The notes below the pieces were generated by a model. The model did no database searches and was not told the origin of the DNA. It saw only the letters and a list, made by a program, of their open reading frames with translations. A stretch of DNA of 64,000 nt from NCBI GenBank assembly GCA_002707645.1, contig PANN01000014.1:67338-131337 (forward strand), read 5' to 3'. The translations under genes and the position numbers were made by a program. This document shows, piece after piece, positions 1 to 64,000 of the stretch. Numbering within the stretch: position 1 is the stretch's first letter; each line of letters begins with the position of its first letter. Source of the DNA: Fidelibacterota bacterium. GTDB lineage: Bacteria > Fidelibacterota > Marinisomatia > SCGC-AAA003-L08 > D37C17.

Positions 1-2
1 AT

Positions 3-1073
3 AATATTGTATTTGGATTATTTTATTCAAACTTGAAAGAATATGATGATCGAAGTGGATATTTTTTTAATGGAGACTATGATTATATGACATCCAGATT
101 CAATATTGATAATAGCGCAGTTTATGCTAAGTATATGAAAGACTTAAATAACAGCATATCAATTGATTTATCTCTAAGGTTAGATAAATATAATACAACA
201 AATGATCTATATTATTTAGCAAGCTATTATGGAAACTCTGGTAATGATGTTCTATCAATTGATGATAGTAATATTGGTTGGGATTTTTTAATAACTAATA
301 AATTATCAAAAAATAATATGCTAACATTTAGTATTTCAAAAGGGTTTAAAACTGCTGGTATCAATCAGTCCCCTAATTTTTCAAATGAAAGATACTACAA
401 AACTGAAGATTGTTTAAACACAGAAATTGGTTATTTATATAAAGATGATAGAATATCTTTTAGAAGTTCACTGTTCTACATGAATAGAAATAATCCCCAA
501 CTAAGATTATTTATTCAAAGGGATATATCAAAACCAACTTATTTTGATTACGCAACTTTCAATGGCTCAGAATCTTATAATTATGGTATTGATGCTAACC
601 TTAATGTTAAAAATAAATCTAATGAAACATTTATCAGTTTAAGCTTACTAAAAAGCAATTTAGGAGTTTTCTATTTCGATGAATCAGGTGATGGAAATGA
701 AACTCAATTTGGCAATAGAGCAGGTGCACATTCCCCAGAGACAAGTATATCAATAGGCAATAAATTTATTATTTCAGACAAATTAAATTTTAATATTGAT
801 GCAAATTACTTAAGTAGTTTTTATTTTGATGAACAAAATTCTCATAAATCAAAAAATAGAACATTATTTAATTCAAGTTTAGCTTATGAAAATAAAATAT
901 ATTCATTTTCATTTTGGATTAAAAATTTATTAGATATCTCTTATGCTACTAGAGGATTTAGTTTTGTTCTTGAACCTGAGACCACTGAGGGATTTACTGG
1001 AGATAAAAAAAATTATAAATCTTTTGGCCCTCGCAGAACAATTGGCCTTACTATAGAATTTTTATTAAAATGA
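3..1073 (+). CDS. TonB-dependent receptor, C-terminal beta-barrel (5' truncated by window edge)
   Basis: Frame is open to the window edge (NIVFGLFYSNLKEYDDRSG...). Barrel-like alternating strands, 'SKGFKTAGINQSPN' and a C-terminal 'RTIGLTIEFLLK' typical of TonB receptors. Confidence 0.8.
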   Translation, partial: NIVFGLFYSNLKEYDDRSGYFFNGDYDYMTSRFNIDNSAVYAKYMKDLNNSISIDLSLRLDKYNTTNDLYYLASYYGNSGNDVLSIDDSNIGWDFLITNKLSKNNMLTFSISKGFKTAGINQSPNFSNERYYKTEDCLNTEIGYLYKDDRISFRSSLFYMNRNNPQLRLFIQRDISKPTYFDYATFNGSESYNYGIDANLNVKNKSNETFISLSLLKSNLGVFYFDESGDGNETQFGNRAGAHSPETSISIGNKFIISDKLNFNIDANYLSSFYFDEQNSHKSKNRTLFNSSLAYENKIYSFSFWIKNLLDISYATRGFSFVLEPETTEGFTGDKKNYKSFGPRRTIGLTIEFLLK

Positions 1074-2365
1074 TTATAATATATCTATTTATAATTCTCC
1101 TATTTGGATTAATAAAAAATAATTACAATAGTGATGAAGATTTTATATTCTCATCAAGAAAACTGACTCTTCCTGCATTTGTTGCAACCTTTGTAACGAC
1201 CTGGTATGGTGGCATTCTTGAAGTTGGAAGATTTACGTTTGAAAATGGTATTATTACATGGATAATTTTTGGATTTTTTTACTATATAGCAGCGATACTA
1301 TTATTAGTATTTATTGCACCCAAAATTCATAAAAACAATATCAATACAATACCAGGATATTTTCATAGAAATTTTGGATATATACCTGGAGTAATATCTT
1401 CGATAATAATTTTACTATTATCTTCTCCAGCGCCATACTTAATGATATTTGCTTCTATCTTTAACCATGTATATGATATTAATTATATTTATTCAATCTT
1501 CATTGGACTTTTCTTTTCTGTTTCTTATATAATGCTTGGCGGATTTAAGTCAATTATAAGAACAGATAAAATTCAATTTATTCTGATGTATACAGGCTTT
1601 ATCATTATACTAATAAAACTCTATATCAATTTTGGAGGAATATCATTTTTATCGAACAATGCTCCAGATGGACATTTAGAATTTTCCAATAAACTCCCAA
1701 TAGGTTATCTTATATCATGGTTATTTATATCCATGATAACTTTTATCGATCCAAATATTTTCCATAGAGTTTACTCTGCTAAAAATCAAAAAATATTATC
1801 AAAAGGCATTCTATTTTCAATCGTATTTTGGATAATATTTGATTTTTTAACAATATCTACGGGTTTATATGCATCTGCTATTATAAAATCAAGCGATATT
1901 ACATCTTCCCCATACCTTATTCTATCTGATATGATTTTATCTCCTTATTTGCAGGTATTTTTTATTATTTCACTACTTTCAATTGTTATGTCAACCATTG
2001 ATAGCTTTACATTTACATCAGCTATTACGATTGGAAATGAAATTAAAAATAAGAAATCAATGAAGTTTAATACAAAGATAGGGCTATTGATTACGTCAAT
2101 AATAGCTATAGTTATTTGCATATCATTTAATAAAGTTATTGATATATGGTATATTTTTGGTTCTATAGGAGCATCATCACTACTAATACCTTTAATAAAG
2201 ATTATTTTTAATACTGATTATAAGATTAATTATCCAACGATGACATTAATAATGCCCGCAGCTATAGCATCTATATGGATTTATTTAGGGTATCCGTATA
2301 ATGTTGATCCTATATTTCCGGGAATGCTTAGTAGCTTCATTTTAACAAACCATTTCACAAACTAA
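1070..2365 (+). CDS. Sodium:solute symporter family (SSS) transporter
   Basis: Polytopic membrane protein with SSS-like N-terminus (SRKLTLPAFVATFVTTWYGGILEVGRFTFENG). ATGA overlap with the upstream TonB receptor. Confidence 0.75.
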   Translation: MIIIYLFIILLFGLIKNNYNSDEDFIFSSRKLTLPAFVATFVTTWYGGILEVGRFTFENGIITWIIFGFFYYIAAILLLVFIAPKIHKNNINTIPGYFHRNFGYIPGVISSIIILLLSSPAPYLMIFASIFNHVYDINYIYSIFIGLFFSVSYIMLGGFKSIIRTDKIQFILMYTGFIIILIKLYINFGGISFLSNNAPDGHLEFSNKLPIGYLISWLFISMITFIDPNIFHRVYSAKNQKILSKGILFSIVFWIIFDFLTISTGLYASAIIKSSDITSSPYLILSDMILSPYLQVFFIISLLSIVMSTIDSFTFTSAITIGNEIKNKKSMKFNTKIGLLITSIIAIVICISFNKVIDIWYIFGSIGASSLLIPLIKIIFNTDYKINYPTMTLIMPAAIASIWIYLGYPYNVDPIFPGMLSSFILTNHFTN

Positions 2366-2384
2366 CCTATGTATGATAGGATAC

Positions 2385-3380
2385 TTATCTACCATTCTTA
2401 TCTTTGGTAAATAATACGCTCATAATTTTTGATATCTCATCAGAGCTCTTACTATCTATTGAAGATTTGTACTCCAAAGTATCAACATTACCATCGAGTT
2501 CTTTTATAAATTTACCATTTTTTATATTACTAAGAATGTTCTTTAATTTTCTTTCATATTCATCGTCAATTAGATAATTACCAGATTTAAGCCCACCATA
2601 ACGCGCAGTATCGCTTATTGCACTATAAAGATAATCAAAACCCTTTTCATGGAACAAATCAACAATCATTTTAATCTCATAATAACATACAAACCATGCA
2701 ACAATAGGCGAATATCCATCTTCAAGTAATACTTTAAGTGTTTTCTCTATCATAACAGGAAGTCCGCCAGTTAGCAATGCTTGTTCTCCGAATAAATCCG
2801 TTTCCGTCTCTTCTTTAAATGTTGATAAAAATGAACATGTCTTTGCAGATCCTATAGCTTTACTATATGCTTTTGCAGTATCTAATGCATTACCAGAAAA
2901 ATTTTGCTCAATAGCAAGCAATGCAGGAACTCCCTTGCCTTTTTTATACTCATCTCTTACCATTTGCCCACCTCCACTTGGTGCGACCATTATAACATCA
3001 ACATTTTTTGGAGGCTGAATTAGATTGTATACTATATTATATCCATGAGAAAAAAGAATTGTATCATTCTCATTTAGATGACTTTTAATTTTTGAATTAA
3101 ACACTACAGGGATTGATGCATCTGATACTAAAATACATATTAAATCCGCCCAAAATGATACGCTTTCAATAGAATCATATACGATATTACTCTCTAATGA
3201 TTCTTTTTCTATTGAATCAATACTTCGGACTCCTACTTTTATAGACAGTCCAGAATCTCTTAAATTTAATGCTTGAGCTCTGCCTTGATTACCATATCCG
3301 ATAATACCTATTTTTTTATTTTTAATTATATTTAAAGAAATATCCTTATCAAAAAAAATTGGATTGTTTTTCTTTGTCAT
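2385..3380 (-). CDS. Divergent ketol-acid reductoisomerase homolog
   Basis: IlvC-type Rossmann motif (KKIGIIGYGNQGRAQALNLRDSG), 'LFSHGYNI', 'FKEETETDLFGEQALLTGG', 'EIKMIVDL', 'SDTARYG'. Two canonical catalytic positions are substituted (see findings). Confidence 0.85.
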   Translation of the reverse strand: MTKKNNPIFFDKDISLNIIKNKKIGIIGYGNQGRAQALNLRDSGLSIKVGVRSIDSIEKESLESNIVYDSIESVSFWADLICILVSDASIPVVFNSKIKSHLNENDTILFSHGYNIVYNLIQPPKNVDVIMVAPSGGGQMVRDEYKKGKGVPALLAIEQNFSGNALDTAKAYSKAIGSAKTCSFLSTFKEETETDLFGEQALLTGGLPVMIEKTLKVLLEDGYSPIVAWFVCYYEIKMIVDLFHEKGFDYLYSAISDTARYGGLKSGNYLIDDEYERKLKNILSNIKNGKFIKELDGNVDTLEYKSSIDSKSSDEISKIMSVLFTKDKNGR

Positions 3381-3670
3381 TAAAGTTTAATCTTTTGTTT
3401 GTCTTTATCTTTATTCTGGCGAAACAGGATCATTGTTCTACCTATACAACCAGCTATTTCACATTTTAAATTATCTACAACCAATGATTTTCTTTCATCT
3501 GTAATTTTTCCTTCGTGAAATTTGATTTTAATAAGCTCATTAGTATTTAATGATTCATCAATTGAATTTAATACTCCCTTATTAACTTCATTCTTACCAA
3601 TTAAAATTTGAGGCTTTATGTAATGAGCTTTTGCTCTTAAAGATTTTCTCTGATTAGATGTTAATTTCAT
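3380..3670 (-). CDS. yhbY: YhbY/CRM-domain RNA-binding protein
   Basis: LTSNQRKSLRAKAHYIKPQILIGKNEVNKGVLNSIDESLNTNELIKIKF matches the CRM/YhbY pattern. Confidence 0.85.
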   Translation of the reverse strand: MKLTSNQRKSLRAKAHYIKPQILIGKNEVNKGVLNSIDESLNTNELIKIKFHEGKITDERKSLVVDNLKCEIAGCIGRTMILFRQNKDKDKQKIKL

Positions 3671-3671
3671 A

Positions 3672-5789
3672 TTAATTCTCTATAATTATATTAAGTAAAT
3701 TTACTATATCTTGAACAGTTATTAACTGATCATTATTAAAATCTATAATTTCAAACTGATCATCTGATGGTGTATACTCTCCAAGTATTATATTAACAAC
3801 AATAACGACATCAACAACATTAACACTACCATCAAAATTAACATCTCCAAATTGTGCTTCAATATTAATAATTTCTAGTTTAAAATCATCTAATGCAGCT
3901 TCTACTAGAGAACCCCCAGAACCAACATCACCATCATTTAAAAGATCTGATGCTATGTATCTAAATTGAACTGCATCTGATAAATCAATATAATTAGACA
4001 AAACAAAACGTCTTTCATGCCATTTATTCATAGAAATAGAAGTATATTCTAGATCAACCCAATTTACACCTCCATCTGATGACGCTTGTACATTCCAGAT
4101 ATCATTTCCAGGATTATTTCCAAAATCATTGGTATACCATCTCCAATAGGATAAAAGGACATGAGGATACTGCTCTAAATTATATATATCTGAGTATAAA
4201 ATAGTTTCTCCACCATCAATATCACCATTACCTGGTTGATCAACATCATAATTACCAGTAACAAAACATTTATCACCATTTTCAGAGTAATCTTCATTTG
4301 TTTGTACAATAAAATCAAGATTAGCAAATCCACCTTGAAGTGATGTACCAAATGGAATTCCCTGCTCCCACTCACCTTCAGTGGCTGTAGATTCAACAGT
4401 CCAGTTATTTTCCCCTTCAAAATCCTGAAATACAATATCAATTAAATCTCCATAAATAAAGGATATACTTTCTTCGATTTGAGGATAATTAGAGCTTTGA
4501 CCAATGCTATTTGTTGCAGTGATATAATAATAAACAATCACATTAGATTGATCAAATGTCATAATTGCTTCGTATCTATTATCATTAACAATGTTCATAT
4601 TTGCATCATCCCAATTAATGTTATCCAAGCTATAATGCAATATTACATCTTCAATGCTTCCATCAAAACTATCAACATATGCTATAAATGGAACGTAAGG
4701 ACTATCATCTAATGATATATCTTGCACATCTTCATGAATAATACTAATTCCTCCAACAGATAATACAAACAAACCAAGCTCTCTATCGCTAGATATTATA
4801 TTACCGCTTGGTAGATAAGGATATACACCCCAATTACTAACATAAAGACCTTCAATATCACTAAAATCATAATAAGCGATCTCTTCTAATTCATAAGGAT
4901 TAGAAACATCTACAATTCTAGTTCCATCAGCGTAATAAGATATATAGAGATTATTTGTACCTGGTTTAATATACAAATTATGAGCGCTATGCTCTTCACC
5001 TTGAGGGGTTTGATATTCATCAATAAGATTTATATTATTATAATCAGAAATATCCCAAGCCTTGATATGACCACCTAGATTTTCATCTCCTGTAAATAAA
5101 TAATTCTCATCTTCTGATATTGCAACATCATGTGTGCTTATGCCATCTGTTCCAGTAAAGTGAGATATTATAGTTGTTGGATTTGATCTATCAGAGACAT
5201 CTATTATTCTAAAGTACCCTACATAAATTGAAGCACAATATAACTTATCATTGTACACCTCTATATCATGACAATATCCAGCTTGCGAACTTGTTTCATT
5301 TTCTAAATTCCAAGTTCCAACTAGATTTGGATTAGCAGGATCTTCTAAATCATAAATCCATATATCATTCTCATCTGCTCCAACAACATACAGATAACCA
5401 TCTGAATCAATATAAATATTATGGGATGTTAAAAAATCAAATACAGTATTTACCAAAACAGGCTGGTCAGGATTATCAACACTGACTATTTTGACACCAT
5501 CCTCTGCTTCCGTGCCTATATACACATGTCTATCCCAATACTTTAAGTCTCTCCAGGTACTACTTGAGCCTTCAATAATTTCAATTTGAAAAGGATTATA
5601 AGGATCGGTTATATCTACAATTGCAGCCCCACTTTGCAATCCAATAACAGCAAACTCTCTTTCATCTTGATAAAAACCAGTTATATCATTACAAGTTTGA
5701 TTAAAAGATAGATTTGAAAGTAACTGCATATTGTAGCCATCGCTAAAACAATATGAAATAAAAATAACTATAAATAATGATTTCTTCAT
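3672..5789 (-). CDS. Secreted choice-of-anchor B (LVIVD-repeat) protein with C-terminal dockerin-type repeats
   Basis: Signal peptide; repeated 'IVDITDPYNP', 'IVSVDNPDQP', 'IIDVSDRSNP', 'IVDVSNPYEL'; C-terminal paired Ca-binding repeats GDVNFDGSVNVVD...DFNNDQLITVQD. Confidence 0.8.
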   Translation of the reverse strand: MKKSLFIVIFISYCFSDGYNMQLLSNLSFNQTCNDITGFYQDEREFAVIGLQSGAAIVDITDPYNPFQIEIIEGSSSTWRDLKYWDRHVYIGTEAEDGVKIVSVDNPDQPVLVNTVFDFLTSHNIYIDSDGYLYVVGADENDIWIYDLEDPANPNLVGTWNLENETSSQAGYCHDIEVYNDKLYCASIYVGYFRIIDVSDRSNPTTIISHFTGTDGISTHDVAISEDENYLFTGDENLGGHIKAWDISDYNNINLIDEYQTPQGEEHSAHNLYIKPGTNNLYISYYADGTRIVDVSNPYELEEIAYYDFSDIEGLYVSNWGVYPYLPSGNIISSDRELGLFVLSVGGISIIHEDVQDISLDDSPYVPFIAYVDSFDGSIEDVILHYSLDNINWDDANMNIVNDNRYEAIMTFDQSNVIVYYYITATNSIGQSSNYPQIEESISFIYGDLIDIVFQDFEGENNWTVESTATEGEWEQGIPFGTSLQGGFANLDFIVQTNEDYSENGDKCFVTGNYDVDQPGNGDIDGGETILYSDIYNLEQYPHVLLSYWRWYTNDFGNNPGNDIWNVQASSDGGVNWVDLEYTSISMNKWHERRFVLSNYIDLSDAVQFRYIASDLLNDGDVGSGGSLVEAALDDFKLEIINIEAQFGDVNFDGSVNVVDVVIVVNIILGEYTPSDDQFEIIDFNNDQLITVQDIVNLLNIIIEN

Positions 5790-5925
5790 TTCTCTAAGTA
5801 TAATTTATAAAAGAATCTATCCTATTTTCATGTGAAAATCTGTAACAAGTTTAAATAAATGTGATATTAATCAAAAAAATATCATTTATTAATACTTAAA
5901 ATACAAATGTAAGTATAGAATACTT

Positions 5926-6010
5926 GTTTTATATCTTACCAATAAAGTCTCAAATTGGCCTTGATGACAAAGAATAAACCCCCGATATTTTATTGGGGGT
6001 TTGTTTTTTT
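5926..6010 (+). ncRNA. Candidate small RNA or leader RNA ending in an intrinsic terminator
   Basis: CCAAT-N10-ATTGG hairpin (5939-5958) followed by the terminator hairpin with U-tract. No plus-strand ORF lies upstream. 5' end is a guess. Confidence 0.3.
5976..6010 (+). terminator. Rho-independent terminator (orphan; divergent intergenic region)
   Basis: AAACCCCC GATATTTTATT GGGGGTTT followed by GTTTTTTT. Confidence 0.85.
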
Positions 6011-6092
6011 AGTACTTTTTAAAAATACCCTACTAATAAAAGCTAAATATCATTAATTTATTATATAATTTTTAAACTTTATTGGAGATATA

Positions 6093-7028
6093 ATGCACAG
6101 AAAAAAAATATCCTTAATTGGTGGTGGTCAAATCGGTGGTAACCTAGCCTTATTAGCTGCTCAAAAAGAACTTGGTGATATCGTTATCTATGATATTCCA
6201 AATGCTGAGGGCATGATTAAAGGCAAAGCTCTTGATATTTCACAATTAACTCCAATGGATGGATATGATGCTAATATCAAAGGAAGTTCTAACCCTGAAG
6301 ATATTAAAGATTCTGATGTTATTATTATTACTGCTGGAATTCCTAGAAAACCTGGGATGAACAGAGAAGATTTACTGGATATAAATATTAAAATTATTAC
6401 AGATGTTGCAAATAATGTTAAAAAATATGCTCCAAACGCATTTGTTATTGTTTTATCAAATCCTCTCGATGCTATTGTTTATTCATTTTATAAAGTATCG
6501 GGATTTTCTAAAAATAAAGTTATAGGTATGGCTGGTGTGTTAGATAGCACAAGATTTAAAACATTTTTAGCAATGGAATTAGGCTATTCAACACAAGATG
6601 TTAATTGTATGGTTTTAGGCGGCCATGGTGATACAATGGTACCAATTACTAGACTTGCAACAATTGGAGGTATACCAGCTGAAGAAGTTATATCTAAAGA
6701 TAAATTAGACGCTATTGTTGAAAGAACACGCTTTGGTGGCGGTGAACTAGTTAAATTGTTTGGTAATGGTTCGGCTTATTATGCTCCTGCTGCATCTGCT
6801 ATTGAGATGGCTGAGTCATACCTTAAAGATAAAAAACGTGTCCTGCCATGTGCAGCATTATGTGAAGGAGAGTTTGATGTAGATGGATATTTTATTGGTG
6901 TGCCAACTGTCATTGGTTCAAATGGTATTGAAAAAATATTAGAATTTAAATTACTTGATAGTGAAAAAAAGGAATTAGAAAATACATTAAATGCTGTTAA
7001 ACAAACTGTTAAAGAAACAGGTTTATAA
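6093..7028 (+). CDS. mdh: Malate dehydrogenase
   Basis: GGGQIGGNLALLAAQ, ITAGIPRKPGMNREDLL, MAGVLDSTRF, LGGHGDTMVP. Confidence 0.93.
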   Translation: MHRKKISLIGGGQIGGNLALLAAQKELGDIVIYDIPNAEGMIKGKALDISQLTPMDGYDANIKGSSNPEDIKDSDVIIITAGIPRKPGMNREDLLDINIKIITDVANNVKKYAPNAFVIVLSNPLDAIVYSFYKVSGFSKNKVIGMAGVLDSTRFKTFLAMELGYSTQDVNCMVLGGHGDTMVPITRLATIGGIPAEEVISKDKLDAIVERTRFGGGELVKLFGNGSAYYAPAASAIEMAESYLKDKKRVLPCAALCEGEFDVDGYFIGVPTVIGSNGIEKILEFKLLDSEKKELENTLNAVKQTVKETGL

Positions 7029-7037
7029 GGAGAAATA

Positions 7038-8456
7038 ATGAGTTTTTTAGATCAAATAAATGAGTTTTTTGGAATTTTTGTTGGATATTTAGCTCCCGTA
7101 TTATTTTATTCTATTAATGGTTTTCCTTTAATAGTTATCGTTTTATTGACAGGTGGAATTGTATTTACATTATATTTCAGATTTATAAATATAAGGGGTT
7201 TTAGCCATTCAATAGATATTATCAAGGGTAAGTATGACAATCCAGATGATACTGGACAAATAAGTCATTTTCAAGCTCTCACATCAGCTTTATCAGCAAC
7301 CATAGGACTTGGTAATATAGCAGGTGTTGCTGTTGCAGTATCACTTGGTGGTCCTGGAGCAGTATTTTGGATGGTCTTTATCGCCTTTTTTAGCATGTCA
7401 GCAAAATTTGTTTCTTGTACATTAGGACAATTATACAGACAAGTAAATGATGATGGTTCTGTAAGTGGTGGACCAATGTACTACTTAGATAAAGGTTTAA
7501 AAGAAAAAGGATTTGGTACGCTAGGTAAAATTCTTGGTGGAATGTATGCTATCTTTATTATTGGTGGCGCATTTGGCGGTGGAAATATGTTTCAAGCAAA
7601 CCAATCCTACGAACTATTTGGAAAGCTAATTGGACTACCAAATTATTTATATGGTATACTATTAGCCATTCTTGTTGGAACAGTAATTGTTGGTGGTATT
7701 AAAAGGATTGGTCAAACAACTGAAAAAATTGTTCCACTGATGGTAGTATTATATGTTGGAGCATCTTTATTTGTTATTATAACAAACATAGATAAGCTTC
7801 CAGGTGTACTTTCTTCAATACTTAGTCAAGCCTTTTCACCTGACGCTGCTTATGGTGGATTTATTGGTGCTCTTGTAACTGGTATTAAACGTGCTGTTTT
7901 TAGTAATGAGGGCGGTGTTGGTTCTGCTTCAATTGCCCATTCTGCAGCTAAGACTGATGAGCCTGTTCGTGAAGGTATTGTTGCTATGATTGGTCCATTT
8001 ATAGATACCATAGTAGTATGCTTCATGACAGCTTCAGTTATATTAATTACCGCAGATATAAACCCTCTTTACCAAGTTGGTGGAGGCATTAATGGAGCTG
8101 AACTAACCTCTGCAGCATTTGGAAGTGTTATTTCGTGGTTCCCTTACATCTTATCAATAGTTGTATTTCTATTTTCATTTAGCACAATGATATCATGGTA
8201 CTATTATGGAGATAAAGGCTGGAAATACTTATTTGGATCATCAACTATTAAAATATACCAAGCAATGTATCTTGGTTGTGTTGTACTTGGCGCTGTTGCT
8301 TCACTTGGCAATGTAATTGATTTCTCAGATATGATGATATTATCATGTGGTTTTCCAAATATTATAGGATGCATGTTCCTATTACCTCTTTTAAGCACTA
8401 AGCTTGAAGAGTATTGGCTGCGCTATAAATCTGGTCAATTTAAAACATACAAATAA
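7038..8456 (+). CDS. Sodium:alanine/glycine symporter (AGCS family)
   Basis: 'FQALTSALSATIGLGNIAGVAVAVSLGGPGAVFWM' and 'GIKRAVFSNEGGVGSASIAHSAAKTDEPVREG' are AGCS signatures. Confidence 0.92.
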   Translation: MSFLDQINEFFGIFVGYLAPVLFYSINGFPLIVIVLLTGGIVFTLYFRFINIRGFSHSIDIIKGKYDNPDDTGQISHFQALTSALSATIGLGNIAGVAVAVSLGGPGAVFWMVFIAFFSMSAKFVSCTLGQLYRQVNDDGSVSGGPMYYLDKGLKEKGFGTLGKILGGMYAIFIIGGAFGGGNMFQANQSYELFGKLIGLPNYLYGILLAILVGTVIVGGIKRIGQTTEKIVPLMVVLYVGASLFVIITNIDKLPGVLSSILSQAFSPDAAYGGFIGALVTGIKRAVFSNEGGVGSASIAHSAAKTDEPVREGIVAMIGPFIDTIVVCFMTASVILITADINPLYQVGGGINGAELTSAAFGSVISWFPYILSIVVFLFSFSTMISWYYYGDKGWKYLFGSSTIKIYQAMYLGCVVLGAVASLGNVIDFSDMMILSCGFPNIIGCMFLLPLLSTKLEEYWLRYKSGQFKTYK

Positions 8457-9266
8457 TTGAAAAATCCATCAGAATTTTTAACCTTTGCTATAGTTATAGC
8501 TAAGGAAGCAGGTAAGATTCAAATGGAATATTTTGGTAAAATTACCGCTTTTAAAAAAAAATCCACGAATATTGATTTGGTTACCAATGCAGATATAGAA
8601 TCTGAAAAATATATAATAAATCAAATTACTAGAAAATATCCAAATCATTCAATACTAGCAGAAGAGTCTGGGGATACTTTTAATGAAAGTGAATATCTGT
8701 GGGTTATTGATCCACTTGATGGAACTACTAATTTTACACACAATCTCCCTATATTTTCTGTATCTATTGGATTAGTTAAGAAAAAGATAGGAACAGTTTG
8801 CGCAGTAGTATTTAATCCCTCTGCAGATAAATGCTTTTATGCTGAATATAAAAAGGGATCATTTTTAAATAATAAGCCTATCAAATGCACATCAAATAAT
8901 ACTTTAAGTGATTCTCTTTTAGTTACAGGCTTTCCATATTTACATGATATAAAATATGATTTATCATTTGAAATTTTTAAGGAATTTTACGATAAAACAA
9001 GAGGACTAAGAAGACTTGGCTCAGCTTCTTTAGACTTATGTTTTGTAGCAATGGGAAGATTTGACGGATATTATGAATTTGGATTAAAACCCTGGGATAT
9101 ATGCGCGGGCTCATTAATTGCCACTGAAGCAGGTGCTAAAGTCACAGATTGGGATAATTCTAAACTCCCTTTTGATGGATCTAGAATTATTGCAACAAAT
9201 GGATATATTCACAGTAAAATGACAGATATTTTAAGTAAAGAGAAGTATAAAAAAATTTTTAAATAG
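8457..9266 (+). CDS. suhB: Inositol monophosphatase family protein (TTG start)
   Basis: 'ADIESEKYIINQI', 'ILAEESG', 'WVIDPLDGTTNFTHNLPIFSVSIGL', 'KPWDICAGSLIATEAGA'. Confidence 0.9.
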   Translation: MKNPSEFLTFAIVIAKEAGKIQMEYFGKITAFKKKSTNIDLVTNADIESEKYIINQITRKYPNHSILAEESGDTFNESEYLWVIDPLDGTTNFTHNLPIFSVSIGLVKKKIGTVCAVVFNPSADKCFYAEYKKGSFLNNKPIKCTSNNTLSDSLLVTGFPYLHDIKYDLSFEIFKEFYDKTRGLRRLGSASLDLCFVAMGRFDGYYEFGLKPWDICAGSLIATEAGAKVTDWDNSKLPFDGSRIIATNGYIHSKMTDILSKEKYKKIFK

Positions 9267-10380
9267 AATTTTTAAACATTTCTACATTAGTACTAATCAA
9301 ATCTTTAAAACTTTTATTTTTATTATACAACTTTATCTGCTCTTTATAATATGAATGCCGTCTGTCAATCCTGGATATTATTCTATCCATTGATTCATAT
9401 ATTTTAAGATTATTAATTTCTGGTTCTAGTGCAAAAATTGTATTTTTAATAACCGTTGTAATATCTTCTTGATTTCCATCTGAATCTAGTATGAGTTTTG
9501 CATCTATGCCGTATCGAGTTGCTCTCCATTTATTTTCGTGAATTATCCAAGTATCCAAATATGGTAACTGAGTCCCATTTTCATAATGTTTACATAAGCC
9601 TACAACTAAAGCTTGTATTAATGCTGCTAAATCTTGAATGACTTCTAAATCTGGAATACTATCACATACTCTTATTTCAACTGTACCATACCCTGGATGT
9701 GGTCTAACATCCCACCATATTTCTCTAATTGATTCTATAGAATTTGCTTGAATAAGCGTTCTCATTAATTTTTGAAATTCACTATAATTAGTTAAATCTA
9801 TTGGAATTCCTGTGTTAGGTAAACTTTGAAAAATTTTCGTTCTTGTTGATGAAAGACCTGTCTCTTCTCCTTCAAAATATGGTGAATTAGCTGATAATGC
9901 AATTAAATACGGGATATATCTTCTCATACCATTTACTACTGCAATAGCCATTTCTCCTGTATTTACTCCTACATGCACATGAATCCCAGTGATTAGCAAT
10001 CTTCTTAAAGGCCACTGCATTCTATCTAAGAATTCTAAGTATCTTTTATTTTCCGTAACTGACTGCTCAGAAACTCTTGAAAAAGGATGTATAGGCATCG
10101 ATAATAGATGAATATCATTATTTTCTGAATAATTTATTGCCTCATTAATTTTTGGAGCTATATCATCTATTAACTCTTTTGGATGACTACATACATCTGT
10201 TGTTATTTCAATTATGCACTGCAATAACTCTTCTTTAAAAAAACTATTATCCTTAAAATGTTTTAATATTTCAGGAGCACCATTTGTTAGTCCTAAGCTG
10301 TTTTTGTCAATTGTAAATAATTCTAATTCCAGACCTAAAGTTGGCTTTGATGATCCGCTAAATATTGTTTTGTTTATCAA
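9259..10380 (-). CDS. Glutamate-cysteine ligase-like carboxylate-amine ligase (YbdK/GCS2 family)
   Basis: 'LGLELELFTID', 'ITGIHVHVGV', 'WWDVRPHPGYGTVEIRVCDSIPD'. Confidence 0.85.
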   Translation of the reverse strand: MINKTIFSGSSKPTLGLELELFTIDKNSLGLTNGAPEILKHFKDNSFFKEELLQCIIEITTDVCSHPKELIDDIAPKINEAINYSENNDIHLLSMPIHPFSRVSEQSVTENKRYLEFLDRMQWPLRRLLITGIHVHVGVNTGEMAIAVVNGMRRYIPYLIALSANSPYFEGEETGLSSTRTKIFQSLPNTGIPIDLTNYSEFQKLMRTLIQANSIESIREIWWDVRPHPGYGTVEIRVCDSIPDLEVIQDLAALIQALVVGLCKHYENGTQLPYLDTWIIHENKWRATRYGIDAKLILDSDGNQEDITTVIKNTIFALEPEINNLKIYESMDRIISRIDRRHSYYKEQIKLYNKNKSFKDLISTNVEMFKNSI

Positions 10381-12620
10381 TTTACTTTTTCCATTATTTT
10401 AGAAAAGCTAGTATTGTAAATTTTAGATATATTCTTCTTAGTTAGATTTATAGAATCATTGATTGTAAACATACCATTATTTGTTACTTTTCCTATTGTT
10501 TGGGTGCGAACATCATACTTTTTAGATAAATGCACTAAATCATAGAGTTTTGATTCATTTAATGATACAACAATTAAACTTGAACACTCACCAAAAAGTA
10601 ATTCATCTTGCCTTAATTTGTGCTCTAAATTAATGTCAGCTCCGATATTATCTTTAGAAAAAATAACACTTTCAGCCATAGATACTCCAAGTCCTCCGTC
10701 TGATACATCGTGAGCAGAATTTATAATCTTATTACCAATTAGCTCTAAACATAAATTCTGAACATTAACCTCAGCAACTGTGTTAAAATTAGACAAGGGT
10801 CCTTCTACTTTGCCATAAAAATGTTTTAAATATGTAGAACCTCCTAAAGATGGGTTAATATCACCTATAGTAACTATTAAATCACCTTCGTTTTTAAAAT
10901 CCATAGTCATAAATTTAGAAACATCTTCAATCAGACCAACCATTCCAATGACAGGTGTTGGATAAACAGCAGAAGCTACTGACTCATTGTAAAAACTAAC
11001 ATTTCCACCTGTAACAGGAGTATCTAAAATTCTACACATATCTCCAATTCCTAAAACAGCCTCTTTAAATTGCCAATAAATTTCAGGATCTTGGGGGTTT
11101 CCAAAGTTTAAACAATTAGTAATAGCTAGAGGTTTAGCACCTGTACAAACAACATTTCGTGCTGCCTCAGCAACAGCCATCATTGCTCCTTGTCTTGGAT
11201 TTATATATACATATCTACCATTACAGTCTGTCGAAACAGATAAACCTTTACTTGTATTTTTTATTCTTATTACAGCAGAATCTGACCCAGGACCTAAGAC
11301 TGTATTTGTCCTTACAGTTGAGTCATACTGATTGTAAACATATGATTTAGAGGCTATATTTGGATCAGATAATAATTTTATCAAGCTCGTGTTTAAATCG
11401 TTTACCAAATCATAGTTTTCTATGTTATAACAATTAATATCTTTTAGATAATCTGGGTTTTTATATGGCATATCATATTGAGGAGCATCACCACCAAGAA
11501 CTAAGCTTTCAGTTGGAATATTTGCTAAAAGTTCATTCTGATGAAAGACCTCTAAATTACCAGTATTAGTAACAACTCCAACTTCGGTGCAGTCTAACTC
11601 CCATTTATTAAAAATTTCTTTTAAATTATTTTCACTACCTTTTTTTACCACAACCAGCATTCTTTCTTGTGATTCAGATAACATTATTTCATATGCATTC
11701 ATAAGTTTTTCTCTTAGTGGAACTAAATCTAAATTTATTTTTATGCCAGTTTTACCTTTTGCTGACATTTCTGAACACGAACATGTTATTCCAGCTGCAC
11801 CCATATCTTGCATACCTACAAGCCAATCTTTACCAGCCAGCTCCAAAGAAGCTTCAAGCAATAATTTTTCAGTAAAAGGATCTCCAACTTGAACATTGGA
11901 TTTTTTTGATTCTGTCTCTTCTGTTAATTCCTCAGAAGCAAAAGTTGCTCCGTGAATACCATCTCTTCCTGTTGAAGAGCCAACAATAAAAACAGGATTG
12001 CCTACTCCTTCTGCTACAGCACTAATTAAATCTTCAGCTTTCATCAAACCAACCGTCATAGCATTTACCAAAGGATTGCCTGAATAACTATCTTCTATTA
12101 CAACTTCACCACCCACAGTTGGTATTCCCAAGCAATTACCATAATCGGCAATGCCTTCAACAACATGCTCCAATAAAAATCTGTTCCTTGGAATATCTAA
12201 GCTTCCAAACCTAAGAGAATTTAGGGATGCAATTGGACGTGCACCCATAGTAAATACATCACGCATAATACCACCAACACCTGTAGCAGCACCCTCGTAT
12301 GGTTCAACAGCTGAAGGATGATTATGGGATTCAATTTTAAAAGAAGTAGCTAAACCATCACCAAGATCTACTAAACCAGCATTCTCTTCACCCGCATCAA
12401 CCAATAATTTTTCACCAGTTCGAGGTAAAGTTTTCAACATTTTAATAGAACTCTTATATGAGCAATGCTCACTCCACATAACAGAATATATACCAAGTTC
12501 AACGAACGTGGGCTCTCTATCAAGTGTTTTTTTTATTTTAGTATATTCTTCATCTGAAATTCCATGTTCTTTAACAATTTCTTTGTTGACTTCCGGGTAT
12601 TTATATTTATCTTTTATCAT
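10377..12620 (-). CDS. purL: Phosphoribosylformylglycinamidine synthase subunit PurL
   Basis: 'YSVMWSEHCSYKSS', 'FKIESHNHPSAVEPYEGAATGVGGIMRD', 'GMQDMGAAGITCS', 'SAHDVSDGGLGVSMAES'. Confidence 0.96.
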   Translation of the reverse strand: MIKDKYKYPEVNKEIVKEHGISDEEYTKIKKTLDREPTFVELGIYSVMWSEHCSYKSSIKMLKTLPRTGEKLLVDAGEENAGLVDLGDGLATSFKIESHNHPSAVEPYEGAATGVGGIMRDVFTMGARPIASLNSLRFGSLDIPRNRFLLEHVVEGIADYGNCLGIPTVGGEVVIEDSYSGNPLVNAMTVGLMKAEDLISAVAEGVGNPVFIVGSSTGRDGIHGATFASEELTEETESKKSNVQVGDPFTEKLLLEASLELAGKDWLVGMQDMGAAGITCSCSEMSAKGKTGIKINLDLVPLREKLMNAYEIMLSESQERMLVVVKKGSENNLKEIFNKWELDCTEVGVVTNTGNLEVFHQNELLANIPTESLVLGGDAPQYDMPYKNPDYLKDINCYNIENYDLVNDLNTSLIKLLSDPNIASKSYVYNQYDSTVRTNTVLGPGSDSAVIRIKNTSKGLSVSTDCNGRYVYINPRQGAMMAVAEAARNVVCTGAKPLAITNCLNFGNPQDPEIYWQFKEAVLGIGDMCRILDTPVTGGNVSFYNESVASAVYPTPVIGMVGLIEDVSKFMTMDFKNEGDLIVTIGDINPSLGGSTYLKHFYGKVEGPLSNFNTVAEVNVQNLCLELIGNKIINSAHDVSDGGLGVSMAESVIFSKDNIGADINLEHKLRQDELLFGECSSLIVVSLNESKLYDLVHLSKKYDVRTQTIGKVTNNGMFTINDSINLTKKNISKIYNTSFSKIMEKVN

Positions 12621-12621
12621 A

Positions 12622-13992
12622 TTAAACCTTTTTTAATTTTGCGGTAAAATGCCTTAAGTATTTTGATTGTTTAGCTATTTTTAAACCTTCAATTTCTTTT
12701 CTATTATTGTAAACATTAATAACGACTTCTATTACATAATCAATATGACTTTGAGTGTATGTACGTCTTGGCATTGCTAATCTTACAAGTTCATTATTTG
12801 CATAAAATTCTTTACCATTATCATCAATACCTCCAAACATTAAACTTCCAATTTCTGAGCATCTAATACCTCCCTTGAGATACAGTTCACATGCCAACAC
12901 TTGTCCAGGAAATTGATTTCTTGGAATATGACTTAAAAATAATCCAGCATCAATATAAATAGCATGACCTCCAGTAGGCTGCAAGATAGGGACATCGTTT
13001 TTTAATAATTTTTTACCAAGATACTCAATTGATTTAATTCTATAATTTAAATAATCAATATCCATTGCTTCATTTAATCCAATACCTATTGCTTCAAGAT
13101 CTCTTCCAGCAAGACCTCCATAAGTTGGAAAACCTTCTGTTAAAATTAATAAATTTTGATTTTTTTCATTTACACTTTCATTATTTGTGCAAAGAAAACC
13201 ACCTATATTAACAATTGCATCTTTTTTAGCACTCATAGTGCAACCATCAGCATAGGAAAACATTTTTCTAACTATTTTTTTTATTGACCAATTTTTATAT
13301 TTTTTTTCTCTAATCTTAATAAAATATGCATTTTCTGCAAACCTACAAGCATCAATGTAAAGAGGTATGTTGTATTTTTTTGCTACATTACTTACTTTAA
13401 TAATATTATCCATTGATACTGGCTGGCCTCCACCACTATTATTTGTGATTGTAATCATAATCAAAGGTATTTTAGTTAAATCAGATTTTTTTAATAAATC
13501 TTCAAGTTTTTTAATTGACATATTCCCTTTAAATGGAAAAATTGACTGAGTATCTTTGTATTCGTCATCAATTAAATCAATTGGCTTTGCACCTTGAAAT
13601 AATATATTAGCTCTAGTAGTATCAAAATGAGTATTACTAGGAACAATATCACCTTCTTTACACAAATTAGAAAATAAAATTCTTTCAGAAGCTCTACCTT
13701 GATGAGTTGGTAAAATATATTTAAAACCAAAAATATCTTGAACTACATCTTTAAAAAACAAATAACTATCACTACCAGCATAAGATTCATCGCCATTCAT
13801 TATGCCAGCCCATTGCTTTGAACTCATAGCTCCAGTTCCAGAATCAGTTAATAAATCAATTATAACATCTTGCGCTTTAACCTGGAATAAATTAAAATGA
13901 GAATTAATTAAAATTTTCTTTCTTTCTTCTATAGAGTTCATTTTGATAGGCTCTACTGACTTAATTCTAAACGGTTCAATGATTGTTTTCAC
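12622..13992 (-). CDS. tnaA: Tryptophanase (beta-eliminating lyase, TnaA-type)
   Basis: 'EPFRIKSVEPI', 'DLLTDSGTGAMSSKQWAG', 'PTHQGRASERILF', 'SYADGCTMSAKKDAIVNIGGFL', 'GGLAGRDLEAIGIGL'. C-terminal 'IRCSEIGSLMFG' and 'LRHFTAKLKKV' are closer to TnaA than to tyrosine phenol-lyase. Confidence 0.87.
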   Translation of the reverse strand: MKTIIEPFRIKSVEPIKMNSIEERKKILINSHFNLFQVKAQDVIIDLLTDSGTGAMSSKQWAGIMNGDESYAGSDSYLFFKDVVQDIFGFKYILPTHQGRASERILFSNLCKEGDIVPSNTHFDTTRANILFQGAKPIDLIDDEYKDTQSIFPFKGNMSIKKLEDLLKKSDLTKIPLIMITITNNSGGGQPVSMDNIIKVSNVAKKYNIPLYIDACRFAENAYFIKIREKKYKNWSIKKIVRKMFSYADGCTMSAKKDAIVNIGGFLCTNNESVNEKNQNLLILTEGFPTYGGLAGRDLEAIGIGLNEAMDIDYLNYRIKSIEYLGKKLLKNDVPILQPTGGHAIYIDAGLFLSHIPRNQFPGQVLACELYLKGGIRCSEIGSLMFGGIDDNGKEFYANNELVRLAMPRRTYTQSHIDYVIEVVINVYNNRKEIEGLKIAKQSKYLRHFTAKLKKV

Positions 13993-14456
13993 TTATCTCC
14001 TTTAATGTAGTTTAACTGGTATGAATAAGCATTTTCATCTATTAATTCAATTTTAATATTATCATTTGGCATAACCGGTCCATTGACAGCAAACCATTGA
14101 CGCAGACCTTTTGTAAAATATCCATTTGAGGTTAAATGAGTTTTAATATTCCCAATATTTGTTGATAAAATAAAGTCATTATTTATTGCTGGAAAGAAAA
14201 ACCTGTATTTTTCAGGAATATAAATTCTATTATACATATTCATAGTATGAACATCCTCGTTGATTTTTAGACTAATTTCATTTATATCTTCTGGATGCAT
14301 ATCCCATATTTCAACTTGCTCTTCTTTGATACTACCATGAATAGTAACTTCAACGTCTTGTCCATTACTGAGATTTATTTTATCAGAAATAACTGACGGA
14401 ATTTTCATATAAAAGTTATTTTTTATTCTAGACACTCTTAATCGAATCTTCTTCAT
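13989..14456 (-). CDS. Hypothetical protein, possible AbrB/MazE-like swapped-hairpin fold at N-terminus
   Basis: 'LRVSRIKNNFYMKIPSVISDKINLSNGQDVEVTIHG' resembles AbrB/SpoVT domains. Tightly coupled to parC and tnaA. Confidence 0.4.
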   Translation of the reverse strand: MKKIRLRVSRIKNNFYMKIPSVISDKINLSNGQDVEVTIHGSIKEEQVEIWDMHPEDINEISLKINEDVHTMNMYNRIYIPEKYRFFFPAINNDFILSTNIGNIKTHLTSNGYFTKGLRQWFAVNGPVMPNDNIKIELIDENAYSYQLNYIKGDK

Positions 14457-16996
14457 TAAAAAAGTGTTAGCTCATTATTATCATTATCTTGAACTTGATC
14501 ATTATCAGGAACTTCAACATTAGGATCGTTCTCAGTTATAATCTCTTTAAATTTAAAACCACTCATATGTAATTTATTATCAAGCCTTTTCCCAATAGAT
14601 TTATAACCTTTAACATCGATAAAATTTTTTACATTAATATCTTTAGAAACTTTTTCATTATTTTTTAATTTATAATTATAGCTAACCATCAAATTATCGT
14701 AATTAGATATTAACTTACATTTAGAGCCTCTAGTTTCAGATATTAAATTAAATTTCTTATCTGTTAACAAAGTTTCAATTTTAAGTCTCTTAATAAAATA
14801 TTGCTTGGTCTTACCATCCTTATATAGAATCGTGTAAATTTTATTAGCATTAAACTTCTCAACAATAAAAATATCAGACATTTTAAATCTTTTACTTAAA
14901 TCAAAATCAACTACTTCATAATTACCTTCTTTATAGAAAATAATAATTTTATCTTGAGAATTAAAACTACCTAAATATATTCCTCTATTTTCTAAATTAA
15001 TTTTTCCAATATTTTCATCTACCCAAAGACGTCTTCCTCCAAGTGTAGATTCACCAACTGATTTTCTTATTATTTTTCGAACAATATATTTAGTTAATAT
15101 ATTACCCTTAGATGTTCTATTTTTTATATTTAAATTTTTAAAATCATATTCAAAAACTTTATTTTTAGCTTTTGATTTACTATTCAAGAAAATATTAACT
15201 ATTTCAGATTCACTATTAGGATTAGCCGTGAAATATACTATTTTACTTTTATCTGTGCCCTGTGAAATATTATAAAATCTATCTCTTATTAAACTTGGTA
15301 CTGAGAATCTTTTTGCATATGAAATATTAGTTTTTCCGTCCTTATATACTAGATTATAAATCATATGATTATCATTCTTTTTCCATATAGCAATGTACTT
15401 AATATTTTTACCTATATATTTTTTATCACTAACTTTTGTAACCATATATCTACCATCTTCTAAAAAAACGATAATATCATCAATACTGGAGCATTTACAA
15501 ACACATTCATCTTTTGTTAATTTTGTTCCTAAAAAACCTTCTTTTTTATTTACAAAGAGTTTTTTATTTGCAATTGCTACACTTTTAATAGATATAGAAT
15601 CAAATTCAGATATTTGAGTTTTTCTCACTTTATCAGAACCATATTTTTTTAATAAATGCTCGTAATATCTTATGGTATATTCGACAATATGCTTTATATC
15701 ATTATTTAATTCGTCAATTTCTTCTTCAATATTCTTAATATTATTTTTTTGTTTTAGTTTATCATACTTAGTTATTTTTTTTATTTTAATCTCTGTAAGC
15801 CTTGTTACATCCTCAATAGTAATTTTTCTTTCTAAAAGTTTAATAAAAGGTTTAAGTTTAAATAAAATTGTTTCAATTATTAGATCCCACGTATCACAAT
15901 CTTCAATATCTCTATATATTTTATTTTCAATAAATATTTTCTCAAGACAAAGTAAATGCCATTTTTCTTTCAGAACACTAAGTTTATAGTTTAATTCTAG
16001 TTTTAGATATTCTAATGTATTATGAGTAGAAATTTTTAATAATTCATTTACACTAATAAATTCTGGTTTATTATCATTAATAACGCAACAATTGGGTGAA
16101 ACAGAAATTTCACAATTAGTAAATGAATATAATGCATCGACAGTTACATCGGGTGATACTCCCTTTACTAAATTTATAATAATTTCAATTTTTTCAGCAG
16201 TATTATCTTCAATGCTTTTTATTTTTAATTTTCCAGCATTATTTGCTTTAACAATGGAATCTATTAAACTTGTAGTTGTGGTGCTATATGGTATAGTAGA
16301 TATTTTTAAAGTATGTTTATCTAGAATATCTATGTGGGATCTGATTCTTACCCTACCCCCTCTTTTCCCCTGATTATATTGAGTAACATCTACCAAACCA
16401 CCAGTTTGAAAGTCTGGCAATATTTTAAAGGGTTTATCATTAAGAATACTTATACATGCTTTTAAAAGTTCAATAAAATTATGAGGAAGTATTTTTGTTG
16501 ATAAACCCACTGCAATTCCTTCAGCACCTTGAGCTAAAAGTAAAGGAAATTTCATTGGCAATGAAATAGGCTCATCTTTTCTACCATCATAAGATAATTG
16601 AGTTTTTGTTGTAGGTTTATTAAAAGATACTTCCAAAGCAAACTCTGATAATCGTGCTTCTATATATCTAGGAGCAGCAGACCTATCTCCTGTTCTTATA
16701 TCACCCCAATTTCCCTGCGTATCTATTAATAAATCTTTTTGACCTAAATTCACAAGTGCATCACCGATAGCAGCATCTCCATGTGGATGAAATTGCATAG
16801 TATTTCCAATAATATTGGCAACTTTATGATATCTTGCGTCATGCATTTCTTTCATAGAATGCAATATTCTTCTTTGAACAGGTTTTAAACCATCCTCAAT
16901 TTTAGGTACAGCTCTTTCTAATATTACGTAAGAAGCATATTCTAAAAACCAATCTTCATACATATTTGAAATATTTCTATTTTTACTATTTGACAT
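14456..16996 (-). CDS. parC: DNA topoisomerase IV subunit A
   Basis: 'YASYVILERAVPKIEDGLKPVQRRILHSM', 'FHPHGDAAIGDALVNLGQ', 'GNWGDIRTGDRSAAPRYIEARLS' with the catalytic Tyr. Confidence 0.93.
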   Translation of the reverse strand: MSNSKNRNISNMYEDWFLEYASYVILERAVPKIEDGLKPVQRRILHSMKEMHDARYHKVANIIGNTMQFHPHGDAAIGDALVNLGQKDLLIDTQGNWGDIRTGDRSAAPRYIEARLSEFALEVSFNKPTTKTQLSYDGRKDEPISLPMKFPLLLAQGAEGIAVGLSTKILPHNFIELLKACISILNDKPFKILPDFQTGGLVDVTQYNQGKRGGRVRIRSHIDILDKHTLKISTIPYSTTTTSLIDSIVKANNAGKLKIKSIEDNTAEKIEIIINLVKGVSPDVTVDALYSFTNCEISVSPNCCVINDNKPEFISVNELLKISTHNTLEYLKLELNYKLSVLKEKWHLLCLEKIFIENKIYRDIEDCDTWDLIIETILFKLKPFIKLLERKITIEDVTRLTEIKIKKITKYDKLKQKNNIKNIEEEIDELNNDIKHIVEYTIRYYEHLLKKYGSDKVRKTQISEFDSISIKSVAIANKKLFVNKKEGFLGTKLTKDECVCKCSSIDDIIVFLEDGRYMVTKVSDKKYIGKNIKYIAIWKKNDNHMIYNLVYKDGKTNISYAKRFSVPSLIRDRFYNISQGTDKSKIVYFTANPNSESEIVNIFLNSKSKAKNKVFEYDFKNLNIKNRTSKGNILTKYIVRKIIRKSVGESTLGGRRLWVDENIGKINLENRGIYLGSFNSQDKIIIFYKEGNYEVVDFDLSKRFKMSDIFIVEKFNANKIYTILYKDGKTKQYFIKRLKIETLLTDKKFNLISETRGSKCKLISNYDNLMVSYNYKLKNNEKVSKDINVKNFIDVKGYKSIGKRLDNKLHMSGFKFKEIITENDPNVEVPDNDQVQDNDNNELTLF

Positions 16997-18844
16997 TTAA
17001 ATATTATCTACGATTAAATTCTGAATTATAAATTTCTGTCTGTCTAGAGTATTTTTACCCATATAATAGCTCAGAACATCATGAATTGAAGTATTTTCTC
17101 TAAAAATAACAGGTTCAAGCTTAATATTTGAATTAATAAAATTTTTAAATTCTCCTGGAGAAATTTCACCTAATCCTTTAAATCTAGTAATTTCATGATT
17201 TACTGATAGTGAATTAATAGCATTATTTTTTTCTTTTTCATCATATGCGTATATAGTTTCTTTTTTATCTCTTACCCTAAATAGAGGAGTTTTTAATATA
17301 TATATATGACCATTTTTCACAAGTTTAGGATAGAATTGAAGGAAAAAAGTTAAAAGAAGTAATCTTATATGCATTCCATCAACATCAGCATCAGTTGCTA
17401 TAATTATCTGGTTATACCTTAGAGAATCCATACCATTTTCAATATTTAAAGCATGCTGTAACAGATTAAACTCTTCATTCTCATATACAATTTTTTTTGT
17501 TAGACCATAGCTATTTAAAGGTTTTCCTCTTAAACTAAAAACTGCTTGTGTTTTAACATCCCTTGATTTAGTAATAGAACCTGAAGCAGAATCACCCTCA
17601 GTAATGAATACAGAGGTGTTCAATCTTAACTCTTCTTCAAGGTTATTATCATTATAATGAAATTTACAGTCTCTTAGCTTCTTATTATGCAAATTAGCTG
17701 TTTTAGCTCTTTGATTAGCAATTTTTTTTATACCAGATAATGCTTTCCTTTCTTTCTCTGATTGCAAAATTCTTCTAAGTAATTCTTCTGCAACATTAGA
17801 ATGTTTATGTAAATAATTATCTAAATAATTTTTAATAAAATCATTAATAAAGATTCTAACAGTTAATCCCTCTTCATTTATATCAGTTGAACCAAGTTTT
17901 GTTTTAGTCTGAGACTCAAAGATTGGGTTCTGAATTCTAATACTAATAGAAGATATAATTGATGCCCTAATATCAGAAGCATCAAAATCTTTTTTATAAT
18001 AATCTCTTACTGTTTTCACAATGGCTTCTCTAAAAGCTGCTAAATGCGTACCTCCACTAGTCGTATTCTGTCCATTTACAAAAGAATAGTATTCTTCACC
18101 ATATTGATAACCATGTGTAATAGCAACTTCAATATCATCATCTTTTAGATGTATTATAGGATAAGCCGTCTTTTGATTTTCAGTATATTTTAAAAGTAGA
18201 TCTTTTAAACCATTATCTGAGAAAAATTTTCTCTTATTATAATATATTGATAGACCAGAATTCAGGTACACATAATTAAGAATTTGTGTTTCAATATAAT
18301 CCTCTATAAAAGTAAACTTTTTAAAAATATCAGAATCAGGAACAAATTGAACTTTAGTACCATTCCTAGAATTAGTATTATTGTTCTCTAACTTATCTAC
18401 TATTTCACCTTTTTTATAGATGAGTTTTAAACTTTTACTATCACGAATTGATTCAATTTGGAAATTTTGAGATAATGCATTTACAGCTTTTGTTCCAACA
18501 CCGTTTAAACCTACAGACTTCTTGAATGCTTGTGAATCATATTTACCACCAGTATTAATTTTAGATACACAATCTTCTAGCTTAGATAAAGGTATTCCCC
18601 TACCATAATCTCTTACGTTGATAGTATCACCATCTAACTTAACTTTAATTTTTTTACCATATCCCATTATGTATTCATCAATTGAATTATCGATAATTTC
18701 TTTGATTAAAATATATATTCCATCATCAATTGAAGACCCATCACCTAATTTTCCAATATACATACCAGGTCTTAACCTTATATGCTCTTTCCAATCAAGA
18801 GATTTTATTGAATCTGCATTATAATTAGTTTTATTTTTATTCAT
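16997..18844 (-). CDS. parE: DNA topoisomerase IV subunit B
   Basis: '[17 protein letters not shown]', '[10 protein letters not shown]', 'VNALSQNF', '[12 protein letters not shown]', '[21 protein letters not shown]'. Confidence 0.95.
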
Positions 18845-20471
18845 TTACTTAATTGTATAATAGTTAACGTATCCGTAGCTAAATACTTTCTCTAAAAATT
18901 CTTTCTTATCTAATTTTCCACTAATTAGTACTTTCTCCTCGTACAATTTCAATAAATGAAAATAAGCTAACAAGGGCTCAATATAGTAGATATCTGCATT
19001 TAATATATCTTTTGAGACATACAGTGATTGACTGTTTGATAAAAAAGCATTTGCTCTAAGAATTTGCTTAATAATTTTTTCATCCAAATTATTATTGTAT
19101 TTATCTTGCATCAATGCAATTTCAATGTTCTTAAGTAGTTCTAAATAAAAAGATATTTTATTCAAAGATGTATCAACTTTTAAATCACTTATATATAAAT
19201 CATTCAAAAAAAAAGATATACCTAAAGTGTATAACTTATTTTCAATGTTCCTAATTTGATTAATATTACTATTTAAAGAGCCGTATATATTATGCATAGA
19301 AAAAAAATTTTCAAAAATTAAATTATTAGAATTATAACTATTTAGGTTAATTTCACTTATATTGTCATTTAATATAAATACTCCATTCAAATAATAATCT
19401 GAAATAATCTCATAATCTTCTTTATACTTTATAGAAACTAATGTTGAATCAAAACTATTAATTTTAAATTCTTTAAAGTATTCAACAATATTTGAATAAT
19501 TTTTTTTTTAGATCTTTTAAAAGATTATCTTCATTAATTGGATTAGCTGAAATCTTATTATTGATAATCCAATTAACTACATTTAATGTATCAGATTTAT
19601 CAATCCATATAGGCTCATCATTGAAATTTAAATATATTGATAAACTTTCATTAAATATATCATTCTGAATTATTTTACTTTTATTTTTAAAATAATTAAT
19701 AGTTTTTTCATAATCGTAGAATTTATTATTAAATAATTCACTAATATATTGCTTGTAAACATTATTTTCAGGCTCAACATAGTAATTATTCGTCAAGAAA
19801 CTATAATCATAATTAACCCAGTTATTATATTTATTTAAATCTTTGAGTAATTCATAAAATGCAGAATTTAAATCTTTGTAATTATCATCACTAATACTTA
19901 AATCAAAAATAATAAAATCAATATATTTAACTAAAATATTATAATTAATAGTAAATTCCTCAATATCCTTACTTTTATTATTCGATATAAGTTTATTCTT
20001 TGAATTATTAAGATATTTTTCAATATCGGACAAATGAGATTTTAAAACAATAACTTTATTAAAGTTAGTAACGTTTTTATTATTCATTAAAAAATAAAAA
20101 GAACTATGAATATTAACAATAACATCATTTATTGTAAAATCTTGCCCTTTACTTTTAAAATTATCACGAGAAATACGATTAATAATTTTAATCAAAATTT
20201 CAAAGTCAATTAAATCATTCGAATTTAATTTATTTTTATTAATTTGACTTAACTCTAACTGAAATCTATTAATATCTTCAATATAATCATCCGATACTAA
20301 ATTATTAATTACATTAAAATAAGAAAAATCATAATTAAAATTTTCTGTTAAGTGATTCTTATTGTACCAATCAATAAAGGCTTCTTTAAGTTTTGAAAAA
20401 TTATTTGAATTTTTTGAACTACAACTCAAAGAAAAAATTAAAAGATAAAATATATATTTTTGAATCCTCAT
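18845..20471 (-). pseudogene. Lipoprotein (possible DUF885-like) split by a frameshift in an A10 tract; full-length about 541 aa after a 1-nt correction
   Basis: ORF 19482-20471 (lipobox-like LLIFSLSCSS) runs into a T10 (plus-strand) run at 19500-19509. Shifting frame gives a stop-free path NYSNIVEYFKEFKINSFDSTLVSIKYKEDYEIISDYYLNGVFILND into ORF 18845-19390. Confidence 0.7.
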
Positions 20472-21334
20472 TAATTATGCCACCCAAGATTTGATCTTAA
20501 TTTATCAAAATAAGATTGTTCATGTTCAAACTTTAAAAATTTAGCTAAAATATTAGATTTTTTGATAGTTACTTCTGACTCATTTTTAATTATTCTTGAA
20601 TCTTGACCATCCGAACATAACATATAATTTGTAGAAATATCTGGACATTTAATACTTATTATATCATTATTTCTAATTATAATTGGTCTTGATGATAATG
20701 TATGAGGTGAAACTGGGGTTATAATATTACAATCTACATCATAGGATACAATTGGACCTCCTGCAGATAAAGAATACGCAGTTGAACCAAGCGGTGTTGA
20801 AATTATTAATCCATCACATCTATATGTGTTTAAATATTTATTATTTATTTCTACATTGAGTGTAAGAAGTCTTGATATTTCACCCTGATTTATAAAAATT
20901 TCATTTAAAGCAAATATAGAATCTTGCAAACCATTGTCTACATTTATAAAAGTAGCTTCTAAAAGTGTTTTGTTATCAAAATTAATAGATTTACTTAATA
21001 AAATTTTTTTAATAATAGAAATATAATCATCCATATTAAGTTTGTTTAAAAAGCCTAGATTCCCAATATGAATACCAATAATAGGAATTTGATTATTATG
21101 CATTCTCCTTACAGCTGAAAGAATAGATCCATCACCACCAATTGATATAACAAAATCAATTTTTACATCAGGATTGTATAAATTAATATATTTAAAGGTA
21201 CTGCTGTTAGAAATACCATTTAATTTCTCATCCATAAATAAATTATGCTTGCTGTTATCAAACAGATTTTTTAAACTTTCAATTACAAAACTAATCTTAG
21301 GTTTATTTTTACTTCCAGTACAAACAACATTCAT
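20471..21334 (-). CDS. nadK: NAD kinase
   Basis: 'VISIGGDGSILSAVRRM', 'IGIHIGNLGFL', 'CDGLIISTPLGSTAYSLSAGGPIV'. Confidence 0.93.
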   Translation of the reverse strand: MNVVCTGSKNKPKISFVIESLKNLFDNSKHNLFMDEKLNGISNSSTFKYINLYNPDVKIDFVISIGGDGSILSAVRRMHNNQIPIIGIHIGNLGFLNKLNMDDYISIIKKILLSKSINFDNKTLLEATFINVDNGLQDSIFALNEIFINQGEISRLLTLNVEINNKYLNTYRCDGLIISTPLGSTAYSLSAGGPIVSYDVDCNIITPVSPHTLSSRPIIIRNNDIISIKCPDISTNYMLCSDGQDSRIIKNESEVTIKKSNILAKFLKFEHEQSYFDKLRSNLGWHN

Positions 21335-21561
21335 TATGATATCTCTTTTTCTTCAATAATATTATTTTCTTTAACTAATAATGAAATTTTCTCATCAATA
21401 TCTTCTAACTTATTTTTGCAATATTTAGACAAATAAGTTCCACGTTCAAAAATTTCCACCATCTGTTCTAACTTAGTTGAATCATTTTGAATCATTTCAC
21501 TTAATTTTTCAAGTTCATTCAAAGCATCTTCAAAATTTTTAGGTTTTTTATTATTTTTCAT
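21334..21561 (-). CDS. xseB: Exodeoxyribonuclease VII small subunit
   Basis: 'NFEDALNELEKLSEMIQNDSTKLEQMVEIFERGTYLSKYCKNKLEDIDEKI'; overlaps xseA. Confidence 0.9.
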   Translation of the reverse strand: MKNNKKPKNFEDALNELEKLSEMIQNDSTKLEQMVEIFERGTYLSKYCKNKLEDIDEKISLLVKENNIIEEKEIS

Positions 21562-22744
21562 TACTATTTAATTCCTTTACATTTGCTTTAATACTTCCAT
21601 TATACATATCTATTTGAACATTATCATTTTTTTCTAATTTATGAATATCTGATATGATAATATTATTCTTGCGTAGTATAGAATAGCCTAATTTTTTAAT
21701 TTTATTATTATCATATTTTTTAAAAATTTTTTCATTACTAATTATAAGATTTGATAAAAAATTTATATTATTAGCAATGGATTTATATATTAAATTAAAT
21801 AAAAATTTTACCTTATGTTTTTTTTCTAGTACCATACTTGTTTTAATTTGTTTATTTATAATATTATGAAAATTTGATAAAATTATTTTTTTATTATTCA
21901 AAATATTTTCTATCTTTGAAAAAATTTTATCATAATCATAATTAATTTTATCTTTCAATTCATTACTTGATATACAACATAACTCAGCTGCTTCAGAAGG
22001 TGTGGATGCTCTTAAGTCTGAAACAAAATCACATAAAGTATAATCTGTTTCATGACCAATAGCTGAGATAATCGGAGTTTTAAGTTTAAAAATATGCCTA
22101 ATTAATTTTTCATCATTAAATATTGATAAATCTTCAATGCTACCTCCACCTCTAGCTATGATTAAAACATCAATATTATTCAGCTCATTAAATTGATTAA
22201 TTGATTTACATAAACTCTCAACTGCTCTGCCACCACTAACCCTTGAATCAATTAAAAATAATTTCACATAAGGAGATCTTCTATTTATAATATTCCTAAT
22301 ATCGCTCAAAACAGAACCTTCCTTGGATGTAATAATACCAATATTCTGTGGATAAGGAGGAATACTTTTTTTGTAAATTGTATCAAATAAACCTTCTTTT
22401 GAAAGCTTTTGCTTCAATTCATTATACTTTAACCATAAATCACCCTTTCCTTTTGAAAATACACTAGAAATTCTAAACTGATAATTTCCTTTTATTGTGT
22501 ATAAATCTATTGAACCATTGATAGTTACTTCCATCCCAGTTTCTATATTTGATATTATTTGATGGCTAGCTATACAGGATAATTCAGATTTAGTGTCTTT
22601 TAAAGTAATATATGTAAAACCAGAAGGATATTTTTTTAACGATGAAATTTCACCAGTTATCCATATGTTAGATAATTGCTTCTTAAGTATATCTGCTGAA
22701 TAATTATTTATTTGGGTTACTGTATATATTAATTGATTATTCAT
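21551..22744 (-). CDS. xseA: Exodeoxyribonuclease VII large subunit (start reassigned from 22765 to 22744)
   Basis: 'TVTQINNYSADILKKQLSNIWITGEISSLKKYPSGFTYITLKD', 'IARGGGSIEDLSIFNDEKL', 'HETDYTLCDFVSDLRASTPSEAAEL'. The first 7 codons of the ORF-track call coincide with the upstream terminator hairpin. Confidence 0.9.
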   Translation of the reverse strand: MNNQLIYTVTQINNYSADILKKQLSNIWITGEISSLKKYPSGFTYITLKDTKSELSCIASHQIISNIETGMEVTINGSIDLYTIKGNYQFRISSVFSKGKGDLWLKYNELKQKLSKEGLFDTIYKKSIPPYPQNIGIITSKEGSVLSDIRNIINRRSPYVKLFLIDSRVSGGRAVESLCKSINQFNELNNIDVLIIARGGGSIEDLSIFNDEKLIRHIFKLKTPIISAIGHETDYTLCDFVSDLRASTPSEAAELCCISSNELKDKINYDYDKIFSKIENILNNKKIILSNFHNIINKQIKTSMVLEKKHKVKFLFNLIYKSIANNINFLSNLIISNEKIFKKYDNNKIKKLGYSILRKNNIIISDIHKLEKNDNVQIDMYNGSIKANVKELNSNEK

Positions 22745-22746
22745 TA

Positions 22747-22788
22747 TATAAAAAAGCCCATCCATAAAATAAATGATTATAGATGGGC
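22747..22788 (-). terminator. Rho-independent terminator downstream of the 31-aa ORF
   Basis: On the minus strand: GCCCATC-N19-GATGGGC followed by TTTTTTATA. Confidence 0.8.
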
Positions 22789-22812
22789 AATACTAAAACA
22801 TGAAATATATTT

Positions 22813-22908
22813 TTATCTTACTTTCTTTTTATGTCTATTAGAACGCAAACGTTTTTTGCGTTTATGAGTATTCATTTTTTTCTTTTTTCTTTTTTTACCA
22901 CAAGGCAT
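22813..22908 (-). CDS. 31-aa basic protein, AURKAIP1/COX24-domain-like (ribosomal bS22/mS38-type)
   Basis: Translation by eye: MPCGKKRKKKKMNTHKRKKRLRSNRHKKKVR*. Matches the THKRKKRLRxNRHKKK pattern. Absent from the ORF track because of its length. Confidence 0.85.
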   Translation of the reverse strand: MPCGKKRKKKKMNTHKRKKRLRSNRHKKKVR

Positions 22909-22911
22909 ATA

Positions 22912-23205
22912 TTAAAATCCTCTTATTATTGATTTGTTAACATAATCTTTCAAAATTTTTGACACTTTGAAAAAGGGTATATATCGATCATCAAGCACAA
23001 CAGTTTCATTTGTGAGAGGATTTCTAGCATTCCTCGCATTTCTTTTTTTTGTAATGAAACTACCAAAACCTCTTATTTCAACTTTTTCATTTTTTGATAA
23101 AGAAGATTTAATAGAGTTGATAAAACTATCTAGAAAAAGTTCAACTTCAACATTAGTAAAACCCGTTTCACGTGATATCTTCTTTATTATATCTAATTTT
23201 GTCAT
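22912..23205 (-). CDS. HU/IHF family DNA-binding protein
   Basis: 'MTKLDIIKKISRETGFTNVEVELFLDSFINSI', 'VEIRGFGSFITKKRNARNARNPLTNE'. Confidence 0.93.
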   Translation of the reverse strand: MTKLDIIKKISRETGFTNVEVELFLDSFINSIKSSLSKNEKVEIRGFGSFITKKRNARNARNPLTNETVVLDDRYIPFFKVSKILKDYVNKSIIRGF

Positions 23206-23213
23206 AAATATTT

Positions 23214-24059
23214 TTAGTTCATTATATACATAGGCATTAAATAATTTCTAAAATTCACATTACAAAGATTAATAAAATTATTTAAAAAACTATATTTTTC
23301 ATATTCTGGATATACAATATCTATATCACCTGATATATTAGCTAAATTCTTTGATATATTCAAAGCATCTTCAAAAGTACCTATTGTATCAATTAAACCT
23401 AGATTATTAGCCATTCTGCCAGTAAAAATCTGACCTTGTGCAAATTTATTTAAAATATTTAATTCAATATTTCGTTGCATTGAAACTTCATTTATAAATT
23501 GAGAATGTAAATCTGCAATTACTTGATTAAAATATATAGAATCATTTTTACTGCTATATCTATAAGGACTTCCAGAATCCTTAAATTCTCCACTCTTATA
23601 AGTTTTGAAGTCAATACCCAAATTATCGAGTAATTTTTTTGCAATAGGATGACTCATAATAACACCTATAGAGCCAACTATTGAACCAGAGTTAGCAACT
23701 ATCATATCAGAACCTATGGCTATGTAATATCCACCAGATGCAGCCATGTTATTAACTGAAGCTATAATGGGTTTTTTATTAGATAATTTTATTTCATTAA
23801 CTTTATGATAAATTTCTTGGCTAGGAGCAACACTACCACCAGGGCTATCTATTCTTAAAATAATTGCTTTTACATAATCGTTTTTATTAAATGAATCTAA
23901 TGCTTTTATAATTTTATCGGATTCAAGAATAACACCATCAATATTCACAACAGCTATATTAGTATTATTTTCATTTTTAAAAGGAAAAAAAAATAGATAA
24001 ATAGCAAATATTGGAAACAGAACATATTTAAATCTTTTATTTTTGAAAATATTCATCAT
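23214..24059 (-). CDS. sppA: Signal peptide peptidase SppA
   Basis: 'AIILRIDSPGGSVAPSQEIYHKV', 'ASVNNMAASGGYYIAIGSDMIVANSGSIVGSIGVI'. Confidence 0.93.
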   Translation of the reverse strand: MMNIFKNKRFKYVLFPIFAIYLFFFPFKNENNTNIAVVNIDGVILESDKIIKALDSFNKNDYVKAIILRIDSPGGSVAPSQEIYHKVNEIKLSNKKPIIASVNNMAASGGYYIAIGSDMIVANSGSIVGSIGVIMSHPIAKKLLDNLGIDFKTYKSGEFKDSGSPYRYSSKNDSIYFNQVIADLHSQFINEVSMQRNIELNILNKFAQGQIFTGRMANNLGLIDTIGTFEDALNISKNLANISGDIDIVYPEYEKYSFLNNFINLCNVNFRNYLMPMYIMN

Positions 24060-25639
24060 CTATAAATAACTAATTTTTGACCTATTTTTATAAAATCGCT
24101 TTTAAGATTATTCCATTTTTTTACTTTAGAAACTTTTACTTTATATCTTTCAGCAATTCTACTTAGAGAGTCTCCTCGTTTTACTTTATAGATATGCTTT
24201 GTTAGTTGTTTTTTATACTTCGATTTATCACCAACTGGTATTTTAATAATCTTACCCATTCTTAGAGGTTTATTTCTATCAAGATTATTCAATTCACAAA
24301 TTGCTGTAATTGTAGTGTTATTTCTTGTCGCTAGTAACCAATAACTTTCACCTGATTTAACTTTATGACTTACAATATAGGTTCCTTCAGATTTAGATTC
24401 AGGAATAAGAGAAAAAAGTGAATCAAAAGCTGGATTACAACCTTTAGGCATTTTAAACATATATGGTTTATCACCATTGACATAAACAATATCTTTAAGT
24501 AGTTCTGAATTATATTGTTTTAAAACCTTTGTACTTAAACCACTACATTTAGCTATATCTTTAATCTTAACAGATTTATTAATTTCAATCATATCCCATT
24601 CGAAATATGGATCAGGATTAACTTTAAAATCATACTTTTCAGGATTTTTAGATATAAAAATTATAGCTAAGATACTTGGAACATAATTTTGAGTTTCTTT
24701 TGGTAAATTTTTGAGTTCCCAATAATTTCTAGTATTAAAATAATTAATATGTCTCTGAACTCTTGTTTCACCACAGTTATAAGCTGCAAAAGCTAAGTAC
24801 CAATCATCAAATTGCTTGTACAATCTTTTTAGATATTTACATGCAGCTCTTGTTGATTTTTCAATGTCTCTTCTTTCATCTATATAATAATTTTTTTTGA
24901 GACCAAATACTTTTGCTGTACTTGAAATAAATTGCCAAGGACCAACAGCTGAAGCATATGATTTAGCATCAGTTTTCAAACCGCTTTCTACCATTGCAAC
25001 ATAAAAGATTTCAGGTGGCAGACCCTCCTCTTTTAAAATAGGTAAAATAATTTCTTTATATTTATCTTCTCTATTGAGCCATTGTTGAATATAGGGTCTT
25101 CCTTGATTTTGATAATATCGTACTATACTTGCAACTTTATTATTATACGTTATGGGAACATGACCTTCTATTATCTCAACAGTTTCTTCTATATCAATTA
25201 AATCATATAAACTTTGACTATATACATATTCTTCTAATTTATCTTTAAATACTGCTGTTGATAAACCCGATTTAGTATGATCGACTGAACTAACTTTATT
25301 ATCGTAATACTCGATAGAAGCAGATAATATATTTTGATATTTAACTTTTGCAATTTCTGGAACATTCTTACTTATTTGCTCTAATTGTGCTAATGCCTTA
25401 AAAAGATTATCAAAATAATATAAAGTATTAAGTGTATCACCTTTTAAATCAGATATAATAGCATCTGCATAAAATAATTTTGATTCATTTAACAATTGCT
25501 CGAAAAGATTATCTTCATGAAATTCTAAGGAATCCGAAGCTGATAGAGGTTGATAAATAGGATCAATCAAATTAAGAGTATCTATTTCATCGGAAAAAAA
25601 AATTGCTGAAAATATAAATAAGTAAACTATTTTATTCAT
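24056..25639 (-). CDS. Lytic transglycosylase with LysM domains (MltD-like)
   Basis: 'ILKEEGLPPEIFYVAMVESGLKTDAKSYASAVGPWQFI', 'AFAAYNCGETRV', LysM repeats 'HKVKSGESYWLLATRNNTTITAICELN' and 'YKVKRGDSLSRIAERYKV'. Confidence 0.92.
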   Translation of the reverse strand: MNKIVYLFIFSAIFFSDEIDTLNLIDPIYQPLSASDSLEFHEDNLFEQLLNESKLFYADAIISDLKGDTLNTLYYFDNLFKALAQLEQISKNVPEIAKVKYQNILSASIEYYDNKVSSVDHTKSGLSTAVFKDKLEEYVYSQSLYDLIDIEETVEIIEGHVPITYNNKVASIVRYYQNQGRPYIQQWLNREDKYKEIILPILKEEGLPPEIFYVAMVESGLKTDAKSYASAVGPWQFISSTAKVFGLKKNYYIDERRDIEKSTRAACKYLKRLYKQFDDWYLAFAAYNCGETRVQRHINYFNTRNYWELKNLPKETQNYVPSILAIIFISKNPEKYDFKVNPDPYFEWDMIEINKSVKIKDIAKCSGLSTKVLKQYNSELLKDIVYVNGDKPYMFKMPKGCNPAFDSLFSLIPESKSEGTYIVSHKVKSGESYWLLATRNNTTITAICELNNLDRNKPLRMGKIIKIPVGDKSKYKKQLTKHIYKVKRGDSLSRIAERYKVKVSKVKKWNNLKSDFIKIGQKLVIYR

Positions 25640-26887
25640 AATTAATATATTTTTTTAAAATGGATGGAATTTCAATCTTTCCATTTTTATCTTGAAAAGT
25701 TTCTAGAATTGCAATCGTAAGCCTAGGAGTTGCTAATCCAGAACCATTTAATGTATGCAAAAATTCTAATTTATTAGTATCCTTATTTCTAAATTTAATA
25801 TTTCCTCTCGAAGCCTGAAATGATTCAAAATTAGAACAACTTGAAACCTCTAAATATTTTTTTCAAATGGAGACCAAACTTCTATATCATAACATTTAGC
25901 AGCTGAAAAAGATAAATCACCTGAGGCTAAAGCAATTATTCTATAATGTAAATTTAATTTTTGCAATATTGACTCAGCATCTTTTAAAAGACTTTCTAAC
26001 TCAACATACGAATCTTTTGGCTTAACAAATTTAACTAACTCAACTTTATTGAACTGATGTAATCTTAATAAACCTTTCGTATCTTTTCCATAGCTACCAG
26101 CTTCTCTTCTAAAACATGCACTATAGGCAACGTATTTTTTAGGCAAATCTGAATCATCTAATATTTCATTTAAATGCATATTTGTGATTGGTACTTCAGC
26201 AGTTGGTATGCAATATAAATCATCTTTATCAATATAATACATGTCATCGGAAAACTTAGGAAGATTTCCTGTTGTCTTTGGAGAATTAGAATTTACTAAA
26301 AAAGGAGGAAACAATTCAGTGTAACCATTTTTAGAATGAATATCAAGCATAAAATTAATTAAGCTTCTCTCTAGTTTAGCTCCATTGTTTGTATAAAGGG
26401 GAAAACCTGAACCAGAAATATTAGCTGCTCTTTTAAAATCTACTAAATTATTTAAATCACATAAATCTTTGTGATCTTTAATTTCAAAATTAAATTCTGG
26501 TTTTTTGCCCCATTCCTTAATTACAACATTATCATTTACAGAGCCTTTAGGAGTCGTTTCATGAATTATATTAGGGATATAAAGTAATTTATTACTCAGA
26601 CTATTATTGATAGAAAACAAAGATTTATCTAAATTTTTAATTTCTACAGATAATTCCTTCATATTAGAAATCAAAGTTGTGGTATCTTCAGATTTATCAT
26701 TTCTATTTTTTGAAATCTGCTTATTAATTTGGTTTCTATTTGCCTTAAGCTTCTCTACTTTATTAATTAGAGATTTTCTTTCTAAGTCTAATGATAGAAT
26801 ATCATTGATATTAATATCACATTTTTTATATTTAATACATTCTTTTACAAGATTAATATTTTCGTTAATATATTTTAAACTAAGCAT
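25632..26887 (-). CDS. serS: Seryl-tRNA synthetase, reading frame interrupted by a -1 indel in an A7 tract
   Basis: 345-aa ORF ends abruptly at 'CYDIEVWSPFEKNI*'. After adding one A at 25857-25863 it continues YLEVSSCSNFESFQASRGNIKFRNKDTNKLEFLHTLNGSGLATPRLTIAILETFQDKNGKIEIPSILKKYINYE*, the canonical SerS C-terminus (418 aa total). Confidence 0.93.
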
Positions 26888-26930
26888 AGAAATAAGATAA
26901 TCAAATTATTTAATTTAAGACATTGATAAT

Positions 26931-27986
26931 CTACAATAGTTTATCAATTTTTTTTATAGTTTCATTTACAGTTTTACTCCAATTATATTTATTTATAATC
27001 TTTTTTCCCTTAAACAATAATTCATCACAAGCAGTTTCATTTTCAATTAAATATAAAATTTTATTTTTCAAATCATTTTCTACATTCAGATCAAAATAAA
27101 ATGCTCCATCTTTACAAACTTCTTTTAGAGATGGTATATCAGAAACTAATACAGGACACTCGCAAGCCATAGCCTCCAATGGTGTAAAACCAAATCCTTC
27201 ATAGCTTGAAGGAAGAACTAATAATCTTGCATTATTATAATAACTAATAAGATTATTTTGATTTGTTTCACCAACAAATTCAATATTCATTTTATCATAA
27301 AAATTTTCATTAATATGACTATTATTTTTACCAATTAATAAGAGCTTAGAATTTTTTAATCCTGTTTTTATAAATGATTGAATCAACAAATTAATATTTT
27401 TGTGATTTCTTATATTACCAACATACAAAATATCATAATTTAATTTATATGATTTTGTCGATATCCATTTTTGCTCTAAACCATGCTTGATAACTGAAAT
27501 GTTTTTTTTAATGTTTGTGTATTTAAGTATTTCATTTTTAGTAAAATTTGAAACTGCAATAATATTAGCTTTCTTAAAGCCAATAAAGAAAAAAATTATT
27601 TTGGCATAAATCCTTTTTAATAATTTATCAAATGAATTATCAACTAAATGCCAGACATCATGAATTGTAACTAGTATTTTAGTACGCAAAAAAATTGGAA
27701 TAATATAATGAGGAGACCAAAAAAAATCTATTTGATATTGAAATAGTTTAAAATATATTTCAAATTGTTCTTTCAAACTGTATATAGAAGAATTTATATA
27801 AATAATTTTATAATTATTAAATACTAACTTTTCTAAAAAAAATGAATGATTACTTTTAGGATTAACTAAAAATATAAAGTTAGATTTTCTATAATGATTT
27901 ACAATTTCAAAAACTGTATTCTCAATATAAATACTTATACCTGAATGATTTAACATTCTAATATCTATTATAATTTTATTTTTCAT
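26931..27986 (-). CDS. Glycosyltransferase, GT4/GT1 family
   Basis: 'LLLIGKNN', 'VLPSSYEGFGFTPLEAMACECPVLVSDIPSLKEVCKDGAFYF'. Confidence 0.88.
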   Translation of the reverse strand: MKNKIIIDIRMLNHSGISIYIENTVFEIVNHYRKSNFIFLVNPKSNHSFFLEKLVFNNYKIIYINSSIYSLKEQFEIYFKLFQYQIDFFWSPHYIIPIFLRTKILVTIHDVWHLVDNSFDKLLKRIYAKIIFFFIGFKKANIIAVSNFTKNEILKYTNIKKNISVIKHGLEQKWISTKSYKLNYDILYVGNIRNHKNINLLIQSFIKTGLKNSKLLLIGKNNSHINENFYDKMNIEFVGETNQNNLISYYNNARLLVLPSSYEGFGFTPLEAMACECPVLVSDIPSLKEVCKDGAFYFDLNVENDLKNKILYLIENETACDELLFKGKKIINKYNWSKTVNETIKKIDKLL

Positions 27987-29211
27987 TTAATAATTCTAAA
28001 AAACTAAATTTATAAAATAATAAAATTGAAAACCAAAAAAGCGGTTCCATTATTAACTGATAAAAAATATTAAAGAAAAATAGTCCAAATAAAAAAGTAA
28101 AAATATGATTTTTATAGTTCATAAATAATGGCAATATAAAAGAAATAACTAAAATTGATACAAGATTAATAAATCCACATTCAACTAATGAAGTTATATA
28201 TAGGGAATGATAATTACCATATTTAATACCACTCCAATAATATCCTTTAATTAATAAATATGAAGTGCCAAAACCTGAACCAAATAATAATATTTTTAAA
28301 TCACTAAAAGCTGTATGAAATCCTTCTTTAATTAACTTAAAATGTATTCCAGCAGACGAAAACCTTGAAACTTCAAAGATATTCAACCTTTCTTCTAAAG
28401 CTAGCGATAAGTCAATATATTCATTAATATTCATAAAGTATATAATAATTGCAAAAAAAACTATACCATAAAGCGAAAACATTAACATATTATTTCTTTG
28501 TTCTTTTTCGCTTATAAGTAATTGCAACAGAATTACCATAAATGCTAGCAAGTATAATGTTCTTGAAAAACTAAGAAATAAAAAACATATATTTATAATA
28601 ATTATAGTTTTAGTATATTTAATTTTACTATTGAAAAAAAATAGAATAAAAGTAAAGAAAAACAAGACAACATTTCCTCTATTGGAATCCATTGAATAAC
28701 CGCCAAGTCTTGGAGTGAAATATGCTATCTGATCTGGAATCAAATTAATAAAACTACTAGTAATCTCAATATTTGAAAACCAATTTATTAAAAGAACTAA
28801 GTTAAAAAAATAAAATAAAATTGAACCAAAAAATGAAGAAATTATTAATATTCTTTTTAATTTATTTATATCGTTAGAGTAAGATAGTATAATTGCTGAA
28901 GATAATATTAGATATGATAATAAAAAGAATCTTTTAATCGACATATAAATATCTAAAGAAAAAAATATACTAATGAGACACGTAATGAAATAAATGGAGA
29001 AAAATAACAAAATAAAATTATTTGAAATAATCCATGAAAAATCAAGTAAATCTTTTTTATAAACTATTAAAATAAATATAGCTAAAAAACTAAAAAACAA
29101 ATATGGGGTAAAAATAAAAAAATCAAAAGAATCAGATAAGATATTTATTCGATCCGCTCCAATCATAGCTAAAGATGAAATTATTAATATGTTGATTAGA
29201 TTATTTACCAC
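27976..29211 (-). CDS. O-antigen ligase/polymerase-like polytopic membrane protein
   Basis: About 12 predicted hydrophobic segments, 'GGYSMDSNRGNVVLFFFTF' and 'YGNYHSLYITSLVECG', in a polysaccharide cluster. Confidence 0.65.
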   Translation of the reverse strand: MVNNLINILIISSLAMIGADRINILSDSFDFFIFTPYLFFSFLAIFILIVYKKDLLDFSWIISNNFILLFFSIYFITCLISIFFSLDIYMSIKRFFLLSYLILSSAIILSYSNDINKLKRILIISSFFGSILFYFFNLVLLINWFSNIEITSSFINLIPDQIAYFTPRLGGYSMDSNRGNVVLFFFTFILFFFNSKIKYTKTIIIINICFLFLSFSRTLYLLAFMVILLQLLISEKEQRNNMLMFSLYGIVFFAIIIYFMNINEYIDLSLALEERLNIFEVSRFSSAGIHFKLIKEGFHTAFSDLKILLFGSGFGTSYLLIKGYYWSGIKYGNYHSLYITSLVECGFINLVSILVISFILPLFMNYKNHIFTFLFGLFFFNIFYQLIMEPLFWFSILLFYKFSFLELLNEK

Positions 29212-30076
29212 TTTTCAAAATAAATAAATATTTAAATAAATTATATAATGAACTTAATAATGTATATACAAAAACTAATAACACTCTACTCTTATAAAAC
29301 TTGATACTAAATTTTAATCTATTATAAATAGATAAGAATTTAAGCTTAAATAATATAAGCTTTTTATCATTATGAAATATTTTAGTATTTAGATTTACAA
29401 CTAATTTAACTTTTTTACTCCTAGCTCTTTTTGACCAATCTACATCTTCGTAATACATAAAATATGATTCAGATAGATATCCCACATCATTTAATACATT
29501 ATGGTCAAAAAATAATGAGACACCGGATAAATAATCTATTTCTGTATTATTTAGATTAGATACTGAAGTTATATTCTTAGTAGTTAAAAAATATGGATTT
29601 ATTGTACAGCCTAGTGACTGAATTTCATCTTTATTATTTAAATTGTAAACCATTGGAGTAACAATGGTATTCTCTTCATATTCTTTAATAAGAATATTTA
29701 AAGTGTTCTTTTCAATTTTAATATCATTATTAATAACCCAATAAAGAGATTCAACAAAGTTATTTTTGATGTATTTTAGAGGTATATTTATTGCAGTAGC
29801 ATAGCCATAATTAGAATCTAATTTTAATAAATATATATGATTTTTTTTATATGAGCTAATAATTCTAGGATCTTTTAAATCTAATTTTTTATTAAGATTT
29901 ACATCTAAATATTCTAGAATTTTTTTAAAAGAATTATCATTAGAAAAATTATCAACAATAAATAAGTTAAAATTCTTCTTATCTAAACAACTTAAATTAT
30001 CTAGAAGATTTTTTGTGAATGAAAAAGCATTATAATTGACAGTAATTATTGAACAACAGTTTTTTTTAATCATCAT
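29201..30076 (-). CDS. Glycosyltransferase family 2
   Basis: 'CSIITVNYNAFSFTKNLLDNL', 'FIVDNFSNDNS', 'YVINNDI'-type core, 'YFMYYEDVDWSKRA'. Confidence 0.88.
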   Translation of the reverse strand: MMIKKNCCSIITVNYNAFSFTKNLLDNLSCLDKKNFNLFIVDNFSNDNSFKKILEYLDVNLNKKLDLKDPRIISSYKKNHIYLLKLDSNYGYATAINIPLKYIKNNFVESLYWVINNDIKIEKNTLNILIKEYEENTIVTPMVYNLNNKDEIQSLGCTINPYFLTTKNITSVSNLNNTEIDYLSGVSLFFDHNVLNDVGYLSESYFMYYEDVDWSKRARSKKVKLVVNLNTKIFHNDKKLILFKLKFLSIYNRLKFSIKFYKSRVLLVFVYTLLSSLYNLFKYLFILKSGK

Positions 30077-30914
30077 ATGAAATTGATTCTAACAATTTTT
30101 TATTATATTCAATGTCACTATCTTTATATTTATTAATTATATTTTTGTCAACCATCTTACAATCATTATTTAAATCAAAATTTCTGACACCACAAAAATT
30201 ATACAGCTTTAATATTTCATCATCAGTATTATTAATTAAATCTTCAAATTTCATATTTAATTGCTTAATCCCTTTTGAATTATTAATTTTAGTCTGGTCA
30301 TAGTATTTTTTATATAATTCTAAAGAATCATTAATTGTATTTATTTTCAATGACCTATATATTCCACCTCTATAAATTGATAAAAATTGAATAAATGAAT
30401 CAAAAAAACTATTAATATTTGCAATATCTTTTTTCTTCAATTTATTTTGTCTATTAATAAGACTACAGGAAACATCAAGGGGGTTTCTTACAATATTAAC
30501 AACACATAAATCAGGAAATATTTTTTTCCATAAATCTAAAGTAAATGTATTTAATGGATCCTTAAAACCCCAAGGTTTGCTGAAATTTTCAAAATTATTA
30601 TTTTTAAAAGTATTTATTATTCCAAAATAAAATAGATATAAAAATTTATTATTAATAGTTTTTTTAAGCTTGGAAACCAAAAGATCTGTATCGTTTTCAA
30701 TTAATAAGTTAAATGCTTTAGGATTATCCCAGTAAGAATTATTGAACGAAACAAGCCATCTATTAAGTCTTTGGAAAAAAATAGATTCCTTATTTGAATC
30801 CTGATATGAACCAAAATAAACACCATTATTTTCTAATAGCTTAACTATTAAAGTAGTACCACTCCTATGCATACCAGTTATTATTATTGGTCTTGCTAGA
30901 TTCATATAATCCAA
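30066..30914 (-). CDS. Sulfotransferase family protein
   Basis: 5' PAPS-binding-like 'PIIITGMHRSGTTLIVKLLENNGVYFG'; 'VNIVRNPLDVSCSL'. Confidence 0.8.
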   Translation of the reverse strand: MDYMNLARPIIITGMHRSGTTLIVKLLENNGVYFGSYQDSNKESIFFQRLNRWLVSFNNSYWDNPKAFNLLIENDTDLLVSKLKKTINNKFLYLFYFGIINTFKNNNFENFSKPWGFKDPLNTFTLDLWKKIFPDLCVVNIVRNPLDVSCSLINRQNKLKKKDIANINSFFDSFIQFLSIYRGGIYRSLKINTINDSLELYKKYYDQTKINNSKGIKQLNMKFEDLINNTDDEILKLYNFCGVRNFDLNNDCKMVDKNIINKYKDSDIEYNKKLLESISYDD

Positions 30915-31783
30915 CTTTTAATATCTAAATTACATGATTTAGATAACGAATAAGATTGTTCATTATTCCAATCTATGTATTTTTTATTTATAGTACTATA
31001 AGATAACTTTCTTTGAGCAATATTTTTTTTATTTAGATTATTAATTTTACTTGTAATAATAAATCTTATATACTCAGATGGAATTAAATTTTTAAATAAA
31101 GTTCTTAGCATATTATCTGAATGAGTTAAATCTCTTATAAATTCAAACCTCATTAAGGCAGATTTATTTTCGTGAAATGAGATATTTAGATCATCTTTAA
31201 ATTTCATATTTAAAAAACTATAAATTTTTCTAAGAATTTTTTTTCTATTATCTATAATTAAAAAATCTTCATACTTTAAATATAAAAATTTAGAATCTGG
31301 AAATACTTTTTTATATTTCTCTACTTGTTTATGATATAAACCTCTAGATAAATAACTGTGATGTGAAAAAGAAAATTTGCTACCATTTTCTAATCTTTTA
31401 TTTTCTAATTCAAGTGCATTATTAAATGTTTCATTTTCATATCCTCTTGATTTAGACATAAGATAATGAGAATAAGCTCTATCAATCGGTTTTCTAAAAA
31501 TGATTATAAATTTAGGATTAATAATATGTTTTTTAATATTTTGAGGTGTTTTTTTGTAGTAAATATAAGAGGGGTCAATTTCACCTCTTATTTCATATGT
31601 TTTATTATTATATTGATTAAAATACCAATTTAAACTTTTATTAAAATTCTCACTAAAAAAATGGGTTTCTTTTTTATATGGAAGCGAAAAACTAGAATCT
31701 TGATTTAAAATTTTATGAAATGTAGATGTAGCTGCTTTTTGAACACCTAAGATAAAAAAATCAGGTAATTTATTACCATTCAT
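30902..31783 (-). CDS. Sulfotransferase domain protein
   Basis: 'PDFFILGVQKAATSTFHKIL', 'KFIIIFRKPIDRAYSHYLMS', 'FLYLKYEDFL'. Confidence 0.88.
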   Translation of the reverse strand: MNGNKLPDFFILGVQKAATSTFHKILNQDSSFSLPYKKETHFFSENFNKSLNWYFNQYNNKTYEIRGEIDPSYIYYKKTPQNIKKHIINPKFIIIFRKPIDRAYSHYLMSKSRGYENETFNNALELENKRLENGSKFSFSHHSYLSRGLYHKQVEKYKKVFPDSKFLYLKYEDFLIIDNRKKILRKIYSFLNMKFKDDLNISFHENKSALMRFEFIRDLTHSDNMLRTLFKNLIPSEYIRFIITSKINNLNKKNIAQRKLSYSTINKKYIDWNNEQSYSLSKSCNLDIKSWII

Positions 31784-31788
31784 AAGGA

Positions 31789-32790
31789 TTAGTTTCTAAA
31801 TTGTTTTAAAATACTTTTTAATTGATTAAATACTGATTTGAATAAAATGATAAGAAAAGTACCTAAGAAAGTAAAACATAAAATGATAATAAATCTTTTA
31901 GGATATTCCTTATATAAAGAAGGCTTAGCTGTATCAAGAATATTAACAAAAAGTCGTTCTTTTGATTCTTCAATTCTAGATAACTCAAATTGTTTTCTAA
32001 TAGTAATATATACTTCTTGATTAACCTCTACTTTTCTAATAAATCTAGTTCTTTCAAGTTGGATTTCAGGGGTATCTAAATTTACAGGATATTCTTTTTT
32101 AAATTTTGTTAATTTAAGTTCTGATTTTTTAAGCTCATCTTCTGCAGAATCTACCATATCTTTTAAAAACAATCTTGTTTTACGAGCAAATATTTTTTGT
32201 TCATTACCAACATAATCAATCACGTATTCAGAAATAAAATTTGCTATGTCAGCAGCTAATTGAGGTTCATCCATCAAAACAATAACTTCTATCAATCCTG
32301 AATTCTTTTCATCTACAAATATTAGCTTATCAAGTAATTCTATTGCATCTTCTTCATACTTTAATTTTGAATTATAGTTATATGTATTAAAAAAGTTTTT
32401 AAAAAATAAAATAACGTTACCAAAAAAGCTTATATTTTCAAGCTCCCAATGTTCAATTAAATTAACAGGAGTAAAAAAATTACTTGAATTCCATTTCTTA
32501 TATATTATTTCTTTTTTTAATCTTCTACTTTCAATAATATCAGGAATATAAAAATTATTATCAGTATTGGAAGATTCAAACCCAAAAGACTCTATAGCAT
32601 CTTTAAAATCACTATATACTTCTGTACTTCCAGATAATTCTCCAGCTGGATACAGGGTTATTGCAGATTGAAAATAAACATTTGCAAAAAATGAGTAGGT
32701 TATAGATAAAAATAAAGAAACTAATATATATTTCTTAATGTTTAACTTATTGTTAAATATAAATTCTAATATCGATACAGAATTTTTCAT
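31789..32790 (-). CDS. Wzz-like chain-length determinant / polysaccharide co-polymerase
   Basis: N- and C-terminal TM segments, 'DEPQLAADIANFISEYVIDYV', coiled coil, 'ILDTAKPSLYKEYPKRFIIIL'. Confidence 0.75.
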   Translation of the reverse strand: MKNSVSILEFIFNNKLNIKKYILVSLFLSITYSFFANVYFQSAITLYPAGELSGSTEVYSDFKDAIESFGFESSNTDNNFYIPDIIESRRLKKEIIYKKWNSSNFFTPVNLIEHWELENISFFGNVILFFKNFFNTYNYNSKLKYEEDAIELLDKLIFVDEKNSGLIEVIVLMDEPQLAADIANFISEYVIDYVGNEQKIFARKTRLFLKDMVDSAEDELKKSELKLTKFKKEYPVNLDTPEIQLERTRFIRKVEVNQEVYITIRKQFELSRIEESKERLFVNILDTAKPSLYKEYPKRFIIILCFTFLGTFLIILFKSVFNQLKSILKQFRN

Positions 32791-32791
32791 A

Positions 32792-34348
32792 TTAATTTGA
32801 TGCGCTCTGGATTACTGCAATTAATGTTGCTAATTGACCTATTAAGCTCATTGATTCTTTTAATTTATTCCATGTATTAAAATTTTCTTTTGTTTCTATG
32901 AAAATTATATCACCATTTGAAATTCTATTAAACTTTTTTGAAACTTCTATTTTCTGATTAAAAGAATTCATTATAAATATATTACCTCTATATTTATCTG
33001 ATTTCCCTCCAGCTTCATTAATATAGTCAGATATAGATAAACCCTCCGTAAAGGGATATCTACCCGGATTTTTTACTGCACCTATTATCTCGATATAATT
33101 GATTAAAACTGGAACATATACTTTATCATTTATGTTAAGGTTATATTTTAAAATTTTATTTGTTAAATAATCGTCATTTGAAATAATCGAACCTTTTTCT
33201 ATTAGACTTCTTGATTGAACATAAGATATTTCAGATAATGTTCTATTCTGCGGTGGTATCAAATTAATTCTATTAAATTCATGATCATGCATTTTACTTA
33301 GAATCTCATTATTTATCATTAATTTACTTTTATTTGCTTTGATTGTATAGCCACCTGCTTTATCGATTAAATCATTAACTGACATATTTTTTTCAAGAAA
33401 ATAATAACCGGGAATATTTACTTCTCCACCAATATGTACAATCTTTTTTATACTATTATTTTTTGGTATAATTATATGGTCATACTCAAAAGTAAGAAAA
33501 TTATCAATATCGTCATTTATTAAAATTTCTGAAGGAAATTCTTGTTTATTAGTAAATCTTGAAACTCTAATATCATTAATATTAATTTCTTCAGTAAGAC
33601 CACCACATATATTAATAAGATCCATTAAAAATTCATTATTCTTGAATTCATATCTGCCAGGATTATCAACTCCTCCATAAATATCAATGTACTTCTTATA
33701 ATTAGATAAATATATAGCATCTCCTTCTAAAACATACGGATTATGTCCAACTCCTAATCTTTTATATTTCAATAAATCAATACTAGAATTAACTGAATTT
33801 CTTTTTAATATAATATTTCTATATGTAAGATTATTATCTTCACTAAGGTTGATATTACTAACAATCTTTTCATATACATCCGAAACTTTTTCTAATGGAT
33901 TTGTTAAAATCTTTGAAGGCCCAGAAGTAGTTCCATAGATATTAATATAAAATTTTCTTGTATCTGTTAATGTTATATCAATTTTTGAACTACTATATTT
34001 TTTAATAAATATATTTCGAATTTTATCATATGACTGTGAGAGAGTAAGATTTTTTAAATTAATCATTCCAATGTTTGGAATAATAATATCATTTAATTTA
34101 GATATAACAATATAATTACTAAAAGTAATATCATTTGCAGCATAATTAATAAAAAATTTATCTCCTGGACCTACGATATAATTATCAACATCAATACTAT
34201 TACTTAAAATTGTATTATTATGCTGATTCTGTAAATTGTTATTGTTATTCTTGATCTGATTGGAATATAATTTTTTTAAATTCCATTGATTTAGAGAATT
34301 ATTTTCAGAGAATAATAAACTTATAAGTATAATAAATATAATTTTCAT
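32792..34348 (-). CDS. Polysaccharide export protein (Wza-like, multiple SLBB domains)
   Basis: 'YIVGPGDKFFINY', repeated 'IDIYGGVDNPGRYEF', 'HIGGEVNIPGYYFLEKNMSVNDLIDKAGGY', 'IEIIGAVKNPGRYPFTEGLSISDYINEAGG'. Confidence 0.88.
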   Translation of the reverse strand: MKIIFIILISLLFSENNSLNQWNLKKLYSNQIKNNNNNLQNQHNNTILSNSIDVDNYIVGPGDKFFINYAANDITFSNYIVISKLNDIIIPNIGMINLKNLTLSQSYDKIRNIFIKKYSSSKIDITLTDTRKFYINIYGTTSGPSKILTNPLEKVSDVYEKIVSNINLSEDNNLTYRNIILKRNSVNSSIDLLKYKRLGVGHNPYVLEGDAIYLSNYKKYIDIYGGVDNPGRYEFKNNEFLMDLINICGGLTEEININDIRVSRFTNKQEFPSEILINDDIDNFLTFEYDHIIIPKNNSIKKIVHIGGEVNIPGYYFLEKNMSVNDLIDKAGGYTIKANKSKLMINNEILSKMHDHEFNRINLIPPQNRTLSEISYVQSRSLIEKGSIISNDDYLTNKILKYNLNINDKVYVPVLINYIEIIGAVKNPGRYPFTEGLSISDYINEAGGKSDKYRGNIFIMNSFNQKIEVSKKFNRISNGDIIFIETKENFNTWNKLKESMSLIGQLATLIAVIQSASN

Positions 34349-36319
34349 TTAAACAAGGCCAACTTTATTTCTAACATACCATTCTAAAGATAATAATACT
34401 ATCAATATTAGAAGTAAATAAGAATGGTTCTTAAAATCGTATTTAGCATAATTTACATTATTAACATTTGAAATTTCAATATTTTCTAAAAACTCATCGA
34501 TATCAATATTTTTATAAAATAAACCATTAGTATTGTTAGAAATAATTGATAGTAATTCAATGTCAATATCATTATTCAATAATTCACTATTAATTTCATT
34601 GACAGAAATACTGATTATATTACTTGCAATTTTCGATTCATTTAATACAACTTCTGCTTCTAATAGAAAATCTCCACTAGATTCAAAAAATAAAGTTTTA
34701 CTAACGGAATTTTTATTTTCTATATCAAAATCTCTGATCTTTTTATATATAAAATTATCTTTATAAATATTTAGAGTGAGATCATTGATTAATAAATTAT
34801 CATAAAATTTAAGATTAATATCCAATGGATAATCTATATTTATATTTTCTGAATCTGAGAAAAGTTCAAATAATCTATTATTAGAGTAAATTTCATTATC
34901 TATCACTGATAATACTAGGTCATCGAATAATAATTTGTCAACTGATGTATTTGATTTGAAATCATTAATATTTGGAATAAAAAATAATATTATATTATTA
35001 TTTATTGAAATAAATGAATTACTATTATCATATGAAAAATCTTGTTCACCATCACATTTCAAGGCGAAAGATACTTCATTTGGTTTTAAGTAATAACTAT
35101 TATTATTATAATCAAAATTATTACTTAATTCATTTAATATTGGTTTATTTAATTTAGAAAAACTACAATTACAATATTCTAAAATATAATTATTTGTAAA
35201 GTTGTTTGGACCTAAAAAATATAATATTTTATTACTTGATGTATTTATAAAATCACTAACAAGACTATTATCTTTTTGATAAATAGGAAAATCATCAAAT
35301 ACTACTAAATCGTAATTATCTAATTGATAATCACTAAAAGAATTATTCCACAAATTTTTATTTATTCTGTATAAATGATTTATTTTATAATCAAATAAAT
35401 TATTTTTTATTAGGCTTTTTATATAATTAGTATTCTGTGAAATAGAACCGCTGATAATTAGTAATTTTTTTTTTGAGAATCTATCTTTTGTAATAAGAAG
35501 GTTAAACTTATTATTTTCATAATTTGATTCAAAGTTTTCATTATTTATGAAAATAGTATTATTTATATCTATTTTATCATTAGGAACGTAAAGAGATATT
35601 TTTTTATTATTTTTATCTTTTAAATCATATGCACCTATTCTAACTTTTCTATTAGAAATATTATTTAAGTATATTTCACCAGTTTTTTTTTCTCTAGACG
35701 TAGAGGTAACTAAAACGTCAATTCTGAGGCTATCACTGTAATAAAGTGTATCTAATAATTCAATACTAATATCTGATTTGGAAAAGTTCTCATCTCCATA
35801 TCCTAAAATATTAACAGGATTAAAATTATCAAAATCAAAATTTTCTGATCCATGATTATTCAAGCCATCTGAAAGTAAAAATATATTATTATCTGATTTA
35901 TAATTATCGAAAAATTTACTAAAACTAGTATAATTATCTTTAAAAGTAATTTTATTAATATTCAATACTCTTCTTAATGAATCGCCAAAAATATAAAAAT
36001 TAAAACTTAATGATTTTTTATCGCCCCATTTAATTATTTTATTAATATCTTCTTTAAGAAGTTCACTTTTAACATTCATACTTTTAGAATTATCAACAAC
36101 AATATCAATGATTTTATTATTATTTATAGAATGCTTAACATTTGGATTTATTATTAAGACAGTTAAAAAAAATATTATAAACAACCTAATAGATATTAAC
36201 AAATATCTAAATCTTTTAATTTTTAAGCTATCTAAATAATAATACTTATATACTAAATAAGTAAATATTGATAGAAAAAAAATATAGCTAAAATGAAAGT
36301 CAACACTAAGCATGTTCAA
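34349..36319 (-). CDS. Membrane-anchored VWA-like protein
   Basis: N-terminal TM helices, 'DIVVDNSKSMNVKSELLKEDINKII' (DxSxS MIDAS-like), single C-terminal TM. Confidence 0.6.
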   Translation of the reverse strand: MNMLSVDFHFSYIFFLSIFTYLVYKYYYLDSLKIKRFRYLLISIRLFIIFFLTVLIINPNVKHSINNNKIIDIVVDNSKSMNVKSELLKEDINKIIKWGDKKSLSFNFYIFGDSLRRVLNINKITFKDNYTSFSKFFDNYKSDNNIFLLSDGLNNHGSENFDFDNFNPVNILGYGDENFSKSDISIELLDTLYYSDSLRIDVLVTSTSREKKTGEIYLNNISNRKVRIGAYDLKDKNNKKISLYVPNDKIDINNTIFINNENFESNYENNKFNLLITKDRFSKKKLLIISGSISQNTNYIKSLIKNNLFDYKINHLYRINKNLWNNSFSDYQLDNYDLVVFDDFPIYQKDNSLVSDFINTSSNKILYFLGPNNFTNNYILEYCNCSFSKLNKPILNELSNNFDYNNNSYYLKPNEVSFALKCDGEQDFSYDNSNSFISINNNIILFFIPNINDFKSNTSVDKLLFDDLVLSVIDNEIYSNNRLFELFSDSENINIDYPLDINLKFYDNLLINDLTLNIYKDNFIYKKIRDFDIENKNSVSKTLFFESSGDFLLEAEVVLNESKIASNIISISVNEINSELLNNDIDIELLSIISNNTNGLFYKNIDIDEFLENIEISNVNNVNYAKYDFKNHSYLLLILIVLLSLEWYVRNKVGLV

Positions 36320-37301
36320 TTGATGAAAAGGGTAAGATACTTAATTTAGACACATCATTTAAGAGCATTTTTTTATACCCTACCATAGCAATCATTGCAG
36401 CGTTATCAGTACAGTATTTAAAATCAGGGAAATAAATTTTAATTTTTCTATTTTTTTCTATTTTATTTGCCTTTAATCTAAATCTTTTGTTTGCTGAAAC
36501 ACCTCCAGCTATTAGAATATTATCAACTGGATATTTATCAAGAGCTTTTAATAATTTTGTTAACAAACAATCAATTATACATTCTTGATAACTAGCAGCA
36601 ATATTTGATAGTTCAATACTTAGTTCATCTTTAGTAAATTTATTAGTCAGATATAGTAGAGCTGTTTTAATACCACTAAATGAAAAATTAAGAGGGTTTG
36701 ATTTTACATTTGGAATTGTAAATGAATATTTATTATTATTTCCATTTTTCGAAGCTTTTTCAATTTCTGGTCCACCAGGATATCTTAGACCAAGAATTCT
36801 TGCACCCTTATCAAAAGCCTCACCTGCAGCATCATCAACAGTTGTAGATATAATTTCGTAGTTATTAAAACTACTTAACTTCCATATTTGTGTATGTCCG
36901 CCTGAAACTAATAAGCACATATAAGGAAATTTTAAATTACTATCAATTTGACCAGAAAAAAGATGTCCTTCTAAATGACTAACACCAATAATTGGAATAT
37001 TTAATCCAATTGATAATCCTTTAGCATAATTAAGCCCAACCATTAAACTACCAATTAATCCAGGACCTTGAGTGACAGCGATACCACTTAAATCAGATAA
37101 TTTTATATTAGAATCGGTTATAGCTTTATTAACTATATGATTGATTAATTTTTCATGATTTTTTGAAGCAAGTGAAGGCACCACACCTCCATATTTACTA
37201 TGAACTAATTGTGTATTAACGACATTTGATAGTATAATTCCATCTTTAAGAACTGATGCAGAGGTTTCATCACATGAAGTTTCAATTCCTAAAATTATCA
37301 T
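36306..37301 (-). CDS. tsaD: tRNA N6-threonylcarbamoyladenosine synthase TsaD
   Basis: 'ILGIETSCDETSASVL', 'GVSHLEGHLFSG', 'LLVSGGHTQIW', 'LIAGGVSANKRFR'. Confidence 0.96.
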   Translation of the reverse strand: MIILGIETSCDETSASVLKDGIILSNVVNTQLVHSKYGGVVPSLASKNHEKLINHIVNKAITDSNIKLSDLSGIAVTQGPGLIGSLMVGLNYAKGLSIGLNIPIIGVSHLEGHLFSGQIDSNLKFPYMCLLVSGGHTQIWKLSSFNNYEIISTTVDDAAGEAFDKGARILGLRYPGGPEIEKASKNGNNNKYSFTIPNVKSNPLNFSFSGIKTALLYLTNKFTKDELSIELSNIAASYQECIIDCLLTKLLKALDKYPVDNILIAGGVSANKRFRLKANKIEKNRKIKIYFPDFKYCTDNAAMIAMVGYKKMLLNDVSKLSILPFSSIEHA

Positions 37302-37316
37302 AAATATTTTTATTAA

Positions 37317-39098
37317 CTATTTATCAGAATCTTGATCGATAGTAGAATCTTCACTTTGATTTTTTTTGGAATCTTGTTTTTCAACTTTAGATTCATCAAT
37401 AGATAAAACTATTCTTCTATTTTCTATATTAATTTCTTCAATATTCAATGTAAGTAAATCATTCATTTGATAATCAGTAACAGGACCATTAATTTTACTT
37501 GCAGGAATAATGCCTTCAAATTCATTATCAAGTAGTACAACAACACCTTTATCCATGTTAAAAAGGACAGTTCCTTGTACAGAAGTTTTTTCTTTAAAGA
37601 AATTATTAATATTCATCCATGGGTCCTCAATTAATTGTTTAATACCAAGCAATAATTTTCTATCTGAAGCAACTACATCTAAAACTTTAACTTTAACTTC
37701 CTCGTTTTGATTTAAAATTGAACTTGCAGATTTTATTTTTCTAGTCCATGAGATATCTTCATTATTAACAAAACCCTCGATATCATCAGAAATTTGCACA
37801 TAAACTCCTGATGGTATGATTGTAGAAATTTTTCCATCATAGATTTCATCAACTTTAAATTTATTTTCTACTTCATTCCATGGATTTTCAGATAGTTGTT
37901 TAACGCCCAAAGAGATTTTTTTGTTATCTTGGTCGATTGATAGTATAACCGTTTTAACTTTATCTCCTACTTTGTATATATCGGAAGGATGTTTAATGTG
38001 TTTTGTCCAAGAAAATTCAGAAATATGGACGAGGCCTTCTATACCTTCTTCAATTTCAATAAATACTCCATAATTCATAATATTAACAATTTTACCTTCA
38101 ACTTTGTCGTTTTCGGAAAAATTATTTTTTATATTATCCCAAGGGTTTTGAGTTAACTGCTTAGTACCGAGAGATAATCTACTTTTGTCCACATCAATAT
38201 CAATTATTTTTACTTTTATTTTTTCTCCAATACTTAGTCTATCTGATGGGTGATTAATTCTTCCCCAAGTAATGTCTGTTATATGAAGCAATCCATCAAC
38301 TCCACTGCCCAAATCTATAAAAGCTCCAAAGTCAGTTATATTTTTTACAATGCCATCTATTTCCATTCCTTTTTCTATGGAATCAAAAATTTCTTTTTTA
38401 TTAACGTCAGAATGGTCAGACATAATTGCTTTTCTAGATACAACAATATTTTGTCTTAATTCGTTAAATTTGACAATTTTAAATTCAAATTCTTGATTTA
38501 AATAAGAATCAAAGTCAGAAACTGGTTTAACATCAATTTGAGAGCCAGGTAAAAAAGCGTTAATACCGTTTAAATCAACAACCATTCCTCCTTTAATTCT
38601 TTTTACTATAATACCCTTTATTATTGTCTCATCGCTAGCTGCTGTCCTAAGATTCATCCACTTTTTCTCAAATTCAGCTCTTTCTTTAGATAATATTAAT
38701 CTACCATGCCTATCTTCAAAGACAACAAGAAAAACATCTATTTCTTGACCTATAGCAGGTATAACATCAAATTCTGACAAACTTATTGTTCCCTCTGATT
38801 TGAAACCAATATCCACTAATACTTCTTTATTATTTAAAGAAACAACATTTCCTTTAACAAGTTGTTTTTCATTTAATTCAACAATATTCTTGTTATATAT
38901 TTCAGGTTCTTCTATTACATCAGTTGATAAATTGATATTTTTATCAATTTTAGAAATTTCATCTAAATTATAAGATTTTACTTTAAGTATTTTTGAATCT
39001 AAATAATTCTTCATACTTGAATTAACTATAACACTATCTTTTGTGATATTATCATCAGACTTGATAGTTTCAAGGTTATCTGGCTGGTTATTTGTCAT
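37317..39098 (-). CDS. rpsA: 30S ribosomal protein S1 (multiple S1 domains)
   Basis: Repeated S1 motifs: 'GIVKNITDFGAFIDLGSGVDGLLHITDITWGRINHPSDRLSIGEKIKVKII', 'GKIVNIMNYGVFIEIEEGIEGLVHISEFSWTKHIKHPSD'. Confidence 0.93.
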   Translation of the reverse strand: MTNNQPDNLETIKSDDNITKDSVIVNSSMKNYLDSKILKVKSYNLDEISKIDKNINLSTDVIEEPEIYNKNIVELNEKQLVKGNVVSLNNKEVLVDIGFKSEGTISLSEFDVIPAIGQEIDVFLVVFEDRHGRLILSKERAEFEKKWMNLRTAASDETIIKGIIVKRIKGGMVVDLNGINAFLPGSQIDVKPVSDFDSYLNQEFEFKIVKFNELRQNIVVSRKAIMSDHSDVNKKEIFDSIEKGMEIDGIVKNITDFGAFIDLGSGVDGLLHITDITWGRINHPSDRLSIGEKIKVKIIDIDVDKSRLSLGTKQLTQNPWDNIKNNFSENDKVEGKIVNIMNYGVFIEIEEGIEGLVHISEFSWTKHIKHPSDIYKVGDKVKTVILSIDQDNKKISLGVKQLSENPWNEVENKFKVDEIYDGKISTIIPSGVYVQISDDIEGFVNNEDISWTRKIKSASSILNQNEEVKVKVLDVVASDRKLLLGIKQLIEDPWMNINNFFKEKTSVQGTVLFNMDKGVVVLLDNEFEGIIPASKINGPVTDYQMNDLLTLNIEEINIENRRIVLSIDESKVEKQDSKKNQSEDSTIDQDSDK

Positions 39099-39758
39099 TT
39101 ATTTTACATCCTGTTTAATTAATTTATAAATATGGTCTACCTGCAATTCAATAGTCATATTTGTTGTATCAACTTCTATTGAATCACTGGGTTTTAATAA
39201 AGGAGAGTTAGATCTATTAGTATCATTAAAATCTCTAGAAGTTAATGATTCTCTGACATTTTCAATAATCAATGATGGATTATTTTTCTTTTCTTCAATA
39301 AATCTTCTTTTGACCCTTGATTCTAAGTCAGCAATTAAAAAAAATTTAAAATCAGCATCAGGATAAACAACAGACCCAATATCTCTTCCTTCACAAACAA
39401 TATTATTACCTGTACCTATTAATCTTTGCATTGAAACTAATTTTTCTCTAATCATTGCATTATTACTAATAATATGTATCTTTTCATTTATAGCATTAGA
39501 TGAAAGAAAACTACTTACATTTATATCGTTCCAAAAAACTTCATCCAAATTACTTCCTCTTAATTCAAGCTTATTATTATTGAAAAAATTATCAATAGTT
39601 TCTTGATTAGAATCAAATAAATTTTCTTTAATAAAAATATAAGTTACTAATCTATAAAATAAACCTGTATTTAAATGAATATAGGATAGTTTTTTAGCTA
39701 ATAATTTTGCTGTAGTTGACTTGCCAGATGCAGCTGGTCCATCAATAGATATTACCAT
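39099..39758 (-). CDS. cmk: Cytidylate kinase
   Basis: 'MVISIDGPAASGKSTTAKLLAKKL', 'IVCEGRDIGSVVYPDADFKFFL'. Confidence 0.94.
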   Translation of the reverse strand: MVISIDGPAASGKSTTAKLLAKKLSYIHLNTGLFYRLVTYIFIKENLFDSNQETIDNFFNNNKLELRGSNLDEVFWNDINVSSFLSSNAINEKIHIISNNAMIREKLVSMQRLIGTGNNIVCEGRDIGSVVYPDADFKFFLIADLESRVKRRFIEEKKNNPSLIIENVRESLTSRDFNDTNRSNSPLLKPSDSIEVDTTNMTIELQVDHIYKLIKQDVK

Positions 39759-39821
39759 ATTACTAATTTCTCCTTCTTCAAAAAGCTTGATAATATACTA
39801 TATTTATAGAGATATGTAAAA

Positions 39822-40532
39822 TTAATAATTATTTTTTTTTGTTTTTAAAATTTTATTTAAAAATTTTCTACTTAATTTTCTGTACTTTCCTTCTTTTAAA
39901 CCGTTAAGTTTAATCCCTGCAAATTCATATCTATGTAAATTCAAAACTCTTGAATCAAAATATTTAAAAATTCTTTTTATTTCACGATTTTTACCTTCCT
40001 TTAAAATCACGTCCCAAAAATATCCATTATTTATATGTTCCAGAAATCTAATCTCAGCTTTTAATAAATCGTTTTCTAATTTAATTCCTTTTTTAACTTT
40101 AACTATATCTGTATTAGATAGCTTTTTATCTGTAAAAACATAATACTTTTTATCAACATTAAATTTAGGGTGAGATAATTTATAGCTTAAATCACCATCA
40201 TTTGTAACTAATAAAATTCCTGTAGTATCATAATCTAATCTTCCAATAGAAAAAAGATTATTTTTATTTGGTAGTAGGTCATAAATAATTCTTCTATCTA
40301 AATTATCATCTTTTGTACATATATAGCCTCTAGGTTTATTTAATACATAAATAACATCTTCTGATATATTTATTAACTTATTATTAAATTGAACAAAACA
40401 CTCATCACTGATATTTAAAGAAAAATCATTAACAATTTTACCATTAACTTTAATCTTACCAGAAGAAATAAACTCATCACATTTTCTTCTAGAACCTAAA
40501 CCGCATTTTGCTAAATATTTATTAATTCTCAT
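39822..40532 (-). CDS. Pseudouridine synthase, RsuA/RluB family
   Basis: S4 domain 'MRINKYLAKCGLGSRRKCDEFISSGKIKVNG', 'VLNKPRGYICT', 'IGRLDYDTTGILLVTNDGDL'. Confidence 0.9.
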   Translation of the reverse strand: MRINKYLAKCGLGSRRKCDEFISSGKIKVNGKIVNDFSLNISDECFVQFNNKLINISEDVIYVLNKPRGYICTKDDNLDRRIIYDLLPNKNNLFSIGRLDYDTTGILLVTNDGDLSYKLSHPKFNVDKKYYVFTDKKLSNTDIVKVKKGIKLENDLLKAEIRFLEHINNGYFWDVILKEGKNREIKRIFKYFDSRVLNLHRYEFAGIKLNGLKEGKYRKLSRKFLNKILKTKKNNY

Positions 40533-41527
40533 CTAACTCTCGGAACAAATCCTATTTTTCTATAAACCTTTGAAATAGTATTTTGTGACTTTTTATATCC
40601 ATAGTCTGTTCCATCTTTTAATATTTTCAACAAATAATCTTTATTTTTTATAAGATAATCATACTCTAATTTTATTGGAGATAGAGTATCAATAATTAAA
40701 TCTGATAAATCAGATTTAAAATCAGAATACATTTTTCCTTTATATCTATTTTCTATGTAATCAGCTGATTCATTTGATAGAGATTTATATATGTTAATTA
40801 AATTTGATAAACCTGGTTTATCTTTTTGGTTATAAACAACTTTTGAACCAGAATCAGTTACAGATCTATTGATTTTTTTTCTTACAATATTCGGTTCATC
40901 AAGGAGTGAAATTATACTATTTAAATTAACATCAGACTTTGACATTTTATCGGTTGGATTCTGCAAACTCATTATACGAGCGCCATTTTTTGGTATAAAA
41001 GGTTCAGGAATTTTAAAAGTTTCTGAAAATTTATTATTAAATCTTAGTGCAATATCTCTACATAATTCTAAATGTTGTTTTTGATCTGAACCTACAGGCA
41101 CTAAATCTGCTTGATACAATAAAATGTCAGCAGCCATTAATATGGGATATGTAAATAAACCAGCATTTATATTTTTCAAATTCTTTGATTTAGACTTATA
41201 CTGAGTCATTCGTGATAATTCACCTTGATATGTAAAACAACTCAAGACCCACATAAGCTCAGCATGTTGAGGAATATGAGATTGAATGATAATATTACTT
41301 TTATTAGGATCAATTCCACAAGCTATGTACTGAGCAACAAAAGATAAGCATCTGCTCCTTAAATCTGCAGGAAGTTGTTTTGTAGTGATCGAATGCATGT
41401 CAACTACAAGAAAAATACTTTCATAGTCATCTTGCATTTGTTCCCATTGTTTAATAGCTCCTAAATAGTTGCCAATACACAAATTGCCTGATGGTTGTAT
41501 ACCTGATAATATTGTTTTTTTAATCAA
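40529..41527 (-). CDS. trpS: Tryptophanyl-tRNA synthetase
   Basis: 'ILSGIQPSGNLCIGNYLGAIKQW', 'MAADILLYQADLVPVGSDQKQHLEL', 'KMSKSD'. Confidence 0.95.
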   Translation of the reverse strand: MIKKTILSGIQPSGNLCIGNYLGAIKQWEQMQDDYESIFLVVDMHSITTKQLPADLRSRCLSFVAQYIACGIDPNKSNIIIQSHIPQHAELMWVLSCFTYQGELSRMTQYKSKSKNLKNINAGLFTYPILMAADILLYQADLVPVGSDQKQHLELCRDIALRFNNKFSETFKIPEPFIPKNGARIMSLQNPTDKMSKSDVNLNSIISLLDEPNIVRKKINRSVTDSGSKVVYNQKDKPGLSNLINIYKSLSNESADYIENRYKGKMYSDFKSDLSDLIIDTLSPIKLEYDYLIKNKDYLLKILKDGTDYGYKKSQNTISKVYRKIGFVPRVR

Positions 41528-41536
41528 AATAATCTC

Positions 41537-42046
41537 CTAATTATTCATAAATAAATATGGTTTCCAAGATTTATTGTCGTTTCTAACTAATTTCTGCATA
41601 TGGTAAATATGTGATGGTTTTTTTGGTTTAGACAATAATGTCATATTAGTTTGACTTAATAAGCTATTACCTTTTTTTAAATTACAATTTTCGCAAGCTG
41701 AAACTAAGTTAGTCCAGGTATCTTTACCACTTTTGTCTTTTGGTATAATATGATCAATAGTCATGCTTCTGGATCTTTTACCACAGTATTGACACATATT
41801 ATTATCTCTACTAATTATATTACTTCTTGTAAGTGGAATACTTTTTATTTTTATGAACACATATGTTTTCAATTTAATAACACTTGGAAAATTTAGTTTT
41901 AATTTTTCTGACCTTATAAATGAATTAGTTTTTTCAATTAAATCTACCTTGTCTAATAAAATCATTATAATTGCTTTTTTTCCACCAATAATTTGAATGG
42001 GTTCATAACTGTTATTTAAAAGAAGTACTTTTTTATTAATATTCAT
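41537..42046 (-). CDS. HNH endonuclease family protein
   Basis: 'CQYCGKRSRSMTIDHIIPKDKSGKDTWTNLVSACENCNLKKG'. Confidence 0.88.
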   Translation of the reverse strand: MNINKKVLLLNNSYEPIQIIGGKKAIIMILLDKVDLIEKTNSFIRSEKLKLNFPSVIKLKTYVFIKIKSIPLTRSNIISRDNNMCQYCGKRSRSMTIDHIIPKDKSGKDTWTNLVSACENCNLKKGNSLLSQTNMTLLSKPKKPSHIYHMQKLVRNDNKSWKPYLFMNN

Positions 42047-42050
42047 ATTA

Positions 42051-42827
42051 TTATTTCTTAAATCTATATATACTAAATTCTAATTCAGATAAATTACTAC
42101 AGTAAAATTTATTATTCTTATTAATTGAATTTATTTTAACTTCTCCAGAACAGTGAATAAATTCTACTGAATTTATAAATAATCCAACATGAGTAAAAAT
42201 ACTATTTTCTTTGAAATAAATTAAATCACATTTTTTAATTCCTTCAATTGATTTACTTTCAATTAATTTACTTTTTGTTTGGTCTGAACAATCTCTCGGA
42301 AAATTTATTCCTTTTAAACGTATTAGAGATTGTATAAAACCAGAACAATCATAACCAAAAGAAGACTTACCTCCCCATAAATAGGGGATACCTTTCAAAG
42401 TTAAAGCAAAATTTATAAGGTCATCACTATTTAATAAATGTTTTACACTTATTAAATATTTTTTATTTATATGAACTTTACTTAAATCAGGTAACAACAT
42501 ATAAAAATCACCATTATCATTAATTTTTTTAAATGGCATCAAAGATCCAAAACTTAATAGTAGTTCTTTTTTTATAATTGTTTTATTTAAAAAGAACCAA
42601 CCATAATCTTTCTTATAATCAATATTTATATTATTATTTGAAATATATGAGGAGTGTATCCAGCTAACATAATTATCCCACTGTTTAACTTTATACCAAT
42701 TTTTATTTTTTTTAATTATATATAACTTCTCCCAAATTAGAGATTGAGATATTAATTCAGATTTAAAATTAGGTTTAGAATACAAAGGTGCGACAGATGT
42801 TTTAACTATGCAATACTTATCTCTCAT
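42051..42827 (-). CDS. C40 family peptidase (SH3-like + NlpC/P60)
   Basis: 'GIPYLWGGKSSFGYDCSGFIQSLIRLKGINFPRDCSDQ', 'THVGLFI'. Confidence 0.88.
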   Translation of the reverse strand: MRDKYCIVKTSVAPLYSKPNFKSELISQSLIWEKLYIIKKNKNWYKVKQWDNYVSWIHSSYISNNNINIDYKKDYGWFFLNKTIIKKELLLSFGSLMPFKKINDNGDFYMLLPDLSKVHINKKYLISVKHLLNSDDLINFALTLKGIPYLWGGKSSFGYDCSGFIQSLIRLKGINFPRDCSDQTKSKLIESKSIEGIKKCDLIYFKENSIFTHVGLFINSVEFIHCSGEVKINSINKNNKFYCSNLSELEFSIYRFKK

Positions 42828-44029
42828 TTTATTTTTATGAATCTTCTTTTACCTACCTTTAAGGTATATTTAGTTGAAACCTCTAAAATCAAGTGAATAT
42901 TTGATACAACCTCATCATTTAACTTAACAGCAGATTGTTTAACTAATCTTTTTCCTTCTCCTTTACTTTGAACAAGATTATTTTCAAATAGAAAATCAAC
43001 AAGCTTAATACTATTTGAAATTGTAACTTCTTTTACATCTTTAGGAATACCCTTGTTAACAATAACATGATCAAAATTTTCTTCAGCTTCAGATGCCACA
43101 TTATTATCATAATAGATAGATACTATTTCTCTACCAAGCTTTCTCTTTAAATCTCTATAATTTATATTATTAGTTTTTAAAGATAACTCATAATCGTTAA
43201 TTTCTTTTAATGGTAAGTTTGATACATACTTAAAATATTTAAATATCAAATTATCAGGAATTGATAAAACTTTACCGTACATATCATTTGGAGAATCATT
43301 AAATGCAATGTAATTATCATATGATTTAGACATTTTCTCAGTTCCATCAGTACCTTCAATAAGAGGCATTGTTAGAGCAACCTGAGGTTCCATATCATAC
43401 TCTTTTTGTAAATCTCTTGCTAGCAATAGGTTGAATTTTTGGTCGGTCCCACCAATTTCTACATCAGATCGTAGATAGACACTATCGTATGCTTGAGCAA
43501 GTGGATACATAAATTCATGCAATGAAATTGGAAGTCCATTTTTGTATCTCTTACTAAAATCATCTCTTTCTAAAAATTGAGCCAAAGTAAACTTTGATGA
43601 TAAAGAAATAATTTTACTAAGATTAATACTATTTAACCATTCAGAGTTATATACAATTTTTGTTTTGGAAATATCTAATATTTTGGACACTTGATTTATA
43701 TAAGTCTTCGAGTTTTTTTTTGTTTCATTAAGATTTATTTGAGGCCTAGTTTTATTTCTTCCAGTAGGATCTCCAATCATAGCAGTAAAATCTCCAATTA
43801 CTAATATTATATTGTGCCCTAAATCTTGAAACTGCTTTAGCTTATTAAGCACAACACTATGACCAATATGTAAATCTGGTCTACTTGGATCACAACCAAG
43901 TTTAATATTTAAAGGAATATTATTATTTCTTGATTTTTCTAATTTAGAAAGCAGTTCCTTCTCCGGAAGGATCTCCTCTGTTCTTGATGATATAATATCA
44001 AACTGGCTCTTCGCAGTTTTAAACTTCAT
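42824..44029 (-). CDS. tyrS: Tyrosyl-tRNA synthetase
   Basis: 'LGCDPSRPDLHIGHSVVLNKLKQFQDLGH', 'GGTDQKFNLLLARDLQ', 'KMSKSYDNYI', C-terminal S4 domain. Confidence 0.95.
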   Translation of the reverse strand: MKFKTAKSQFDIISSRTEEILPEKELLSKLEKSRNNNIPLNIKLGCDPSRPDLHIGHSVVLNKLKQFQDLGHNIILVIGDFTAMIGDPTGRNKTRPQINLNETKKNSKTYINQVSKILDISKTKIVYNSEWLNSINLSKIISLSSKFTLAQFLERDDFSKRYKNGLPISLHEFMYPLAQAYDSVYLRSDVEIGGTDQKFNLLLARDLQKEYDMEPQVALTMPLIEGTDGTEKMSKSYDNYIAFNDSPNDMYGKVLSIPDNLIFKYFKYVSNLPLKEINDYELSLKTNNINYRDLKRKLGREIVSIYYDNNVASEAEENFDHVIVNKGIPKDVKEVTISNSIKLVDFLFENNLVQSKGEGKRLVKQSAVKLNDEVVSNIHLILEVSTKYTLKVGKRRFIKIK

Positions 44030-44032
44030 AAA

Positions 44033-44476
44033 CTAACTACCTTTCATAGATCTTTTAATTTCTCTATCAATATCTCTTTTCTTAATACTTTCTCTTTTAT
44101 CCCAATTCTTTTTACCTTTTGCTAATGCAATCTGCAGCTTAGCTTTGCCATTTTTAAAATATAATTTTAAAGGAACAATTGCTATACCTTTAGTTGCAAA
44201 CTGTGATTGAATTTTTAATATTTCATATTTATGCATTAATAATTTTTTATCTCGCAAAGGTTCATGGATAGCATATCCAGAATGAGAATATTCACCGATA
44301 TGCATACCTATAACATAAATCTCATTATTTTTAACTGTAACATGAGATTCTGCAATATTAACATTACCTTCTCTAATAGCTTTCACTTCAAAACCTCTTA
44401 ATTGAATACCAGCTTCATACTTAGTTATGAAATGATACAGATAAGAAGATTTTCTATTACTTGAAATTATATTCAC
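44033..44476 (-). CDS. smpB: SsrA-binding protein SmpB
   Basis: 'YEAGIQLRGFEVKAIREGNVNIAESHV', 'KGIAIVPLKLYFKNGKAKLQIALAKGKKNWDKRESIKKRD'. Confidence 0.95.
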   Translation of the reverse strand: MNIISSNRKSSYLYHFITKYEAGIQLRGFEVKAIREGNVNIAESHVTVKNNEIYVIGMHIGEYSHSGYAIHEPLRDKKLLMHKYEILKIQSQFATKGIAIVPLKLYFKNGKAKLQIALAKGKKNWDKRESIKKRDIDREIKRSMKGS

Positions 44477-44510
44477 GATTAAATTGTTTTATAAATTAAT
44501 ACAATAATAT

Positions 44511-44546
44511 AAAAAAAAAGCAGAACTTAATGTTCTGCTTTTTTTC
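44511..44546 (-). terminator. Rho-independent terminator downstream of groEL
   Basis: AGCAGAAC-TTAAT-GTTCTGCT flanked by an A9 and a T7-8 run; potentially bidirectional. Confidence 0.9.
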
Positions 44547-44566
44547 AAGAAAATGTATAGAGCTAT

Positions 44567-46213
<1,647 letters not shown>

Positions 46214-46241
46214 TTATTCTCCTTTTAATTACGTAATTTTT

Positions 46242-46526
46242 TTATAAAGTTGCTAATATATCACTTTCTCTCATTATCATTAAATCTTCACCTTCAACAC
46301 TAACCTCTGAACCTGAATATTTACCGTACAAAACTTTGTCTCCTTTTTTAAGAGTCATTTTGTTTAATGTACCGTTATCATTCATCTTACCGGGTCCTAC
46401 AGCTAAAATTTCTCCCATTTGAGGCTTTTCTTTTGCAGTATCAGGTAGAATTATACCTGATGCTGTTTTTTCCTCAGCTTCATGTGCTTTAACAACGATT
46501 CTATCGGACAAAGGCTTCAATTTCAT
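46242..46526 (-). CDS. groES: Co-chaperonin GroES
   Basis: '[47 protein letters not shown]'. Confidence 0.97.
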
Positions 46527-46577
46527 TATATCTCCTAAATTTTAAATTAATTAAAAAAAATTTTATGAACTATCTGT

Positions 46578-46600
46578 TTCAAATTTTATGCCAATTTGAA
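46578..46600. promoter_or_regulatory. Perfect inverted repeat upstream of groES (candidate operator)
   Basis: TTCAAATT-TTATGCC-AATTTGAA. Confidence 0.4.
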
Positions 46601-46618
46601 TAGACTGACATAAAGTCA

Positions 46619-47056
46619 TTACTTGCCAGTACTTCCAAATCCTCCATCACCTCTTGAAGAACTTGATAAATTATCATTTATTGAGAATGATATTGGAGCT
46701 GAATCGAATGAAACTAACTGAAATAAACGATCTCCTTTTTTGGCAGTATAAGAGATTTTCTTAATATTATCGCAAGAAGCCATTATTTCACCCCTATATC
46801 CACCATCAATAAGACCAATAGAATTTGACATCCTTAGTGGTGTTTTGCTAATACTTGATCTTGGCATTAAATAATAAGCTTTACCATCAGCAGGTTCACA
46901 AGAAATTCCAAATTTAATTAACTTTGTTTCCATTGGCTTTATTTCTATGTCTTCTATAACATACAAGTCTAACCCAGCATCACCTTTATGAAAATGACCA
47001 TGATTTTCATAAAGAGACCTTGCACCTTCATTTAAAATTTTAATCAATAATTTCAT
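46619..47056 (-). CDS. dut: dUTP diphosphatase
   Basis: 'GDAGLDLYVIEDIEI', 'LMPRSSISKTPLRMSNSIGLIDGGYRGEI', 'RGDGGFGSTGK'. Confidence 0.95.
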   Translation of the reverse strand: MKLLIKILNEGARSLYENHGHFHKGDAGLDLYVIEDIEIKPMETKLIKFGISCEPADGKAYYLMPRSSISKTPLRMSNSIGLIDGGYRGEIMASCDNIKKISYTAKKGDRLFQLVSFDSAPISFSINDNLSSSSRGDGGFGSTGK

Positions 47057-47068
47057 TACTATTCCTTT

Positions 47069-48994
47069 CTAATTAGGTTCAACCCAATCATTATTGTCTT
47101 TAATAAGATTAATTAATTCTTCAATAGAGTTTTTACTATCAATATGGTTTTTAATAAGACTATGTCCTTTATATAAGGATATTTTATTACGACCAGTACC
47201 AACATAACCATAATCCGCATCGGCCATTTCTCCTGGTCCGTTAACAATACATCCCATTACTGCTATTTTAAGACCCTTAAGATGACTTGTTTTTTTTCTA
47301 ACTTTTTCAGTTGTTTCTTGTAAATCAAATTGAGTTCTACCACATGATGGACAGCTTATAAATTCAGTTTTAGAAATTCTAGTTCTAGTAGCTTGCAATA
47401 TATTAAATGATAATTCATTTATTTTTTTAATATCTTTAGTAAATTCATTTTTTAAAAAAATTCCATCTCCAAAACCATCTAAAATAATGCCCCCAACTCC
47501 TATAGATGAAGCAATCAAATTATTATCAAAAGAAACCATTGAACTCATTGATAGAACAACTGGAACTTTAAAACATTTATTTACTAATCTGAAAAAAAAT
47601 TTTCTTTGTCTATAAACCTTATCATTACAGTCTAAAATTATTATAGTATTATTATCATTATTAATTTTATTTATTAGATCTTTATTATTTATATCATCAG
47701 AATTCAAGTTAATAAACTTCTTACTATTAGTATTTTCAATGGTAAATTGGCTAACATTTAAAATAGGATAAAGTGAGGTGTTTTTTTTATTCTCTTTCCA
47801 TATTTTATAAGGACAAATTATTTTTAATTGTAAGGGTAAATCAATATTTTTATTGATATTTTCCAAATAAATAAAATCAGGTGCTAAATCGCTTACAATC
47901 CATTTATCTATATTTTTCATATAAGAATATCCAATATCTGATAAATTTTTATAATCAAGATTATTTATCATTGATAAATCTGAAATAACGATAGGCACAT
48001 TGTCTCCCCCAATATTAATTTGAGGACTTGACTCTCTTTTTGAATAATCGAAAGGATTTACAGGGTTTTCTATAATGTCATTATCGATTTTATTATTATT
48101 GTTAACTTCGTATCTTTTTATAATATTTTTTGCTACAGGTATTTCAAATTCTGGTTCCTCCGTCAAAGAAACTCTAATTGTATCCCCAATTCCATCTTCT
48201 AACAATAATCCAATTCCTAATGAAGATTTAATTCTTCCTTCCATACCATCTCCAGCTTCAGTTACACCCAAATGAAGTGGATAATTCATTTTATTCTTCA
48301 TCATATGATGAACTAATAATCGGTATGCATTAACCATAACAATTGGATTACTAGATTTCATTGAAAGAACTATATCCTTATAATTATGGTCTTCGCATAT
48401 TCTAATATACTCTAATGCAGATTCAACCATCCCAAGTGGTGTATCTCCATACTTATTCATTATTCTGTCTGATAAAGAGCCATGATTTGTACCAATGCGC
48501 ATTACAGTTCCATTTTCTTTACATATTTTGACAAGTGGTGAAAATTTTTCATGGATTCGTTCTAATTCAATATTATACTCATTATCATTTATTTCAAATT
48601 TTTGAAATCTTTTCCTATCAGCGTAATTACCTGGATTAATTCTAACTTTTGATACAATCTCTGCAGCAATTTCTGCAGCTTTAGGAGTAAAATGTATATC
48701 TGCAATTAAAGGAGTTTTGAATCCCTTGCTTGCTAAATCTTTTTTAATCTTACTAAGATTGTGAGCTTGTTTTATATTTGGAGCAGTAATTCGTACATAT
48801 TCACATCCTGCTTTTATCATTCTAATTGATTGATTAACAGTATCTACTGTATTCATTGTATCTGTTGTAGTCATGCTCTGTATACGTAATGGATTAGAAC
48901 CACCAAGGGGGACGCCACCAATATTTACAACTCTTGTTTCTAATCGTTTGTAAAAATTTGTGGACTCGCAGTATTTAAATTTATTGTCGGACAT
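47069..48994 (-). CDS. ispG: 4-hydroxy-3-methylbut-2-en-1-yl diphosphate synthase, long form with insertion domain
   Basis: 'PLRIQSMTTTDTMNTVDTVNQSIRMIKAGCEYVRIT', 'CPSCGRTQFDLQ', 'KIAVMGCIVNGPGEMADADYGYVGTG'. Confidence 0.95.
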   Translation of the reverse strand: MSDNKFKYCESTNFYKRLETRVVNIGGVPLGGSNPLRIQSMTTTDTMNTVDTVNQSIRMIKAGCEYVRITAPNIKQAHNLSKIKKDLASKGFKTPLIADIHFTPKAAEIAAEIVSKVRINPGNYADRKRFQKFEINDNEYNIELERIHEKFSPLVKICKENGTVMRIGTNHGSLSDRIMNKYGDTPLGMVESALEYIRICEDHNYKDIVLSMKSSNPIVMVNAYRLLVHHMMKNKMNYPLHLGVTEAGDGMEGRIKSSLGIGLLLEDGIGDTIRVSLTEEPEFEIPVAKNIIKRYEVNNNNKIDNDIIENPVNPFDYSKRESSPQINIGGDNVPIVISDLSMINNLDYKNLSDIGYSYMKNIDKWIVSDLAPDFIYLENINKNIDLPLQLKIICPYKIWKENKKNTSLYPILNVSQFTIENTNSKKFINLNSDDINNKDLINKINNDNNTIIILDCNDKVYRQRKFFFRLVNKCFKVPVVLSMSSMVSFDNNLIASSIGVGGIILDGFGDGIFLKNEFTKDIKKINELSFNILQATRTRISKTEFISCPSCGRTQFDLQETTEKVRKKTSHLKGLKIAVMGCIVNGPGEMADADYGYVGTGRNKISLYKGHSLIKNHIDSKNSIEELINLIKDNNDWVEPN

Positions 48995-49059
48995 AATAAA
49001 ATATGATATTAATTTATAATTATAATTTAATCATTAATAAAATATTTTAATTTACTTTT

Positions 49060-50382
49060 ATGAATTATTTAACAAAACCACAAAAAACAAAGAATATACC
49101 AAATGGCATCCCCTATATAATTGGAAATGAACTTGCAGAGAGATTTAGTTTTTATGGAATGAAATGTATATTAATAATTTTCATGACACAATATCTAATA
49201 AATGACAATGGAATAATTGAACCTTTATCAGATAAAGAAGCTACTAAGTGGTATCATTTATTTACTTCGGCTGTTTATTTCACTCCTATTTTTGGAGCTT
49301 TATTATCTGATGTCTTCATTGGAAAATATAAAACAATTCTTATTCTCTCAATTATCTATTGTTTTGGTCATCTAACACTCGCAATTGATGAAACAAGATT
49401 TGGATTAATAATAGGATTATCACTTATATCTATTGGAGCTGGAGGTATAAAACCTTGTGTATCAGCGCATGTTGGAGATCAATTTGGAAAAATGAACTCT
49501 ATTTTTCTAACTAAAGTTTTTAGTTGGTTTTATTTATCTATTAATTTAGGAGCTTTTGTCTCAACACTGCTGACACCTTATCTACTACATAATTATGGTC
49601 CTTGGCTTGCTTTTGGAATTCCTGGTTTACTTATGTTTATTGCTACATATATATTTTGGCTTGGAAGACATGTCTTTATTCATATACCACCTCAAGGGTT
49701 ATCTTTTTTTAAAAAAATATTATCAAGAGACAGTATTTCATCAATAATGAAATTATCTATTATATATATTTTCATTGCAATTTTTTGGTCTTTATTTGAT
49801 CAAACAGGTTCTACATGGGTATTACAAGCTGAAAATTTAAATAGAAATTGGCTTGGTATTGACTGGTATTCGTCTCAGATACAATCAATTAATCCTATCA
49901 TGATTTTAATATTTGCACCACTATTTTCTTATTATTTATATCCTAGATTAAATAAAATAACAAAGCTTACGGATCTTAAAAAAATATCATTAGGTTTATT
50001 TCTTGCTGTTCCTTCATTTATTATTATAGGATTAGTTGAGAAGTGCATTGAACTTGGATTTACACCTTCGATTGGATGGCAGGTTCTGGCATACATAATT
50101 TTAACAGCTTCAGAAGTCTTAGTCTCAATTACATGCTTGGAGTTTTCGTATACTCAAGCTCCTAATTTTATGAAATCACTAATTATGAGCTTTTTCTTAC
50201 TGTCAGTATCATTAGGCAATATCTTTACTGTATGGGTTAATGATGTAATGATATTGAACAATATTAGTTATGGACAATCATATTACAACTTTTATGCGTT
50301 TTTAATGTTTGTGACAGCTTCAATATTTTTATTAGTTGTAAAATATTACAAGCCAAATTATTATATAAATAATGAACAGTAA
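49060..50382 (+). CDS. Proton-dependent oligopeptide transporter (POT/PTR2 family)
   Basis: 'NELAERFSFYGMKCILIIFMTQYL', 'GALLSDVFIGKYKTILILSIIY', 'GAGGIKPCVSAHVGDQFG', 'FSWFYLSINLGAFVST'. Confidence 0.92.
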   Translation: MNYLTKPQKTKNIPNGIPYIIGNELAERFSFYGMKCILIIFMTQYLINDNGIIEPLSDKEATKWYHLFTSAVYFTPIFGALLSDVFIGKYKTILILSIIYCFGHLTLAIDETRFGLIIGLSLISIGAGGIKPCVSAHVGDQFGKMNSIFLTKVFSWFYLSINLGAFVSTLLTPYLLHNYGPWLAFGIPGLLMFIATYIFWLGRHVFIHIPPQGLSFFKKILSRDSISSIMKLSIIYIFIAIFWSLFDQTGSTWVLQAENLNRNWLGIDWYSSQIQSINPIMILIFAPLFSYYLYPRLNKITKLTDLKKISLGLFLAVPSFIIIGLVEKCIELGFTPSIGWQVLAYIILTASEVLVSITCLEFSYTQAPNFMKSLIMSFFLLSVSLGNIFTVWVNDVMILNNISYGQSYYNFYAFLMFVTASIFLLVVKYYKPNYYINNEQ

Positions 50383-51126
50383 TTATAATTTATTAAAGAT
50401 ACTTATAAACTTATTAAGATCAAAATTTTTATGGTATTCTATTGAGCAGAAAATTGAAGAGTTTAAATTATTATCTGTTGATTCAAAACTTTCTAATTCA
50501 TAACCAATAATTAAATTTAAATTCTCATTTATTTCAAAATAAGTTTCAAATAACAATTCTAATCTTGATAAGTCTATATTATGAATTAAATCAGTTATCT
50601 GAGTATAATACTCAACTTCTATTTTCATTTCGTTCTTGTTAATTTTTTTATCATAATAAATACCACTTTTAAGATAAGATGTTTTTCTTGAGTCATTTAA
50701 ATAATCACTTATATCATAAGCAAGAGCAATTTCAGCATTTATATGACTATTATTGGATTCTTTAATAAAAAAACCTACTCCTTGATTTCCATGATATCTA
50801 ATATTAACACCTATTTTAGAGTTCTGATCTATAGATATTGTTGAATAACTATAAAGACGTTTAAAATCAATAAATTTATTACTACTCTTATATCTTATTT
50901 TTTTATACTCATAATCCTTAATAAAATGTAAATATGCTCTAAAATCTCTAAAAGTATACTCCGATTTCTTATTTAATCTATAATAGATACCAAGGCCACT
51001 ATCATTATTTTCATCTTGTATATAGCTTACTCTAAAGTACTGTTTCCATTCTGAGTGATCATTAATATTATGACTAAAGATAATAGAAAAACATGTAGCT
51101 AATAATATGGTTTTATTTAATTTCAT
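50383..51126 (-). CDS. Hypothetical secreted/outer-membrane protein
   Basis: Signal peptide and alternating beta-strand-like sequence ending with an aromatic-rich strand. Confidence 0.45.
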   Translation of the reverse strand: MKLNKTILLATCFSIIFSHNINDHSEWKQYFRVSYIQDENNDSGLGIYYRLNKKSEYTFRDFRAYLHFIKDYEYKKIRYKSSNKFIDFKRLYSYSTISIDQNSKIGVNIRYHGNQGVGFFIKESNNSHINAEIALAYDISDYLNDSRKTSYLKSGIYYDKKINKNEMKIEVEYYTQITDLIHNIDLSRLELLFETYFEINENLNLIIGYELESFESTDNNLNSSIFCSIEYHKNFDLNKFISIFNKL

Positions 51127-53585
51127 TTGTTTATTAAAGCTATCTTTGTTGTTTTTGAACCAAATTTTTTATCATATGATGTTAATAAATATACACCAGT
51201 TGGAATTCTATTACCGTTATCAGATTTTCCATCCCAATTTATTGTTCTATTATAATTTTTCATATCAAAAGTTTTTAATATATATCCATTTAGGTTAATT
51301 ATTTTAAGGATAGCATCATTAGAAACGTTACTTATTATTAACTCAGAATGTTCTCCAATTAAAAATGGATTTGGACTAACTCCTATTGATACATCATTAT
51401 TTTTTTCATTAAAAGAGGTTTCTAAAATTGATACTCCCAATTCAGTTGCTATATAAGCATTTCCATAATTATCAAAGATAACATCATAAATTATATCAGA
51501 TAAGATATTGTGACTATCCTTTGTAATTCGGCTTAAATCAGAACTAAAATTTTCACCATTATTTTTAATAATTCTTAATCCGTTACTTCTGGTTGTAATC
51601 CATATATTATTATTATTATCTAAACGGAGTTTACACCCCTCATCATAGTTTAGTCCTTGAAAATAATATTCATCCTGAATTTTAGTAAAATCAACAATAA
51701 TATTACCACTATAGGTATAGCTTACATTAATAATATATCCCATGATTCCGTAATCAGTCATAACCCATAAAATTTCATTACCATAATTATCCTTAGATAT
51801 TACTAATGACCAGATATTTAGATTTTCTAACTCATCAAGCCAATTAATATGCCAAATATCATCAAATTGGCTAGTTATGTCATTAAACTCAATCATCCTA
51901 ATTCCTCCTGGAGAATATGGTATTGAGCTATCCATTGTTTCTGAAAATAAATATGAAATCCATAAATTATTATTTTTGTCTAAATGGATTTCTTTTGGTA
52001 TATATCCATCGTTATTATCTTGAATATGATACCAATTATTATTATTGTTAACCGCAATTGTATTATTATTTAATTCTGAATACGGATTAGCAATCCAAAG
52101 GTTACCAAAATCATCATATTTTATTTGATTTATGGTCATGAAACCATTATCCCAACTTGAATTAAAAATACCATTATTACCTCCAAGAATATTATTTTCT
52201 AATGAATAATAATTATTTAGGTCTAAAGAATTATCTATAGAGTTATATCTTAATTCTATAAGACCTCCATAAAAAGTATAATCAGATAAACTAAATAAAT
52301 AATCATCAGCAACTTGACTGTAGTATCCTAACCAAGATTTTGGATAAATACCGCTGTTTGAAAAAATGATTTTATTTTCAAAAGAAGCTACTGAATGAAC
52401 AGTATTATCTCCAGACCAATAATCCATAACACTTGCCTTAAAATCACCTGATGTTAAAGGATACTTGTTAATATTATAACTATTATAAGAATAAAAATTA
52501 TTTATAGATAAACCACTTTCATTAAGTAGTGGGTTTTTATAAATAAAACCTCCACTTTGCCCTGCATCATTTCTATGATTGACAATACCAAAAAGGCTTC
52601 CATCATGTAATAATGTAAGGGCGTCAAATTGATTCTTATATATTGTATTGGGAACATAAGATTTCCAATCATTATTAGGGTCTTTCATTAAAAATCCTTT
52701 ATTGCTTATACCATAATATGAAATATCATCTAATTTTAAATAAGAGTTAACACTACCACCATAACCATCTGGCAATGTATGACTTTGAATTATATTATTT
52801 GCAAAAGAATAATTATATACACCAAGATTGGTTATGATTAATAATTGATTAGAAATAATTTGTAATGACTTTATTATTTCCTCATTTGGAAAAGTGATTA
52901 TTTCATTATTATTCATATCTACAACTTTATTTTCATAACAAAGATATAGACTATTTTGAAATTCTATAATTGAACTTATATCTACGTTTATAAAATCAAT
53001 ATTCCATGAATCTGATAACGACAAAAAAGAATTTTGATAATTTGAGTTTATAAGTCCGTTACTTGTTGCTAGATAAATACTATCATTATAAATATGTAAG
53101 TCATTTATAGATTCAAATAGTAATGGGAACGAATCAAAATAATTGACATATTGTAATTCATTAAACTCATTAGAAATATACTGAATCAAAATATTATTTT
53201 GATTCAAAATACCAGTGGCAAAAAAGTATTCTTGTGAAAAAGAAATATCTAAAATCTCATCAAATTCAGGATAATTTATATATGATATTGTATTGAAATT
53301 ATTATCAAATACAAATATTTTACCAGGATAACTACTTCCCACGAATAAATTATCATTATTAACTTCTAGGAATGATATATTTGATTCATTTAGAATATTT
53401 GATGATTGATTTGTATAATTATACAATCCACCACTTGTCGAAACTAAAATATTTCCTTGAAAATTATTTATACTTTGTGTATCAAGTAGAGAAGTAATAT
53501 TTTTTTTTAAGTCTATATAATTGTTTGAGAATAAAAAATTAAATAAAGTCAGTATAATTATAAAAGTAGGATGAAAGCTGATCAC
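51123..53585 (-). CDS. Secreted two-component-regulator-propeller-like protein with FlgD/T9SS-type C-terminal domain
   Basis: Propeller repeats ('DNNNNIWITTRSNGLRIIKNNGENF', 'DNYGNAYIATELGVSILE') and C-terminal 'VSPNPFLIGEHSELIISNVSNDAILKIINLNGYILKTFDM...INWDGKSDNGNRIPTGVYLLTSY'. Confidence 0.8.
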   Translation of the reverse strand: MISFHPTFIIILTLFNFLFSNNYIDLKKNITSLLDTQSINNFQGNILVSTSGGLYNYTNQSSNILNESNISFLEVNNDNLFVGSSYPGKIFVFDNNFNTISYINYPEFDEILDISFSQEYFFATGILNQNNILIQYISNEFNELQYVNYFDSFPLLFESINDLHIYNDSIYLATSNGLINSNYQNSFLSLSDSWNIDFINVDISSIIEFQNSLYLCYENKVVDMNNNEIITFPNEEIIKSLQIISNQLLIITNLGVYNYSFANNIIQSHTLPDGYGGSVNSYLKLDDISYYGISNKGFLMKDPNNDWKSYVPNTIYKNQFDALTLLHDGSLFGIVNHRNDAGQSGGFIYKNPLLNESGLSINNFYSYNSYNINKYPLTSGDFKASVMDYWSGDNTVHSVASFENKIIFSNSGIYPKSWLGYYSQVADDYLFSLSDYTFYGGLIELRYNSIDNSLDLNNYYSLENNILGGNNGIFNSSWDNGFMTINQIKYDDFGNLWIANPYSELNNNTIAVNNNNNWYHIQDNNDGYIPKEIHLDKNNNLWISYLFSETMDSSIPYSPGGIRMIEFNDITSQFDDIWHINWLDELENLNIWSLVISKDNYGNEILWVMTDYGIMGYIINVSYTYSGNIIVDFTKIQDEYYFQGLNYDEGCKLRLDNNNNIWITTRSNGLRIIKNNGENFSSDLSRITKDSHNILSDIIYDVIFDNYGNAYIATELGVSILETSFNEKNNDVSIGVSPNPFLIGEHSELIISNVSNDAILKIINLNGYILKTFDMKNYNRTINWDGKSDNGNRIPTGVYLLTSYDKKFGSKTTKIALINK

Positions 53586-54025
53586 TTATCTAGATTAGAA
53601 AATTGATTGATCATTTCTACAGCAGCTTCCATAACTTCATATCCTTTATTAGATTTATCAGATTGCGTTCTATCTAAAGCCTGCTGATAATTATAAGTTG
53701 TTAACACTCCATATAATATTGGAATATTTTTATTGTTTAAAGACAGAGACATTATTTGCTCAGTAACTGATTGGGATATATATTCAAAATGTGCTGTTTC
53801 ACCCTTAATTACACATCCAAGTGTGACAATAGCATCAAATTTTGTTTTGCTATTTACCAATAATTGATTAACACATGAAGGGATTTCAAATGCTCCAGGT
53901 ACTTTATATATATGTTTTAAATTAAATTTTTTATCGTAATTAGTTTCATAACATTTTAAAGCGCCCTCTATTATTCCATCAGTAATCTGCTTATTAAAAC
54001 TACTTGCAATAATTGCTATCTTCAT
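53582..54025 (-). CDS. ribH: 6,7-dimethyl-8-ribityllumazine synthase
   Basis: 'IIASSFNKQITDGIIEGALKCY', 'VPGAFEIPSCVNQLL', 'TLGCVIKGETAHFEYISQSVTEQIMSLSL'. Confidence 0.95.
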   Translation of the reverse strand: MKIAIIASSFNKQITDGIIEGALKCYETNYDKKFNLKHIYKVPGAFEIPSCVNQLLVNSKTKFDAIVTLGCVIKGETAHFEYISQSVTEQIMSLSLNNKNIPILYGVLTTYNYQQALDRTQSDKSNKGYEVMEAAVEMINQFSNLDK

Positions 54026-55234
54026 TTTTTGATGTTCTCCATAATAAGATGGCCTAATTTATCTCTTTTTGTTGAAAGATATTTATTATTTACTTTATTT
54101 GCTTCAAATTCTATAGCAACTCTATCAACAACTTCAAGTCCAAAACCCTCTAAAGAAATAATTTTTTTTAGGATTATTTGTTAAAAGACGCATTTTTCTA
54201 ACATTGCAATCCAATAAAATTTGTGCCCCTATTCCATATTCTCTAAGATCAGCTTTAAAACCTAGTTTATGATTTGCTTCTACGGTATCATAGCCTTGAT
54301 CTTGTAATTGATAAGCTTTTATTTTATTTTTAAGACCAATACCTCTTCCTTCTTGTCTTAAATATACAAGTATTCCCTTACCTTCATTTTCAATCATTTT
54401 TAAAGATGCTTCTAACTGGGAACCACAATCACACCTTAACGAACCAAAAATATCTCCAGTTAAACATTGTGAATGAACTCTGACCAATACATTATCATTC
54501 TTACTAATATTTCCTTTAATAACTGCAACATGATGATCTCTGTTTATTTTATCTTCAAATAATTTCAATTTAAATTTTCCAAAATCAGTTGGAAAAGGGA
54601 CTGTAGTAATTTGCTCAATTAACTTGTCGAATTTTTTTCTATAAGCTATTAAATCAGCAATACTAATAATTTTTATATTGTGTTCCTTTGAAATTTTTGT
54701 TAAAGATTCTGATCTCGCCATCGTTCCATCATCATCTACAATTTCAACTAATAATGCCAGCGATTTATGATTAGATAATTTAGTTAGATCTAAGCAAGCT
54801 TCTGTATGACCTGCTCTTTGTAAAACACCCCCGTCTTTTGCTATCAATGGAAACATATGGCCAGGCTTTACAAGGTCACTAGGCGTTGAATCGTCACTGA
54901 TTAATACTTGAAGAGTTTTCCACCTATCTTTTGCAGAAATACCTGTAGAAATTCCATTTTTAGCATCAACACTTACAGTAAAATTAGTTTTTTGATGTTC
55001 TGTATTATTATCAACCATTGGACTTAAATCTAATTCTTTAGCTTTTTCAGATGATATTGAAGTACATATCAGACCTCTGCCATATTTCATCATAAAATTA
55101 ATATCATCAGAAGTTGCTTTTTCACCAGATATGATGAAATCACCTTCATTTTCTCTGTTTTCATCATCTACAACAATTAACATCTTACCATTCTTAAAAT
55201 CATTAATTGCTTCTTTAATAGTGTTTAATTTCAT
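54022..55234 (-). CDS. ribBA: Bifunctional DHBP synthase/GTP cyclohydrolase II, interrupted by a +1 indel in an A8 tract
   Basis: ORF ends '[19 protein letters not shown]'. Removing one A at 54162-54169 restores [51 protein letters not shown] (403 aa), with an ATGA overlap to ribH. Confidence 0.94.
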
Positions 55235-55827
55235 TATAAATCCCTATTTAATAAATTCTTTTCAACATACTTTGCAATCAAATCTGTTTCAATATTTAAG
55301 TTTGAATTAACTTTTTTAAAACCCAGTGAAGTGTTTTTTAAAGTATGAGGTATAATTGATACTTTAATTGAACTTTTTGATATTTCCATAATTGTTAAAG
55401 ATATTCCATCTAATGTAATGGATCCTTTGTAAATACAATATTTCAAGAAACTTTTATCAAAAGAAACTTCAAAAATAACTTGGCCATCCATTAAATTTTT
55501 AATAGAATTAATTTTTCCTATACACTCAACATGTCCTTGAACAATATGGCCACCAAGCCTATCTGATAGACGCAAACATCTTTCTAAATTTACATGATCT
55601 CCAATATTTAAATCCGAAAAATTACTTTTGTCTAAAGATTCAGTAATAATATCAAAACTTATATTTTGTTTACCAAGACTTACGATAGTCAAGCATACAC
55701 CATTTACAGCAATACTATCACCAACTTTAATATCATCAAGCTGGGTTTTAATTTCAATATTCCAATGACCTTTAAATTTATTAATATTATTTACTTTTCC
55801 TAAATCCTCTATTAATCCTGTAAACAT
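55234..55827 (-). CDS. ribE: Riboflavin synthase, alpha subunit
   Basis: '[12 protein letters not shown]', '[14 protein letters not shown]', '[15 protein letters not shown]', duplicated lumazine-binding domains. Confidence 0.95.
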
Positions 55828-56879
55828 AATTCCTTTTTTCTCATAATCTTTAAACTATCATTTTCAAACTCATTTTCATTAAAAATTTCCCATTCATCAT
55901 TAATATGAGGGCTTTGAAGAAAAGCATTATTCAAAGAATCATTTGATGTGTATAAATATATCTCATTTATTAAGTTTTCTTTTAAAAATGAGTTTATTAC
56001 AGTTGGTCCACCTTCAATGAGAAGTTTAGTTATTCCTTTTTTACCAATGGATTTTAGTATATCTTTTGGATCTAACAAATTGTCTTTTACAGCAATCGGT
56101 AAACAAACTCCAATAGGACTGCTAGATTCATTAAAATTGTTTTCATTACAAAGAATTATATTATTTGCTTCGTTATCATTAAATATTTTCAATGATAGTG
56201 GTAACTTTCTATTAGTATCAATAATAATTCTAGTAGGGTTACTACCTACAACATTTCTTACTGTTAATGATGGATTATCAACTTCAACAGTCTTTGTACC
56301 AACCAATATTCCATCAACTTCTGATCTTAACATATGAGAAAAAGAATTAGTATCTTGGCCCGTAATCAAAGTAGTAGTGTTTGAATCAACTCCCATAAAC
56401 CCATTATTTGACTGAGCAATTTTAACAATTACCCATGGATGTCCCGTTTTTACCCAATTAAAAAAACCAATATTCAGCTCATAACATTTTTTAAAATTAA
56501 TATCTGTAAATACATTTATGTTTGATTTTTTTAGCTCTTCAATACCTAATCCATTAACTTCTGGATTTTTGTCAATACATCCAACATATACATTCTTTAT
56601 ACCATTTTCAATAATTTTATTTACACATGGAGGAGTCTTTGAAAAAATATTACAGGGTTCTAAATTAACATATAGGTCAGAACCACTTGGATCTTCTATG
56701 CAGTTATTCAAAGCGTCAACTTCTGCATGAGCTGTTCCAAAAGATTTATGATATCCTTCTCCAATTATTTTATTATTTTTAACTAAAACACATCCTACCA
56801 TTGGATTTGGAGAAACATTACCTCTTCCTAATTTTGCAAGATCTAATACCCTGTCCATATATTGAATATGCATTTCCAT
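55812..56879 (-). CDS. ribD: Bifunctional riboflavin biosynthesis deaminase/reductase RibD
   Basis: 'GRGNVSPNPMVGCVLVKNNKIIGEGYHKSFGTAHAEVDAL', 'VNLEPCNIFSKTPPCVNKIIENGIKNVYVG', 'LLIEGGPTVINSFLKENLINEIYLY'. Confidence 0.93.
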   Translation of the reverse strand: MEMHIQYMDRVLDLAKLGRGNVSPNPMVGCVLVKNNKIIGEGYHKSFGTAHAEVDALNNCIEDPSGSDLYVNLEPCNIFSKTPPCVNKIIENGIKNVYVGCIDKNPEVNGLGIEELKKSNINVFTDINFKKCYELNIGFFNWVKTGHPWVIVKIAQSNNGFMGVDSNTTTLITGQDTNSFSHMLRSEVDGILVGTKTVEVDNPSLTVRNVVGSNPTRIIIDTNRKLPLSLKIFNDNEANNIILCNENNFNESSSPIGVCLPIAVKDNLLDPKDILKSIGKKGITKLLIEGGPTVINSFLKENLINEIYLYTSNDSLNNAFLQSPHINDEWEIFNENEFENDSLKIMRKKELCLQD

Positions 56880-56882
56880 ATT

Positions 56883-58223
56883 TTAGTTTTGTAAAATCTT
56901 GCCCGTAAATTCATATATATCAAACATATTAACTAAACCATCATTATTAATATCTGAAAACCACAAATCCAATCCATCAACTGAAATATTATGTTTAATA
57001 ATATATTTTAATTCCATTACATCTAACATATTTAATTCATTATCAAGATTGATATCTCCCTTGTTATAATATTGTTTTTCTTGTTCAGATAGAATAAAAG
57101 CACCTAATAAACAATAAGGAGCTGCACCATTGTGTCCACCATAAAATTCATTTAACAACTCAAGAGATACTAGATTTGGATCCGCACCATTTTCAATAAA
57201 TCTATTGTAAGCGACAACAGAGTTTTCAAAAGGAATTTGTTCGTCAGCAATTCCATGAAATAAATATAATTTACTTCTTGGAATCCAATCAAGTAAATCA
57301 TTTTCTGCTAGTGTTAATCTAAAAGGAAAATTTAAGTTATTTCTAAATTCATGAATAATATCTGCTCTTAAAATATAAATTGGTATATCTGGCATAAAAT
57401 TATTGATATACCCACCTGAAAAATCTCCATTAAATAATTCTGGTAAAATTTCGGCATATTCAGGTTTAAAAAAATCCTGGACTGTTCCTAAATCATATCT
57501 TTCCATATAAGAAAGAACAACATAAGGCAAATAATATGGATTGATATATTTTTTTCTAGATAACATCAAGTCTACCATTGTACCTGACATATCATATGCT
57601 CCTGCCATAGGAAAAGACATAGTAATGTTTAAATCAGTATGATTTTCTTCTATTTCTTTAACTGCTGCAAGTGCTGCATAACCACCTTCCGAATAGCCAG
57701 CAATATATAATTGGTCATTAAATTGCAGACCATATATTTGGTTGCAAAATTGTCTTGTGGCATAAACCATATCTATCATAACTGTTGCTGTTGGATCTTT
57801 TAATTGATAAGGATGATTAATTTGAGAAACACCTAATCCTAAGTAATCTGGCTCCATGTAGATATAACCTGAAGTTCCAAGCCACATATTTAAATCATTA
57901 AATGATCCCATTGAAGGAGCACTATCTCTTTTTACTTTTGTTCCATGACCAAACAGATACATTGGATAAGCGTAATTATAATCATCAGGAAAAGAAATAA
58001 AACCAGATGCTTCTGAATATTCTCCAAACTGATCTATAGTCTCATAAACAATTGAATATGCTTTAATATTAAATATTGCATTTGGACTCAACTGTCCAAC
58101 TGATGCATCTAGATCTTCTTGTATAATATTAGATTGCATTAATCCTACATATTCAAAAGATATTAAATCACCTCTGTCTGAGAAAATTATTGATATTAAC
58201 ATAATAAATGTGATTTTAAGCAT
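56883..58223 (-). CDS. Secreted alpha/beta-hydrolase (lipase-like) with dockerin-type C-terminus
   Basis: Nucleophile elbow 'AGYSEGGYAAL', 'FYGGHNGAAPYCLLGAF'; C-terminal 'GDINLDNELNMLDVMELKYII...SDINNDGLVNMFDIYEFTGKIL'. Confidence 0.82.
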   Translation of the reverse strand: MLKITFIMLISIIFSDRGDLISFEYVGLMQSNIIQEDLDASVGQLSPNAIFNIKAYSIVYETIDQFGEYSEASGFISFPDDYNYAYPMYLFGHGTKVKRDSAPSMGSFNDLNMWLGTSGYIYMEPDYLGLGVSQINHPYQLKDPTATVMIDMVYATRQFCNQIYGLQFNDQLYIAGYSEGGYAALAAVKEIEENHTDLNITMSFPMAGAYDMSGTMVDLMLSRKKYINPYYLPYVVLSYMERYDLGTVQDFFKPEYAEILPELFNGDFSGGYINNFMPDIPIYILRADIIHEFRNNLNFPFRLTLAENDLLDWIPRSKLYLFHGIADEQIPFENSVVAYNRFIENGADPNLVSLELLNEFYGGHNGAAPYCLLGAFILSEQEKQYYNKGDINLDNELNMLDVMELKYIIKHNISVDGLDLWFSDINNDGLVNMFDIYEFTGKILQN

Positions 58224-58249
58224 GCCTAAAATTACTCCAATATTACTAA

Positions 58250-58807
58250 TTATAGAATTATTTTATTATCTGAAGAATAATTTCTAGCAAATTCGTAACC
58301 TACAACACCCGTTGCAACTGAAACATTTAAGCTTTGTTTAATTCCTCTCATTGGTATTTCAACATGTTGATTCGCTAATTTGGCTAATTCTTCAGATACT
58401 CCTTTAACTTCATTGCCAACAATAAAGCATAAAGGATACGAAGATTTTGAAAGATAAATTGATTTTGACTCAATGGTTTGTTCAACCAAAACAAGTGTAA
58501 TACCATCTTTAAGAACTTGTTTTGCTGCATCAATAGGATTTTCAAAGTGCTCCCAAGGAACAACTTTGTCGGCACCAAGTGCTGTTTTAGATATATCTTC
58601 TCTCGGCGGATAGGCAGTGTATCCAGTTAAATAAATTTTACTAGCACCAAAACCATCAGCGGTCCTAAAAATAGAACCAACATTATGAACAGACCGAACA
58701 TTTTCAACTAAAATTGATATGGGTAGCTTGGGAATTTTTTTTATTTCATCTTCTGTTGGTCTAGAAGCTTTTAATTCATCATTTGTTCTTTTTATTTTGA
58801 TATTCAT
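58250..58807 (-). CDS. TrmH/SpoU family RNA methyltransferase
   Basis: 'VRSVHNVGSIFRTADGFGASKIYLTG', 'CFIVGNEVKGVSEEL', 'IPMRGIKQSLNVSVATGVVGYE'. Confidence 0.93.
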   Translation of the reverse strand: MNIKIKRTNDELKASRPTEDEIKKIPKLPISILVENVRSVHNVGSIFRTADGFGASKIYLTGYTAYPPREDISKTALGADKVVPWEHFENPIDAAKQVLKDGITLVLVEQTIESKSIYLSKSSYPLCFIVGNEVKGVSEELAKLANQHVEIPMRGIKQSLNVSVATGVVGYEFARNYSSDNKIIL

Positions 58808-58854
58808 TTTTTTTAAAATATTATTATATAAATCACATAAATTTACATCTTAAT

Positions 58855-59481
58855 ATGCTTAAAATAAATAAACCTTTAGTTATTGTTGCAAATGGTGAAT
58901 TTCCTAAAAACTCCATTGGATTAAATATATTAAAAAAAGCTAAATTTATTATATGTTGTGATGGAGCAGCAGATAAACTTTTAAAAAATGGATATACACC
59001 TAATCTAATTATAGGTGATTTTGATTCAATCTCTGAAATAAATTATACAGAATATAGAGGTATTACTCTAAAAGTATTGGATCAATCTAAAAATGATTTA
59101 AGAAAAGCTATTGATTTTAGCATAAAAAATAATATTAATGAATTATCTATAATAGGTGCATCTGGTTTTAGAGAAGATCATTTGATAGGAAATATTTTCA
59201 GCCTATATAAATATCCAAATACCAAGATTAAAATATTTACAGATACTGGAACCTTTCAGCTCATAAATAAATCGCAAAAAATTAAAAGCTTTAAAGGACA
59301 ACAAGTATCATTTTTTTTGGAAGATAAAACTATAAAAATTACTTCTAGTAACTTAAAGTATAACTTTAATAAAAGTACTTTAAATAATCTATTTTCTGGT
59401 ACTTTAAATGAATCAAAAGAAAATTATTTTAATTTAGAAATAAGTCATGGTACACTACTCCTATACAAGAAATACAAGTAA
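58855..59481 (+). CDS. Thiamine pyrophosphokinase
   Basis: 'ICCDGAADKLLKNGYTPNLIIGDFDSI', 'DQSKNDLRKAIDF', 'IIGASGFREDHLIGNI'. Confidence 0.88.
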   Translation: MLKINKPLVIVANGEFPKNSIGLNILKKAKFIICCDGAADKLLKNGYTPNLIIGDFDSISEINYTEYRGITLKVLDQSKNDLRKAIDFSIKNNINELSIIGASGFREDHLIGNIFSLYKYPNTKIKIFTDTGTFQLINKSQKIKSFKGQQVSFFLEDKTIKITSSNLKYNFNKSTLNNLFSGTLNESKENYFNLEISHGTLLLYKKYK

Positions 59482-59483
59482 AA

Positions 59484-59669
59484 ATGAATATAAAAATTAT
59501 ATTAATAACTATCGTTTCATTCATATTGGTCACAAGTCTATTTATGTATTTAATGATAACAAATAACATAGAGATATTTATTACTCAATTCAAATGGTTC
59601 ATGCGTGCTGCATCACCTTTCGTAATGATTTATTTAATTTATATTGGATCTAAAAATGAATGGAAATAA
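59484..59669 (+). CDS. Small two-TM membrane protein, unknown
   Basis: 61 aa, two hydrophobic segments, positioned between two co-oriented genes with minimal spacing. Confidence 0.5.
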   Translation: MNIKIILITIVSFILVTSLFMYLMITNNIEIFITQFKWFMRAASPFVMIYLIYIGSKNEWK

Positions 59670-60891
59670 ATCAAATTTATATGATGCAATAATAGTTGGA
59701 GGTGGTCCTGCGGGGTCTTGTGCTGCATTATATGCAAACAAAATCGGTCTTAAAACAATTATTTTGGAAAAATCACGATTTCCCAGGGATAAAGTGTGCG
59801 GAGATGCTCTTTCAGGAAAAGTTGTGCGATATATGAAAGAATTAGAGATTTTAAATGAGGTGAGTAAACTAGAAGGATCAACTATTAATACAATTACATT
59901 TGGCAGTCCTAACCATAAACAATTTAATGTTTATTTAACAAATAGATACAATAAGAATATAATTAAAGAAGGATACGCAATAAAACGTAGTATTTTTGAT
60001 AATTTTTTATTTAATAAAGCTAATCAACTAACAGATACTAAATTAGGATTTAAGGTAAACAAAATTTTATATAATAATAAAAAAATTATAGGAGTTGAAG
60101 GATTAAATAATAATAATAATAAAGAAAAAATCTATGCTCCTATTATCCTAGGGTGTGATGGAGCAAATTCTACAATTGCTAAAAAATTAGGCCTATACAC
60201 CGATCTTCAGAAAAATTCAGCCATGGCAATACGATGCTATTATAAAAATGTAAAGAATTTAAAAAATCAAATTGAACTTCACTTTGTTGATGAAGTTTTA
60301 CCCGGATATTTTTGGCTTTTCCCAGTTGGTAAAAACACTGCAAATATTGGTATTGGTTTAAGTAAAGAACAAGCAAAAAAAGATACCCGGAAGCTTTCAA
60401 CTATTTTAGATGATGTAACAAATTCAAATTTTTTTAGAAAAAGATTTAAAGATTCAAAAAAAATAGATAGTCCGAAAAGTTGGGTTTTGCCATTAGGACG
60501 AGTAAAAAGAATTAATTATGGAGATGGCTTTATGCTTTTAGGTGATGCTGCTGGATTAATTGACCCTTTTACGGGAGAAGGCATTGGAAATGCAATGGCA
60601 TCAGCAAAATTTGCAATCAAAATTGCATCTAAATGTTTAGAAAAAAATGATTTCTCTTCAAAATTAACTTCCGAATACAATAAAATTCTATGGACAAAAT
60701 TAGGCTCAGAGCTTAAAACTAGCTCCAGACTTCAAGATTTAGCAAATTATAGAGTTCTTCTTAATTTTGTAATGGGTAAAGCATCATCAAATAAAAATGT
60801 GCAGGATATAATAAGCGGCATGTTAGCAAAAGAAATACCTAAAGAAAGATTGACCAACCCTCTTTTTTATTTAAAAATTTTATTATCTTAA
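59656..60891 (+). CDS. Geranylgeranyl reductase-family FAD-dependent oxidoreductase
   Basis: 'YDAIIVGGGPAGSCAALYANKIGLKTIILEKSRFPRDKVCGDALSG', 'MLLGDAAGLIDPFTGEGIGNAMASAKFA'. ATG at 59656 preferred over TTG at 59644. Confidence 0.9.
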   Translation: MNGNKSNLYDAIIVGGGPAGSCAALYANKIGLKTIILEKSRFPRDKVCGDALSGKVVRYMKELEILNEVSKLEGSTINTITFGSPNHKQFNVYLTNRYNKNIIKEGYAIKRSIFDNFLFNKANQLTDTKLGFKVNKILYNNKKIIGVEGLNNNNNKEKIYAPIILGCDGANSTIAKKLGLYTDLQKNSAMAIRCYYKNVKNLKNQIELHFVDEVLPGYFWLFPVGKNTANIGIGLSKEQAKKDTRKLSTILDDVTNSNFFRKRFKDSKKIDSPKSWVLPLGRVKRINYGDGFMLLGDAAGLIDPFTGEGIGNAMASAKFAIKIASKCLEKNDFSSKLTSEYNKILWTKLGSELKTSSRLQDLANYRVLLNFVMGKASSNKNVQDIISGMLAKEIPKERLTNPLFYLKILLS

Positions 60892-60895
60892 ATAT

Positions 60896-61496
60896 CTATT
60901 TCTTATTTTTAATCATAACATCTATAAATAATTTAGATGATGAAATCTGCTCATACCAATAAACGAGTTTTTCATAGTTTTTACTAAACCATTCATAATC
61001 AACATTTGCAAACTGTCTTACAAATGGAAAAATTGCAACATCTGCGATAGAGATACTATCTTTAAAAAAATATTTTGTATTATTTAAGTTTTGTTCATAA
61101 TCCAATAATATATGATTACACTTACTTCTGTAGTAATCTTTTGAAAACTGGGGATATCTATCAGAGTACTTATACTTATCTAGCCACTTCTTGAAAAAAA
61201 AAATCATTTTTATTAATTAAATCAATTTCACTATTACCATCAACAGATATCCATGTTTGATTTTTATTATTTCTTAGTGCCCATAACATGATTTCTAAAC
61301 TTTCATCTATCACTTCACCTTTTTTATTAATTAGTACTGGCACAGTACCTTTTTTTGAAGCTTTATAAAGCTCTTCTGGTCTATTTTTAAGAGAAATTTC
61401 TATTATTTCTACTTGTATTTTTGAATATAGAAGTGCCATCCTAGCACGGATTGCGTATGGTCAGCGCCTATAAGAGAATAGAAGATGATTTTTCAA
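60896..61496 (-). CDS. Glutathione S-transferase-like protein, candidate selenoprotein (in-frame TGA at the Cys position); second half displaced by a T10 homopolymer frameshift
   Basis: Conceptual product: (M)KNHLLFSYRR[U]PYAIRARMALLYSKIQVEIIEISLKNRPEELYKASKKGTVPVLINKKGEVIDESLEIMLWALRNNKNQTWISVDGNSEIDLINKNDFFF//KKWLDKYKYSDRYPQFSKDYYRSKCNHILLDYEQNLNNTKYFFKDSISIADVAIFPFVRQFANVDYEWFSKNYEKLVYWYEQISSSKLFIDVMIKNKK. TGA at 61461-61463; indel run at 61194-61203. Confidence 0.75.
61433..61454 (-). promoter_or_regulatory. Candidate bacterial SECIS hairpin immediately 3' of the in-frame TGA
   Basis: mRNA-sense TGA-CCATACGCAATCCGTGCTAGGATGGCACTTC can form GUGC(U)-AGGAU-(G)GCAC, or alternatively GCaAUCC-GUGCUA-GGAUgGC. 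17/31 GC in an otherwise strongly AT-rich region. Confidence 0.5.
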
Positions 61497-61500
61497 AATT

Positions 61501-62862
61501 TTAACAATTATTAACTACTACTGTTTTCATATTAACAAATTCTCTAATTCCATATTTTGATAATTCGATACCATAACCAGATTTTTTAACTCCTCCAAAC
61601 GGTAATCTTGGATCAGATTTTGTCATATCATTTATGAAAACTGCACCAGTTTCTATTTTATTAGCTATTTTTTTACCATTTTCTGTATTAGAAGTCCAAA
61701 CACTTCCACCCAATCCATAATCACTATTATTTGCTAATCTAATAGCTTCTTCAACACTCTTTATTCTTGTAACACAAAATATTGGACCAAAAGTCTCATA
61801 ATTAAAAACATCCATTTTTTCATTAACATTAATAAGTAGAGTGGGATAATAATAAGAATCTTTCTTTTTACCACCACATATACACTTGGCACCCTTTTTA
61901 ATTGAAGATTGAACTAAACGATCTATTTCATCAATAAATTCGATTTTTGCTAAAGGTCCTATTTGAGTTTCATCTAATAGTGGATCACCTACTTTTAGGT
62001 TCTTAATTAAACTTTCTACTTTTGCAACAAAACTATCATGAATTTTATCATGAATCAAAAATCTTTTTGCTGCAATACAGCTTTGGCCGGTATTAAGGAA
62101 TCTTGCAGCGACAGCTGTTTTGGCTGCTTTTTGTATATCAGCATCTTCTAAAACAATAAAACAATCTGATCCACCTAATTCTAAAACAGTTTTTTTTATT
62201 TCTTTTCCTGCTTGCATTGCTACTTGAGAACCAGCATATTCACTTCCTGTTAATGTTACAGCTTTAACTGCATTATTGGAAATAACACTTGCTACCTGTG
62301 ATGAGGAAATTAGAAGTGTCTTAAAAACATTTGGATAAGGACAACATTCTTTAATTAATTTTTCAATTAATAATGCACAACCGCTAACATTTGAAGCATG
62401 TTTTAAAATACAAACATTACCAGCCATCAAAGATGGAGCAATAAACCTAAATACTTGCCAATAGGGAAAATTCCATGGCATAATACCAAATACAATTCCT
62501 ATTGGATCGTATTGAATAAAACTTTCTGAAAAATCTGATTCGATATACTCATTTTTTAAAAAGTTTTCAGCATTTAACGCATAATATTCTAAAACCCATA
62601 CACTTTTTAATACTTCTAATTTTGATTCAGCTATAGGCTTACCCATTTCAAGTGAAATCATTTTTGAATGGATATTAATTTCTAATTTCAATTTATTTGC
62701 AACAGATAATAAAAAATCTTTTCGTTTATTAAATGATAAATTTTTCCAAAAGGAAAAAGCTACAGATACATCTTCTAATATTAAATTAGTTTTTTCTTCT
62801 GAAAATGTTTCATATTCATTTATTAATTTACGTGTAAAAGGATTTATTGATTTTAATTTCAT
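61501..62862 (-). CDS. Succinate-semialdehyde dehydrogenase-like aldehyde dehydrogenase
   Basis: 'PIGIVFGIMPWNFPYWQVFRFIAPSLMAGN', 'VTLTGSEYAGSQVAMQAGKEIKKTVLELGGSDCFIVLEDAD', 'FLNTGQSCIAAKRFL'. Confidence 0.9.
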   Translation of the reverse strand: MKLKSINPFTRKLINEYETFSEEKTNLILEDVSVAFSFWKNLSFNKRKDFLLSVANKLKLEINIHSKMISLEMGKPIAESKLEVLKSVWVLEYYALNAENFLKNEYIESDFSESFIQYDPIGIVFGIMPWNFPYWQVFRFIAPSLMAGNVCILKHASNVSGCALLIEKLIKECCPYPNVFKTLLISSSQVASVISNNAVKAVTLTGSEYAGSQVAMQAGKEIKKTVLELGGSDCFIVLEDADIQKAAKTAVAARFLNTGQSCIAAKRFLIHDKIHDSFVAKVESLIKNLKVGDPLLDETQIGPLAKIEFIDEIDRLVQSSIKKGAKCICGGKKKDSYYYPTLLINVNEKMDVFNYETFGPIFCVTRIKSVEEAIRLANNSDYGLGGSVWTSNTENGKKIANKIETGAVFINDMTKSDPRLPFGGVKKSGYGIELSKYGIREFVNMKTVVVNNC

Positions 62863-62972
62863 ATTATATTTATTAAGAATTATAATAAAAATTTAAACAA
62901 AAAAATAATAATAAATAAATTAATAAATATTAAATTATTGAATCAATTTTTATATAAAACTAAGGTATTATA

Positions 62973-64000
62973 ATGAGCGAATTAAATTTCCAAATGAGAG
63001 AAGCTGTAAATGAACCAATTAAAGATTACAAAGCTGGTAGTAAAGAAAAAGCGTCATTAAAAAAAACTCTAATAGAATTAAAATCTAAAGTTATAGATAT
63101 TCCAATTATAATTGACGGTAAAGAAATAACCACAAATAATACAAGCAAGTGTGTTATTCCACATGACCACAAGCATGTTCTTGCACATTATCATAAAGCA
63201 GGTGAAAAAGAAGTATTAATGGCTATTGAGAGTAATTTAAAAGCTTGGAAAAAATGGTCAGTAACACCCTTAGAAGAAAGAATTAAAATTTTCAATAAAA
63301 TGGCAGATTTATTAGCTGGACCATATAGAGATTTAATTAATGCTTCAACAATGCTTGGACAAAGCAAAAATGTCTATCAAGCCGAAATCGATGCTGCATG
63401 TGAGTTAATAGATTTTTTTAATTTTAACTGCGAATACCTTTATAATATACATAAACAACAACCAAAATATTCTCCTGAAGGAATGAAAAATTCAACTGAG
63501 TATAGAGCTCTAGAGGGTTTTGTATTTGCAGTAGCGCCCTTTAACTTTACTTCTATCGCAGCAAATTTATCTTGTGCACCTGCTTTGCTTGGTAACGTTA
63601 CTTTATTTAAACCTGCTTCTTCATCAGTATACTCAGGTTATTTTCTTATGAAACTATTTAAGGAAGCTGGATTGCCGGATGGAGTTATAAATTTTATTCC
63701 TGGCTCAGGAAAAAACATTGGTAATATTGTATTAAATCATTCTGATTTAGCTGGAATACACTTTACAGGATCTACACGTGTATTTCAAGGAATGTGGACA
63801 ACAGTTGGTAAAAATATCAAAAACTATAAAACATACCCTAGAATAGTAGGTGAAACTGGCGGAAAAGATTTTATTTTAGCACATAAAAGTGCAAATAGAG
63901 AAGCTCTTTCTACAGCTATGATCAGAGGTGCGTTTGAATATCAAGGTCAAAAATGTTCGGCAGCATCTAGATGTTATTTGCCTCTGGAGGTTTGGGAAGA
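62973..64000 (+). CDS. pruA: L-glutamate gamma-semialdehyde (1-pyrroline-5-carboxylate) dehydrogenase, 3' truncated by window edge
   Basis: Translation by eye: MSELNFQMREAVNEPIKDYKAGSKEKASLKKTL...EGFVFAVAPFNFTSIAANLSCAPALLGNVTLFKPASSSVYSGYFLMKLFKEAGLPDGVINFIPG...GETGGKDFILAHKSANREALSTAMIRGAFEYQGQKCSAASRCYLP; P5CDH/ALDH4-like. Absent from the ORF track because it is open at the window end. Confidence 0.9.
   Translation, partial: MSELNFQMREAVNEPIKDYKAGSKEKASLKKTLIELKSKVIDIPIIIDGKEITTNNTSKCVIPHDHKHVLAHYHKAGEKEVLMAIESNLKAWKKWSVTPLEERIKIFNKMADLLAGPYRDLINASTMLGQSKNVYQAEIDAACELIDFFNFNCEYLYNIHKQQPKYSPEGMKNSTEYRALEGFVFAVAPFNFTSIAANLSCAPALLGNVTLFKPASSSVYSGYFLMKLFKEAGLPDGVINFIPGSGKNIGNIVLNHSDLAGIHFTGSTRVFQGMWTTVGKNIKNYKTYPRIVGETGGKDFILAHKSANREALSTAMIRGAFEYQGQKCSAASRCYLPLEVWE

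Follow-up and report, generated by a model that had tools for sequence, protein, structure and literature searches.

A probable selenocysteine-encoding family of glutathione S-transferase-like proteins in SAR406 bacteria, with a frameshifted member

The stop codon interrupting a gene for a glutathione S-transferase (GST)-like protein in a Fidelibacterota genome is, judging from comparison with related sequences, almost certainly read as selenocysteine (Sec) at the active site. The gene, located in a 64,000-nucleotide stretch of DNA analyzed here as a whole (the window), very probably represents a SAR406 (Candidatus Neomarinimicrobiota) family of GST-fold oxidoreductases with a Sec nucleophile, decoded by SelB and tRNA-Sec under the guidance of a SECIS hairpin; the copy in the window is frameshifted, and its activity is putative. 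In the proposed mechanism, SelB and tRNA-Sec would decode the UGA, the hairpin starting 13 nt past the UGA and carrying GG in its loop would guide this decoding, and Sec would replace the catalytic Cys of omega-class/GrxB-like GSTs. Sec coding, SECIS conservation, the Sec machinery, and the GST fold were derived from sequence comparison; the chemistry and the thiol used are what we infer.

The gene lies on the minus strand, with the stop codon of an aldehyde dehydrogenase gene (61501-61503) 4 nt upstream of its TTG start (Table 1); in most orthologs, ATG occupies this position or one close by. Read from the TTG, the first frame gives LKNHLLFSYRR-TGA-PYAIRARMALLYSK, and the second frame carries on the GST homology as WLDKYKYSDRYP. 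The motif around the TGA, SYRR-U-PYAIRARMAL, puts this codon in the catalytic-Cys column of omega/GrxB-like GSTs, in agreement with the preliminary description, which had placed the TGA where the motif Cys is expected. The GC-rich character (~55%) attributed there to the 31 nt from the TGA onward is also borne out (54.8%, vs 27.0% for the gene), and the codons CGT and AGG, regarded as rare-looking, each account for only a minority of the 461 Arg codons here (25 and 47, respectively). The claim of unbroken homology on both sides of the TGA, however, holds only around that codon, because the frame breaks again at a run of ten T, a +1 frameshift that divides the assembled gene in two and was absent from the earlier account.

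Table 1. Features of the Sec-GST-like locus (window coordinates)
Feature	Position	Strand	Remarks
Whole Sec-GST-like gene	60896..61496	-	TTG start, in-frame TGA, T10 frameshift, TAG closing second frame; homology to 13 ortholog loci
TTG start	61494-61496	-	Sole in-frame start codon 5' of TGA
In-frame TGA, predicted Sec codon	61461-61463	-	Catalytic-Cys column
Predicted SECIS hairpin GUGCU-AGGAU-GGCAC	61433-61447	-	Five pairs, start 13 nt past UGA; covariation in Sec genes
AGG codon providing loop GG	61440..61442	-	Present in 18/18 distinct Sec contexts
First frame past TGA, GST N-terminal domain	61176..61460	-	Out of register beyond T10; TAA at 61176-61178
T10 run, +1 frameshift	61194-61203	-	Long T run absent from orthologs here
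Second frame, GST C-terminal domain	60896..61193	-	ORF 60896-61207

Orthologs were sought in 41 genomes of the order and, in a wider search, in 245 genomes of the phylum. Within the order, 13 other genomes encode an ortholog; nine of these have TGA in this column, three have Cys, and one has an N-containing codon. The last of these (L025 in genome G013) has many N letters, TGN as the key codon, and a broken frame, and is therefore silent on the choice between Sec and Cys. Across the phylum, ten further TGA forms were identified, in group f16 and in one f18 genome, and the Cys forms sit mainly in f18 and f20. Altogether, 19 other genomes have TGA at this column and no other stop in common. Among the best 80 loci from a scan of named genomes, three had TGA, all of them from Candidatus Neomarinimicrobiota, a result that gives no ground for absence of Sec forms elsewhere, as the scan used two patterns, one of which contained Cys. 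On a maximum-likelihood tree inferred after masking of the Sec column, six changes of the Sec/Cys state are required, at least four of which are forced by well-supported branches. The gene in the window's genome (G000) clusters with the Sec forms of G012 and G015 (support 100/92), and the Cys form of G001 and the Sec form of G003 are close sisters. An in-frame TGA thus alternates with Cys among homologs at a conserved-Cys column, and insertion of Sec at UGA is well supported for the SAR406 GST-like family.

Comparison of the sequences following the codon points in the same direction. With the T of TGA as the starting point of the count, the stem was defined as columns 17-21 pairing with columns 27-31, its five pairs enclosing an AGGNU loop. 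In a set of 16 distinct sequences with Sec, pairing holds in 97.5% of cells, three of the five pairs show changes on both sides, and covariation scores 0.517, compared with a mean of 0.248 after shuffling; all slid versions score far lower. Pair 18-30, which occurs as U-A, C-G, and A-U, links the third base of an Arg codon to that of an Ala codon; the compensatory changes in the hairpin fall partly at synonymous positions. In 21 Cys sequences of the phylum, the stem columns pair no better than shuffled ones (72.4% vs 71.3%). AGG serves as the loop Arg codon in 18 of 18 Sec contexts vs 4 of 22 Cys contexts (Fisher P = 7e-8), and 17 of 18 vs 4 of 22 have all of the inner four pairs (P = 1e-6), P values that overstate the evidence because related sequences are treated as independent, with the contrast between Sec and Cys forms nevertheless remaining large. 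At the family level, the element is a hairpin just past the UGA, with conserved pairing and a small, G-containing apical loop, as in a SECIS. The preliminary description had proposed looking for homologs with TGA/Cys alternation and conserved pairing; both exist, with compensatory changes in the stem.

The hairpin that it had drawn in this gene is present and conserved in the family, but the fold z-score of the G000 sequence alone is not significant (-0.75), and a single-sequence fold was rejected as proof of a SECIS on that account. As judged from these sequences, the significance of the hairpin comes from the comparison with relatives, the G000 signal alone being weak. The predicted minimum-energy fold of G000 is a competing AUCC/GGAU helix (-7.4 vs -5.8 kcal/mol for the hairpin), and all five pairs together with AGG are found in 2.6% of synonymous recodings of the same peptide. 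When only nt 15-33 are folded, mimicking a ribosome positioned over the UGA, the conserved hairpin forms. A hairpin that by itself is unremarkable in G000, in a gene with a second lesion, would be expected if a Cys GST gene had suffered a plain nonsense mutation, or had been misread in sequencing, and the hairpin had arisen by chance. Such an origin is exceedingly improbable given the covarying hairpins, the Sec machinery, and the 19 other genomes that carry TGA in this column and share no other stop; at the family level it is refuted.

This machinery, which the preliminary description had singled out for a genome search, was found in full. The window's assembly (1.20 Mb in 27 contigs, 79% complete) contains tRNA-Sec (63.7 bits, cut-off 47; also called as tRNA-Sec by ARAGORN), selB (363.9 bits), an adjoining selA (513.8 bits), and selD (357.3 bits), that is, the complete set expected of a selenoprotein-producing bacterium in one genome. 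The selD gene (L172, G000:C4:11484-12404) encodes a selenoprotein in its turn (SSGAGUACKLS): a single TGA falls within its active site (GAGUACK), and a possible hairpin, AUCU-GCUAA-AGAU, lies past this UGA. Across the 41 genomes of the order, mostly incomplete assemblies, tRNA-Sec and selB each scored over the cut-off in 31 and selA and selD each in 34. Whereas orphan selD alone has been listed for some single-cell genomes of SAR406 (PMC5029168), the lineage is seen here with a complete Sec pathway.

The presence of an in-frame TGA in both the GST-like gene and selD could also be explained if TGA were decoded as Cys or another residue rather than Sec, through a changed code or a suppressor tRNA. 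We give this explanation hardly any credence: all Sec components are present in the genome, the SECIS-type hairpin is specific to TGA genes, and TGA closes 11 of the 51 open frames of >=150 codons in the window, which shows the genetic code to be standard. Local recoding had been argued previously from the normal use of TGA as a stop elsewhere, and this ordinary use in the window rules out a changed genetic code. Seven further in-frame TGA read-throughs are open in the window; by eye, these resemble unconstrained frames.

The working state of the G000 copy is uncertain because the frameshift interrupts the gene. Twelve orthologs cross the T10 region in one frame, without a long T run. We consider the frameshift about as likely to be an error of assembly or sequencing as a genuine, recent lesion; expression rescued by slippage is a less favored option. 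We lean somewhat against, but take seriously, the possibility that the family is a genuine Sec-GST and the G000 copy a recent pseudogene, in which the TGA would be Sec by descent but no longer productive. Decay of this kind would fit a frameshift that orthologs do not share, the TTG instead of ATG, the competing RNA fold, and the absence of the gene from this site in G007, G008, and G009. Against it, there is only a single lesion, which falls in a homopolymer within a draft assembly; both gene halves have dN/dS well under 1 (0.19-0.35); and the Sec codon, AGG loop, and stem are all kept, features that are also compatible with decay because a recent lesion would leave such traces too. An active, doubly recoded gene, in which UGA would be read as Sec close to the 5' end and the frame restored at T10 by transcriptional slippage or ribosomal frameshifting to yield a Se-dependent GST using a non-glutathione thiol, seems unlikely.

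No conserved gene neighborhood was seen, the flanking genes varying among genomes. In G007, G008, and G009 (L178-L180; window 60891-61503), the aldehyde dehydrogenase gene directly adjoins a geranylgeranyl-reductase-like gene with no GST between them, so that the GST was either lost in these three sister species or gained in G000. A phage or viral origin was set aside: no phage match was found for the gene, and the one viral-contig hit is distant, a relative with 44% identity located on a contig filed as viral (L189, IMGVR_UViG_2556921622_000001, 2001-2603).

All 13 aligned family members match GST_N families of Pfam and 11-12 of the 13 match GST_C families. The AlphaFold2 model of the G012 ortholog (mean pLDDT 93) has omega-class GSTs as its top PDB matches, with TM-scores of ~0.7-0.8, and the best solved relative by sequence is human GSTO1, in which the Cys of RFCPFAERTR aligns to the Sec column. 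In omega GSTs, the motif Cys is the nucleophile, and thiol-exchange chemistry would therefore be expected of the Sec enzyme. By analogy, the protein most likely functions as a thiol transferase or a thiol-dependent reductase and not as a conjugating GST of the Ser/Tyr type. Glutathione synthetase (gshB, TIGR01380) scored over the cut-off in none of the 41 genomes of the order, and the name GST may thus mislead as to the substrate. YbdK-type GCS2 ligases are encoded in 39 of the 41 genomes, with one or two copies each, and the window itself contains such a carboxylate-amine ligase (9259-10380, minus strand); another ATP-grasp enzyme could stand in for gshB.

Selenoproteins of this kind have been known since 2005, when GST was one of 15 new selenoprotein families in the Sargasso Sea study, with 4 sequences (Zhang et al. 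2005, PMC1088965); GST-like selenoproteins were then described in GOS data (12 sequences; 2008, PMC2398784) and are covered by reviews (COG0625 / PF13409; PMC9312934, PMC13188914). The suspicion that the family had already been reported was thus correct, and the view that the SAR406 gene adds to a known kind is well supported. Our literature search found no paper linking the GST-like selenoprotein family to SAR406. What the present comparison adds is the spread of the family through SAR406, the repeated switching between Sec and Cys, and hosts without a recognizable glutathione synthetase; a selenoprotein family first met in environmental reads can thereby be assigned to organisms. Since standard gene calling cuts at UGA, the family is likely misannotated across SAR406 genomes. 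The closely related Sec and Cys forms of G003 and G001 offer a useful sister pair for comparing the two catalytic residues.

The published GST-like selenoproteins, with PPR62222.1 and MEK9676863.1 as representatives, share with the SAR406 family their occurrence in marine microbes, TGA-encoded Sec, a bacterial SECIS, and widespread Cys homologs, a likeness drawn from their description and from GST-fold/COG0625-type domains with Sec, not from subfamily sequence. Omega-class GSTs, such as human GSTO1 and GSTO2, are similar in fold, in the place of the catalytic residue, and in the SxRxCP-type motif, but show ~20% identity to the bacterial proteins, in which Sec would stand for Cys. Glutaredoxin 2 (GrxB) also has the GST fold, and its HMM partially matches all 13 members; identity with GrxB was rejected because the NCBIfam equivalog cut-offs are not reached (49.7 vs 133 bits and 43.3 vs 186.65 bits for member 1). 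Close relatives among the matches listed, with ~45-54% identity, are the Cys GSTs of Pseudomonadota (Pseudomonas, Legionella, Shewanella, and others) with an RRCPYAxRAR motif; each relative read has Cys at this motif, and, unlike in the Sec family, the loop codon and the stem are unconstrained.
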